From Pseudopyrenochaeta lycopersici (Eukaryota > Ascomycota > Dothideomycetes > Pleosporales > Pseudopyrenochaetaceae), in NCBI GenBank assembly GCA_003313425.1, contig NHZP01000021.1, positions 124,001-188,000 of the forward strand: a stretch of DNA of 64,000 bases, read 5' to 3'. The notes under the pieces were generated by a model. The model was given only the letters and a program-made list of their open reading frames with translations. It ran no database searches and was not told where the DNA came from. The translations under genes were made by a program, and so were the position numbers. Positions within the stretch are counted from its first letter, which is position 1, and each line of letters opens with the position of its first letter. This document shows, piece by piece, positions 1-64,000 of this stretch.

Positions 1-2221
1 ACAAATGACCAGAATCTGACGTATGTCTTGGCGCAGGTTCCAGCATGGTTTCTCGCGTATCTTGTTAATCCCTGTCTTTGTTGGAGGCTGAATCTTTTGT
101 TCTGCGGTTCCTGTTCTGGCCTAGATTTACCGCCGTCAAAGCCGAAAGCGGATATCGGCAGGGCATTGCCCGGAAATCTTATAGAGCAAGCCCCTTTGCG
201 TTGCTCAAAATATTCCTTGTGCCCGACTTGAGTCTTTTTTGAAACACGGTACCTAGGAGGATAAATTTGAGTTATTCTAAGCCATTAAGCAAATCACAGT
301 GTTAAACTCAAGTGTAGAGAGGCCCACCTAATTATGTGGTAAGATTCGACTTTCAGGCAAATTAGCGACCACTGGGGATTCCGAAGCATAACCTGAGTTC
401 GATCAATGCAAACAAACAAAGTATACTTCGTCAATGTAATTATTAGTGACAATACATTAGAATATCTCTAAGCTACTTGGACAAAGTTGATAAGAACTAA
501 TGTTCGAATCTACTAGGTAATCCTGTAGAAAAGCGCCAGTCTTGTCGCAAACCATGTCTCGCAAGACTGGCTGGCCGTGTGATAGAACATACACCTTTGT
601 AAATGAAACAGACTCGATAATCAGCATCAAGAGTCCGATAGTACGGTAAGTTTGACAATATTCTTGGACTAGCAATTCCCGGGTCACAGAGTTAGTCTTT
701 GCGAAGATGTATAACTCATGGAATAGGGCCTCGGGGCTTTGCAATCAGGGTTTCGATGTGTGAGAGCTTTGCCTTGATGTCGACAGGGTATGGCAATCGC
801 TCCAATCTCGTTTGAGGCACAATCATAGACCGCCAGTTGCGGCACAGTAGGGTTATTTTCTATAGAATATGTGGCTTGGTGGCAGCTAGTGAATGCTTTG
901 GAGGGGGTGGGACCGTGGGTGAAGTTCTAGATATGTTGAGTGGTCGCAAAGCTTTACCGTAAACTGTGAGCACACCCAAACGCATTGGATCCAAGTAAGA
1001 ATGCCCTTGCTTTTGTCAAGAGTCTAATCAACTTCTGCTTCCATAAGCTGAAGTAGTTATAGCAGTCTGATATACTTTGAGAAGTGTGGCTGGTACCTTC
1101 GAAAATTGGAGTGGCTTGATCATCTTGTAATTTACTGATTAATGACCAGGAGCAACCATGAAAACTAAACAAGATCTTGAAAAGATGCTGTTATAGCTTT
1201 TTGGGCAGTGATGTGTTCACTTCCATCTGAAAAGACTTGCTAGATATGGTCTGCGATTAACGGGTTTGCAACACTGTCTGACGGGCGGTTTTCGTATCAA
1301 CGTGTCTTCTTTTTTTGGGTTAGAAGATTTGAGACAGCGGATTCGAGCTCCGAGGCGTCGACTTAACTTTTATTAGGGATGCTTTTGCTCTCCTTACAAA
1401 CAGGTTCAGCATTAAGCATCTTTGTCTCCAACTAACCACATGAAACCTTGCATACGAAAGTCCACTTCTTAGACACATGCGCCAAATTTTATGTTGACCC
1501 TTGGGCCAGTCTTTACGATTCTATGCGCCTACACATCCGTGGCACCAATTGGCGATGCTTCTGAAGAGCCCAGTGAGGAACCCAGATTTGCGGCGACATG
1601 AAAATCTTATGGGCTTTGCTTGGCTTGACCAAACTATTTTAAAACAAAGATACATATTGTAGTAGTGCTGGGAGTTTCAGAAAACTGTATTGCATTTTTG
1701 TGTCCGTTGCAACACTACAGATCTTGAATTGAACGGGTTTTCATATGTAAAGACAAGGCAAGATAGCAAATAAATTATAGCATCTTCATGATGATGTGTT
1801 TAAATATGGGCCTACTTCACCAGTATTACCAATTCATCAATTTCGAACATCCAAAATGTCGTGTACGTGAATGAAGGAGCAAACGCATTGAACCGGCCCC
1901 CCCAACACGTTATGATGAACAGTAGCAGAATACATCTCTCTGTATTTTCTCAAAAGCGATCTGAGGAAAATTAAATAACGATGTGGCGATTGCAATATCA
2001 AATGTTCGGTGTGTAGGCTGATGCTAGCGGGTCAGGTGGGACGCTAGTTTGGTAGAGTCACACCAACGCCAGTGGCGCCTCAGAGTAACTTTGCCCCACT
2101 ATAAGTCTGCTGTCTGAACCCCGCTTTTCTACATGTCTATCAAAGCACAGGGTATTAGCAATTACAAACTTTAGGTTATTAACATTCTTATTTCAAAAAC
2201 CCTCATCAACGACTTTGAAAT
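1..2221. other. gene-poor region upstream of tRNA-Gln
   Basis: I see no convincing gene in this stretch. It is more AT-rich than the coding parts of the window. Its open frames are short (the longest is 95 codons, minus strand 457-744, with no ATG at its start) and resemble no family I know. No tandem repeat, terminal inverted repeat or transposase-like segment is visible. It may be decayed sequence, but I cannot demonstrate that by eye. Confidence 0.5.
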
Positions 2222-2232
2222 GGTCTAATAGT

Positions 2233-2281
2233 GTAAGTGACCTTGAGATCGTCAGCCGTGACAAGATCTAATTCCGTGCAG
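2233..2281 (+). other. 49-nt GT-AG intron-like insertion in the tRNA D-arm
   Basis: It starts GTAAGT, carries CTAAT at 2268-2272 and ends GCAG at 2281. These are the same donor, branch and acceptor signals as the mRNA introns in this window. Exact removal restores the tRNA D-arm. The boundary is ambiguous by three bases because GTA occurs at both junctions, and only one of the possible placements gives GT-AG. Inside is a hairpin: 2246-2254 pairs with 2259-2269, a 9-bp stem with a two-base bulge and a GCCG loop. How it is removed, if at all, is not shown by the sequence. Confidence 0.75.
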
Positions 2282-2307
2282 GTAGTGGTTATCACTCCGG
2301 ATTTTGA

Positions 2308-2326
2308 TCAAACTTGTCGAAATCCT
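2308..2326 (+). other. canonical tRNA intron, 19 nt, position 37/38
   Basis: It lies one base 3' of the anticodon (after A37), the standard nuclear tRNA intron position. Removing it restores the seven-base anticodon loop and the 5-bp anticodon stem. Confidence 0.85.
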
Positions 2327-2364
2327 TTCCGGCAACCCCAGTTCGAATCTGGGTTAGACCTCTC

Positions 2365-2369
2365 TTTTT
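2365..2369 (+). terminator. Pol III T5 terminator
   Basis: A run of five T begins four bases after the tRNA discriminator base, as expected for RNA polymerase III termination. Confidence 0.8.
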
Positions 2370-2860
2370 GCGAATTTGATGCCATGTGATCTAACGCACA
2401 TTCAATCTCTGAACATTGTGAGCGTTTGCGATGCTCAAGCCACGACTGAGGTCATGTATCCATTCGTCGATTTTTTGTTGTACAACAAGCCAGGCATAGT
2501 ATAGATCTGAGTGACGTGAGCCCCTCTAAGCTACCTTGTTGAAAGCAAGAGGTGTGCACGATATGGAAGATATGATCAAAGGCGTTGCACTTCATTCCTT
2601 GTCTGGTTATGAGCAAACAGCTGATTTGACTAGCAATCAGATGGACGCTCGTCACAAACCTCTAATGTGGTTTATGTTTTGACTGAGGCCTTACAGAAAT
2701 GTAGAAAAAGTCTTGTCCTACGCCCAAACATTGTTGGTTCACCACAATTGCACAAAGCATGGTGGGAATCAGATGCAGAAGAGGAAATTGAAATTCTGAG
2801 TGGCCCTAAAAGATGCTTCAGGATGACATCGTCGCACACTGCAACATGATCGCGTCTACT
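2370..2860. other. spacer between tRNA-Gln and ALG2
   Basis: No gene is recognised. This contains the 3' flank of ALG2, whose stop is at 2861. Short open frames here show no family resemblance. Confidence 0.5.
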
Positions 2861-4335
2861 TCAAAATGTTCCCTCGCCTGCTTGCTTTAATGCAAGCCAC
2901 AGGCCCCCAGCAGCCAGTACGCCCATCAAACCAACAGCAAACAATACCGCGGCGAAGGGAGTCAACGGGGGACGGATGTCTCTCCCTGCCATTGCATTGA
3001 TCTCTGATTCCAGTCTCTCGGCCATCTTCTCCTTGGAGAACTCCGCAATTACCCTCTCTTTGCCCCACTTGCCCATCTCCTGTAGCCTCTGCTCGCCATC
3101 CCCGTCTTCCAGAGCAATGCGCATGACCTCAGTCCAGTCTTGCACCTTGGTGACATCCCTCAGCCAGCCGGTCTGCCCGCTAATGACTGTCTCTGTAGGC
3201 CCACCCTCATTGGCTGCCAGGACTGGGGTGCCTGCCAGCATAGCCTCAAGCGGCACGATACCAAAGTGCTCGTGTAGCGGGGTGTAAACTAGAAGACGGG
3301 AAGTCGATAGTAGCGTAGCTTTGAAGGTGTTTGGGACAGAATGGAGGAAGAGGACGGAAATGTCGTCTGGTATGCTCTGGGCGGTGATGATATTTTGGGC
3401 GGTAGCATGCTTCAGCTCCAGCGAGTCTGCTAGGTCACACAGCTCAGTGTATGTATTCACGTTCTCTGCCACTCTGGAGTCGTATCCGCCTGCGACCACA
3501 AGCCGGGCATTTTTGCGCTCTACGGGCGATAGTCCTGCGTATGCCTTGATTGCCAATGCGACATCCTTCTTCTTCTCGAAGCGGTTTATGCTGAGAAGGA
3601 CCTTCTTATTCTTCCACAGCGGTGAGAGATGCTCAACGGACTCACTCACGCTGGTATCTACGCATGGGTACACGACGCCTGGCCGGCGATGCCTCAAGCC
3701 GGGGAAGGCCTCGCTGAAGACGCTTCTTGTGAAATTGCTGTTTACGACAATGGTATCGCTGCAGCCTGTGCTCCAGCTCTCCAGCCAGTCGAAAGGACGG
3801 CGGTACAGTGCCTTGAGAAGCCCCCCCTTCTTCGCGAGCAGCTTGTCCGGAAAGTGACAGTAGAAGATGACGCGCGGGCGGGGCTGCAGCAGCCTGAGGA
3901 GGGGTATGCCGGCGCTGAGCTGGTCGACGAAGAAGGATGAAGGCGCCAGCTCCTGGAGCTCGTCGGAGAATAGGGCAATCTGCAGGATCAGATGCACCTG
4001 GCGCAGGATGGCACACAAGATGGCGAAGCGGCCGCGGATGCTGGACGGGACAATGCTGTTTCCGCGCACTCGCACGTCGAGGGTTCCTTTGCGTCAGGGT
4101 CAGGACTCTCAGCTGCCTTATCTATGCATAAGCGGTGGGTGGTCGTCAGGTGTGGCCGAGGCTTACCATCGCGGGCCTCGTCGAAGCAGTGCTGCCGGTC
4201 GCGGTGCGAAGTGAAGACGGTCACCTTGTGCCCGCGACTCTGCAGCCCAACGGCAGCATCGATGACCAGGCGCTCCGCTCCGCCAATGCCCAGGTCGGGG
4301 TGGAAGAACACAATGCGCTGTTTCTTGCCCGTCAT
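2861..4335 (-). CDS. ALG2: ALG2 alpha-1,3/1,6-mannosyltransferase
   Basis: Adds the second and third mannoses to the dolichol-linked oligosaccharide on the cytosolic ER face, early in N-glycan synthesis. Two exons (4335-4167 and 4086-2861) are joined across an 80-nt intron (donor GTAAGC, acceptor AAG), giving 464 aa, close to the usual family length. The N-terminus carries the GT-B/GT4 glycine-rich motif ([13 protein letters not shown], about residues 11-23). The join reads [12 protein letters not shown], typical of ALG2. The family E-x7-E motif is present (EHFGIVPLE, about residues 329-337). A hydrophobic segment near residues 430-455 is a likely membrane anchor. It is divergent from VPS15, with 342 nt between start codons. 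Identification is from family knowledge of ALG2 and the motifs seen. Confidence 0.95.
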
Positions 4336-4677
4336 GATTTTTGCTTGTGACTTGAGACGGTCGGCAACGTGTTGCGACGAGCGCAGAAAGTGGGCCAGGA
4401 TCGACCTTGCCGCTTTGGTGGTAGCGCCCCAGGCTCCCTCTGTCAAGTGAAGGATGACCTCGAATGCACTGCACCTGATGCACAAGCCGCACGCTGATTC
4501 TCGCGCAAACACCGACGCATACTCTCGACACCCAAAGCAGTCCGTCTCGGATTTTCATGAATCAAGGACAGTGAAAAACAAGCATCGTGCATCGAAGCCT
4601 CTCAACATGCGGGCTACAAGGCATCAAGATTGCTCCCAACCCTAGTATCAACATACTCGACCCCGTCGACCGCCATC

Positions 4678-7600
4678 ATGGGCCAGGGCTTCTCGCTCAC
4701 CACGCTTTCGGCTGGCTCTGCCAACATCGACGTGCCGGAGCTGGCTGACCTGCAGTATGAGAAGTCTCTGGGAGCCGCTCGCTTTATGAAGGCTGTCAGA
4801 GCACGGCACAAAGACGGCCTGGTGGTAGCCCGAGTAGTTATGAAACCGTACGCCCAGTTTGACTTCCAAGCCTATGTAAAGCGTTTGCTACGTGAGTACT
4901 AGTTTGACGTCCTCCGTTTTGATTGATACCATGTTGACACGCATTAGATGAACGAAAGGAGCTCGCCGATGTGCCAAATGCGGTGGCATATCACCGCGTA
5001 ATTGAGACCGCCGCCTGTGGTTACTTGGTACGCCAATACATCCACAGCTCACTCTATGATCGTTTGAGGTGAAGACCTTTGCCCCTGTACTTTGTGAATA
5101 CCTGGCTAACCTCATGCAGCACACGCCCGTTCCTGGAAGAGATTGAGAAGAAGTGGCTGTCTTTCCAACTACTGTGTGCTGTGCGAGACTGCCATGCCAG
5201 GAACATTTTCCATGGCGACATCAAGACTGAGAATGTTCTGGTCACTTCCTGGAACTGGCTATACCTCGCCGATTTCTCGTCATCATACAAACCCTCCCAT
5301 CTACCAGAAGACAACCCTGCCGATTTCTCCTTCTATTTTGATCTTTCTGGCCGCCGGACCTGCTATCTGGCGCCCGAGAGGTTCTTGGCAGCTGGACAAC
5401 AGCCAGAAGGCGAAGGAGACGTGAACTGGGCCATGGATATTTTCAGTGTCGGCTGCGTTATTGCGGAACTATTCCTTGAGGCGCCTATTTTTTCGCTAAG
5501 CCAACTGTTTAAATACCGCCAAGGCGAGTACAACCCTGAGCATTCTCACTTGAACAAGATCCAGGACGGAAACATACGAGAATTGATTATCCATATGATC
5601 CAAATCGATCCAAATTCGAGAATGTCCGCCGACGATTATCTCACACACTGGAAAGACAAAGTGTTTCCGAGCTATTTCTATGGGTTTCTACAGCAGTACA
5701 TGTACTCGATTACCGACCCATCTTCAGGACGGAAGCCCGTTACTACTGGTTCTGAACACCTTGGAGAACCAGATGAACGGATAGAACAAGTATACAATGA
5801 TTATGACAAGATCTCTCACCTTCTATCAAGTAGTGGAGGAAAGGAAATGTCGAAACCCCATCTTGTGCCGCCCAAACCGAACGCAAGGGTTTTCCCCCTC
5901 TTCGTGGATATACCAAATTACCAACACCAAGCCTCGCCCACACCAAGTCTGGCAATCGATGACGGAAATCTGATATTCCTGACCATTGTAGTCTCTTGTC
6001 TACGAGGAACAGCAAGAGCATCAGCCCGCGTTCGCGGATTGGAGCTTCTCATGGCCTTCTCAGAACGCCTGACTGACGAAGCCAAACTTGACCGCGTAAT
6101 CCCTTATGTAGCTCAATTGCTAACCGACAAATCCGAACAAGTCAAGATTGCAGCTCTGCGTACGTTGACGCAGATTCTGGCAATGGTGCAGGTCGTGTCT
6201 CCACTTAATGCGTACATTTTCCCGGAGTATGTCCTCCCACGACTGGAAGCTTACCTTCCAGATTCCTCACCCAACCTCAGCCCTCTTGTCCGCATGCAGT
6301 ATGCATTCTGTATTGGCACTCTAGCCACTACATCTGCGCGATACCTTGACATGATTCAAGCACTACGAGCGGAAGGGTCGTTACCAGCGGCCGATCCCGA
6401 AACAGAAGAAGATCTGTCGTCTTCCGCTCATAGGAATCAATTTGATTCAGATCGCCGCATCCTACTGGAAGCGTTCGAGAAGCATACAAAGGCTCTTCTT
6501 ACAGACTCAGATGCCTCTGTTCGCCGAGCAATGCTTAGGTCCGTCTCTGATTTATGCATCTTCTTCGGCAGTCCCAGAGCTAATGACGTTGTTCTGAGTC
6601 ACTTGAACACGTATCTCAATGACCCGGATTGGTTGCTTAAGTGCGCTTTCTTCGAGGCTATTGTCGGTGTTGCTGTATTTGTAGGCGGCGCCAGTTTGGA
6701 AGGCTACATTTTACCACTTATGGTTCAAGCGTTGACCGATCCAGAGGAATTCGTTGTGGAGAAAGTCATACGAGCACTGTCTTCGATGGCGGAGCTTGGC
6801 CTCTTCCAACGCTCAAAGACTTGGGAACTAGTCGATATTGTCGCTCGGCTCACGATGCACCCCAATCTCTGGGTCCGAGAAGCAGCTGCACAATTCATCT
6901 CGGCTGCCTCAAGATACCTGTCCGTGGCGGACACACACAGTATCTTGATCAATCTAATCCGACCATATCTAAAAATTGTCCCTTCTGAGTTTTCCGAGCT
7001 ACGAATCCTCGAATCCCTAAAGAGTCCTTTGACAAGGCTTCTTGTAGAAATGGCCTCGAATTGGGCGTCACAGGCACAAAAAGGATTGTTCTGGGTTCCC
7101 GCCAGACAGCAGCAAACGTTCACATTCGGGTCATCTGATGATAGTTTGCCAGCCATTTCTGGTCGAGAACTGGACGAAAAAGTGCTGCAGAGGTTGCCGA
7201 AGAATGAAGAAGACGAAGTTTGGCTCAAAAAGCTTCGAAGCGCAGGCATGACACCAGAGAACGACTTCAAGCTTGTAGCACTGCGCGAATTTATCTGGAG
7301 GGTAACTCATCGTCGGCGCTCAGATAGTCTTGCGTCACCACCTATCAAGTTCAACAGTATTGTGGCATTGAAAGACCTTGGCATCAAGGCACTTACCGTT
7401 CTTTTCGACGAGGATGTGCAACAAGCTGTTGAACAAACAAGAAAATCGGACTCCCAACAAGAGGTGGGCCACTTGCAACCTAGAACAATTAGGGATGCAT
7501 TGCTAGATGCTTCAACAACCGATGCTGATGCACTGGCTGATCGGATGCCCCATGCCGAAAGCCAAGCCGAACGTCTAATACGAGAGGAGACGGGCACACG

Positions 7601-9479
7601 CCGCATATCAATTCCATCCCGCCCAAAGCTGTCCCCTTCCCCAAGCGATGTACGCTCAGATCTAGATTCTCCGCCATCTGAACCAGGCACACGGAGAACA
7701 TCGCTACAAGTCCCGAGAGGCTCCCCGACCACTCAATCACCAGCAGGGTCTCTTGGTGCTGGTGACCATATACACTCTCTCCATCATCGTAGTAGTGCTT
7801 TGGGTCTGCTAAGTAAAGGTGAAAACAAAGCTCTGGCTGAGATTGGTACAACGTCTGCAAATGCATTCGGGAAGGTTGACGGAGCTCATGTGCGAGAATC
7901 TTCCCGATCGCGCCAGCCCAACTCTCCACTTGCTGTTGATAGACCGCAAAGAAGCGCATCGCGAATCCGGTTCCGAAATGCACATAATTATACGGGAAAT
8001 GAGCCTGCAGTTTTGAAGCTCCTTGATTCGATGCTTCTGGAGCGTTTCCCATCTGGCGAGATCGAGTTTGGCCCTCGAATCCAGCCTTCCATTCGGCGAC
8101 AGCCTATTAGGTACAAGGACGTCCATCAGTCGCCAGCGGGGATCCCTTGGCGGCCTGAAGGTACTCTAGTAGCAAGCTTTGGTGAACACACCGCTGCAGT
8201 GACCCGGATACTGGTATCTCCGGACCAAGGCTTCTTCATAAGCGGGTCAGATGATGGCAGTGTAAAGATTTGGGATACCTCACGCCTTGAGCGCAACATT
8301 ACCCGCCGTTCGCGACAAACATACAGACTCGGCGAAGACGTCAAGGTAACAAGTCTCGTCTTCGTGGAACAAACCTACTCCTTCGTGGTGACAGGTAGCG
8401 ATGGAAGCGTGCATGTAGTGCGTGTAGACTACTACCAGGGTCAAGATGGGAGCACCAAGTTCGGACGACCCCGGTTGCTCCGAGAGTACCAGCTCACCAA
8501 AGGCGATCACGCTGTCTGGTCCGAACATTACAACGAAGACAACAGATCTGTGCTCTTGTTAGCCACCAATACTTCTAAGGTCATTGCTTTGGACTTGAAA
8601 ATCATGGAAGAGCTCTTTACTTTACACAACCCACTGAATCATGGAACACCCACATGTTTTTGCGTCGATCGAAGAGCACATTGGTTGTTACTCGGGACTT
8701 CTCACGGTGTCCTTGATCTCTGGGATCTTCGCTTCAAGTTAAGGTTGAAGGCCTGGGTATGCCATGGCGCTTCGCCGATACATCGATTATACCAAGTGTT
8801 CTTACCAAAAGCGAAAAGGACGCGACTGTACATAGCTGGTGGCACTGGCCAAGGTGAAGTCACCGTGTGGGATTTCGAGAAGCATATCTGCAAAGAAGTT
8901 TATCGCACAGGCACCTGCAAGGATATTGGGACAAAGAGCACTACGCTTATTGATCTTGATGAAGAGAAGCCAGGTGGCATGCTGGGCCGCTTCGCAACTA
9001 ACCTTGAGCCTACAGCCAGTTCTACATCCGATCATGGTGTTCGCGCACTTGCAGTGCACACACAGGCAATCGACGATAAGGGCGAGTCGAAACACACGTT
9101 TCTAATAACAGCTGGTCCAGATTGGAAGATCCGATATTGGGACATAAACCGTGCGGAAGCATCCATGGTAATCAGCGGGCTGGAATCGGATGAGGCAAAG
9201 CCTCAATACTCTACCTCGCAGCCTAGCCCAGATACTGTGGTCATCACAGAACGGCTCTCACAGCCACAGAGCCAAGCTTCAAATGGGCGCGATAGCAGAA
9301 GCTCTGTATCGAGTAGGAAAACGCCGCAAAAATCGTCGCGGTCGGGTTTGATCTCCCTACAGCAACAGCACTTGCTCAAGAGTCATCTGGACAATATATT
9401 AGACGTGGTGTTGATTGAGCAGCCCTATGGAATGGTCATCTCGGCAGACCGATCAGGCGTCATCAACATGTTCATGTAG
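4678..9479 (+). CDS. VPS15: VPS15 PI3-kinase regulatory Ser/Thr kinase
   Basis: Regulatory subunit of the Vps34 PI3-kinase complexes that act in autophagy and vacuolar sorting. Three exons (4678-4891, 4948-5068, 5120-9479) give 1564 aa, normal for the family. The start MGQG provides a glycine-2 N-myristoylation signal, which suits endomembrane anchoring. The kinase domain covers about residues 25-320, with catalytic loop HGDIKTENVL (about 143-152) and DFS in place of DFG (about 163), a known Vps15 deviation. HEAT-like helical repeats follow in the middle. A Ser/Pro-rich low-complexity linker lies around residues 880-1080. WD40 repeats occupy the C-terminal ~450 residues (for example SGSDDGSVKIWD). 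Both introns fall in the N-terminal 112 codons. Confidence 0.96.
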
Positions 9480-9907
9480 ATTCAGAGAATAGAGGGTCCG
9501 GCGCATGACATCACGGCTACATTTTGGATACTCGGGAGGATTTTGGTATAGCTCTCGACAATCACGTGCAATCGGCTCTCACGCGGCTGAGAAGCATTTG
9601 ATGGTTCGATAGCCACTTTGGCCAGCCTCCATGAAATGCATTCGTCAGCGTATGTTACAGGTTATAGTTATTCTGATCTACTTGCAGCCATTTCTCGTTC
9701 TTCATTGGCCTGTAGGTAGTTTTCACAGACTGCCATTGGCGTCCAAGCTGCGACCGGTGAACGCAAGCAAGCCCCCAGGACCTTCTTGCATATGCAGCCT
9801 TTCGTGTCTTGCAGTCATCCAAAGTGTATATCTTGTCCTTTCAGCTCCTTTGGTCCGTGTCATTGATCACTCTACCATTATTGCCTTCCCTAATCTACTC
9901 GTCCACC
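9480..9907. other. spacer 3' of VPS15
   Basis: No gene is seen. It holds the VPS15 3' flank and the promoter of the next gene. A CACGTG palindrome (9563-9568) is a possible bHLH-type (E-box) site. That reading is inference. Confidence 0.4.
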
Positions 9908-10564
9908 ATGCCATACTGCATTACGTGCGCCGTACGCTTCAGAGGTGGAGGAACCCATTGCGCGATCCACAACCCGTATCGTTCTAGCAACAGACATCAA
10001 GACTATCAAAACTACTCAAGTGACTCTACGGATCCGAGCAGTATCCGATATCGCGCCGACTATCGCCGTCGCATACGCAGCCTTCCGTTCGCCAACACCT
10101 ATGGCACCCGTGAGTCCCACGACCGATACAACAGTAATTTCAACGCTCTTGTTCGCTACGACCACGGTGCAACCACTGACGTTGATGGCGCCCTCGCCCT
10201 CGCCCAGCCCTTAGCCCATGCCTTCACAACGCTCTCCCACGCACACGCCATATCCTCAGTGACCTACTCCGTTACCCCATCTGGCGTCCAAACGCTCGCC
10301 GCCGAAGCAAACTTCGACCGTGAGCAATGTTCCGTGTGTAGACAGTGGTTTCCAGACCACCAGAAGTTGGAGAACCATCAATGGGAGTTTCCAGTGGGAT
10401 GCGAGGTACATGGGATGTGCATGCGGGTGGAAGATGCACAGTGGCACGGGACCAGTTCAAAACATGAGAGGTGTTTTGTTAGGGGCTGTGGGAGCATCTA
10501 CCGCAAGGAGGGCGGCTGGAAGGGTAGTGTTGTTGAGGGACATATAAGGAGCTGGCATTGCTGA
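9908..10564 (+). CDS. hypothetical Cys/His-rich protein
   Basis: A single-exon frame of 218 aa. I do not recognise a named family. The N-terminus has a compact cysteine/histidine cluster (CITCAVRFRGGGTHCAIH, about residues 4-21). The middle is Arg/Ser/Tyr-rich. The C-terminal third has paired Cys and His suggesting one or two treble-clef or C2H2-like zinc-binding units (CSVCRQWFPDHQKLENH, then CEVHGMC, CFVRGCGSIY and a final HIRSWHC). I chose ATG 9908 because the cysteine cluster begins directly there; the frame is open further upstream to 9809. The paired Cys/His spacing makes this look like a real fungal zinc-ribbon-type protein rather than a chance frame. Function is unknown. Confidence 0.65.
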   Translation: MPYCITCAVRFRGGGTHCAIHNPYRSSNRHQDYQNYSSDSTDPSSIRYRADYRRRIRSLPFANTYGTRESHDRYNSNFNALVRYDHGATTDVDGALALAQPLAHAFTTLSHAHAISSVTYSVTPSGVQTLAAEANFDREQCSVCRQWFPDHQKLENHQWEFPVGCEVHGMCMRVEDAQWHGTSSKHERCFVRGCGSIYRKEGGWKGSVVEGHIRSWHC

Positions 10565-11240
10565 ACCGACTAGCAGGTGGGAAGAAAAAGGAGGTTTCAG
10601 ATGGCTGGCGCAAGTAGGTCCGAAATGCAGATTTGAGCATGGCAGAGCGATTTTTGAAGGATTTCACGCAGATCTTGTCCAGATGCTGGCGCTGTGCAGA
10701 GGCTGTGTTTAAGTTTGGTACTGCGGTTTTGTTCTTGCTTGGAAAGTAGTACTATACCTTTGATCTGGCCTGCGTACAGAAGTCTAGAAAGCCAACGACT
10801 GATTCATTTTGAGTTTGGCCAACGATGCCTCATTTGCTGAGGTCATGTCCATGAATATGAGTAAAATATAATTTGTTCCACGAAGAGCTCGAACCGTCAG
10901 TTCTTGAGAGGCAGGGAAAGCACGAATGAAGCACGCTCGTTCAGCTCTTGAGCACCCGTAAAGCTCGTCAGCCTTTACAGTAATTATTCTGGAAGCTGAT
11001 TAGTTGATCCAGTCCAAAACGGAGTGACATGTGAGGGGGACGCTTTTCATGCATCTTCAAAATGGATCAAAAGCGCGCTAGTGAGGGGAACTCTTGGCTC
11101 GAAATTCGTCAGTCAAAGCAGCTCAGCGTTGAACAACTCTACACGACCGGAGCACCACCGCAAGCCTCTACCATAGCTTCCGCCTCTCTTATAGCAACAG
11201 AGCGCCCCACACGCTACAAGGTCTCGCCAACACTTTGAAA
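10565..11240. other. spacer, no gene seen
   Basis: Contains the 3' flank of the Cys/His-rich gene and the promoter of LEA1. No conserved frame or RNA gene is recognised. Confidence 0.45.
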
Positions 11241-12314
11241 ATGAGGTTAACCACAGACCTGATCAATGGCTCCCTCTCCTTCATCAACTGTCTCACGGAG
11301 CGTGAACTCGATCTGCGAGGTGCGTTGAAAAGAACAGATACTACACTTAAGAGCTGAGTTGATATCAATATTGTAACTTCTAGGCCACAAGATTTCTGCG
11401 ATTGAGAACATGGGCGCTGCGAGAGTGAGTCCCCGCATTCCTCCTGCACCCGAACAGCAGTGTCTAATAGAGTTTCAGGAAAACGACGCGATAGACCTTA
11501 CCGACAACGACATTGCGCAACTCGGCAACTTCCCGCTGCAGCCCCGCCTCCGCACCTTGTTCCTTGCCCAGAATCGGATTTCGAACATCCAACCAAACCT
11601 CTCATCTAGCATACCGAACCTACGGACGCTCGTCCTTACAAAGAATAGGATTGCAGAGTTGGCAGATTTGGATCCCCTGGCAGGATTCAAGAAGCTGGTG
11701 TATCTAACACTAATGGGAAACCCCGTTACAAGTAAAGAGGTGCGTCTGCTGCGTTGGTCACTTGACTTTGGAGCCTAATTCTGGCAAGCATACTTGAGTG
11801 TTTGAACTGGAGCTTCAATCAGCTTGGAAAGCGTGCTGTCAAAGAGGAGCGATGACTGGGTCCGCCAGGAGCTCCAGCTGCAACCAGCACCAAGCTAACG
11901 CTAGACAGAACTACCGTTATTGGATCATCTGGCGCTGTCCAACTGTTCGCTTTTTGGACTTTACCAAAGTCCGCGATATCGAGCGCAAGAAAGCTGATGA
12001 ACTGTTTGGATCCGCAGAGGAGCCGACAGAGCTCGCGAGTAAGGTGCGTAGTAGCCACTCATTTCGCTTGGAGCCAGCTCTCACCCTTTTAGATCATGGG
12101 CGTCAAGTCCAAGGGCTTCGTTGTACCGACTTTCACAAATGGAGACGACTCCTCAAGCAAGGACCGCATATACACCGACGACGAGAAGCGGCGAATGCGG
12201 GCCGCGATCCTCAATGCAAGCAGCCTAGCTGAGATGGCGAGGTTGGAGAAGGACTTTGCAGAGGGACGGATACCAGCACATATTCTGGAGGGTGGAGAGC
12301 CTATGGAGATGTAG
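11241..12314 (+). CDS. LEA1: U2 snRNP A' protein (LEA1)
   Basis: Leucine-rich-repeat protein of the U2 snRNP. It pairs with U2 B'' on U2 snRNA stem-loop IV during branch-site recognition. Five exons (11241-11319, 11384-11424, 11479-11739, 11909-12043, 12093-12314) give 245 aa, near the family norm. The start MRLTTDLINGSLSFINCL and the LRR series (residues ~20-120, for example LRTLVLTKNRIAEL) are diagnostic, followed by the LRR cap NYRYWIIWRCPTVRFLDFTKV. The C-terminus is a charged helical tail. The third intron (169 nt) is the longest of the gene. This is one of the most intron-dense genes here and itself encodes a spliceosome component. Confidence 0.93.
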
Positions 12315-12779
12315 CCGACGGACAGCCAGAAAGGACCACATGAAAGCCCACACTACGGGTTACTTCGAGCATCAAGGCCGCGTTCGATGAGTGACGGCTG
12401 CTCAACTCGGGCTGTCTAGGAGAGGAATCAGCACAGCAAGATAATACAAGCACGTCATGTGTATTGCGGAATTTTAGAGGTATGATGGCTGTGGCTTAGG
12501 ACCAGCTAGCAGGGAGGACGTTGACGGAGTGAAAGGGTAGGTCTAGGTGGGCGCTACGGTCTTGCGGAAGGGACGTGAGGAGCAGAACTATTTTCAAGCC
12601 ACTCCTTCATAGCTAGACAAGACTAGACTGTCAGCGAAACTTGAACATCGCATTGCCCTGCGCCCAAAGGCCTGTTTCCGTCGTTGGTATCGTAGTAACA
12701 TACAAAACGCCAGATAATGCTGGGCACCCGAACCCACCCATCCCATACCCAATTGAAGCGACATAATAGATGGGCCAGA
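12315..12779. other. convergent 3' spacer between LEA1 and FIP1
   Basis: Shared 3' region of two genes that end toward each other. No further gene is seen. Confidence 0.5.
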
Positions 12780-13859
12780 TTACCATCCTCTTCCTCTCCC
12801 ACTTCTCCCACCCCTTCCTCCTCCTGCGCCATGGCTTCCCTGCTGTTGAAAGCCGCCCTGCTGCTGTGGTTGTCCTCCAGGACCGCCAAACCCACCCATA
12901 CCCTGCCCCGCCATCTGCATAAAGGACGCAAAGTCCATCTGACTGGGATCTATGCCCTGGCTCGCCATTTGCTGGAACATCATTTCCATCTGCGCAGCCT
13001 CGCTCATACCGGCTGGGCCCATCCCTCCTGCTCCGCCGCCAGGGCCAGACGGGGCACCAGCAGGTCCTGGATTGCCCGGCCCTGGCCCTGGTCCTGGTCC
13101 CGGCATGGCTGGCATGCCTGGTATTTGGCCCATCATCTGCTGCATCTGTACCATGTCGTTCTTCTGTTGTTGCAGCGTTTGTGCCATGGTTACTTGCCGT
13201 TGTCGGTACATTTCCCACGTGAACTCGTCGAAGCCGTAGTTGAAGTAGTCTGACTGATCCTCACCTGGCCGCCGCCAGATCTTCTGCTCTTCGGCCATGT
13301 CGGCTTCCATGTCGACGGACAGTATCTCCTTGCCCTGGGGTGGGTAAACAGGGTTGCCATTGACGTCGACGGTGGAGGTGCGTTGCGCTGGATAGGCTGT
13401 GCCAGGTAGAAGCTGAGGGACTGTGCCTGTTGACTGCGCTGCTTTTGGGGCTTGTGAGGGTGTTGACGAGGGTTGGGGCGGTGCTTCGATCTTTATGGCT
13501 TTGGATTCTTGCGGTTGTGGTCTTTTTTGAGGAGCTCTGTTAGCTTCGTTGAGCACGTAACAGAGCGTCAATGGCACTCACGCTGCTGGTTTAGACGCTG
13601 ATGTTGGCTTGTCGATGATGATTTCGAGATCCTAGAGCTCTGTCAGTTTTGATGTATTCACCAAATAGCCCAACACAGTCATGCGACATACCGACTCGCT
13701 ATCGTCGTCGTCATCGTCGTCGTCGTCATCGCCCGAATCCTGTCCCTCGTCCATAGGCTCATCGCCGCTCGATTCATTGTCTTCCTTCTTCACATTCTTC
13801 TTCTGCTCCGTGCTTGTCTCAGTATCGCCGTAAAGGTCATCGTCAGAATCGTCTGCCAT
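12780..13859 (-). CDS. FIP1: FIP1 pre-mRNA polyadenylation factor
   Basis: Subunit of the cleavage and polyadenylation factor that tethers poly(A) polymerase. Three exons (13859-13692, 13631-13582, 13536-12780) give 324 aa. The N-terminus is very acidic with a run of Asp around residues 44-53. The middle exon starts DLEIIIDK. The Fip1 motif lies in the third exon (DYFNYGFDEFTWEMYRQRQ, about residues 165-183). The C-terminal half is Met/Gln/Gly/Pro-rich with a proline-glycine run and ends in RGG-like Arg/Gly repeats, typical of fungal Fip1. It is divergent from the nucleoporin gene across 528 nt. Confidence 0.93.
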
Positions 13860-14387
13860 AGCTCCACGACGTTCAATTTACCAACGGATGGTTGTATTTT
13901 AGCGTGTTAAAAAAAAACCCCCACCGCCTGGGGCAGCCCTAATCAGTTGGGGGCGGCTGGTAGGATTATTGTGTATGCCGTAGGCTTGGGCTGTTCTGAG
14001 ATGCTGTTGCTGTACCTCGAAGTGAGCTTGAGCTTGGTTGGGTCCCTAAGTGGAATGACTAGCCGAGCGCAAACGCGTCGGGCCTGTGCTGTGCTGCGCG
14101 GAGCTCTCTGCGTATGGAAAACACCAAGCGTGAGCTAAACAGTCGGCCTTGACATTCCTCGACTCCTTCACCCCTGTAGTCTCTCCACGCAACATTCGGC
14201 ACTGTTAAGTACTTTTTTTAATTTGCAGAGCACTCTTGATCCGGCCGACTTCTCCCTAGCGCATCCCTTGCACTTCATCCAGGCTTGTGGATTCGTTATT
14301 GTTGCGTGCATCAGTCAATTCGTGCGCACACAGTGATCTCCTCAGTATCGACAGAGCACGTGAGGCGACTGAGGGAATTTGGGTGAA
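13860..14387. promoter_or_regulatory. bidirectional promoter region FIP1 / NUP49
   Basis: A 528-nt gap between two divergent start codons, so it must hold both promoters. An A-run followed by a C-run lies near 13909-13922, just upstream of FIP1. A CACGTG palindrome is at 14357-14362, 26 nt upstream of the NUP49 ATG, a possible bHLH (Cbf1/E-box type) site. A factor assignment is inference. Confidence 0.5.
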
Positions 14388-15921
14388 ATGGCGGGCTTTG
14401 GACGTTCAAACTCGCTGAGCATCAATACTGGCGGTGGCCTATTGTAAGTGCATCAATGTCTTGCGCGCTCCATCGTAAATAGCCTGGAGGCCTACAGGGT
14501 CAAACGCCAGTCACTCAAAGGCGTGCTGCGACTGCCCCCAAGAGACGCCATGTCGGTGCTAACAGCTACCAGCGGGAGCAATGCCAATCAAGCACAGCAG
14601 GCAGCGACTCAACCCCAGAGCAGTGGAGGGCTTTTCGCATCTTCGCAGCAAGCCCAACAGCCCCAGCAGCCCCAGTCTGGGTCGCTTTTTGGTGGTCAGA
14701 ACCAACCGCCACAACCGCAGTCGGGCGGCTTGTTTGGCAACCTGAACAAGCCCGCAACTACCGCCGCCCCCAGTGGAGGACTCTTCGGCGCATCCACCGC
14801 GCAGCAGTCGCAACCGCAAAGTGGAGGACTCTTCGGCGGTGCTTTGGGAGGAACCACACAGACTCAGACACCGAATGCTACACAATCAGGAGGACTATTC
14901 GGCGCTCAGCCAAAGCCCTCGCTCTTGTAAGTGAGGGCAGCCGTTGGCGAGACCAGCGAGGCTAACTACTTGCTCTAGCGGTGCCTCAACACAACAGACG
15001 ACGACCCCATCTTTGTTTGGGAACACAGCCCCTCAGCAAAACCAGGCAGCCGCACCTTCATTGTTTGGCGCAACACAGCAGCCACAGCCACAGCCACAAC
15101 AGCAGCAGAATACCCTGTTTGGCGGCTTGAACACTCAGAGTAGGCCGGCGCCTCTCGGGGGCTCTACACTCGGAGCACCACAAATGGCCTCAAGCACGCA
15201 GCCTGTACAGATGACTCTGGACTCGATACGGGGGACCACGCGCTTCAATGACTTACATCCAGAGCTGCAGGCTCTGATACAGCAGTTCGACGAGGGCATA
15301 CAACGGAAGATTGGCTATTGCAGCCAGATCCGTGAATCGCTTCCGAAAACTGAGAGCGACATTGCGACCATTGCGCCCGATGTTGCATACATTGAGACCT
15401 TCCTCTCAACCGTCGAAGTAGGGCTGGACAATGATTCAGCAAATGTCGCCCATCTCAAAAGCCTCGTCAAGAAAGACGCCGAAGACGCGACGTTGAGCTT
15501 CCGCGCGATTGAGAACCAACGACTACCCGCACAATTCCACTACAGAAACAGCGCAAACCTGACTGCTTCGAGCGCAAAGACGCCAGCCGCCACGGCCCTA
15601 GACGAGGATGATCCAACCAAGCCAGTCGATCTAATGAGTTACTTCAACCGTCGAACTGATGGGCTGGCTCGAACGCTCGATGTGTACCAGCGCCAGATCC
15701 GCGAAATCGAAGCGCACCTTCGAACCATGGAGGCAGGGACAGTAGAGAAGGCACAGCAGTTGACTGGCAGCAGGAGTGCACCGCGAGACCAGCGACGCGA
15801 ACTGGTAGAAGCACTCAAAGCAATTGAAGGCGCCATTCTCGACTCGGCGAAGAAGGTGGGACAAGTTAGGGATGAAGTCACGAAGCAGACGCTGGGAAAC
15901 GTTGGCGCGGCACTATTGTGA
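14388..15921 (+). CDS. NUP49: FG-repeat nucleoporin, Nup49 type
   Basis: Central-channel nucleoporin (Nsp1-Nup57-Nup49 subcomplex) that forms the permeability barrier. Three exons (14388-14443, 14573-14926, 14979-15921) give 450 aa. The first ~220 residues are Gln/Ser/Gly-rich with GLFG/SLFG-type repeats. The C-terminal half is a predicted coiled-coil region (SIRGTTRFNDLHPELQALIQQ onward), matching Nup49 architecture. Both introns split a Phe codon of an LFG repeat after TT, and each acceptor supplies C. The stop follows directly at 15919, but a further short 3' exon cannot be ruled out because TTGTGAGC at the end also resembles a donor. Assignment to Nup49 rather than another GLFG nucleoporin rests on layout and length. 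Confidence 0.85.
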
Positions 15922-16391
15922 GCATGGTGATAGCGTGACGATACGCCATGGATTATTTGATGTGACTCGACGTTGACAAGCTGGATCGCAACGCGTCCAG
16001 GGCAGGTACGAAGTGTGCTCACCCGAAGAGAACATGTACAAAATGGATATAAGAAAGCGTTAGATACCCATGAAACATTACAAACCACAAGCACCCCCCT
16101 GGGAAACCCCTACTTTTCCGATCGCCAATTAAAAGGCGGTTTTTCTTTCCCCCTCCTCCCCTCCCTACAAGTCGACAAGCCTTCCAAATTCACTACTAAT
16201 CCCCTAGTCATAACGCGGTTTGTCAAGCTTTCAAATGCTGAGTAACCGTCGGAACCTCCCCGCCACATCGGAACCACATGGAGCTATGACGAAAGCGGGA
16301 CGCGTTAAAGCTCCCCGCGCCATAGAGCTTAGAGCTTTCAATGACAGCTATATAAACACCGAGCATCTGCAATCACGGCCGATAGTATCTT
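15922..16391. other. NUP49-ECM4 spacer
   Basis: No gene is seen. A pyrimidine-rich tract (about 16140-16168) lies upstream of the ECM4-like gene and probably belongs to its promoter or leader. Confidence 0.4.
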
Positions 16392-17566
16392 ATGTTGTCT
16401 ACGGCATTGCGACTAAGGAATATTTCAAATAACCTTCTACGTTCCGCAATCACTCCAACACGACCATTCTCCGTACGAGGACTTCTAGCAGCAATGGATA
16501 AAAAACCCGAGGGTTCGATTCTGGACTGGGTCAAGCCAGGAGACAAGAGCGGAGAATTCAAGAGACAGACGAGTGTCTTCAGGAACTGGATCGAGAACAA
16601 GCCCAATGCTGAATTCCCACCCGAGAAAGGCCGGTACCATCTATACGTCTCCTACGCATGTCCCTGGGCGCACCGAACACTCATTGTGCGAGATTTGAAA
16701 GGACTACAGGACATTGTATCTTTCAACAGCGTACACTGGCACATGGGCGAGAAGGGATGGAGGTTTGCCACACCGGACGAAAAGCTTCCTGGTGAAACAG
16801 GGCCCGATCCGTTGCACAAGGACTTCACCCATCTCCGCGATGTCTACTTCGAGCAGAATCCAGAATATGAGGGTAGATTTACCGTCCCGACGCTATACGA
16901 TAAGAAGACGAACAGGATCGTTAGCAACGAGAGCAGTGAAATAATTAGGATGTTCTACTACGCGTTTGATGATCTGGTGGAGGATAAGTACAAGGGCTTG
17001 GATCTGTTCCCCGAGAAGCTAAGGAAAGATATTGAGGAGATGAATGAGTGGGTGTATAATGATGTAAACAACGGCGTGTACAAATCTGGCTTTGCTACGT
17101 AAGTCCCACGCCCTACCGACTATCTTGCGACACCTTACTGACAGAGTGTAGCTCCGAAGAAGCATACACCAAGGCCGTAACCCAACTCTTTACATCACTC
17201 GACCGTCTCGAATCCGCCCTCTCTACCTCCTCAACACCCTATCTACTCTCCTCGCCTGCCGTCACCGAAGCGGACGTCCGGCTCTACACGACCATCGTGC
17301 GCTTTGACCCGGTCTACGTGCAGCATTTCAAGTGCAACATCCGCGATATCCGTTCCGGCTACCCAAACATTCACAAGTGGCTAAGGCATTTATATTGGGA
17401 TATTCCTGCATTTGGAGGTACGACAGAGTTCGAGCATATTAAGAAGCATTATACGAAGAGCCACGGACAGATCAATAGGTTCCAGATCACGCCTGTAGGG
17501 CCACTTCCAGATATACATAAGAAAGAGGAGGAAGTGCCTGCTGTACACGCGGCGTTGAAGAAGTAA
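16392..17566 (+). CDS. glutathionyl-hydroquinone reductase-like GST (ECM4/GTO type)
   Basis: Xi/omega-class glutathione transferase that reduces glutathionyl-quinones and related conjugates. Two exons (16392-17098, 17152-17566) give 373 aa. The catalytic cysteine is in [12 protein letters not shown] (about residue 96). The family's conserved stretches [18 protein letters not shown] and [22 protein letters not shown] follow, then the helical C-terminal domain with [23 protein letters not shown]. The first ~34 residues are Arg/Ser/Leu-rich with no acids, like a mitochondrial presequence. A second ATG (Met35, 16494) starts at the point where homology to cytosolic ECM4 proteins begins. Two isoforms are possible by alternative starts. 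Confidence 0.92.
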
Positions 17567-18542
17567 AAAGATGGCTACTGAACTGATTAAAAGATTGTAT
17601 TCTGATTCTACGACCAGACGTTGTAGTAAATCATCATAGTCTGTCCAATAAAAATCTACTAAATCACTACACTCTTGCAAGAGCCCAGGTTCTCGTGAGC
17701 GTTTCTTTTAGTTATTATTATCACAGTCTAGATCGACCCAGCGTCATTCACTCCAACCATTGCACAGTAGTCACTAAGCGTGGATATAGCCTGGACTTTA
17801 GATTTGGAGTTCCCATACGTCCCGTACTTGCTCTAGGCTCACCAGTTCCAGCATTATCCTCGGTCATTCCAATTTTCACCGCTTCCAATCATCTTCCTGT
17901 GGAATGTGCGGAGACCATAGTGAGAGAAATCACGGTTAGAGTCTTCACCTCTCTTGGCATTGTTGCGTCCGCAGTCATTATTGTAAAGATAATCAAGATT
18001 CAGGATTTTGAATCCACCGACTCTGAAGGTTAGCGAATTGCAATATGGTTGGTTCTCGACGGCCATCTATTAGACGGACCATTGTCTGTTAAGAAAGTTC
18101 GTAGGAGCCAGCTGTATAGTCTACTTGAGCACATTCTACCGCAGAGGTCCGCACTCCGGTTAGTGTTAGAGCAAGAGAGACCCATTGCCGTCCTCAGAGC
18201 CTGAGGAGGGCGGTACAATATGTCTCGGCGCGTTTGTTCGCAACACATATGCATAGAAAGCATTTCTCTCAGAGACATCCACATGCAAACCTATTGAGTG
18301 ACTTAAGATCACGCAATTAAGAGCTGTATCTACAGAAATAAATATTGTTGGTAGTCGGCCATATCACACCATTTTCGGTCCGAACCGGCTGAAAATACGT
18401 CATCCTAGCATCGCATCACAAAACGAGCACCCTCGCATAGACTTCACGATACCTAGTTCCATCAACCCTCGACTCCCTTCGCAATATTATTATACGCTCT
18501 TCATGACCATCAATTAAGAACACTCTGAAAAAGACACCAATC
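17567..18542. other. spacer, no gene seen
   Basis: Nearly 1 kb without a supportable gene. Open frames of 84-112 codons occur on both strands but have no recognisable similarity and no plausible splice continuation. Confidence 0.45.
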
Positions 18543-19478
18543 ATGGCTCACAACATTCTGCTGATCGGCGGCCATGGAAAGGTGTCGCAGCTCTTGACTC
18601 CACTCTTGTTGGCCAAGTCATGGAACGTCACTAGCATGATACGCACAGCTGAACAAAAGGCCACGATTGAGAAGTTAGGTCAAGGACAGCCAGGAAAGCT
18701 GAGTGTACTCGTTAGCAGCGTTGCAGACGTGAAGAATGAGGCAGACGCGAAGAAGATCCTGGATCAAGTAAAACCAGATTGGGTGGTTTGGAGTGCTGGT
18801 AGGTATTAATTGAAGTGCTCAGAGCACACCTTCGCTCTTTCCGGATTTAAACGGAATATCATCTTTGAGAACGGGATTGGTTGCTAACGAATGTAAGGTG
18901 CTGGAGGGAAAGGAGGTGCTGAAATGACGTTTGCTGTAGATCGTGACGCAGCCGTCGCTTTCACAAAAGCCAGTATCCACACAGCAAGTATCAAGAAATT
19001 TCTCACAGTTTCATATCTCTCTTCGCGTCGAGGGAGACCTTCATGGTGGACCGACGAAGACTGGGAATCCGCCCAGAAGGTCAATAATGAAATCCTGGCC
19101 AATTATTACAAAGCCAAAGTTGCCGCCGACGAAGTGCTCACCGTTTTCTCAAAGGAGCGCTACAATGAGGAGGAAAAGAATTCTGTACCGAGCAATGAGC
19201 GATTTTCAGGGATCAGTCTAAGGCCTGGTACTCTAACGGATGAGAAGGCTGGCGGCGTCAAGGTTGGAAAGTTAGGGGCTAGGGGTAAAACTAGCCGTGC
19301 GACTGTTGCAGAGACTATTGTCGCAGCGTTGGAGACTGAGGGAGCGAAAGGCTGGATTGATGTTATCGATGGTGACGAAGATGCCAGCAAGGCGATTCAA
19401 AGGTTGACAAAAGAGGGTATTGATACGGTGGAGGAAGAAGATTTTGAAGCGATGAAGCAAAATGTTGCTAAGTTGTGA
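18543..19478 (+). CDS. NAD(P)-binding atypical SDR
   Basis: Likely NAD(P)-dependent oxidoreductase or NAD(P)-sensing protein of the atypical short-chain dehydrogenase group (NAD(P)H-binding, YMR090W/NmrA-like). Two exons (18543-18798, 18898-19478) give 278 aa. The N-terminal Rossmann motif is variant (LLIGGHGKVSQ, residues 6-16), followed by VVWSAGAGGKGG across the intron, where many SDRs have the NAG motif. A YLSSRRG and YYKAKVAADE region sits where the catalytic Tyr-x3-Lys of SDRs would be. The intron has donor GTAGGT and branch GCTAAC. The substrate is unknown. Confidence 0.85.
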
Positions 19479-20999
19479 TAAAAAGGTCTAGTCCCAAACT
19501 TTGGAGGGCTGTGGAACACGTCCACCGCACTCCACTGCTATCAAATTTCATTACACACTCTTGATGCCCTCAAGCAATTTTTTTTAGATACCTCCCCGTC
19601 AACATTCTCCGTCCTAACAACCTCAAATATTGATCTGAGGCTGCCATTTCTACCCCCATTTCTGCAGGCTCAAACGGCTCTTGATTCATGGTATTCTTTA
19701 TCTTCCTTGGTTCCGAATATTGGGTCCAAATAACATCTCTTCGATGTTCCTGTTCTCTGTTTTGGCTCCCGTCCTTTCCACACACACACACACATAGTAG
19801 GCAGGAACTTGATGTAAATGGGAGATTGAAAACTGTTTTGCAACTTGATCTCATACTTAAAGCAATCTCTTCTGCAAAAAGATTGTTTAGCAGCCCGGCT
19901 AAGTCTATGTTGATCTTCGTGGTACTGGGAAGAACGCCAGTCTAATGTGAAATCTATGTAAAAAGGAGGTATATATTCATTTTGATAGTAGCCATAACTA
20001 TGGTTTTGCGTAGTGCTGCCGCAATCATGCTGAATTGAGTGGTCGGACGAAGAGCGATGCATTGGGTAAATCGGATGGCGTCAAGACATTACCGGTGATC
20101 GAGGTCAATACCAAGTGCTTTTGGCTACTAGTGTTCGTATTTATGCTTTGCACATTTTCTTCTACTCGGCTGCTATTCATCTTCATGCTAAGACCTAGCT
20201 GTCACGGGTAGTGTTGCTGTCATCTGGCAATCTAGAAGATAACGAACACGCCAAGTGCAAGTTTGCGGTGCGAGATTTTTACTGTCCTGATTGAAATAGA
20301 TGCTCTTGCAGTATGGTGTCGACATAGTACTGGGCATATAACATTGGATCCCTGCAACTGGTTACGGCTGGGGTTCCTTTATACAGAGACACTGAGTTTC
20401 TGCAGTGGGTTTTGACTGCACTTAGCCCCTAATACTGAATTTTCATTGCCAACGGGGCGGCTGTGGGTCATGTCCAAAGGCGAACCGACCACGTCGTTGT
20501 TGATTTTTCACTTTATGTCTTTCTCACAGCATCAAATCCAGCTCTGAGTTGTTAAGGTAACTTCATAATAAGCCAATTCTTACCCATAAAAGCCTAGTAT
20601 AATCAAGAATATGACTGTAAGGTTTTGAGATGATATCTATGCTGGCGGCTTGATCATTGCTTGTGATACCTATGGCGTGTGTTTTCGAGAGTCATGAGAA
20701 ACGGGGAACCTTGAGCTTAGTCATCATTGGTCTATTATCTTGGCGTTGCGTGGTACCTTGCAGGATGCCCGTATCTTCACCACACCTACCGCATCTAATA
20801 TCATCATTGAGATTACGCAACTTCATCACTGATTGCGCCCATATTATAGTTCCTTGTTTGTAGTCACCTTATTTTTCATCTGTCTATCAAGCTCGCCAGA
20901 AGCATGACTGTTCCGTGCTCGCGGCACAATTGTGAGCAAGCGACATGAAGGTGCCTGTGAAGGACGCTGAACCCCGCTATCGCATTACCAGGGAACGAG
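19479..20999. other. spacer upstream of IML1
   Basis: About 1.5 kb with no gene I can support. It holds a (CA)8 microsatellite at 19779-19794. AT content is higher than in flanking genes. The last part is presumably the IML1 promoter and leader. Confidence 0.45.
19779..19794. repeat. (CA)8 microsatellite
   Basis: Eight uninterrupted CA dinucleotides in the intergenic region. Confidence 0.9.
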
Positions 21000-23900
21000 A
21001 TGCCCAAATCTGTATCTAATGTCAAACAGGCCAGGGTGCAAAAAGTGTGCACCTTGTGGACCCATGATGATAACTTTTCGAGGGATGAGATTGTCTTTAA
21101 TCCAGAAAAGTTTCCTGAGCTTCCTACAACGCCTGGTTCTCTTCTTCAGATTGTCACGATAAGTTCCGCTACCGCAGTCCGCGATTTTCAGTTACCCGGC
21201 ACGAGCACACAGAATGGTGCAACTCAAGCAAAAACGGATGGCAGTAACCGAGAGCATGTTGCAGATAGTCACTCGAGGAAGAGTCGCCGAGGATCAATCA
21301 CAATAACTATTGATGAGAATGGTTCGACTATTCCCGGTGGGCGCGAAATTGATGTAGGGAAAGCGTATATATTTGTCTCCAAAGCGCTTCCCCCGGACCT
21401 AAAGGCTAAGCACACAAACCTACAAGTAAGCTTCGGTCAATTAACAATGTTCACTTCACAGGCTAACCGTGACGGAGGTATCGATATCCGAGAGGATCGC
21501 AAAAGTGTTTGGATTCCGCAACCGCATGCAAGTCATTCTCACTGAAGTACGCAAACACCGACAATGTGCAATTCCACAGCTAACAACCCAAGGCCGATGA
21601 AGATAAGCATGAAGCTCACCATGTTGAGCTCGTATTCCGTGACGAGTATCTGGCACGAGCAGACATGTGGCGTATGGCAGTCTCTGAACTTAGCAAACGC
21701 ACAGTCTATCGTAACCAGAAATTACTGTTTATGGGCACGATTAAAGCAACAATCAAACACATTTATATTGACGGACAATCGGTTCACTCCGGCTATTTCT
21801 CGCCCAAAACGAAGCCTGTCTTTCGTAGCGAGTCCGCCCGCTATGTTCTGTTCATTCAAATGTCACGGGAAATGTGGGATTTTGATGCTGAAGGCGCAGG
21901 TGAAATCATGTTCAACAAGGTCGTGAGCGGTTTCCTCCCAGACTTATTCAAAAGATGGCTAAAGATCAATGCGAGGCATTTGGTCACGATCATACTCTTT
22001 ACACGGATGCAGTATGATGGAGAACTACTGTCCGATCGGCCTAATGACACAACGAGTAGTGTTGATCCTGAATCTCAATCAAGTACGTTCAGAGACTACT
22101 ATAGAGTTGTTGTGAGCGATATGGCTAGCGGCGATTGGATAAATATCCTCTATCAGCTCAAGAAAGAATTTCGTACATTCCTTCGGGAGGTTTCTCTGAT
22201 CCCTAGGTCAGCAAAGCAGGCGCCAAACTGCGGGCATGGGGACCCAGAAAGCTCAATATCTGACACTATTGTAGCTGGGAGACCGTCTTCCGCTAGTCAA
22301 GGCAACATCCTTGAGGCAATCAATCTGGCTGCAGCCCAATTCGCGAAGGACTACATTGACCGTGATCTTGTTAGGACGGGTATATCTGTCATTGTCGTCA
22401 CTCCTGGAACTGGCGTCTTCGAAGTCGATTATAATATGCTCAAACTGACGACGGATACCCTCATAGGCTCGGGGATCGGTATCGATCTAGTATGCCTGTC
22501 ACCGATGCCTCTTCATTCTGTGCCCTTATTTAAATACCGTACCCCTCGCCTTATATCTAATATGAGGGCTGAGCGAAGCGAGCAGAGACAGGCCAAAGTA
22601 GGCAGTGTAGCAAAGGAAGACGATAAAACACCTCGACAACATGAACCTAATTTTGGCTCCATATCACACACATCAACTATGCACGCAAAACACCCCTTAG
22701 CGCAAGATCCTACTGTATTCCCTCCGGATGCGTCAGACGAATGGAGATTTGCGATGCCTTACTGGGTAGATGTCTCTTTCTGGTCTGGGACGTCTGAAGA
22801 AATTCTGGAACTAACTAAACCAAGGAAAGCTGACAAGATCATAAAGAAATCGCGCAAGAAGGGTCGCATCTTTGCACTACGGTGCCGCCTATACGAACTG
22901 CAGATGATGGGCGTCATGGAGGACGACCTAGGTGATATTTCTATCCCTTATTTGGAGGAAGATCCGATATACCCGCATCACTTACGTCACGCCTTTGATC
23001 CCTCTGAAGAGAAGAGCCCTGAAAGGGCTCCTTTGTTGAGGAATTCGACAATGGCGACTGGATCATACTCCTCCAGAGGTGACAAGGATTATACTGATGA
23101 CCAACTTGACGAGAATAGGGCCACTTACAAAGCCTGGATGGAGGCGTACGACGACACAGTTTTTTCTTCACTTAGGGAAAGACTTCCGACAAAATCCCAG
23201 GCCCATTCTCAACAACAAAGGCAAAGTAGTCATCTCGGCGAGTCTCCAGGGCTATCCAGGGGATCATACCTATCCTCCTCTTTCCGTAGCGCGGGGTCAT
23301 CATTTGGTAGGACCACTCGGCCGCTGCCAGATCCCACCTTCCACCAGCTGAAGCGCCAAGAATCTAGAGATGCGGAAGGCCATTCCCCACGTGGAATTGT
23401 GTTCCTATCCTCTGACGTCAAGGGTCAAGCTGTTCCACGAGCGGACGTTTTGCAACGACAGAAGGCATTAGCGCGAATCAATGCGAATGTTGATCGCCAG
23501 GGCATGCATCAGCGAGGCGGGTCTGGAGACTCAGAGGATCATCGAAAGTCCCTACAATCGACTCCAAGACACTCCCCAGCGCCCAGCCGAGGGCCGTCTC
23601 CTCCGAGGCGAGCTGGGATGCCTTCGGCATCTGGTATAGTGGCGCCGTTAGTTAAAGCGGACTCGAAAAGTAGGCCATCAAATTGGATTCTTAGACAGAT
23701 AAGTTTTGGTGGGAAAGCAGTGGCTGCAAAACCAACCATTGCAGATGCCACGATTGATATCAGTCAAGGCAAGGTGAAGCCTGCGATGTTGACTGTCGAA
23801 AAGAATCAGAAAGGTGCCATTGCTGAGAGATTAGCAAGTACTCGACTGACCATCACTGAGAAACCCTCTCAGCCCATCGCAATTAGAACCGCATCGCGAG

Positions 23901-26900
23901 CAGGTCCGTTAACAGCTGGATCGCTTTCCTCCGAACAGGGGGGCCGTTCCGCCGAGACTGTGAGAGGCATGCAGCCTGGACGGGTATCTATACCCTCCCA
24001 CCCTAGTTCGGTAGTAAGAGACCCAGGATCCACATTCCTTCTTGCTGGAACGCGAGCACTGGGTGACTACATTGGGCCCAAACCTGATCTATCTTCCAGT
24101 GGCGGCGTGAGAGATATTCCTCGGACACTGTCACCTACAAGCGCGATCGCACCTTGGGCGGTTCTAGTAAACCCCTGCAATCCGAAAAAGAACAGCATAA
24201 ACTCTAAGAACCAATACCGAAGATGGCATCATGTCTTCCCCCGAACGCTGAGAACTGGTACGGTGAAGTGGAGGTCACTCTGCTCGCCGGCGGCAGTGCC
24301 ATTGACTCATGAATGGTTCCCTTCCGCCGATCAAGTGGCGACGGAATACAATGAGAGCCCATACAAGATCACCCAGAATGATGATGATGATATGCTAGAA
24401 GCTCCCAAGAGTAGAGAGTCCCTAATCAAAGAATTGATTGCCTTCCGGCTTTCGCATGGTTTCCAAATCATTGTCGGATCGTCAGTTGCAGAGTTCTCCG
24501 GACGACCGGAAAAGACTCTAGCAAGTATCTTAGCTCCCGAGTATATGTCTACCGATGGAGATACTGTCTTCATGAGCGTGGGTAATAGCATTCACCAACT
24601 GGTGTGTGTGGCCGGGGGCGAAGTAGAGGTAAGGCGATACAACCGGAAGCCTACCACAGCTTTGGAGTCATCTGCTGGTATCGACACACCTTTTCCATAT
24701 AGACCTTACATCCGCACTGCATTTGAAACAACCTACGACCCACGAGATGTCGTCCTCCGGCCTCCCCAAAAGGAATATAACTGGAATTACATTGACACCT
24801 TCCTAGCAGGTTATCACGACGAGTTCTCCAGTATTTTACGCTTCTGGAGAGCTCGATTCGTTTTAATTCCTGTTGAGATACCAACCGTGAACCGGCGGCT
24901 ATTACCCACACTTACCGAAGATTCAGAAGAAGAGATCCGTCTGGAGGGCATCAGGAAGTTGACGCAATTGTGGCAAAAATTTCGCTATCTCCCTGCAGAC
25001 GAACGTTATTCCCAGCCTGTCTCGACCACAAAGCAGAAAGATCCGAACCCGCTTGCGATCGAATATCACACCAGAGATACTTCGGCCATTGTAGCAGCTG
25101 GCCCGGACCCTGCGTTGTTTAGCGATGCCGACAGTGAATTACAGACCTCTGTCTTCTCCGATGCAGACAAGTACCACACATCAAATGTTGATATCAAGAA
25201 ACTCGCCGAAGACTTGCAAGGTGAGAAGGGGATTCAAATGCTGGATCGACGCTGGCACTGGAAACTGCACTACAATTGCTTCCTCGGCTTTGACCTCACG
25301 AATTGGTTGTTATCCAACTTCAAGAATATCGAGACGCGAGACGAGGCTGTAGAGTTCGGGAATGAACTCATGAACAAAGGCTTGTTTCAGCATGTGCAGC
25401 GGAGACATCCATTTCGCGACGGTAACTTTTTCTTTCAGATTGCTTTGGACTACAGAGCTCCCCGACCTGAGTCCCGGATGGGATGGTTCAGTATGCGCAA
25501 GGCGGACAAATCCGTCCCTGCCACACCGGTATCAGAAGCGCCACGAGCATCACCTCTTGCACCGAAGAACATGAAGTCACGTCCAAGTACGGCTGACTCG
25601 TCATCTAGCGATTCTGGTTCTGTGAAAGAGGGTGAGAAGACACCAACACGCGCAGGCAGTGCTAAGCGGCAGGTCATGTTATCACGCGTTATGCGTTATG
25701 ATGTAGATCCCAGAAAGCGGTCCTATCGGCCTGAGATTATCTCTTTGCATTACGATCGCCTTCACAACCCGGATAACTGCTACCATATTCGCATCGATTG
25801 GATGAATGTGACGGCAAAGCTCATCGAAGACGCAATCGTGACCTGGGCTACAAGTGTGGAGAAGTACGGGCTGAAACTTGTCGAAGTCCCCATCGCCGAG
25901 GTGGCGAATATCGTTGATCACCATCCCTTCCGATCTCCTTACTCTGTCAAGCTCGCACTGCAACCTCCCGAGCCTCCACCAGAAGCCGTCTGGGACTCGG
26001 CACATCTTTCTCCACAGTACTCGAAGACGGATAAGTTCGCATACCACAAAGCTTTGCTACGGAAATTAAATTTTGTGCTGGACGTTGAAGCGGCGAGTGC
26101 CTTCCCATCCGACGTTGAGGTTACCTACTCCTGGGGCAACCCGGATTACAAGTATACCCAGTTCATCCACCGCAGCGGGACTTTGCTTGCACAGATCGCG
26201 GACGACGGCAACTTCTTATTGCTAGCGAATCGTCTGGCGCACAATCGCGCAAAAGACAACAGCCGAATCCGGCAAATAGATCCCTATGAGCACAAGAAAG
26301 TGACAACGGATGGCAGCCAGAGTAGTCGGTTGCCGTCCACGCCCGCCGAACGCGCAAATCCTCACCGCAGTCCGTTTGCCAGCCCCCTTGCGCGACCTGT
26401 TCAGGATTCAAGTTTGTTGCATACCGCTCTAGCTTTTCAAGAGAAGCCATTAGCCACTGCAGTGCCACTGGCTAGCACAACGAACTTGACGCCGGAGCAG
26501 GTCAAAGACGAAGTCGAGGCGTTTTGCCAAAACGCCGATCTCCTTTCCGCATTCTACAGAGAGGCCTTCAAACAGGCGCCTTCGCCTTCGCCTCGCATCG
26601 TTCCAGTGCTGGACGAAAAGATACCGAGCTTGGGTCTGCCACCTGCAATTAGCATCCGCGAAGCTAGTCCTGCGAACTCTGGGTGGGTGCTCAGTTCGAC
26701 GATGATTGGGAGAGGTGAGCGTGGAGTCACGGGCGGTATCTCAGAGATGAATATTGGGGGGTCGAGTGGCATTGCAGGTCGTAGACAGGGGAGTGAAGGG
26801 AGTATGTCGACATTGTCCATGCTGAGCAAGAGGGGGAGTATTGTAGAGGGAAGCACGGAGAATCTACCGAGAAGGCAGGATAGCCAGGGTAGTGTTGGTA

Positions 26901-26911
26901 GTGGAGTGTGA
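21000..26911 (+). CDS. IML1: IML1 (DEPDC5 orthologue), GATOR1/SEACIT subunit
   Basis: Catalytic GAP subunit of the SEACIT/GATOR1 complex, which inactivates Rag/Gtr GTPases and so TORC1 during amino-acid starvation, at the vacuole. Three exons (21000-21425, 21478-21546, 21593-26911) give about 1937 aa. The N-terminal Iml1 domain reads across both small introns (YIFVSKALPPDLKAKHTNLQ, then VSISERIAKVFGFRNRMQVILTE, then VELVFRDEYLARADMWR). The von Willebrand-like and catalytic middle region follows, then a Ser-rich linker. A DEP domain lies near residues 1377-1445 (LDRRWHWKLHYNCFLGFDL). The C-terminal domain follows. The second intron is only 46 nt. The start is uncertain: ATG 21000 is the first in frame, but an upstream exon could exist. 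Confidence 0.92.
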
Positions 26912-29478
26912 GATGATGGGATAAGAGGAGGGCGAGCGTTGTATATGGTCTTATCAAAGTGCATCTTGTTTATTGGAGGGTTTGGATATCTAGGTTTCAT
27001 ACAGGTTGTCCTTTTGATTGGAGTATTCAAGGAATCACAAGCAAACACCCTCACCATCTTTTGAAGTATGTCGACAGAGACTTTGTACTTTGTACCATGC
27101 GTGGACGTTTTTGTTAGACACATGCTTTGGGCAAATCGCACACGGTCTTATCGTTATCGTATGCCTGACTTAATCAGTATGTCCAAGATAGTTATGGGCC
27201 GGCCAGAATCTTGGATCTGCATAACGCTACCCAAGGCACTTTCGGGGACACGCAACCTGGTGGTCGCATAGCCGGAGATGACTGTACTTTATCTGTGCGT
27301 GTGGTCATCTCAAGATGTGATTTGCTTCAAGGGCATTTGCCCATGCTTGGAACAGGGACTACTCCAGGTTTGGTTTTCCCGCGAATAGATGAGCTGCGGC
27401 GTTGTTGTGATTTGGAAGTGGTTTTTCCTTACTCTCGGCCAATCGAGATGAGCTGAACCCAAGAGGCTTGACAGCCGGCAAGCAAATTGCGGTCAGGGTA
27501 AATCATCGTCATCGTGGCCAAGGACCGATATTCTTCCATCCTGTAAGTCATCTCGACGCGCATGTGCCCGGCTTACATTTAGATGGTTACGTAGGTCCGC
27601 ATTGACGTTTGCCGGATTTATCGCTTCGGACCGAGAGGTGTAAATTTTGTGGTGGCCTGAAAAGAGGACACAAGTACGATGGGCGAAAATGCAGCAGCGG
27701 TCGAAAGAGAGTTTCGGTTTTGAGCCTTGGCAAGGGGAATAAAAATGCCGAACAGGAAACGGTTCTCTTCAGGCTAACCAAGTTGAATCTGGGGTACATG
27801 ACTATGTTCTTCCTCGTGACTCTTGGGTGAACAAAACATGAGGCAATTCTACAAGGTGATGCAGGAGTTCGGATAAAATGGCTGTGCGTGAGAATGAGGC
27901 CATTTTCACGTGGTGAGCAAAGGAAGAATCACGGTAGGTTTCGGTAGTATTTCAGAGAATCCCGGTATGTTTTCGAATACGAGCTGGGATAGCGACATGT
28001 GCCGGGGTAAAGTTGATGCGAGGCTCAAAGAAGGCTGTTGAGGTCTCCGGTATCGGTTGGCCAATGTGATGTTGGGAATTTGACTGCAGGTTGATGCACA
28101 ATGAGGCGTAAAAAAGGTCAGCCATAGCGCAGAGCTGTGGTGACGCACATGGATCATGGCAGTTTGCAATGGAGCAATGTTCGGATGGAGACGACTACCT
28201 GTTCCTGATTGGTTCAATTGGCATGGGTGTGAAGAAGAAGGCGAAGGGGAAAGAGGAAGAGGAAGATTTGTAGGTCACGGATGCTCACAAGTTTGCAAGC
28301 AATGTTCTTGGAATAGTCTGAGATGGGTGGCCCACGCAGCCCCCGGCGTCTTTGATGGTCCGGTAAGTCGGACCAGCAGCAATCTAGGTTGAATATAGGT
28401 GAATTGGTCCGCGGGTGGGCGCGAGATGTGCGGTCTTGGAAATATTTCTTTGCCATCATGGCAATGGCTTGGGTTGCAATGAAGTTGAGCGTGACCCGCT
28501 AAGCCCTATAATGTACCAAACGGTCGGTGTCGATGCTCGTGCAGAGAGGGTGCCAAGCAGCACGACTCAGAGAGGAGTGCAAAGCGTGAAACTCTGGAGG
28601 GACAGTAGAGTTTTCTGGTGTTTTGATACGCTGGTGGCTTCAGAGGATCTGAGCTCTGGTCAGCGGAACGAAGCAGCGGCAATCTGGGCTGCGACGAGGG
28701 GGATGTCGAGGGGGATGTCGAGGGGACACGGCGCGCAGTGAGGCTACCAATGACAGGAAGCCTGAGCTGGAGGGCACGGGCGTCGGATGGTAATATGGTG
28801 GCCGGCTCGGATCGGCCGGGGCGTGCGAGAGGCCGGATATGTTGATGGGCAGCCGTTGGTCGAGATGCAAGACATGGGAGCGAGCGAGGAGTGGTTGCAG
28901 TATGTCGGGCAGAAAGGGGGAGCTAACGGAATTGCGCCTGGAAGCGTGTGCTCGGTGAGGACGGGTCTGGGGTATCCTGGCAGGCGATCTGCAGCTGGGG
29001 AGTGATGACTGATGGGCCATGGTGAACCGCTTGACCGATCAACGACGACGGCCATGGCGGCGGGCAGGGTCGGGAGCGGGCGTGGGCCCGGTTGCAGTAT
29101 GGGCTTGTTTCCACACAGTTTCGCAGCGGCGGGCACGGAGAGGGCAAGGCTTGTCACCATGTATCTCACCGCCTTTCGCATAACTAAGCAGCGGCGCCGA
29201 CTAGGACTCTAACTGACAAGCCGGCAACGACTCCCCTCACTTGACGCGCCCTGCCCTCATTCTCTGCTCGAGCAAGTCTCGAACACGCGCCTGCAGTGAC
29301 TGCACCACCACCACCACCACCTCGTCCTCCACCACCTCGCGCCGCTTGCGGACGACGCTTTCAATTCGCAGCCTCGAGGCAGACGCAGGCACCGACCGGC
29401 TGCCATGGGTCGACCCGCCCAACACACAGTTCGCGCCCCCGTCACCCACTGCTGAGACCAGCACGCGTCCATGGAGGA
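26912..29478. other. long spacer / possible LST4-like leader
   Basis: About 2.6 kb without a gene I can support. The many short frames on both strands show no family resemblance. A 12-nt unit (GAGGGGGATGTC) is present in two full copies plus a partial third at 28696-28726. GC content climbs toward 29.0 kb, suggesting a long promoter or 5' leader of the LST4-like gene. Confidence 0.45.
28696..28726. repeat. short tandem repeat, 12-nt unit
   Basis: GAGGGGGATGTC occurs twice in direct succession, followed by a partial third copy (GAGGGGA). Confidence 0.85.
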
Positions 29479-29500
29479 ATGCGCGCGGTGCCAGACATGA
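29471..29500 (+). promoter_or_regulatory. uORF overlapping the LST4-like start codons
   Basis: ATG 29471 opens a nine-codon frame that ends at TGA 29498-29500. That stop overlaps the in-frame Met codon at 29497 of the long frame (sequence ATGA). The other candidate start, 29479, lies inside it. This layout permits termination-reinitiation. A regulatory effect is inference. Confidence 0.4.
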
Positions 29501-32500
29501 TCGGCCACCTCTTCAACACGCGCAAGGGCGCCTCGGCCGCCCACCCGCCGCCGACGACGGTGCTCGACTCGGCCACCGAAGAGAGCCACACGCGACACCT
29601 GCTCTACCCGGAGTCGAGCACCCTCTACCACCCCGAAGGCCAGCCGTATCCCCTCCACGCCGCGCCCTTGACCCCCGGCAGCGGCCACGATGGACCGCTG
29701 CCCGAGATCGATCTCGACTACCCGCGCGACTGCCGCATCATCATCGCCCAGGACGAGACGCCCGCCATGCCCAAGACGATCCTGTTCGACTCCAAGCCCG
29801 CCCCGCCGCGCGCCGAGTCGCCTCCGCTGCCCACCACGCGCGCCCGCGCATTCGGGGGTCCCAATGCCGCTGCTGCCGCTGCCGCTGCTGCTGCTGCTGC
29901 TGCTACCACGGCGGGCCCCACGTTCGGCGGCCTGCACGCACGGCGCTCGTCGCTGGTCACTGAGCCCACCACGCCGCGGTCGCCCACCGTCGGCGGCTTC
30001 ACCCGCATACGCACCCGCGGCAGCTCCATCTCGTCCATGCCCAACATCGACGAGCACGCCCAGGTCCAGGCAAAAGCCCAGGCCAGGGCAAAGGAGTCGA
30101 CTGATCTGGCCAACATTTGCCTCGACTGCATGTTTGGCAACCTGGCCATGAACTACAGAGGCAACTCCAACAAGATCCACATTGTCCCGCTCGACACAAA
30201 GCCCGCCGACACGCCGCTGCTGAGCTCCAGCATCCAGGACCCCACAGGCTCGCTGGGACGCGCAGAGGGACTCCGGAGACGAAGTCATCTGGCCAAGTCC
30301 TTCACGCCCGCAAACCTCCCACTCGACCTCCCGCGAACCGACTCGGCCGACAGCATCCCCAAGGAGCCCAAGCGGCGCACCATCTTCATCACCCGCATGT
30401 TTTCTGTCACCCTGCCCGATGAGGACCATGATGCCCGCACACCGACGCCCCAGACCGCATCTGCCGCCGCCAATGCCTATCCATTCCCGCAAACCGCCAG
30501 CAAACCTGCACCGCCAAAGGCGCCCTACCCCTCGCATATCCGCAAGAGCCCAATGTACGCCATCACCATCATCCTGCACCTCCCAATATCCCACGCTGCT
30601 GCCCCTCTCCGGCCCTCGTCAAGAGGCGCCAATCCAAGGACGCAACCCCACCTCTCCTCGTCTGCTCCTGGCCAAGACTCGCTCGCCTCGTCCCTGGACT
30701 CGGACCGGAGAGCGGGCTGGGCATTCATCGATTCGAATCTCGGCGTAGAATCGCTTCTGTCGTCTTCGCTAAGCAGCGATGTCGACGACAGGGTCGATGT
30801 AGTGGGGCAGCACTGGGATGTCATCATGCGTGCCCTCACTAGCCTTCAGTACGTGGTCCAGCAGCGCATCTTGGCCCACTTCAAGTCACCAGACGCTTCC
30901 TCTCCAACCATGGTCCACCAGCATCGCCACCAGCCTTCGCGCTCCAGCCTCAGGGACGCATCCTTGCACCCAGCACGCAGGCCTCTCCGACTGCAGCCAA
31001 ACGCGCTTATGACAGACAAGGATATTCAAGTCGCCGCCGAGCTCACCGGTACTCGCGTTGTGAGCGGTATGAGGATCCCCCGCGTTATGACTGGTCAAGG
31101 AAAATGGGGCGTGTGGCGCGAAGAAGCAAGGTGGCTCGGTCGGTGGGCCGGCCGTCGAGAGCAGAATTTCTTCTTCTTCAACTTGCTGACCGCCTTTCTG
31201 GGAAACCACACCGAATGGCTCAATGCCCTCGGCCCGAAATGGGCCCGCAAGCGTCATCGTGAGCAGCAAAAGGCCACCGCTGGCGAGAATTTGACCATAC
31301 CTAATCGGACGGTCATCATGTCTCCAGACAAGATGGCTGCACGGAGATTGATCTTCCTGCTGGCTGCCTTTCTGCCCCCCAATGCGCCCGCTATTGGCGA
31401 GAGTGCTTACTCGATGCGTCCGAGTACGTCGGCGTCGCTCCGCGCTTACTCACAGTCTCCTCCAACCAATATGCCCCCTTCAAGGAAGCAGTCCCTACGG
31501 CGCCAGATCAATCGACGTCCAAGAGGTAAGCAGAGCTTGACCAACATGCGATTGCAGCCTCCCAGCTCCCAAGCCGTTCCTCACCCACAGAACGACGTGT
31601 CATTTGAGCGCCCTGAAGCCGGGATGATGGAGACGCCTGATACAGTGCGGCCCATTGGTCACTCTCGCCGGTCTTCAACACATTCAATACGTGCAAGTCT
31701 CGTGATGCCTGCCATGTCCGAGGGTCCTGGTACCACAAAGAACAACACTGCTACCACGTCAACCGCCCCTCCTCAAACTGCGGTCCCAGTTGCTCACTTC
31801 ACCCTACCTCGCACAAAATCATTTGGACCCGTGCCTGACCAAAGGCCTGAGAGCAGCGATAGCTTGGCGTCTGTAAATCTGATCAACACGTTACACAGAA
31901 GCGGCACAGGCCAAACTAGTGTCACCAGCAATGATTCGAGCAATACAAGCCGCTGGAGTGGGTTCATGAACTTTTGGAGCGGCAGACGGTCCTCCTCTAC
32001 TGACCAAAGCGACTATCTTCAAACAACAGACGATGGCGTGGGCTATCGCGGACAAGAGCGGCCTCGATCCCAGCTCGAGCAGATGGTGCAGGAGCTTTCT
32101 ATGGACCGAGTATTTGAGAATGATATATATGAGCCTTTGACTGCCACTGCTCCCACTACGGTCGGCGACTCGGCTGATGCTTACCCTGTTGGCGGTTCCA
32201 GTGGGGTTCCGGCCTCAGCAGCACGTCCAATTCCTGAACGCCCGAGAACATTTGATGCCCCACTAAAGCTGTCGGTGAATGAAAAGGACGGTGTCATTGA
32301 TGTCGACATTCCTCTGCCTGACTTTGGCTCTCCCCTCCAGTCGCCGCTGCTTGGAGGCTATGGCTCCGCTTCTAGCCAGCACGGTTCCAGTTTCGGCGAC
32401 TCTTCGATTCTCTCCGTTCCATACCTCGAGCCCGAGCAACCCGTCAATGCGGCAGGTTGGCTGAGCCAGTTTCATCCCGACTTTGCTGTGCAAGCGATCA

Positions 32501-33201
32501 AGCCTTACCGCGAGCTTGAGCGTGACATCAAGCGAGCTATGAGCGCCGAGCCGACACCTCTCAACACTATGTCGACTCCAAGTCTCGAATCTGGGCCCCT
32601 TGAGCGATGGATTGATGTGTGCTCAGCTCTCATCGCCGATACAAGTGCATTCACTATCAAGCGCATCAGCTTGCGCCGTCTGGTTAGACTTGTTCCTACG
32701 CCGACATATCAGCCGTCGGCAATGACTCCAGCAGTTGCCGGATTACCTCCGGGTCGTTCACAATACGGCAACCCATATACGGCTGGCACTGTAGCGCCCA
32801 TGATGACTGAAGTGCATCTCGCAGAGAAGTTCATCGAAGAACAAATCATGGACTTTGATGCGACTTTGATAGACGGCGTCGACCGTGTATTGGCGCAGTC
32901 TGGCGAGGTCACTCGCGTCAACTCGGCCCAGTCATCTCGATCAAGTTCTCGAAGAGGCCGGCGTGACACTCGTGCAGACTCTGATGCCATTCCACATGTT
33001 GAAGTGCCTCAGACAGACTGTAAAAGCGTCATCTTCGATGCCCTCGAGTCAATCGTCAAGGACGTTACGGCCGAGCGTAGCGGAAAGGAAGAGCTAAAGG
33101 ACGATGATGAGAAGAAGTCTATTAGGACGGTCCAAGCCAAAACCGCCACGGACTCATCGCTCAAGGAAGGTATACGTCGGTGGTTGACTGAGGTTGAGTG
33201 A
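29479..33201 (+). CDS. folliculin-interacting protein-like (LST4/FNIP), TORC1 regulator
   Basis: Fungal FNIP/Lst4-type DENN protein. With folliculin (Lst7) it acts as a GAP on Rag/Gtr GTPases at the vacuole in amino-acid signalling to TORC1. One uninterrupted exon of 1240 aa from ATG 29479, with ATG 29497 an equally good start. The N-terminal FNIP block is visible (DCRIIIAQDE..MPKTILFDS, then CLDCMFGNLAMNYRGNSNKIH), followed by KSPMYAITIILHLP, then DENN-like segments (WGVWREEARWLGRWAGRREQNFFFFNLLTAFLGNHTEWLNALGP). Low-complexity linkers include a run of about 13 Ala near residues 130-145. The C-terminal FNIP region includes RWIDVCSALIADTSAFTIKRISLRRLVRL. It lies downstream of IML1 on the same strand. 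A frame of comparable quality on the opposite strand (29257-30594) is a GC-codon shadow. Confidence 0.85.
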   Translation: MRAVPDMIGHLFNTRKGASAAHPPPTTVLDSATEESHTRHLLYPESSTLYHPEGQPYPLHAAPLTPGSGHDGPLPEIDLDYPRDCRIIIAQDETPAMPKTILFDSKPAPPRAESPPLPTTRARAFGGPNAAAAAAAAAAAAATTAGPTFGGLHARRSSLVTEPTTPRSPTVGGFTRIRTRGSSISSMPNIDEHAQVQAKAQARAKESTDLANICLDCMFGNLAMNYRGNSNKIHIVPLDTKPADTPLLSSSIQDPTGSLGRAEGLRRRSHLAKSFTPANLPLDLPRTDSADSIPKEPKRRTIFITRMFSVTLPDEDHDARTPTPQTASAAANAYPFPQTASKPAPPKAPYPSHIRKSPMYAITIILHLPISHAAAPLRPSSRGANPRTQPHLSSSAPGQDSLASSLDSDRRAGWAFIDSNLGVESLLSSSLSSDVDDRVDVVGQHWDVIMRALTSLQYVVQQRILAHFKSPDASSPTMVHQHRHQPSRSSLRDASLHPARRPLRLQPNALMTDKDIQVAAELTGTRVVSGMRIPRVMTGQGKWGVWREEARWLGRWAGRREQNFFFFNLLTAFLGNHTEWLNALGPKWARKRHREQQKATAGENLTIPNRTVIMSPDKMAARRLIFLLAAFLPPNAPAIGESAYSMRPSTSASLRAYSQSPPTNMPPSRKQSLRRQINRRPRGKQSLTNMRLQPPSSQAVPHPQNDVSFERPEAGMMETPDTVRPIGHSRRSSTHSIRASLVMPAMSEGPGTTKNNTATTSTAPPQTAVPVAHFTLPRTKSFGPVPDQRPESSDSLASVNLINTLHRSGTGQTSVTSNDSSNTSRWSGFMNFWSGRRSSSTDQSDYLQTTDDGVGYRGQERPRSQLEQMVQELSMDRVFENDIYEPLTATAPTTVGDSADAYPVGGSSGVPASAARPIPERPRTFDAPLKLSVNEKDGVIDVDIPLPDFGSPLQSPLLGGYGSASSQHGSSFGDSSILSVPYLEPEQPVNAAGWLSQFHPDFAVQAIKPYRELERDIKRAMSAEPTPLNTMSTPSLESGPLERWIDVCSALIADTSAFTIKRISLRRLVRLVPTPTYQPSAMTPAVAGLPPGRSQYGNPYTAGTVAPMMTEVHLAEKFIEEQIMDFDATLIDGVDRVLAQSGEVTRVNSAQSSRSSSRRGRRDTRADSDAIPHVEVPQTDCKSVIFDALESIVKDVTAERSGKEELKDDDEKKSIRTVQAKTATDSSLKEGIRRWLTEVE

Positions 33202-33347
33202 CTGCTACAAATCGTAGCGTTACGGAACCCGTTACTTATACCCTGGGGCCATTATGCCCTTGCGTGCTATGGCGCCATATTTTCATCTAACCGTCATCAT
33301 GTCGTCTAGACATTGTCATGTCTTGTATTATATTACATTCCTCGGTT

Positions 33348-33351
<4 letters not shown>

Positions 33352-33384
<33 letters not shown>
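33352..33384 (+). repeat. poly(T) run of 33
   Basis: 33 consecutive T about 150 nt after the LST4-like stop codon. It could be a slippage-prone homopolymer, or the poly(A) tail of an old minus-strand retroposed sequence. Nothing next to it supports the latter. Confidence 0.9.
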
Positions 33385-33386
<2 letters not shown>

Positions 33387-34080
33387 AGCGTTTCAGCGGG
33401 CGTTAGTTGCATTCAAATTTCCTGTATTTTGGTACGGTACGACACGGGCCCCCACGTCGTTTGTCCTCAACGACGCTTATCAGCAGTTCTGAACGAGCTG
33501 GCACAGGGCTTTTCGCCATACTTATGCAAGGGTTCGGGGTTACGGTCGGGAAGATTAGAGTCTAGAACATGACTCGGTGATGAAAGTCGTCGGTTTGTCG
33601 ACAATGGGAGCTTAGGGGTATGGAATAATTACGGCCTTCTGAGAGGCCACGACGCAGGCAGATGAAGCATGGGGTGTTTTGATACCATAGGAGCGATGAA
33701 TGCGATGCATTATTTAATTGTCCAACTCACGGCTCTGGACTTGAGAGATGCCTTCTCTAAAGCTTGCCCATGGCCGTTGTTTACCTGATTCACACAGCTA
33801 CAATCTCAGGTAGCACTGATGATGTCAGCCAGTTCGTTGTAATGACTACTAGGACCCCCGCGCTCGTTGGAGTGTGTGCAATGCTTGTGATTATAAGTCA
33901 AGTTGTGGAATTCAGATGTGACAGACTTGACTATACTCCGGCTTGAGAATATCTGCTCATCTTTCTTTGGTGAACCTTCCTAAAGGCTCTCTCCGTCATT
34001 TGCTTCTGCACCATTCCCTTCCTTCTCTGTCCCAGCAACCGCTATCAACACTTCATTACCACATTACACCAAAATCCGCT

Positions 34081-34339
34081 ATGATTCGCTTTACCTCCCT
34101 AGTAGCTTACTCACTCCTGGCATCTTGGAGGTCCATTTGCCCGCTCTGTCTTTCCCCCTGCATCCGCAAGCCACCTCATCAGTGCTACCTTATTCAATGA
34201 CAAAACGTGCTCCCTTCTTGCCCGCTCAGCCTCTAATCACCTTGCTATTCTCCCTCCCCATCGTCCAGCTCGCCCCGTCCGACTTCCCAGAAATCTATAC
34301 AATTCCAAAAACCGATCATCCAGGCCTTGGGCGTCTTGA
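34081..34339 (+). pseudogene. possible decayed small secreted-protein gene
   Basis: ATG 34081 opens with a signal-peptide-like stretch (MIRFTSLVAYSLLAS) and is preceded by a pyrimidine/CA-rich leader resembling fungal 5' UTRs. The first frame soon closes at 34198-34200. A neighbouring frame starting right after the hydrophobic stretch stays open for about 80 codons to TGA 34337-34339. A single small indel would link the two. This could be a frameshifted gene, an unrecognised intron or chance. I cannot name a family. Confidence 0.25.
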
Positions 34340-35118
34340 TCGGAGACATCTCTGATGCTCCTCATCTTTAGGAAGTCGGGTGCCGGCAAACAGATTTGGT
34401 CTTCCGGGTATCATCTACTTAGAGAAGATGCATGCTACAATGTCTTAACTGTCTTCGGGAGATGCAGCAGAAGCTCCCTTCCTTACCTACTTTGGACATG
34501 GCTGTCTCCATCCAGCCAAGAAGAGTTCTATATCCACCGCATACAGGACCAGTGCTGGACCACACTGAGTTGGATCGGCGTTTTCTGGGGCATGTCCGGA
34601 TTACTTCTTTCCAATGAAAAACTTGATGCGTGACGTGCTGCAACTCGTGACTTTAGAGACCAAAATCAATGGAGACTAACAGACACTGCGGCCAAATCTG
34701 TCACCACATCGCAGGCACATAGTAGGACATGACGGAATTGAAAATATTGATTTCATATTTTTTTGGTAATCTTCCTTAGGGTTGAATTAAACAATTCAAC
34801 CGAATTTTTCTCACTAGTTCTCGCTCGCAGAAGAGAAAGGCTTGTTAAAAACAAGAATGCAGCTGACTGTTTCTCTATTTCCTCAGACAAAAAAGATTCA
34901 AAAATACAGCGAGCGAGTTCAGGAATAATGCCACCGGCGCCGGGTGGTAAGGCAGTATAGGTAAAGGGTATTTACAGTTGATGCCTAATTGCTCTTTACT
35001 GCAGTCAGTTTTCCTATATGAACCCATTGAACGCCGATCCAGATGCATTACAATGTACATATAGTAACGGAAGCAAGGAAATGACGTATCGAAATGTCGG
35101 AAGGAAAGGATGAATGCC

Positions 35119-38100
35119 TTAAGATCCTGATGGCTTAGTCTTGTCGTTCGATTCGCCAGCGAACGGACCAACCACAAAATCAGGGGTCGTCTGTACATTC
35201 TGACTCGGGGGACCGCGGAACTCGCTTGTATCAGTCGTCAAGATAGGCTCATTCGGCTTCGTGTCAGGGTGCACTTCGATACCTTCCTGCGCCTCGAGAT
35301 CTTGCTTGGTAACATTGCGACCGAACTTGATAGAGTCGTTGTCACCGTTGCCTCGGTCAATGGGAGACCAGCCGGCAACACTGCCGGCAACAATTCCAGC
35401 CATGACAGTTGCAGGACCAAAGGCCGAGTTAGAGCGAGACCTGCCACGACGGCGGCTATTGGGTGTGGGCGGCGCAGGGGAGCCTTCATCTTGCTGCATG
35501 CCATTGTTGGGAGTGCCTGGCAGGGAATGGCTCGATCGAGACCTGGAAAAAATCTCCTTTGGATGTGAGACTTTAAATTTAAGACTGCTGAGGCGGCCGC
35601 CGCGGACCTTACGAAGGAAGGCAAGCTCATCGCGGATTTCCAGCATGCCCTGATTCCATTGATAGTCCTCATCAGAGATGACTACTTCTGGAGTGCGCTT
35701 ACGCTTGAAGAAGTTGGGAATGCACCTAGCAACCAGCTCATCAGGTACTAAACGAACGATGACACCAACCGGAAGGGAGAGGAAACCCAGAACTATAGAG
35801 TAACCCCACTGAGGTCCGTTCAGTCTGGTGACCTTGAAAGCAACACCACCGACGAAAATGATCATGGTCTGGCCACCAATCATAATGAGTAAAATGACGA
35901 TAAAGAACCAGTTGTGTGTGATGCCCTCAAATACGTTGAAGCGGTTGTCGAGGCGGCGATTGTTCAAGGCGTTGAAAATCTGCATCCAGACGAAGACGTT
36001 AAAGACGAGGGCCGGCAATTGCTCCTTCTCTCGCTCACTGTCGTAAGAAAGGATAGACTCGCCGGCGAAATAGAGAATGAAGGTAACCGTCAGTTGGTAG
36101 ATAGCTTGGCCGATAATCATCTTCCACATGCGCAGAGTAATGAGCGGAGCAGACTTGGGATCTGGCTTGCGGTCAAGAAGAGTTCGGGTGGGTGGGTCAG
36201 TCGCGAGAGCCAAAGCAGCGAACGTGTCCATGATCAGGTTGACCCAGAGAAGTTGGACCGCGGTAAGGACAGAGGTTTGATCGTCGCTGGAGACAGCTGA
36301 GACGAAGGTAAGAACGACGGCGGTAATGTTGACAGTAATCTGGAACTGGAGGAACTTCTTGACAGCATCATTGACAGCACGCCCCCAAAGCAGAGCCTTG
36401 ACGATTGATGCGAAGTTGTCATCCATGAGGATAATCGCGGATGCTTCTTTCGCAACTTCGGTACCAGCAATCCCCATAGAGAAGCCAACGTCGGCGGTCT
36501 TGAGCGCGGGAGCATCGTTTGTACCGTCACCGGTGACTGCCACCGTCTCGCCAAGTTCTTTGAGGCGTTTGACGAGCTTCCGCTTGTCCTCAGGGCTAGA
36601 TCGCGCAAGAACGCAGAGCTTGGGAATCACAGCATCCATGTCCCTCTTCGACAGTTTGCGGAAGGTAGGACCTTCCATGACAACACCGCCTGGAACAAGA
36701 ATACCACAATCCTCTGCAATAGCTTTCGCTGTCATCACGTTATCACCAGTAACCATGCGGACGTAAACACCGGCGTGCTGGCAATCCTTGACCGCTTCAC
36801 GGACGCTTTCTCGTAGTGGATCCTGGATACCAACAACAGCGAGGAAAGTCATCTTCTTGAAGATGTCAACGAAAAGGGCTTGGCCCGGGTCGTCCTCGTT
36901 TTTGCGTGATTCGGCCGGAGGCCAACTTTCGAAATCGCGGTAGATCAGACCAATGGTTCGTAACGACCGGGAAGCATACGTGGTGATGACTTGTTCAAGC
37001 GCCTCGCGGTTGTCTCCGGTCATTGGGGCTTCCATAAGTTCCTTAGCCGCATCCGTGACAATCTTGTCGCACTTGGCCAGCAGAATTTCGGAAGCTCCTT
37101 TGACATACATGCGATAACGACCGTCACTAAGTTTTGCAACGGCTGCTGAGCACTTGATAGCCGAGTCGAAGGGAACCACTTGAACGATATTAGCGTTCGA
37201 GCGCTCTTGCGCAAGGTTACCCATGCCCATGTGGTCGCGCGCAAAACCAAGAAGAGCAGTCTCAGTCTTGGAGCCAATAAAGGGATCAGGCCCTCCTGTC
37301 TCGGCTTCGAATGCGGTCGTGTTCTGGATGATAGACTGCTCCAGAACCTCCTTTACATCTTTGCTAATAGTGGAAATGAATTCAGCTGCCGATACATCAT
37401 TTGGATTATCCACTGGAGACTCTGCTACAAGTTTTCCCTTGGTGCCATCATCAATGGGAGCAGGTGTTTCCGGAGTCTTCAGCTTATGATCGCCAAAACG
37501 AAGGGCGGTTCCAAGAGATCCAGCAACAACCGTCATTTTGTTCTGGGTTAGTGTACCGGTCTTGTCAGAACAAATCGTCGTGGCGTTTCCCATGGTTTCG
37601 CAGGATCGAAGCAATCGAACCAAGTTGTTGTCCTTAAGCATACGAGTGGTGGCGAAGGCCAATGCGAGGGTGACAGCCAGGGGTAGCCCTTCTGGCACAG
37701 CGACGACGATGACTGTGATGGCAACGATGAGAATGTCGAGGAAATTTTGGCCCTTCTCGGCAGGTGAAGCGCTACTTCCCTTGAGGGCAACGAGGAACTC
37801 GATGAAGAGAACGACAAAGAGTAACAAAGCAGCTGCTCCACCGAGTTTCGCAATATACGTGGCCAAGACATTCAACTTGTTCTGCAACGGTGTAACTTCA
37901 CTGTCTTCTCGCAGAGACATCATCGTTTTGCCATAGCTCGAGTTCACACCAGTCGCAGTAACCAGGAATGACCCTACACCTTCCGAGACCTTCGCACCAG
38001 AGAGGATGAAAGGGTCTACTTTCTTCAGGTTGTCGTGCCTCTCGATAGCTTTGAAGGCCTCATCTCCAGGCATCTTCTTGAGCAGGTCAGATTCACCGGT

Positions 38101-39389
38101 GGCCGAGGATTCGTCACATTTAATGCCGTGGCCTTGGATGAGGATTCCATCAACAGGTATCATGTCACCGGGTTCCAGGTTAACAACGTCTCCAACAAAA
38201 ATGTCGTAGACGGAGATCTCGCGTGTTTTCCCTGAACGAACGACCTTGATTGTACGGTCTTCCTTCTTTCGATTCAGCTTCACAAATTGTCGCTCTTTCT
38301 GCCAGTCGTTTGCAGCACCAACGACAACGACGATTGCGATGGCAGTAATGATGGCCACGCCTTCAATCCATTCGACTTTAGGTTCGCCTGGTTCATGGTC
38401 AACGCCAAAAGTCTGGTAAAGGCCAAGGGCAAGCGATATAACGGCAGCTGCAGTCAGTAGGAGAAGGACTTTATCGTTGTAGGCCATCCATGCTAATTGG
38501 AAGATATTCTTGGGTTTTCGAACTGGAAGCCGATTGTCGCTGAAAACTCGCTTGCGATCAGCGAAAGCATTTTCTCCCGAGCTAGTAGGCGCAGAATCGG
38601 TGTGTGCGACACCATTCGGCGTCGCTTTCGATGGAGACTGAGTTGTGCTTGGAGTGGTGGCTTCATCGAAAGTTACCGTGCCGTCAAGATGCTGCTCGTC
38701 AATACTAAGCCCCGCTTTTCTATCCGTTCTAAGACCCTTTTCAATGCCATCTAAGCCACCTAGGGCATGAAATGCGCCTAGAGATTTAGGATTATATAGC
38801 TTGCCTAGTTGTCCAGGCGAAAATGCGAATTTATTGTTCTCCACTTCAAAGTCGGCTTCCTATGAATGAGATCAGCGAGTGTATGGTACGCAGTCCGTAA
38901 ACCAGTGTTACTCACTGTGCCTGGGTCAGGCTTTAACGCTTCCTTTGGATCTGGAATTTCAGTAGGGCCAAGATCCCCTTTCAATGCATCGCCTTGCGAA
39001 GATGTGACATATGTGCCACTAGAGTTGGATTCTCCATGCTCGGTCGCAGAGTCTATCGAGTTTCCTCTAGACTGAGCGCCTGGCACGTTCAGAAGACCAG
39101 CATTATTTCCCCAAGTGGCTGGCGATGAGACGTTGTGAGGGCTCGTCGGTCTGCTCTCTTTGCTATCGAAGGAATTCGCATTGCGCAGCTCTTGCGACGG
39201 CTGTCTTGAATGCGTCGGCGAGATACTATCCGCATTAGATTGTGTTGATATTCTATTACTGTCATGAAGGTCCCCTAGAGGCACTGATTCTCCCATATTT
39301 GCGTCGGTTGTAGCGGACGTATCGATGGTAATGGTCGGTGCCCTCGCTCGCAGAGGGCCAGGCGAAGGGGTGTTCCTATCGTCGGCCAT
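35119..39389 (-). CDS. PMC1: PMC1-type P-type Ca2+-ATPase
   Basis: P2B calcium pump that exports cytosolic Ca2+ (vacuolar in yeast, plasma membrane in animals) and is central to Ca2+ homeostasis and calcineurin signalling. Two exons (39389-38916, 38859-35119) are joined over a 56-nt intron, giving 1404 aa. The N-terminal ~160 residues are a Ser/Thr/Pro-rich extension encoded mostly by exon 1. Then come the actuator region with the TGES-type motif (SSATGESDLLKK), the M4 motif VAVPEGLPLAV, the phosphorylation site CSDKTGTLTQNKM (Asp near residue 590) and the hinge TGDGTNDAPALK. The C-terminal membrane segments are followed by a cytosolic tail. The N-terminal extension and complete core motifs suggest a functional pump. 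Confidence 0.94.
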
Positions 39390-39403
39390 GTGGGCGCCTT
39401 GTG

Positions 39404-39412
39404 GGGGCTGTG
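39404..39412 (+). promoter_or_regulatory. possible Crz1/CrzA-like calcineurin response element
   Basis: GGGGCTGTG matches the Aspergillus CrzA consensus form G[T/G]GGC[T/A]G[T/G]G as I recall it. It lies 15 nt upstream of the PMC1 start codon. PMC1-type pumps are classic calcineurin-Crz1 targets. The position so close to the ATG makes a leader location likely, so this is tentative. Confidence 0.25.
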
Positions 39413-39797
39413 GGAGGCTGAGTGTTAGGCAGGCGAAATACGACGGTAGAGATGTGAGATAAGGCGTTTCCGGTGAAGGGGTTGGTTTATGAGCAAGGCT
39501 GCATGCGGAAGCAGAGTATTAAAAGGGTAGTAGAAGTGACGCGAGTATCCGCTAGTTGCGCGTCGAAGCAAGAGGCAACGGAGCAGTGCCACCGATGGAA
39601 AGTTGTCCCAGTGACTGGCTAGAGCAGGCTGATTGTCAGTTACGTTGTCATTTGCGATTTCCAATGCTGCGCCACGGCGTGACTGGTCAAGCTGGATTGC
39701 GCATGAATGGATTCACAGGCGTGGCGAGAATGTACTCACCTGGAACAATGGAATTGAAAAGAGGCAAAATGAAGAGCCTTTGCTTCGTGAAGCCGAA

Positions 39798-39808
39798 GGG
39801 GGGGGGGG
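39798..39808 (+). repeat. poly(G) run of 11
   Basis: Eleven consecutive G in the PMC1 upstream region. Confidence 0.85.
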
Positions 39809-42239
39809 CCTGGTGCTGGCTAATTGTGGCAGTGTTGGGGCCTGCGCATGCTCATTCGTGGATGTGGTTTAGCATAGCCTGGCGAGTGTACCTAGGTACA
39901 GAGGCAAATGGAGTATGCGACAATGGGGAAATATCCAAAGTTATGGATGTTTTGTCAGAAGAGAACTGAAGCAGGTTTTGGAGACATGGCACCCAGGAGA
40001 GTAGGTCTCGGGGCGCCAGCACAACAGGTTGATCGACGGGGATGCTCGAATTGTCCAAGACAACACAGCCTACCTCCACCCCTTGGCGCTCTGCCGTTTG
40101 CAGGCTAGCGGCAAATTCATGGGACTTTGGCTGCCTTAGTGCCTTAGTGCCCTAGGCTTGCCTTCTCCTCCCCGGGGCCATCGCTATAGCCTTGAAACCT
40201 AGCCGTTGTTTCAGCTCACACCGTGCTGGGAGAGTTTCGCCAAGTCTCGTCTGCATCATTGTGCAGGCTGGCTGTCGAGAATCAGCATGCCATGCGGTCT
40301 CCTAGCAACACGATTCACAAAGGCCCGACAAGGTCACACATTCCCAAACTAGCTGTCTCCGATGGCCTTAGATGAGGCCAAGCGTACGCCCGGGTCAGAG
40401 CGTCATTTATCACACCAAAAGCCTCTGCGAGGCGAGCACATCTCGCTTCCTTTTGCCCTGTGCACCCTGCCGAGCCCTGTGTCATTTTGACCAGCACGCA
40501 ACAATATCTCTTTCGTACCTCGACTGGTCGCCCCTTTCTCTCTTTGCTGAATGCCAAAGTCGCCAAATTCCCACCATTGCTCTTTGCCGCCAGCACAGCC
40601 TCGAGCAAACATTGCCGGCCAGCTCCCTGCTACCATGGCAAGATAAGACATACACTTGTCGCTGGCGGCTGCTTGTCCACTCCTTGTCCACCTTGCACCG
40701 ACACCGAAGTACCTGACGATCCCCGTCCCGCACTGACAGAGGAAGACGTCAACCTCCGATGGGGCCAAGACCCGCGAAAGCTTGGCTTCTCTGTGAGGAC
40801 CATGCGCTTTTTCGCTGCAAAGTTGCCTCTGTGCAGTTGTACGCGTCAGAGGCGTTGAGCAGTTTTTTTCTTGTGCCCTGCAACGGACTCGTAACTTCCG
40901 CGTGTATTATCCACGTGTATTTCACGATAGCTTGTCGTAAAATTGGTTATACTTTCTGCTGGCCGAGCAGCGCTTCAATGCCACAATTCGGCTCACCTTG
41001 AAGACTCAAAGGGATGACTGTCATCCTTCATGTCACTTCTGATTCTGCTGCAACATTTGACATGGAACCCTGCCTCGCACGTCTATTGCACGTCAACCAA
41101 GCGTTCACGTTGGTGGCTAATCTTGTTTCAAGCATTCTATATGTCAAAGTTTTCCGTGGCTTTTCAAGGCTTGCTGCACACAAGATCGCCAACGTCGCTT
41201 CAGATGACCTCTTCTGTGGCCTTGGCGAATTCACCTCAACGAACCACAAGCCACAAGGCTTTCGCAAATACGTAACTGGTCCTAGAAAATCTCGCGAATC
41301 TCCATCTGATTTCTGCGCGCATTGCAACGTGCGTTGGCGTTCCTTGCTTTCTCTGTCTTCACACCTGCCTAGATTCCTTGTTTCCTGGGGAAGGTGCGCC
41401 CCAAGCTTGATACCTTGCAAATGTCCGTGCTTCGACATCGCAATCACTCTCCCGCTCTTCGGAATGTTGACTTGCTAATGCATACCCCGCCGGTCTAATT
41501 CAAGATGCATTCGCCTCTGTCTGACGTGCAGCAAGCAGTGAACCACCCAAGCGTTTACTAAGCGCCGATGCCTCTTGCGCCAACCAATAAAGCGACCGCG
41601 CGCAAAAGGAACCCAGCAGTTGCGCCTAATCTAATCATGAAGAACAACATATTCACGAGATTTTGACAAGTGCGCCCTGTACGGCACTTGAATCTGCAAT
41701 AAAAGGAAGCGTGCGGCCGAAAATATGATTATTCAGATGCAACCGTCATACAAAGCTGACAAAAGAGAGCACATTCGCCTATCTAGACCATTTTGACATC
41801 TACGCCTTGTATCCCTACGTGGTAATTCTTACACAACTCTGTCATCAGCTAACAAGTACATAATTCGCCCTCTCGTCGACGAGGGTGGCGCCTGTTCACC
41901 ATCAATCCCAAGTTCTAAATTGGATACATTATACCTCCTGCTAGCATCTTGACACAGACCCGGCAGCCTGGGATCGTTTGGCCCCCAATACGACTATTCT
42001 TACAGAGACTTTGAGACAACCGTACCTGCATATCGGCCCCGGATCTTCGTGCTCGGTCCAAAAACAGAAACAAACGCATTCGTCGCATCTGAGATCTATA
42101 TTCAAACATCACCGAGCAACGTCGTCTCGAAAGTTCAAAAAAAAATAGCGCTCCTTCGGAAAAGCCACTTTCCAGTCTCAAATTAGGTCCTTAGAGATTG
42201 TAACGTATCCGTTGCGCACCAGATTTATTGCAAGACCAA

Positions 42240-44070
42240 ATGTTGGACAGCTTCAAGAGCGCTGAACTTTCCACAAATGGTTGGGCAGCAGCGTCCCGGA
42301 GCTTTACGAAGAGCCTCGTTAGTGTAAATAAGCATGAGCAGGCCAAGTTGTCAGTCAAGGATGTGAAGCTACCGGAATCAGAGATTGCAAAAAGAACGTA
42401 CGAGTTCGCGAAACAGCAGTTGCCCGAGAAGACTTTCAACCACAGTATGCGTGTGGTATACTATGGTAAGTCGCGCCCGACAGATGGGGCTAGGAAATGC
42501 GGGGTGCACATGATGTTAGAGTACTCATTGAGTACCGCGTTCTGTATACTATGTATACTGTGCCTAATTTGGAGAATCACCAGTGGTAGCAAGGCGCTGA
42601 CATTACCTAGGATACGCGATTGTGCAGACACACTTTCCCCACCTGTCGCCTCTTCTCGAGACGTACTACCTCACATGCCTCCTTCACGATCTCGGTACCA
42701 CACCCGAGAACATGCACGGTACTCACATGTCTTTCGAGTATTATGGCGCCTTCAAGGCGCTGAACTTCTTGCAAGACTGTGGGGCTCCCCAGGACCAGGC
42801 GGAAGCCGTCAGCGAGGCCATAATTCGTCATGCTGACCTTGGTGAGACGGGAACGCTTACAAGCTTAGGATTATTGATCCAGCTGAGTACTGTGTTTGGT
42901 AAGTACCATATCTCTCTGTGTGCGCCGCTTGGCATTGCGTGGACGAGATGCCCTGCACCTAGCGCCATATCCCCTTAGCCGAATCCACTTTGAGGGTCAG
43001 TCTATCTGCCTTGCGTTTCGTCTTCATATGTTATCGGACCTTTCAAATCCCGGGTTATCATACAGCGAACCTGATAGCGAAACGCATCTAGCTGGATGTA
43101 GAGCAGGTACATTGTCCAGGCAACCTGCAAGAGCAACTTCTCCCAGGCCATAGCCTAAAGCCATCACAAAGCGAACTTCGGAGGCGGCTATTTCCTGTAT
43201 AGCAATTTGGTAGCTCACTCTCTGCAATACCATTCGGCAAAGGAGTTCTGCACATAATTGCAACTCCCGTGTACGACGTTGCGGTCGCTATTCCCGAACT
43301 GCACTTACACCCGCACTAGCCGGCTTCGTCTGCACAGCCTCCTACCTCGCCTTCGACCATCGCAGATCAGTATCCCGCACAGTAGCCACATCTCAACGAC
43401 TTCAACAACCCACGTTCTAGGCCGCCCCTGATCACTCCATCCGACCCTTCAAAAAAACCAGTCTCAACAGAGTGGAAAAGGTCTTGGCAGGAAGGCTGTG
43501 TAGGCTGGAGACCCACACGGGAAGGAAAATATCGCAAAACAGTTCGAGTCTTGACCGATGTGCCGAAGATGCATGACCCGCCAGCAATCCGCGGTATCTT
43601 GCCCGGTTTTACCGGTGCCTAGACGAGTTACATGGGTTTTCTACGGTAACTAAGGACGAGAAATCACCGGTCAGGAGAGTGACTGATCCAGGTACACGTA
43701 AGGACTTGCGATTAGTGCCATAGGAGTTTCCTGCGCCAGGTCATTCACCCGAAGAAAATTGCTCCTTTTGAACAATCCTGGCGTACTATTGGCCTCCCTA
43801 TCTACCTTACCTACACTGCTTCCATTACCACCACGAAGAATCCTTGCTGATATCCCGTTTGCAGACAATGTAGGTCTTAACCCCCATCTCATCGCCGCAT
43901 CGACGATTGAGAACGTAGTTTCTGCATTCCCACGCAAGAAGTGGTCGTCCTGCTTCGCAGAAGCCATGGTCGAAGAGCTGGAACTTAAGCCTTGGTGCCA
44001 TACCACGGCTAATGAAGGCTTCGTGGAAAACGTGCTAGGGAACACGCTGATGGAACCTTATGATGGGTGA
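42240..44070 (+). CDS. cyanamide hydratase-like HD-domain protein
   Basis: Fungal cyanamide hydratase family (Cah/Ddi2 type), which hydrates cyanamide to urea and detoxifies it. The family is an HD-domain metalloenzyme. Three exons (42240-42465, 42611-42898, 43865-44070) give 239 aa, matching the usual ~240. Metal-ligand motifs are in place: HSMRVVYYG, CLLHDLGTT (the HD pair) and IIRHADLGETG. The C-terminus FPRKKWSSCFAEAM..LKPWCHTT..NVLGNTLMEPYDG is the standard family ending. The first intron is 145 nt. The second is 966 nt, far longer than any other intron here, but its donor (GTAAGT) and acceptor (GCAG) are good and the frame is kept. If the intron is not spliced the protein would stop soon after residue 171. 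Confidence 0.87.
42899..43864 (+). other. 966-nt intron of the cyanamide hydratase-like gene
   Basis: Bounded by GTAAGT and GCAG. It contains several short coherent-looking frames on both strands but nothing I can assign. No terminal inverted repeats or direct target-site duplications are visible at its ends. Most introns in this window are 46-170 nt. Confidence 0.6.
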
Positions 44071-44455
44071 AAGCCGGAAAGGCATCTAAATCAGTTGCTG
44101 TGTAATGTTTTAGGACATGCTGAGTTCAGTGTAATGAGCGTTTATTAGGTATTTTGTAACATGTGTAGCACTTGATAGATTATAGATTTCATGATAATGT
44201 ATTGTTTCCTCAACGCCTCAACTATGGCCAAGTCGTTATGGGACCTTTTCAGATGCCTAGATACTTTACTTTTCCCCTCGCATTGTTGCCCAAAGCGGAA
44301 ATCTTGATTCCCCTTCTATGCTGCGATCCCGATATCCGCTGTGGAATTTGACACACGCCAGGTCACCTGGTCATTCACCTCTCGCACAGCCCCACCGCTC
44401 CGATCTGTCACAGCAGGATCCGAATACGCAATGCTCAATCCCTTACCCACAGAAT
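44071..44455. other. convergent 3' spacer
   Basis: Between the cyanamide hydratase-like gene and the MFS gene, which end toward each other. No additional gene is seen. Confidence 0.5.
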
Positions 44456-46738
44456 TCACGAATCGCTTTCCTCGTCATCATCAGTCCGTTCTTTCTTCTT
44501 CAAATGCGGTAATTTGATCGCAAAGACTAGTGCATTGACAATAACGAACATGGCAATCGCCGAAATGAAGACTAGTCGTAAGCTTTGGCTGTAAGCATCG
44601 ATAACTGGGTCTACCGTTAACGTTTGAGGCTGTGTATGGGTGGAGATATCGGGAAGGAATATATTGGTGATAAGGGGTTTGTAGATTTTGGGTATGAGTA
44701 CGGGGTTATGTTGTGGACTGCGTACCTTGGCTTTGATGTTTGGGATCCAGATCGATGATGCTTCGGACCGACTTGCGCACGCGTTGGATGATCTGCAGCA
44801 GGTATTAGCTTCGTAAAGCTATAGAGTTTGTTCTAATACGCGGATGTGACGCGTTGACAGAGCAAGGAAGAATGAAATAACGGTAAAGGTGAAGTGTGTC
44901 AGAAGAAGGCGAAGTACGAAGTAGTGGGGAACCTGATCCTTGGGTCCAACTTTTACAATTGGGCGAGTAGTTGATACACAGCAGGCAATGCACGATAGTG
45001 CACCGTACAGTTCCAGTTATATGCAGGCCTGAATGTCGTACGTACCTCCTGTTTGTGCCTTCCGGTGACGAGTTGTTCCAGATATGCAGTCAGGGCGTTC
45101 TGCAGAATCAGACTGCTAAACGAGACGCCCATTACGATTCCCAAACTGCGCCACAAAACCAACGTACTCGACATGACAGCCTGGTCGTCTTGAGTGCTCG
45201 TGGCGAGTACGGCAAGACTACTTGCCGGAAAGCTTAGACCTTGTCCAATACTCGACGGCACCAAGAAGATTGTTGCGAGCCACGTTGGTATGCCGTCCCA
45301 CATTGATGAGAGGCATGTCGCTCCAAGAAGCATAGAGAGGGATCCGACTACAATGAGCCATTTCATACGCCCAGTAGCTGTCATGATAAATCCTGATGAT
45401 ACGCCGCAGATGGTGAGCGCAACGGAGGGACCGGCCAGACGGAATCCTGACACAGATGCAGTCTCGAGTTTTACAGCTTGGAAGTAAAGGGGTGCGTTGA
45501 ACAGAATCGTGTTCATGCCAATTTGGGCGAAAAAGTTGTTGAAGACGAGATTACCTCGTGGACTGCTAAACAACATTGGGAGAGGCATAACGGCTCTTGC
45601 AGCCTGGGACTCTACTCGTATCAAGATGATACCAGCGACGAGGGCGATAACGAGTGAAGTTATAACCAGCGGATGCTTCCATGGAAAAATATTTCCACCC
45701 AAGTTAAGACCTAAGATCAAAAATGCTACAGAACCCGTCAATAAGATGGATCCTGCGATGTCAAAGCCCTTCATAGCATCTCTGATACCCAGTCCCGAAC
45801 GGCGTGCAAGGTCTGGGCCTAGGGAAGACGGTGTGGTGAGAAGGGCGTTGATCAAGAGGGCTAGGAGCATAGGAATTTGAATGGCAAAGGTCATCCGCCA
45901 ACCGAGCTTGTCGCAGAGAAAGCCACCGAATGCAGCACCACACGCTGACCCACCACCATAGAAGAGGTTGATATAAGCTTGATATGTGCCTCTTACTTCG
46001 ATACTGACGAGGTCGTTAGTCATGACATTTCCCATTGACAGCACACCAGCCGCGCCAATGCCACAGAATGCTCTTGCAGCAATGAAACTTCCAATGCTCT
46101 GCGCAAGAGCACACCAAGCGGTCGTAGCTGCAAGAAAAACAAGCCCAGCAAGATACAGCGGGCGGCGTCCGAACGTATCTGAAAGTCGGCCCATTAGTGG
46201 TTGAAGCGATGTCGTAGTGAGCAGGAACGCTGTTGATAGCCATGATGCAGAGTTGGAGGCATTGAAATAGGATGTGATGACTGGGTGACTAGATGCCATG
46301 AGGGTAGAGTCAAACATTGCAATCTACGATGATAGCGTCAGTAAACTTCTTCATACCAAAGCAATCAGGATGAGAGGTGTCGAGTATACTTACAAAATAC
46401 CCCAAAACAATGCCACCGAACACGCATCTGAATCTCCATTCCCCAATGCCCTCAAGCTTTCCATTTTCTTGAAATCTTACCAAGTTCTGTAGCTCTGCCC
46501 TCGATGCTGCTAGATCATCATCCGGTACAACGAGTTGACCATGTGAGTAGCTTCGACTCTTCCCTAGCTCTGGAAACTGGGGTGGGCCTCCCACGCCCTG
46601 AGCTGCTACCTCTGCAGCTTGAACATCGTCTGCAGATATTGCTGATTCAGCCTCGTGACGCTCTGATGGAGGATGAAGCAAGGGTGTGCGTTCGGAGGGT
46701 CCAGAAGAATGGCCGTTCGCACTTTCTGGTGACGGCAT
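44456..46738 (-). CDS. MFS transporter, DHA2/DHA14 type
   Basis: Major facilitator of the 14-TM drug:H+ antiporter group. The family includes vacuolar basic amino-acid transporters (Vba/Fnx type) and drug exporters. Four exons (46738-46394, 46323-45046, 44792-44726, 44610-44456) give 614 aa. The N-terminus has a cytosolic region with SERTPLLHPP, a di-leucine-like segment seen in vacuolar members. Motif A is GRLSDTFGRRPLYLAG. TM segments run through exon 2. Exon 3 encodes a short amphipathic loop (IIQRVRKSVRSIIDLDP), and exon 4 the last TM and an acidic tail. Reading exon 2 alone would truncate the protein, so the two small 3' exons matter. It is divergent from the amidotransferase gene with 240 nt between starts. 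The substrate is not readable from sequence. Confidence 0.88.
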
Positions 46739-46978
46739 AACAATAAACTGCCCTCCGCACGTGAGAACAACAAAAATTCCCCTCAGATGGCGGCAGATAA
46801 CGGTGTTTCGTATGGAGTCATGGTCAGCTTTGGCATTGAAAGACGCAGGTGCAGCGAGCTGAGGCCCGCATCGTCTAAACTCTTCATAGCTAGCACTCCC
46901 GAGATCGCCGCCATTTCCATTATCAAAGACAATCTGGTCGCATCTGCACTCCACGTTGACTCAGACAAGCCCAGAGAA

Positions 46979-47839
46979 ATGAAGACTCCATTACGAATAG
47001 CGATACTTCAGTGCGATACGCCGCTGCCCGAGGTCATTGCAGAATATGGCAAATACGACCGCATCTTTACGACTTTGCTTGAAAGCGCTGCCGAGGCACT
47101 CGGACTATCGCCGAAGCAAGATTTGGAACTGAGTGCTTTCGATGTCGTTGCCGCACAGGAGTATCCGGAACTTGAAAAAATAGACGCTGTTCTGATTTCG
47201 GGTTCAAGTTTGTGTTCTTAACAGATTAAAATCCTTCTCGCCCGCTGACGCAATGCAGAACACAATTCCTTCGACAACGATCCATGGATCCTCAAACTGG
47301 TCGACTTCACCCAACAGCTGCTAAAGCAGGATCGCATTCGCGTCATTGGTGTTTGTTTCGGCCACCAAATTCTAGGTAGAGCGGCGGGAGTGAAAGTAGG
47401 ACGGAGCGATAATGGCTGGGAGATTTCCGTCCTTCCTGTGGAACTCACTGCAAAGGGCAAAGAGATCTTCCAACAGGAAACCCTCGTACGTCTCCACGTT
47501 CAATCCACATAGTCATACACTCCTTGTTGAACTCACTGTGCTCTACAGGCAATCCACCAAATGCACAGGGACATCGTCTTCGAATATCCGCCAGACGTAG
47601 AGAAGCTTGGTGCGTCGCCACGTTGTCTCGTACAGGGCATGTACAAGAAGGGTAGGTTCATCACCGTGCAAGGGCACCCGGAGTTCAATGAAGGCATCAT
47701 GACACACCTGGTCAAGATAAGGAACAAGCAGGGTATCTTTGAAGATGAGCAGTCACGAGATGCTTTGGAGAGAGTGGGAAAGCATCACGATGGAGTGAAT
47801 ATTGCGAAGGCGTTTTTGAGATTTTTGCTTGAGGACTGA
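46979..47839 (+). CDS. class I glutamine amidotransferase-like protein
   Basis: GATase1 family protein, similar to yeast YLR126C-type stand-alone amidotransferases. Three exons (46979-47207, 47259-47485, 47549-47839) give 248 aa. The nucleophile elbow is GVCFGHQILGRA (catalytic Cys) and the C-terminal His-x-Glu is in QGHPEFNEG, so the Cys-His-Glu triad is complete. The first intron has a weak donor (GTTTGT), but ISGS-KHNSFDND continuity across it is the family pattern. It shares a 240-nt promoter region with the MFS transporter. The physiological substrate of this subgroup is not established. Confidence 0.9.
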
Positions 47840-48707
47840 GTGCTTGACATATTGATGAGGCGGTATTGGCCAATGTTTGTATAGAAGCGTAGGCAACCTA
47901 GATAGGAAAGGAGAGTTTGTAAGAAGTATATACTCACATTTGGATGCACATGGATGTATGAACACGTAGCACCCCATTCGGCATCAACAAGAAATATATG
48001 CACGTATTTAGGGTTGTCTTGACGCATGTCAAGTGGGCGCTACAAGGTAAATATATTATTGCATTGAACATGATGTCATAGCAGCACTCCACCCCTGCGA
48101 TTGTTTTGATAGGAGTAGATGAAGACTAGGAAGCTGTCGTGCTATGTGGAGCTGAGCGCAGGTCATGCATGCATCTTGGTCTCGCAATCAGCTCTACGCC
48201 GTGCTGGTATGGCGCAATACGAGGAGCCCAGGTGTCAACTTGCTTAGTGGTACTCGTATCACAGCCTTCTAAATCGGGAACGTGGGGTGCACAATAACAA
48301 TTGACACTGTTCAGCTTTTGCAAATCCAAGGCCTCAAGAGACGAATAGCGATACGGTGATGTTATTGAAAGGGAAATGCGTGACGGGTAGCGACAGCAAC
48401 CAGAGTCTAGCTCAAATAACAGTCGCATGGTGGTTGGCTGTTCGCAGCGTGGAGTGACCCCACAAACGGCGCGTGGCGTCACTATGCTCGAAACGGCCAG
48501 AGTCTCTCAACCTTTTGTGGCTCCCTCGAATCCTCCACTCTGCCCACCAAGATCGTCTCTGTCCACGTCGCTCGTTAGACAACAACTTCTCTTCGGCACC
48601 GGCCGCCCGCGCCGAATCAATCGCCTTTCGCATTGTCCCCGTTTCGTCGCTTTTCTGCTGCTGCATGCGCCTTTCTCGATAGTGGTCTCGGACCCTTGCC
48701 ATCCCTC
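47840..48707. other. spacer upstream of YND1
   Basis: Contains the amidotransferase 3' flank and the YND1 promoter or leader. Overlapping 70-114-codon frames on both strands show no recognisable protein. Confidence 0.45.
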
Positions 48708-51011
48708 ATGGGAAAGTGTACGCAACCTCCTCCGCTGGGCCCCTCACCCCGCCACAGGCGTTGGATGCTGACGAAGCTTTGTGTGCAGGGAGATATGGTG
48801 TTGTCCTGGACGCTGGGTCCTCCGTATGTCTCTTGCACCTCGAGCAGGCAACAATCGCAAGGCTCGTAGCTAACCGCCTGAAAGGGGACGCGCGTTCATA
48901 TCTACCGATGGCTGAACAGCGAGAACGCGCGCAAACAAGCAAACGATGTTCAACTACACAGCTTACCCGTTATCGAGACAGATAAGAAGTGGACCAAGAA
49001 GATACACCCGGGTGCGTAGAGTACAAAAGGGCGAGAGGCGCAGGCTAATCTATGTCGCACAGGTATCTCAACTTTCGGTGACCACCCTCACGATGTCGGC
49101 CCCGGACACCTCGATAAGCTCCTCAGCCATGCGCTTAAGAAGATACCACTCGACGAAGTGCCAAACACGCCGCTCTTTCTGCTTGCGACAGCTGGGATGA
49201 GAATACTCCCACCGCTGCAACGGAAGGAAGTGCTCAAAGAAGTCTGCGAATTCGCACGGAGTACGACCAAATTCCAATTACCAGATTGCGATTTACACGT
49301 CCAGGTTATACCGGGCGAGACAGAAGGACTGTACGGCTGGATAGCGGCGAACTACTTAGTGGGTGGGTTCGACCAACCCAAAGATCACGATCATGGCAAA
49401 GGACACAACACTTACGGATTCTTGGATATGGGAGGTGCATCTGCGCAGATTGCCTTTGCACCGAATGCGACCGAAGCAGAGAAACACGCAAACGACTTGA
49501 CGCTCTTACGGTTGCGGACGATTGATGGAACACCGCTGGAATACAAGGTCTTCGTAACAACATGGCTTGGGTTTGGCGTCAATCAAGCGAGACAGCGATA
49601 CGTGAAAGCACTTTTGGATTCGAGTGCATCGAAGGAGCTACCAGATCCATGCTTGCCCGCGGATTTGAAAGTCGAGGTTACAAAAGACGGTAAATTCATT
49701 GATCCGGATTCAGATGACGAGGATGAGCCCAAGCCAAAGGCAGCAGCAAAGCTGGTTGGAACTGGCAAGTTCTCGGAATGTCTACATCAGACATATCCTT
49801 TGCTGGAGAAAGAGAAAGAGTGCACAGACGTCCCCTGTCTGATCAACGGACAACATGTGCCTGCCATCGATTTCGACGTCAACCACTTCGTAGGCGTTTC
49901 AGAATACTGGCATACAACACACGAGATCTTCGAGAAGGGACACAAAGACAAGGCTTACGACTTTAAGACCTACCAGGAGCGCGTACAGGAATTCTGCGGC
50001 CAGGATTGGAAGAGCATAGAAAAGGGCGTCAAAAAGGAGAAATGGGGAGGTAAAGTTGACGAAGAGAAGGCACGAGAAGTCTGCTTCAAGGCATCATGGA
50101 TCATCAACATGCTACATGACGGTATCGGGGTACCAAGAGTGGGAATCGAAGAACTCAAGGGCGACAAAAACACGACAAAGGCTGTGATTGACAACGCCAA
50201 AGCAAAAGGTTTCCTCGACCCCTTCCAAGCCGTGAACAAGATCAACGATGTAGAAGTCAGCTGGACGCTCGGCAAGATGGTCCTTTATGCCTCGAGCGAA
50301 GTGGCACTGCCCTCAGAGCAGGCACTCGCCGTAGGTTTTGGTTCCAACGTTCCCGGTATTCCATCGGACTTCCAGTATCCAGGCGGTACAACATTACCCT
50401 ACCAATCCGACAATGACTGGCACCGTCTGTTCGTGGAGAATCCACAGCGCATCCCTGGATTCCTTGTCATGATTGTCATTGTTGTTTTCATCTTCTGTGT
50501 CGCCCTAGGCAAGGAGCGTAGAGCCTCCGCCCGCAAGTCCCTGATCAACTTGCTCCCAAAAAAGCAAGGCAAAGACCCGCTCCATCGCCGCCGCGGCCGC
50601 AGCTTCCCCGCCAAACTTTTTGGTCTCGGATCCTCCACAAATCAGACTTACGAACGTGTCGACCTCGAGGATGGCGACGCGGCAAACGACTTTGAACTCG
50701 AAGAAACATATCTCGACTCCTCAGATAATGAGTTCTCTGATTCCTCAGACGGCTCGCGCCTCGGCAGGACATCTGGTTGGGCAACCCCTCAAATCAAGAC
50801 CGATGCAGCAGCCACCCCAGCTTATTTTAGTGGCGGAATTGCCAACGGCGGTGGTGATGTGCTCGCGCAGGGCTCGGCGCTTGGTTTAGGCCCACAGAGC
50901 GCATTTGATCGCACAGGCTTGATGAGTCGGACGGATAGCAGAGAGCGGATAAGAAGTCGGGCGAACAGCCCCAAGCGGGCAAAGGGCGGAATGAGGACGT
51001 TGGATGAATGA
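48708..51011 (+). CDS. YND1: Golgi apyrase YND1
   Basis: Golgi nucleoside di/triphosphatase of the GDA1/CD39 family. It clears GDP and UDP released by glycosyltransferases. Four exons (48708-48717, 48789-48823, 48885-49011, 49063-51011) give 706 aa. The first coding exon is only 10 nt and gives MGK plus one base of Trp. Reading MGKW-RYGVVLDAGSSGTR across two introns reproduces the family N-terminus. Apyrase conserved regions: DAGSSGTR (ACR1), ATAGMR (ACR2), GLYGWIAANYLVGG (ACR3), DMGGASAQIAF (ACR4). One TM segment lies near residues 522-543 (GFLVMIVIVVFIFCVAL). A basic then acidic Ser-rich cytosolic tail follows. Confidence 0.93.
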
Positions 51012-51564
51012 AGTTGATAGAGATTTTCAGTACTTTTATTATAAATATAAATATGTAAGTATAGCATAGGGACGGGGCGGGTACTGGCGTTTTTGGAGCG
51101 ATTAGAGCGGTCAGGCTGGCATTGCATCTTTCGATTAAAGCGCTTGGAAGAGGTTCACGGCGTTGTGTTTATAGTGGCACGGTGTTAGGTAGATACGCAC
51201 TTCGTATCTCATGTTTGTTGCGCAGGCATGTATATGATTGGCCTAGCGATTATCGAAATTATACTTTTACACCCCTCTTCCTCGCTGATCGATGAGATTA
51301 CGTCTCAGCTGCTTAGTGTATGTATTATACGGCCAATATGACAGCCTAACCTTATGCCCATGATCCAGCATTTAGATTACCCCCCCCCCCCCCCCTACTC
51401 TCCATCTCACCTGCTCCAGCCCTATGCTGGAGTTCTGCTTTGCAATATCGACAAAGAATGACTTGCATCGACGGCGTTTAGCCATAGGAACAGATTGCTC
51501 AAAATTCTGTGCGCAAGCGGTCCAGGAAGTCCAGAAGATACCGTCGTCCCGCTTGCTGTTCTAG
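51012..51564. other. convergent spacer YND1 / F-box gene
   Basis: No gene is seen. It carries a C16 run (51380-51395). Confidence 0.5.
51380..51395 (+). repeat. poly(C) run of 16
   Basis: Sixteen consecutive C between two convergent genes. Confidence 0.9.
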
Positions 51565-53901
51565 TCAATCAGTCGTATCAACTTTGATCTTTTTGCTCAT
51601 CTGCTCCTCATCCTCGCTCTCTTCGCTCTCTTGCCGCTTTCTCTTCTCACTCTTTTCATCCTCCCTCGGTAACCAAAATCGGTGGGAGGGCATATCTCTG
51701 TCCTTGATTTGCTCCTCTCCGATCTCTTTCTCATCTCGCTCTTGCTCGCTTAGCTCAGGATTGGGTATTGCAAGATTGAGCGGCTTGTCGTCTAGGCGGA
51801 AGAAGACACGCTGCACAAACTTTGTCCTACTTCGTTTTCGAGTGAAGCTGTACCGAAGAGCGCTGGAGCTGAACGGGAAATAGTTGCCGAAGAAGCCATA
51901 GTCCCCACCTCGCTCTTCTACCTCGAGCATCTGCCATCGATCATCCGCAAGTAGGCCACCGAGCTCGCCCTTGCCCCAATCGTCATAGATCTCGTTTGGT
52001 ACATTTGCAGTAAGCTTTTTGAGATTTTGGAATTGCGATGCATAGCGGGACCAAAAGCGCCTCCAGCCAACCATCTCCCGCTTCATAAGGGCTTTTTCAG
52101 CCGGTGTGGAACGCTTGGCCGCATGCGACCACCCACCGACTCCTGGGACGTCGACAGGGTATTGAATGGTAAGTTCATCCACCATAGATGCGATGGGAGT
52201 CAGGTTGAAGGATGCCTGGGTAGGGAGGAGAACCTCGCGCTTGTCATCATCTTCGCCAACGAAGCTTTTGTAGTCGCCAAAGTATAGGCTGCCATCTAGA
52301 CCTGAAGATAAGCAAGTATTGGTGCGGTCACCGATCGAGATCCGGATAGGTATGTTCAGACCCCGCAAGGTTGACACCATTGTTTGGATTCGATAGAGCA
52401 CCTCGGGTTTTGGAAGGAAAGTCCTGTTGGGTTCGAGGTTTGCTGGAAAGACATCGCACATCATGTTGTCCCATGCCAATATTGGTTTCCAGTCGCATTG
52501 TTGTGCTAGCCAGTGCAAAGCTTCTTGCACTTCCGGTTTGGAACTGGGATCATTTGATGATTGATCGTTATTTGGATGCGCGGTTAGACCGAAGTGCTGC
52601 CTTCGTTGCATGACATTGACAAGATGGAAGGGATGCAATGTAATATTCTCAAGGTTGCGGATAGGTCTAATGTTGATGGTCGGATACTTTTTGGAAATGG
52701 CCTGCAGGCTCTGCAGAAGGGTCTCGAAAGAGGCCCCGACGCCCTGGACAACGTGATTGCCCAGCACCATATGATCGCGCTTGCAAGTGTCGAAGGTCTT
52801 GTCGTCGAAGGCCTCTTCCTCTTCACGATGGTGGTGCCCTTGTGTTATCCTATACGGTATCGGGCCAATGACATCCCTATCTCGACGATCCTCCATCCAG
52901 CTGTACAGACCGATCTCGACATCCGTCAAGCGAGACCACGTCGTAGCATCGGTTGAGAAGAGGGATCTGTAAGGGGCATAGTCATGTACCCTTAGCTTCG
53001 TCATACTCGGCGGACAATACTTTTGCACGCCATCGACTAGACAGCAGACTCGTTGGTGAACCTCCCACTCGTTCCAGGTGCTGGGTCTTGCAATTAGTAT
53101 GTTTACATGGGCACCGAGGAGGGTCGCTTACTGGAAGCCAGAGTAGCGCTCCCGTATCCCAAGCGTTTTCAACTTCTTGCAGACAGGAAAGATCATGTTC
53201 GCAACCGAACCACCATCTCGCCGCCTTGATATCCTGAACTTTTGTTTGAATCGATAGTCGTTGTACGAATAGCTATATTCAATACGAGCATGCGCCGTGT
53301 AGTCCGCCCAGTTTGCTACTTCCAGTTCTTCGAGCCGGCCAAAGAGCTTTGGGCAGGCTTCGGCCAGCACCTTCCATGTCCACGTCTCTTCTGGCGTCCA
53401 CACAAAGTCCTTGACGGCCGATATGTCTAGAGCGGTCAGAGAAGGGAGGTTCTCCTCTATCCATCGAAAGTCGTCAATGCTTGCCCAGTGAGACAGGGCC
53501 AGCTTGCACACATATTTCCGATTGGAATCATTGATACTCTCCTTGAAGTTCTGCCACCGTATTGAGCCAATATTCCTATACTTCCAGTCACCCAGCTTTA
53601 TGTCGCGCACATCGTTCCATTGCAAGGGGTACCGGTACAGCAATTGGCTCACCGTCTCGCTGCTTGCCATGCCCTTGCACAGCCTCTTCAAGCTCCACGC
53701 GGCGTCTCGATCAAGGTAGTCCATCACACACTTGAAAATGTCATCAGGCAGCTTCAGGAGCGGGCTGGTCTGGTCAGTGCTGGCTTTGGGCTTCGGCAGA
53801 TTGAGCGGGTCGAAAGCCATGGGGCTGCAATCACGGCTGGAGTCCGAGTCTCGGATCGAGGGCGAAGGAGGCGCCATGTCGAGGAATGCGAATAGACTCA
53901 T
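51565..53901 (-). CDS. F-box protein
   Basis: Likely SCF ubiquitin-ligase adaptor. Two exons (53901-53132, 53086-51565) joined across a 45-nt intron with a TACTAAT branch give 763 aa. The F-box is at about residues 47-82 (LLKLPDDIFKCVMDYLDRDAAWSLKRLCKGM). The rest is a fungal-type LRR-poor body with Trp-rich segments and hydrophobic repeats (for example LPSLTALDISAVKDFVWTPEETWTW). The C-terminus is a highly charged Lys/Glu tail ending in a nuclear-localisation-like KRKR..KKIK region. I cannot assign a substrate. It is divergent from RPB8 over 473 nt. Confidence 0.83.
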
Positions 53902-54374
53902 CGAGTGGCCAGAGCTCGTATGTGAGGACTATGGGGGTTGGGGGAAGCGGGGGATCGGGAGCAGATGAAGGCTGAGGCGCAGGGGAACTGTGTAACAACA
54001 GAGAGGCAGAGAGTATGCCGTGTGATGCCGAAGATGGATAGAGCCACTGGTTGCACCGGCAAGAATTGTGACCTACTGCCGCTCCCTCAGCACCCAACAC
54101 ATTCGCCCTGAGCAGCAACAGTGCAGCCGGTGGATACCCTGGGATTGCGGAGACGCGGCGGAGGTCGAGCCGCCAAGAGATTTTGTTGGCCCGGCCGTTT
54201 TCTGGATTCAAGCTTTCTTTCACCCCTCCAAAAGCCTCCATCACGAATCCACAAGACTGTCGCAACATTCCCGTGACCTCGGATCAAGTTGCAGGCTTTT
54301 GATCTGCTTAAGGACCGCGCTTTGAACTCGCCCTTTGGCTCTTGTCCCCGCTTCTCCAGCGCACATCTCTCCCC
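53902..54374. promoter_or_regulatory. shared promoter region F-box gene / RPB8
   Basis: A 473-nt gap between two divergent starts. No other gene and no distinctive element recognised. Confidence 0.5.
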
Positions 54375-54870
54375 ATGGCCGACGCCCAGGTCTTCGAAGA
54401 AACATTCAGCATAACCTCAATCAATAATGAGAAGTACGACCGTGTCTCCCGTATCTTCGGCACCTCGACCGACAACCAGATCACCATGAGCCTCGACATC
54501 AACCACGAGCTTTTCCCAGTCCAGGTTGGCGAGACGCTCAACATGGTCCTGGCGACAACCCTCTCTCTCGACGGGTCCTCAAAAGAGCAGAATGAGACAA
54601 TGTGGAGGAACGTGGGCAAGCACGGCGTTACGACACTAGCAGACATGTACGACTATGTTTGCTACGGGAAGAATTATCGCATGGAGGACGGCGACGGAGA
54701 TCAGATGTGAGTGTGCACAGGGCTACCAGATTACACCACGTAGATTCTAACCGCCGTGCAGGAAATATTTTGCGAGTTTTGGTGGACTGCTGCTGTATAT
54801 GGAGGGGCCGTACAGGAAACTCAATGGGCTGAAGATCGACAACATCTACATGCTCGTCAAGCACTCATAG
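54375..54870 (+). CDS. RPB8: RNA polymerase I/II/III subunit RPB8 (RPABC3)
   Basis: Small shared subunit of the three nuclear RNA polymerases, with an OB-like beta-barrel fold. Two exons (54375-54706, 54762-54870) give 146 aa, the usual length. MADAQVFEETFSITSINNEKYDRVSRI at the start and YFASFGGLLLYMEGPYRKLNGLKIDNIYMLVKH at the end are diagnostic. The intron falls at the split Met codon after DGDQ. Confidence 0.97.
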
Positions 54871-55021
54871 TCCAGGCAACCGCTGCGCGCAACAAACAAG
54901 ATAAAAATGCATAAACGGCGTTATGGGCATGTGGTGGCATTGGTATCATCTGGTCTAGTCTATTTGGCTCGGCGTCCGGATACCCCAAAAGGAGTCCTTG
55001 CATCTTCTCGTACTTCGTCCT

Positions 55022-55966
55022 CTATAGTGTAGGAAACTCCAACTTCCTGTGCAGTCTACTCACAATCTCGATGTAATCCTTCTCGTTCCCACTTGTCAAT
55101 ATTCCATGTCGAACGAAGAAGTCCAAAACTACCAGCGCACAGTTGGGCTTGAATTCCCCTTTCTTCATGGCTTCTTGCACCTCCTCCACCGACCATAGAT
55201 AGAACTCTTCCACTTCGTCGTCGCCAGGTTTCGGTATCGTGTCTTCTGGGAGTTCGAGGTCATAGATGTACTGGCACTCTGGTTGCATCAGGTTTGTCTC
55301 TCCGCCTGCTCGTTCATCTCTGATGTACCAGTACGTGACCGTTCCAGCCGCCTTCGCTGTTGACCTCACCAAATCCTCCGGCAGCGATGCTTCCTCTGCA
55401 CACTCTCTTACCAGGCTCTCGAATGGCGACTCTCCAGATGCTATGCCTCCTGCAACAGCATTGTCCAGCATACCGCCATAGGTTTGCTTTGTTCTTGCGC
55501 GCCTTGGTGTCCAGATCTTCAATTGTCCATCCTTTCTTGTGAAAGCCGTCAAGTGCACTCCATATGATACTACACCCAGCAGCGGACTCGCACTGCGTTC
55601 GACATTGAACAACAACTCTCTGCCTTTCCCATATACAGCATAAAGCTCTCCCCTCCACTTATTCAGCACCTTGAAATGACCCGTCTCCCTCAGCGCCAAC
55701 AGCGTCGTCTCCACAGCCTTCGACCGCTCCTCTGCATTGCTCCCGCCTGTGATTGTGAGGATTCGTTCATCATCATTGATCTCCCAATTTGGGATTCCGC
55801 GAAACACCTCGGCGACAGAGGGAAGCATGTAACCAAGCGCATAGTTGTGACCCGCTACGCGCAGCTGAAAGTAGGTGTTGATGCTGGCAAGATATTCGTC
55901 GGTATTGGACTCGGGATATGGGAAGCCATCGCACTGGTTGACTAGGTCAAGGTTTGAGAAGGACAT
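55022..55966 (-). CDS. Nudix hydrolase with DUF4743-type N-terminus
   Basis: Nudix-superfamily diphosphatase of the thiamine-pyrophosphokinase-related group (DUF4743 plus Nudix). A single exon gives 314 aa. The N-terminal half has PYPESNTDEYLASI and LGYMLPSVAEVF. The Nudix box is complete: GGIASGESPFESLVRECAEEASL (about residues 183-205) fits G-x5-E-x7-R-E-U-x-E-E-x-x-U. Yeast members of this group act on oxidised thiamine derivatives. Applying that here is inference. A short 3' gap (about 150 nt) separates it from RPB8, which ends toward it. Confidence 0.9.
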   Translation of the reverse strand: MSFSNLDLVNQCDGFPYPESNTDEYLASINTYFQLRVAGHNYALGYMLPSVAEVFRGIPNWEINDDERILTITGGSNAEERSKAVETTLLALRETGHFKVLNKWRGELYAVYGKGRELLFNVERSASPLLGVVSYGVHLTAFTRKDGQLKIWTPRRARTKQTYGGMLDNAVAGGIASGESPFESLVRECAEEASLPEDLVRSTAKAAGTVTYWYIRDERAGGETNLMQPECQYIYDLELPEDTIPKPGDDEVEEFYLWSVEEVQEAMKKGEFKPNCALVVLDFFVRHGILTSGNEKDYIEIVSRLHRKLEFPTL

Positions 55967-56337
55967 TTTGGTTTAATCGCAAAGGTGGGCAATTAGGTGT
56001 TGGGTGAAGAAAGAAAGTTGTGAGAGCTCAGATACTGAGCTGCGTCATATCATAGCTTCGCTGGAGAATTAGTGGGGGCGGGGCAGTGAATCGAACGATA
56101 GCTCTTTAGGTGCAGCTTCGAAGGGAGTCCTCACAAAAGGTCCAGTTCTATAATAAAACATCTAGATAATTTGAGATCCTGTTTTGCCCCTCTTCAAGAT
56201 CGGAGAGTCTCGGACATGTTCTCACAGTGTAGTTGCCTAGCTTAGCGCTTTACGAACTCCACAATGCTTGTACTACATGTGTTCCTCCCTTCCCGGAAAG
56301 TACAGCAGCAAAAACTACCAACACCGAGGAAAATACC
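55967..56337. promoter_or_regulatory. shared promoter region Nudix gene / TRM12
   Basis: A 371-nt gap between two divergent starts. No gene and no recognisable element. Confidence 0.45.
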
Positions 56338-58383
56338 ATGAATGACCAGCAAGAAAAGAAACCAGTCCATGAAACAGTCGTGCTTGTTGTGCCCAAACAG
56401 CATGTAAAAACAGTAAAGTCCGCTTTGGAACGACATGGTCTCTTTGACCGAACAAGCAAAATCAGTCCCGTAACGCCACAAGGGCAAGTCAACGAGTCTA
56501 GTGCCTTATCCAAAGGTCTGAAGGAGAGTCAAACTGCGCTGGATGGGGAAGTTCCAGACCCTCCGCAAAGCAACATTGCAACGCTTGGGGCTGCATCGTC
56601 ACATCCAGAGCCTGCTGAGCGATTTGATGTTCTGAAGTTTGACGTTGTCAGTGGCCAGTACGTTGACCCAGCGGTATTAGAAGAAAGACGAAATGCACAG
56701 GCCGCTACTGAGTTTCCGGCTTTGAAGTTCGATGTTACTAGTGGCGAGTACGTGGATCCAAAGGTGCTTGAAGAAAGAAACAACCCTGAGGCTACTCGGC
56801 AACTTCCCGCTCTAAGATTCAACGCTACCACTGGCGAATACACAGATCCAGAGGCTCCTCCACAATTTCCCGTTCTAAAGTTCGATGTGGTCAGCGGCGA
56901 GTACGTTGATCCATCTATACTGGAACAGCGGAAACAGCTGAAACAGCTTGATACGGGAATCATCGAGCAGCGGATGCGAGTACCGACCACCATCCCATAT
57001 CTTATCGGAGATGAAGTAGATGAGGAGTCACGCAACCAACGTGAGCACGAATTAAAGTCAAAAATACTTGAAGATCTCGCTCTGAGCTATCTCTTCGAGG
57101 AGATCGTAGTGTCATACCAAACTCTACATTCCAGCGAACCTACTCCAACAGGGAACCGAAATCCGCTCCACAGAGCCCTCAGAGACGCTCTCAACGCTCT
57201 ACCGCAGGATACACTTACGACCTTGAATTTAACAACCGATCTGCTTGTATCCTCGTTTCCAGAATCATACTCAGTGTACAAACCAATGCTCTTGCTACCA
57301 AACAATGCTTTTGCTTCTGAACCATGGACGAAACTTCTGTCCACCCACCCACCAGACTCAGATCTCTTACGACCCGTATGGCAGCATATTGCCCAAGCAG
57401 TAGGAGCCACACACGTTGCTGTCAACTCGCCTATTCCCCTACAAACGAACACCACCCAACCCCAAGATTCCACCGCAGAAGCAGCCCAGGAGAATATTCT
57501 CCGGAGCCCAGTAAATCTTACACCAATATACGGCGACTTTGGCCCCTCACCAACACAACAAACTCTCTCATCATGCACATCATTAGACTTGGCCTCCGCG
57601 CTCTGGGTGACTACGAACCAGAATGGTATCCATCAAACTTGGGCTCCGTTGTACACCATGTTCTCGCGCGGCAATATTCGCGAAAAAACTCGGGTCTTGA
57701 ATCTGCCTTCGGTGACCATGGACTTTGGCGTTCCCTCCGCTGCCGTTGATCTCTACGCAGGGATAGGCTACTTTGCGTTCTCGTACAAGAAGGGCGGGGC
57801 AGGTCGGCAGAATGAAATTGATCGGGTGCTGTGCTGGGAGCTGAATCCATGGTCCGTTGAGGGCTTGCGGCGAGGCGCGGAGATGAATGGGTGGACGTGT
57901 AGGATATTCAAGCAAGAAGATGTGCCGACAACGGATGCAGGGTGGAAGACATGGATTGCTCGATTGGAGCAAGATCGTGAAACAGAGAAGAAGGGGGAGG
58001 ATTTCTGGATCTTCCAGATGAGCAATGAGTACGCTCTGGCTGTTATCCAGCGCCTCAACGCCTCTCCATACGCACTCATCCCGCCGATTCGCCATGTAAA
58101 CTTGGGCCTCCTGCCACATTCACAACTCTCCTGGCACACCGCGGCCCGAATCATAGACTCCGAGCGAGGAGGGTGGATCCACGCACACGAGAATGTTGGT
58201 ATCAATGACATTGATGTGAGAAGAGAGAACGTCGAGCAAGAGTTCCAGAAGCTGTTGGATGACTTTGACGGCGAAGTGAACAGAGGCACCGGACGAGCAG
58301 CAGTAGAGCATGTCGAGAGGGTGAAAATGTATGCGCCCGGAGTTGTACACGTAGTATTTGATATTCATCTGAGGAGGAAATGA
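56338..58383 (+). CDS. TRM12: tRNA wybutosine-synthesizing protein 2 (TYW2/TRM12)
   Basis: Transfers the aminocarboxypropyl group of S-adenosylmethionine to the 4-demethylwyosine base at position 37 of tRNA-Phe. A single exon gives 681 aa, longer than the usual ~450-500. The N-terminus is family-like (VVPKQHVKTVKSALERHGLFDRTSKISP). Then comes an inserted block of four imperfect repeats of the form LKFDVVSGEYVDPxxLEER (residues 99-198). Family sequence resumes with RMRVPTTIPY. The SAM-binding domain has SAAVDLYAGIGYFAFSY and CWELNPWSVEGLRRGAEMN. The C-terminus carries LPHSQLSWHTAARI and HVERVKMYAPGVVHVVFDIHL. ATG 56338 is the first in frame; the open frame extends further upstream without an ATG. 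Confidence 0.92.
   Translation: MNDQQEKKPVHETVVLVVPKQHVKTVKSALERHGLFDRTSKISPVTPQGQVNESSALSKGLKESQTALDGEVPDPPQSNIATLGAASSHPEPAERFDVLKFDVVSGQYVDPAVLEERRNAQAATEFPALKFDVTSGEYVDPKVLEERNNPEATRQLPALRFNATTGEYTDPEAPPQFPVLKFDVVSGEYVDPSILEQRKQLKQLDTGIIEQRMRVPTTIPYLIGDEVDEESRNQREHELKSKILEDLALSYLFEEIVVSYQTLHSSEPTPTGNRNPLHRALRDALNALPQDTLTTLNLTTDLLVSSFPESYSVYKPMLLLPNNAFASEPWTKLLSTHPPDSDLLRPVWQHIAQAVGATHVAVNSPIPLQTNTTQPQDSTAEAAQENILRSPVNLTPIYGDFGPSPTQQTLSSCTSLDLASALWVTTNQNGIHQTWAPLYTMFSRGNIREKTRVLNLPSVTMDFGVPSAAVDLYAGIGYFAFSYKKGGAGRQNEIDRVLCWELNPWSVEGLRRGAEMNGWTCRIFKQEDVPTTDAGWKTWIARLEQDRETEKKGEDFWIFQMSNEYALAVIQRLNASPYALIPPIRHVNLGLLPHSQLSWHTAARIIDSERGGWIHAHENVGINDIDVRRENVEQEFQKLLDDFDGEVNRGTGRAAVEHVERVKMYAPGVVHVVFDIHLRRK
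56632..56931 (+). repeat. tandem in-frame repeats in TRM12
   Basis: Four imperfect copies of a ~30-codon unit within the coding region, at residues 99-117, 129-147, 159-175 and 180-198. The third is divergent and shortened, and spacing is 30, 30 and 21 residues. The core is L-K-F-D-V-x-S-G-x-Y-V-D-P. Confidence 0.9.
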
Positions 58384-58484
58384 GAGAAAGAGTTTTATTT
58401 GGGTATCATTTTAATAACAGAAGCATAGTTCGGAGGCCGTCAGAACACAAGCTCCTCGACTGATATTTGAAAATAGGGTTCTCT

Positions 58485-59537
58485 CTAGAGAGCAGCCCAT
58501 TCAATGGAAAATGCCCTCACGGGCTCCTTGCTCTCTCGTTTGGTGCTGAATAATCCCTCTCCTTTTCCCGCATCCTCATCCTCACCACCGATCATGTACG
58601 CTTTCTTCGTTCCCGTGCCCAGACGTCCTCCACCCACAACATCAAGAAGATCAAACTCTTGGTCCCAGCCCAACCCTGTTGCAGCGAAGTGACTGTGGTA
58701 CCGGAGAGGATCGCCAGGATAGACATTGTAGTGGCAGCCAAAGCGTAGACCAGGCATATGAAAGTAGCCTTTGGAGTGGAGGTGGCGGAACAGCGGGTAG
58801 CTGTTTGGTACAACAGGGAGTCCAAGCGAGGATTGCTCGGAGGGTGTCGGGAGTGGGGGGTGGGAGGTCGTGGGGGTGACAAAATGTTTCTGTACTGTAA
58901 CCGGCTTGGTCGTGCTGGTAGGAACAGACGGTGATGGGGAAGCGGTTGTAGAGTCCATGAGAATCGATTCCGTCACGGAATCACCGACCGTGGATTGTGT
59001 GGAGTCCGAAAACGTAGAACCTTTCATAATGAACCCGAGATCGAAGCTCGCACTGTTGGAATCATTCGTATGACGTGTCTCCGCTGTCGCCGTGCTCTCC
59101 GCGACACCTCTTTCCTCCTCTAGGGCCTCCTTCCTCAACCCCTTCTCCTTCAACGCTCTATCCTTTCTCCGCTCCGCCTTGTCCACCTGTTCCTTTGCGA
59201 CCTCTTCGCCCTTGCGATCCAGCTCCTGCAAGTATTTCAACCTTTCTTCGCGGCTCATGTCTCCAAAGCCTTTTCGATGTATTTCTACATCATCTACAAT
59301 ATATGCCGCCTTGTTCTCGACAAGAACCCGCGCCTCTTCAGGCATGAGCTCGAGAGGAATACCCAGGAAGACATTTTGCTGTGACAGGTTCGGAATTGTG
59401 CCGATCAGCACTCCGCAGATGTTATGTGCGCGTCGGCAGTGCGCAATGACGTCCACATCGAAGAGAAAGTAGCGGCCTGCAATGCAGGATATGGGAAAGG
59501 GTTCAGTGACTGGGTTTGGTGCCGAGGCTGGCGCCAT
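58485..59537 (-). CDS. SEN34: tRNA-splicing endonuclease subunit SEN34
   Basis: Catalytic subunit of the heterotetrameric SEN complex that cuts the 3' splice site of tRNA introns. A single exon gives 350 aa. The N-terminal domain has AGRYFLFDVDVIAHCRRAHNICGVLIG and NVFLGIPLELMPEEARVLVE, typical of Sen34. A charged, low-complexity linker (residues ~95-240) follows. The nuclease fold has YPLFRHLHSKGYFHMPGLRFG, then HYNVYPGDPLRYHSHFAAT (Tyr and His of the triad, His near residue 281) and GTGTKKAYMIGG (Lys near 310). ATG 59537 is the first in frame; the frame runs further upstream only to a TTG. It is tail-to-tail with TRM12 (101 nt apart). It is the enzyme expected to process the 37/38 intron of tRNA-Gln at 2.2 kb. 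Confidence 0.93.
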   Translation of the reverse strand: MAPASAPNPVTEPFPISCIAGRYFLFDVDVIAHCRRAHNICGVLIGTIPNLSQQNVFLGIPLELMPEEARVLVENKAAYIVDDVEIHRKGFGDMSREERLKYLQELDRKGEEVAKEQVDKAERRKDRALKEKGLRKEALEEERGVAESTATAETRHTNDSNSASFDLGFIMKGSTFSDSTQSTVGDSVTESILMDSTTASPSPSVPTSTTKPVTVQKHFVTPTTSHPPLPTPSEQSSLGLPVVPNSYPLFRHLHSKGYFHMPGLRFGCHYNVYPGDPLRYHSHFAATGLGWDQEFDLLDVVGGGRLGTGTKKAYMIGGEDEDAGKGEGLFSTKRESKEPVRAFSIEWAAL

Positions 59538-59909
59538 CTTCGTCGTCTGGAGCAATGAGCTGTTAGCCTTGCGCCGCGTATAACGTGAACAGAATAAGTC
59601 TGGAAGAGTAGAGTAAAATCATAGTGTGAATACAAATAGTTGAGTCATCAAGAGCCCCTCTTTGGGGGAGTCAGTGGATTGACAGATTATTTTATTAATC
59701 ATGTAACGATGCAGAATATGCAAAGAGAAAGAGAGAAATTACTGGCTTACCTTCACTTGTGTGGCATGATGGAAAACATCATGGGAGGAAAAAGAAAAGC
59801 TCAAGGTCGAGCTGCAGTTTTTTGTAGTGCCGCTTAGTCATGCGCGACCATCCCCGCCAAACGCGTCAATAAACAGCGAAACACTGGCAGGGCCACTGCA
59901 TTGTTCAAC
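59538..59909. promoter_or_regulatory. shared promoter region SEN34 / DAD1
   Basis: A 372-nt AT-rich gap between divergent starts. No gene is seen. Confidence 0.45.
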
Positions 59910-60337
59910 ATGGCCACTAATCGCGCCTCGGCTGCCAATGGCACGCATGCTGGACCTGAGAAGTCATACTACGAGCAACAGCGCGAGATGCTGGTCAGCG
60001 AAATCGCTCAAGTACGGTCAGCCCAAACTCCAGACGCACTCGTCGTCACCCATCTCCTCACCGATTTCCCGCAAGAGGCACGGTCGCCGCTCTGCAATTA
60101 TACGTATGCTAATCGCGCTTGTAGAGTCTAGAAATCGTCCTCCAAAATATCAATAAGCTAAATCGCTCTCTCGAGGAAGTCACGCAAGTCGGCAACGAAT
60201 TCGCGCCCGTCGAGTCGCTATGGAGTCACTTTGAGAATGTCATGGCGAAAGATCCAAACGAGCAGCAAGGCGACGCTCACGAGGGCGCCACGGAGCATGA
60301 GGGAGAGGAGACGGAGGTCACTGAGCACCAGAAGTGA
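59910..60337 (+). CDS. DAD1: DASH complex subunit DAD1
   Basis: Subunit of the DASH/Dam1 ring complex that couples kinetochores to spindle microtubules, fungal-specific. Two exons (59910-60011, 60125-60337) give 104 aa. The core [50 protein letters not shown] is the conserved Dad1 helix, and it only reads through if the 113-nt intron is removed. The C-terminus is an acidic Glu/His-rich tail. Confidence 0.95.
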
Positions 60338-60893
60338 GAATGCCAAGCGGAACGGCTTCATCCAGGATGGAGGAGGAGAACGATTGCCTTTGCGCAATGG
60401 CGTTATGGAGTCACACTGCGAATTATTGATACCCAGAGCATGGTTTCATCGGGTCATAAATGTTCAGAAATATGCTTCATTTACTTCCTGAGCGCAGGCA
60501 GCTTCAGGCCTAGCCCTGCCGTACGCTGACACTAGATACCAAATACAGATACAGAAAAGGAAAAGGAAAATGCTCAAGTCGGCTTTTGGAGGACCTCGCC
60601 TCCCTCTGTATCAATCAACGCTTAAAAACAAGACCAGAAACGCCTGCAATCATGTACTAGTAGAAACTCCCTTGGGGATGATGGTAGTGAGCAACGAGCG
60701 AGGACGCTGACCTGAGCCATGTCGATGTTGCAGAAAAAAGATCTTCAGGCGTGGTGATGAGGGGTGAGCCGTATATGGTCATTAAGCATCTTGATCGTGT
60801 CGTCCAGCGTCGTAAATCTCGATACCGCCGCCTCGTCCGCTAATGGCGTAGCGGTAACGATCACTCGTGGATGAAGAAGAGGAAACGATATGC
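60338..60893. other. convergent spacer DAD1 / RHO4
   Basis: No further gene is recognised. It is the shared 3' flank of two convergent genes. Confidence 0.5.
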
Positions 60894-61838
60894 TCAGAGC
60901 ACTTTGCAGCCGCTTCGCTTCTTCTTCTTACCACCTGTTGGGAAGGCAGGCGTTGTCCCTCTTGATGATGATGTTGGCTTGCTGATCTCCTCGGGTGTCT
61001 TGTGCTCGTCACCGACAGCCATTGTGACGGCCATGTCGAAGATGTCCTCGACGCCATCCTGCTCTTTACTACTGCACTCCATGTACATGGCGCCCATCTT
61101 CTTGGCTACCGCTCGGCCTTGGTCGGGGGTGACGGGGGTGAGTCCTTGCGTCTTGAGCAGCTCGATGCAGTTCTTCTTGTTGCGGAGATCGGACTTGAGT
61201 CCAAGGAGCATGAGCGGCGTTGTAGGGCAGAAATGGAGGACCTCTGGGTACCACTTTGGAGCAGTCAGCTGGGGGCTTTGTAGAGTGGCAGATGGATTGC
61301 ATACCTTGTCCATGACGTTCTCTAGTGAGTTGGGGCAGTCGATAGCAAAGCAAACAAAGATGATGTCCGTCTCTGGGTAGGACAGAGGCCGCAGCCGGTC
61401 GTACTCCTCCTGGCCGGCAGTATCCCAGAGAGCAAGCTCGACCATCTTGCCCGTCGGTGGATGTGGCGTGTGGGTGATGTAGTTCTCAAACACGGTGGGC
61501 ACATATTTCTGGCAGGCATCAGCATTACTCGTGGCTCGCGGTGCAGGCTAGGACGATACCTCTGGAAAGTTGCCGGAACTGTAGCTGATCAAGAGACAGG
61601 TCTTGCCGCAGCCGCCGTCGCCGACCACGACCAGCTTCTTCGAGTACGTGGGGGGCTCTGTGATGGCCGTGTCGCCGGTGGTGTTTGTGCCATAGGAGCT
61701 CACCGTGCCGTTGCTGTTGCGCTCGCTCGGGGTGCGGACGGGCTTGCGGACGGGTGTGATGGAGGAGATTGGGGCCTTGACGCTCTGCTTGCGTCGCAGA
61801 TAGTCGTAGTTTGAGGAGGGTGCGGTTTGAGAGGCCAT
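60894..61838 (-). CDS. RHO4: Rho GTPase RHO4
   Basis: Small Rho-family GTPase. In filamentous fungi Rho4 acts in septation and actin-ring assembly with formin and Bud3-type GEFs. Three exons (61838-61560, 61508-61305, 61253-60894) give 280 aa. A ~65-residue N-terminal Ser/Thr/Arg-rich extension is characteristic of Rho4. GTP-binding motifs: [11 protein letters not shown] (P-loop, residues 73-83), YVPTVFENY (switch I), [12 protein letters not shown] (switch II), LKSD (the NKxD-type motif) and ECSSKEQ (G5). A Lys-rich stretch precedes CKVL, a CaaX box with terminal Leu that favours geranylgeranylation. Confidence 0.94.
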
Positions 61839-62168
61839 TTTGAGTGTGTGCTAGCTGTCTCACTTCACTGACTAGAGGAAGGTGGATAATGTTATCAATA
61901 TGGACGGCGAAACTGGAAGCTGGGGTCGGCGCTGGGAGCGAGTGGTCGAGGCTTATGAGTCGGTGTTGATTGTTACTAAGTTTGCGTCGCGAAGGGCAAC
62001 CACGCTGTCGGCGGCTCGCTTCGTGCAGTGGCGTCGCATCCCCCAGTCGCGCAAGCCGCGTCTAATGCAGGCTCCGCCTTGTCGAGCCCACTGTCCATAT
62101 CACCGCCCTGCCGCCGCTGGACATGACCGGCCGTCTTGCCTGGAGAGCTCCCCTCTGCGACCGCTGCC
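61839..62168. promoter_or_regulatory. shared promoter region RHO4 / LCB3-like
   Basis: A 330-nt gap between divergent starts. No gene is seen and no specific element assigned. Confidence 0.45.
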
Positions 62169-64000
62169 ATGTGTCCCCAGCATGATGCGCCCACCGCCGA
62201 CCCAGCGCCCGTCGCGGCCGACCAGCTGCCTCACAAGGAGCCGAGGCTGGATGCGGGCAACAGGCACCATGACCACTGTGTGTGCCCAATTCCTGACTGC
62301 GCAAGAGACGGGAGGCTAATGCGTGCGATGCGCTGAACAGACGCTCGTAGACTGCCCCCATGGCGGAATGCCCTGCGAAACCGCCTCATCCCCATCGTGC
62401 GCTGGGAGACGCCCTGGCTTGCCCTCATGCAGGACAAGATGCGCTCGCCCGCCCTCGATTCCTACTTTGCATACACAGCCAACCTAGGCACCCATACCTT
62501 CTTCATGGTCTTCCTCCCCATCCAGTTCTGGTGTGGATACACGAGCGTTGGCCGAGCGTATGTCACCCAGCCGTAACTTCCTCATGTGCTCGCAACTCTG
62601 ACTTGCCCCAGCTCTGTCTTCATGCTTGCTGCCGGCGTGTACGGCACCGGCTTCCTCAAAGACCTGCTATGTCTGCCCCGGCCTCTGTCACCCCCACTTG
62701 CACGAATCTCTATGTCTGGCTCTGCTGCGCTTGAATATGGCTTCCCTTCCTCGCATTCAGCAAATGCCGTCTCCGTGGCCTTTTACGCCATTTACATGCT
62801 GCGACAATCCGCCCACGAGAGCACCTCCTATGTGAACACGGCCCTACAGGCTCTCTTTTACTTCTATGCCCTCTCCATCATCCTTGGACGGCTCTACTGT
62901 GGTATGCATGGCTTCCTCGACGTCATCATTGGGAGCATCATGGGTGCCCTCATCACAGCAATCCAGCTAGTGTACGGTGACTGGATGGATTCCTGGGTCT
63001 TTAGCGGCAGATTTCAAGACATTCTCTTCGTAACCCTGGCTGTCTGTATTTTGGTTCGCATCCACCCAGAGCCTGCTGATGATTGTCCATGTTTCGACGA
63101 TAGCGTGTCCTTCTCCGGAGTGGTCATAGGTATCAATATTGGTGCGTGGCACTATGCGCAGACAGGCTACGCATTACAGAACGCATATCCCTCCTCTGTC
63201 CCATTCGACTTGCAAGAGATGGGTATCATCAAGGCAACCATCCGAATCCTGCTAGGCGTCGTTGTCATTTTCGTCTGGAGAGCCACTATGAAGCCTGCTC
63301 TGTTCACAATTCTACCACCGCTCTTTCGCCTCTTGGAACAGGCACGCATGAATCTACCTCGTGCCTTCTTCTTGAACGCGTCAAAGTACACGTCTATCCA
63401 GCCCTTTACTGATGATGACAATGTCATTCCACCTGCATCTGAACTGCCACACATGCTCAAGAATCTCGCACACCCCCGCAAACGATCCGTCTCCGTTGGT
63501 CCTCAGTCCGCTGCTGACGCCTACGAGACACTCGCCTACCGCAATAGGCGTAGAAGAGAAAGCATCAACTCCACGGATGGTACACTCCCTGAAGAAGCAA
63601 TTTGGTCACCGAATCCTCAAACCCCTGCCCTAGAGAAGGCAGAGCCAGTCTTGGGCGCTGGACTCCTTCCAACCCCTTTGGCTTCTCGCGTACACTCGTA
63701 CGAGCAGATGATGGGCACAGGAAAAGTTTCAGCATCAACGAAGAACGCAACAACTCCACCAGAAAGCGAGACAGACATCGCAGGCGATGTCTACCAGCTT
63801 ACGCAAACTCCCACTGAGGAGGAGAACGAGAAGAGAGAGATTTTCATGAAGCTCACGAAGCCACGTGTACGATACGATGTCGAGGTTGTTACGAAGTTGA
63901 TTGTCTATACTGGTAGGCCAAATTTTGTTCTCGTTCAAGTAGACATATCGCTGACTCTATCACAGGTATTGCATGGATAGCCGTAGCTGGCAATCCTGTT
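62169..64000 (+). CDS. LCB3: sphingoid-base-1-phosphate phosphatase, LCB3/YSR2 type (3' end cut off)
   Basis: ER membrane phosphatase that dephosphorylates dihydrosphingosine-1-phosphate. It controls ceramide synthesis and long-chain-base phosphate levels. Exons 62169-62277, 62341-62557 and 62612-63912, then a fourth exon from 63966 to beyond the window. Reading LPPWRNALRNRLIPIVRWETPWL and FFMVFLPIQFWCGYTSVGRA across the first two introns is typical of Lcb3. PAP2 signature: KDLLCLPRP, then PSSHSAN, then SIILGRLYCGMHGFLD (lipid-phosphatase motifs 1-3). Multiple TM segments follow. A Ser/Pro-rich cytosolic stretch lies at the end of exon 3. Exon 4 opens with GIAWIAVAGNP, probably the final TM, and is incomplete. 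Confidence 0.93.

Follow-up and report, generated by a model that had tools for sequence, protein, structure and literature searches.

Structure of the tRNA-Gln(UUG) gene

The window, by which we mean the whole 64-kb stretch of DNA that was analysed, contains on its forward strand a tRNA-Gln(UUG) gene (positions 2222–2361) that is interrupted twice. The parts of this gene and the other features of the window used below are:

2222..2232, plus strand: tRNA-Gln(UUG) exon 1, 11 nt; 5' strand of the acceptor stem and start of the D-stem, with 7/7 pairs to the 3' acceptor strand
2233..2281, plus strand: GT-AG intron in the D-stem, 49 nt; GTAAGT, branch-like CTAAT, end GCAG
2282..2307, plus strand: tRNA exon 2, 26 nt; rest of the D-arm, 5' side of the anticodon arm, anticodon TTG and nucleotide 37
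2308..2326, plus strand: canonical 37/38 intron, 19 nt, without GT..AG; called by aragorn on the GT-AG-spliced sequence
2327..2361, plus strand: tRNA exon 3, 35 nt; 3' side of the anticodon stem, variable loop, T-arm, 3' strand of the acceptor stem and discriminator T
2365..2369, plus strand: Pol III-type terminator TTTTT, starting four bases past the tRNA-Gln gene
4087..4166, minus strand: mRNA intron of ALG2, 80 nt; GTAAGC...CTGAC...AAAG; placed by protein homology
48716–48788, 48824–48884 and 49012–49062, plus strand: Golgi apyrase gene, three mRNA introns; placed by protein homology, the first being the least certain
58485..59555, minus strand: Sen34 open reading frame, subunit of the tRNA splicing endonuclease; Pfam tRNA_int_endo, E 2.1e-13; best PDB sequence match Sen34, E 7.6e-22

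The three exons (11, 26 and 35 nt) form a mature tRNA of 72 nt. The 49-nt insert is located after nucleotide 11 of this tRNA, with 10 nt between the second A of its CTAAT and its 3' end. The unspliced gene is called neither by aragorn nor, at the gathering score, by the Rfam tRNA model. When the 49 nt are removed, aragorn recognises a tRNA-Gln (ttg) whose 37/38 intron is 19 nt long, and after splicing all pairs of the acceptor stem (7/7) and T-stem (5/5) are formed. A compact fold of the 49-nt piece is not exceptional (z -0.88). The initial annotation, which had read the region as a 72-nt tRNA with these two inserts, proved exact. Four further Gln genes of the genome show the same kind of structure, four of the five having the D-arm insert at exactly one position, and the structure of the window gene is for this reason more than chance.

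Introns of protein-coding genes were used as a yardstick for the insert. A scan of 154 kb for mRNA introns with strict signals gave 34 stretches against 19 in the reversed control; this was too weak a yardstick, and four introns in two genes of the window were therefore placed by homology. They are 51, 61, 73 and 80 nt long. All four contain CTRAY and three start with GTRNGY (GTGCGT, GTATGT and GTAAGC); the fourth, whose boundary is the least certain, starts with GTGTAC. Their 3' ends are CAG in two cases and AAG in two. The insert had been likened in signals and size to the shortest mRNA introns of the window: the signals do agree in kind, but its 49 nt lie slightly below the size of all four (51–80 nt). 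The open reading frame for Sen34, a catalytic subunit, shares the 64-kb window with the doubly interrupted tRNA-Gln gene; removal of 37/38 introns would be the task of the endonuclease that contains Sen34.

Interrupted tRNA genes in the genome

The assembly that was searched comprises 62.7 Mb in 188 contigs. For two proteins encoded in the window, the best matches bearing a name come from Clathrospora, Decorospora, Neocucurbitaria, Cucurbitaria, Alternaria and similar genera; the two species whose classification was looked up belong to the Pleosporales, and by its proteins the fungus is likely a member of this order. At least 15 nuclear tRNA genes, found with patterns for the T-arm, D-arm, anticodon arm and His, hold 20 GT-AG introns between them. 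This is a lower bound: the T-arm pattern showed 100 of its 119 matches, part of the listed matches was examined, and genes interrupted in the T-arm escape T-arm patterns. Counted by hand, and leaving out two tRNA-like loci described below, there are about 80 nuclear tRNA genes (36 Rfam matches, 29 others without a GT-AG intron and the 15 interrupted ones). The Rfam tRNA search, in which the 63 best candidates were scored, gave 61 matches, and all 15 interrupted genes are absent from them.

Five Gln genes were found, on C21 (the window gene), C6, C39, C4 and C1. Two more besides the window gene came from searching the whole genome with its sequence, a fourth from the D-arm pattern and a fifth from the T-arm pattern. 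In each of the five the D-arm is interrupted by a GT-AG intron, located after nucleotide 11 in the C21, C6, C39 and C4 genes and after nucleotide 18 in that of C1; in the C4 gene the T-loop is interrupted by another. No intron-free copy appeared among the Gln genes found; the initial annotation had proposed to count other TTG-Gln genes. With a 19-nt anticodon-arm pattern, allowing up to three mismatches, the five genes match without mismatch; this search could miss genes interrupted within the 19 nt or lying in an assembly gap. The sole match with two mismatches (C31:190028) is no tRNA by aragorn or by eye, and the 83 matches with three are at chance level, the control having given 179. The exact pattern has one match in the prokaryote collection, a bacterial record (Dictyobacter), and none in the viral collection. 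Three of the genes are Gln(CUG) genes, of which the one on C1 lacks the 11/12 intron of those on C6 and C39 and has one after nucleotide 18, which suggests loss of the 11/12 intron and an independent gain.

Both His genes found (C7 and C3) have a GT-AG intron at 11/12. The C3 gene, found with the His pattern, contains two, one after nucleotide 11 and one in the T-loop. The Asp gene on C5 is the most interrupted, having one intron at 37/38 and three of the GT-AG kind, and the Pro(AGG) gene on C15 has two GT-AG introns. Further interrupted genes are those for Leu(UAG) and Ile(AAU) on C7, Pro(CGG) on C12, Glu(UUC) on C19, Thr(UGU) on C10 and Tyr on C31. An intron at 37/38 is also present in each of the 14 interrupted genes scored with aragorn (the His gene on C3 was not among them). 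The premise of the initial annotation, that nuclear tRNA introns of fungi sit at 37/38, fails in this genome, where 20 GT-AG introns are located elsewhere.

Some loci stand apart from these counts. One tRNA-like locus (L108, G000:C7:283050-283750) has a good acceptor stem and T-arm and a long G+C-rich insert in the anticodon region (79 nt by aragorn), with no clear U33, and another (L084, G000:C71:158200-159100) may hold a GTAAGC...TAG insert roughly 70 nt in length. No tRNA-Phe gene was recognised by any search of the nuclear contigs; an interruption of its T-arm might hide such a gene from the patterns used. The 45-kb contig C107, which is probably mitochondrial, accounts for 25 of the 61 Rfam tRNA matches. 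A tRNA cluster is found on it at two places (about 9.9–11.5 kb and 42.5–44.1 kb) with identical spacing and scores, perhaps by duplication or circular overlap of the assembly.

Splice signals and positions

The 20 introns are 49–73 nt long, with a median of 53 nt. Their 5' sites all conform to GTRNGY (GTAAGT in ten, GTACGT in four, and GTGAGT, GTATGT and GTAAGC in two each) and their 3' ends to YAG (CAG in 16, TAG in four). CTRAY is present in 19 of the 20, with its A 10–12 nt from the end, the exception being the T-loop intron of the C4 Gln gene; in 2000 shuffles of the interiors the mean was 1.05 and the highest count 6. As a control from the same genome, none of 58 introns of the 37/38 type called by aragorn reads GT..AG, and these are 9–32 nt long, with the proviso that aragorn can misplace a boundary by one or two bases and that some isotype calls are wrong. 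The marks of U2-type introns are thus found in the 5' site, the branch motif and the 3' end, and exact removal restores the host gene.

Eighteen of the introns follow nucleotide 10, 11, 13, 15, 18, 22, 25, 30, 65 or 67 of the GT-AG-spliced sequence, in which the 37/38 intron is still counted, so that 65 and 67 correspond to the T-arm boundary and T-loop. They are spread over the D-arm, anticodon stem and T-arm, and none of the 20 is at 37/38, unlike the tRNA introns of eukaryotes that SEN removes at bulge-helix-bulge (BHB) structures. From these many positions we infer that the introns were gained independently many times.

Integrity of the predicted spliced tRNAs

With the GT-AG introns removed, all 14 genes scored are recognised as tRNAs by aragorn, two with the wrong isotype (Pro-CGG and Thr-UGU). 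Acceptor stem (7/7) and T-stem (5/5) are fully paired in all 14; the His gene on C3 was judged by eye. The Pro(AGG) gene on C15, once stripped of its two GT-AG introns, has the same mature sequence throughout as the intron-free genes on C7 and C49, from which it differs within the 37/38 intron alone. Partly compensatory stem changes distinguish the genes Ile C7, Tyr C31 and Asp C5 from their intron-free copies, the Asp gene differing elsewhere as well. Among the Gln genes, the acceptor stem exists in three versions (GGTCTAA/TTAGACC, GGTTTTG/CAAGACC and GGTTGTG/CACGACC). We read such paired variation in the stems as a mark of tRNAs under selection.

Transcription signals and other Pol III genes

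A run of at least four T residues is located at +4 to +18 in all 14 scored interrupted genes, and these terminators point to Pol III. TATA[AT] is present within 60 nt upstream in ten of the 14, the window gene being one of the four that lack it. None of the 20 tRNA introns contains TTTT, at which Pol III might terminate (shuffle mean 3.3, P 0.02); for the first 18 introns the depletion has a P of 0.035 against shuffles and of 0.19 against the 34 strict-signal intron-like stretches, which are a weak yardstick. The A-box consensus is TRGYNNARNNG, and the 15 unspliced genes match 9–11 of its 11 positions, of which eight come free at 11/12: where the intron follows nucleotide 11, exonic TRGY and intronic GTAAGT together read TRGYGTAAGT. 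We hypothesise that this partial rebuilding of the A box by GTAAGT is the reason why 11/12 is used again and again in Gln, His and Pro(AGG) genes. The B box is split in the Gln gene on C4 and in the His gene on C3. Taken together, the T-runs, the TATA-like motifs of most genes and the A-box-like start suggest that the interrupted genes are probably transcribed by Pol III.

U6 is a Pol III gene, and two matches to it were found. The one on C19 (L080, G000:C19:199728-202822) contains a 52-nt intron (C19:201303-201354) reading GTTCGT..CTAAC..CAG, and when spliced it aligns with the intron-free U6 on C14. The 5' site of this intron, GTTCGT, is weak, and the intron contains TTTT. All 25 matches to 5S are full length and uninterrupted, and an interrupted 5S copy might not have scored; as judged from these matches, an effect is not clear for every class of Pol III gene.

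Proposed removal of the introns

The best reading of these signals, in which we place high confidence, is that the 49-nt insert in the D-arm of the window gene is removed by the major (U2-type) spliceosome. The spliceosome would first take the D- and T-arm GT-AG introns out of the tRNA precursor, after which the SEN tRNA endonuclease would cut the 19-nt intron at 37/38; this order is proposed because D- and T-arm introns should prevent formation of the cloverleaf that SEN reads. On this reading, functional tRNA genes would have been colonised repeatedly by spliceosomal introns. The suggestion of the initial annotation that this tRNA may need both splicing machineries is favoured by the genome-wide comparison.

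The D- and T-arm inserts could instead be ectopic introns of the SEN type, cut at BHB structures as in archaea and in the red alga Cyanidioschyzon merolae, and Sen34 is indeed encoded in the same window. Passages of two reports on C. merolae (PMC3978253, PMC9602550) describe tRNA introns of 11–69 bp, up to three per gene, in the D-, anticodon and T-arms, with BHB motifs. The resemblance extends, as far as these passages go, to introns in all three arms of one gene, broken A and B boxes, an upstream TATA-like motif and a downstream T-stretch. Even the order is the same as that proposed here: in C. merolae the anticodon intron is presumed to be excised later than those of the D- and T-arms (PMC9602550, in part). 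The C. merolae introns described there are, however, BHB introns cut by the tRNA endonuclease, while those of this fungus have GT, CTRAY and AG. The strict BHB form, as distinct from relaxed hBH/HBh' forms, was compared at the 18 junctions of the introns outside the His C3 gene: three show 3 of the 4 central-helix pairs, but none has the 4-bp central helix and the mean is 1.4 pairs of 4. Since GT..AG is found in 20 of 20 introns and CTRAY at a fixed distance in 19, against GT..AG in none of the 58 introns of the 37/38 type, cleavage of the GT-AG introns by SEN is highly improbable. A spliceosome acting on Pol II transcripts, made by read-through or from a dedicated promoter, would agree with the fact that spliceosomal splicing is normally coupled to Pol II, with the broken A and B boxes of many of these genes and with the upstream TATA-like motifs in ten of 14. 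The terminator-like T-runs kept close behind all 14 scored genes argue against it, as do the A-box positions retained by the unspliced genes (9–11 of 11, including the eight that come free at 11/12), the presence of an intron of the same kind in U6 and, weakly, the lack of TTTT in the introns; we consider it unlikely.

The origin of the inserts has also been thought of in terms of introner-like elements, mobile introns nearly identical to each other, which in this case would have landed in tRNA genes recently. Such elements were reportedly found in Dothideomycetes, the class of the host, by van der Burgt et al. in 2012. The introns of the C6 and C39 Gln genes are alike (0.83, with a shuffle maximum of 0.75), but these may simply be duplicated genes, and the pair of His introns is near the top of the shuffle range (0.73, maximum 0.75). 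The other four of the six same-site pairs compared lie within that range (0.58–0.68). The interior of the window intron is no more like those of the same-position introns of C4, C6 and C39 than shuffles are, and the whole-genome search with the window gene, which bears on this intron only, gave no second match to it. As far as this search and these six pairs go, introner-like insertion, which the initial annotation had listed as an alternative, is without support and appears very unlikely. The same annotation had allowed for a cleanly interrupted pseudogene, and intron-free copies do exist for Asp, Pro-AGG, Ile and Tyr, beside which the interrupted genes could be decaying, unused copies. Every Gln gene (five) and every His gene (two) that was found carries such introns, though. 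In the 14 scored genes the acceptor and T-stems and the T-run terminators are intact; stem variation is partly compensatory, and same-site interiors mostly diverge while the splice signals stay. We regard decay of the interrupted genes as extremely improbable.

Comparison with known systems

Spliceosomal introns are known from the U6 snRNA genes of some fungi, which like the tRNA introns described here are short GT-AG introns with a branch site in a Pol III gene. U6 is itself part of the spliceosome and has an external promoter; the hosts here differ in being tRNAs, whose internal promoters are cut by the introns. For spliceosomal introns in the rDNA of ascomycetes, Cubero et al. and Bhattacharya et al., both from 2000, are said to be the works cited. 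According to excerpts of a later report, such introns are established in ascomycete and lichen rDNA and are removed by the spliceosome; an intron of lichen origin was spliced out of a Pol I transcript in yeast (PMC8527467). These too are mRNA-type introns in non-coding ascomycete genes outside Pol II, but they concern rRNA and Pol I, while the genes of this study are tRNA genes, probably of Pol III, that also keep an intron of the SEN type. Canonical fungal 37/38 introns, present in 14 of 14 scored genes, differ from the GT-AG introns of the same genes in position, length and signals.

The paper on tRNAscan-SE 2.0 gives, in the part consulted here, a single intron as the limit for the tRNA genes of eukaryotes (PMC8450103). 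Among the titles and abstracts listed, in a search outside which most subscription papers and all preprints fall, no report of spliceosomal introns in nuclear tRNA genes was found, which is not proof of absence.

Implications

Nuclear tRNA introns are taught as being of one kind, located at 37/38 and cut by SEN. If the introns described here are spliced, the rule of one intron, at 37/38 and removed by SEN, fails in a fungus of the large order Pleosporales, and spliceosomes work routinely on very short, structured RNAs that are probably made by Pol III. Standard annotation would then miss essential tRNA genes, as the Rfam search did for all 15 when its 63 best candidates were scored. Some of the interrupted tRNA genes are the only ones found for their codons. 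It is probable, as far as genomic sequence can tell, that all decoding of Gln and His codons passes through the spliceosome, so that tRNA maturation would need two unrelated machineries in sequence and translation would be coupled to spliceosome capacity. The 5' splice site would double as part of the A box, and the genes would have been invaded repeatedly, by up to three introns per gene beside the SEN intron. Having intron-bearing and intron-free copies of one tRNA together, this genome would allow direct tests of intron gain and of the action of the spliceosome on transcripts not made by Pol II.
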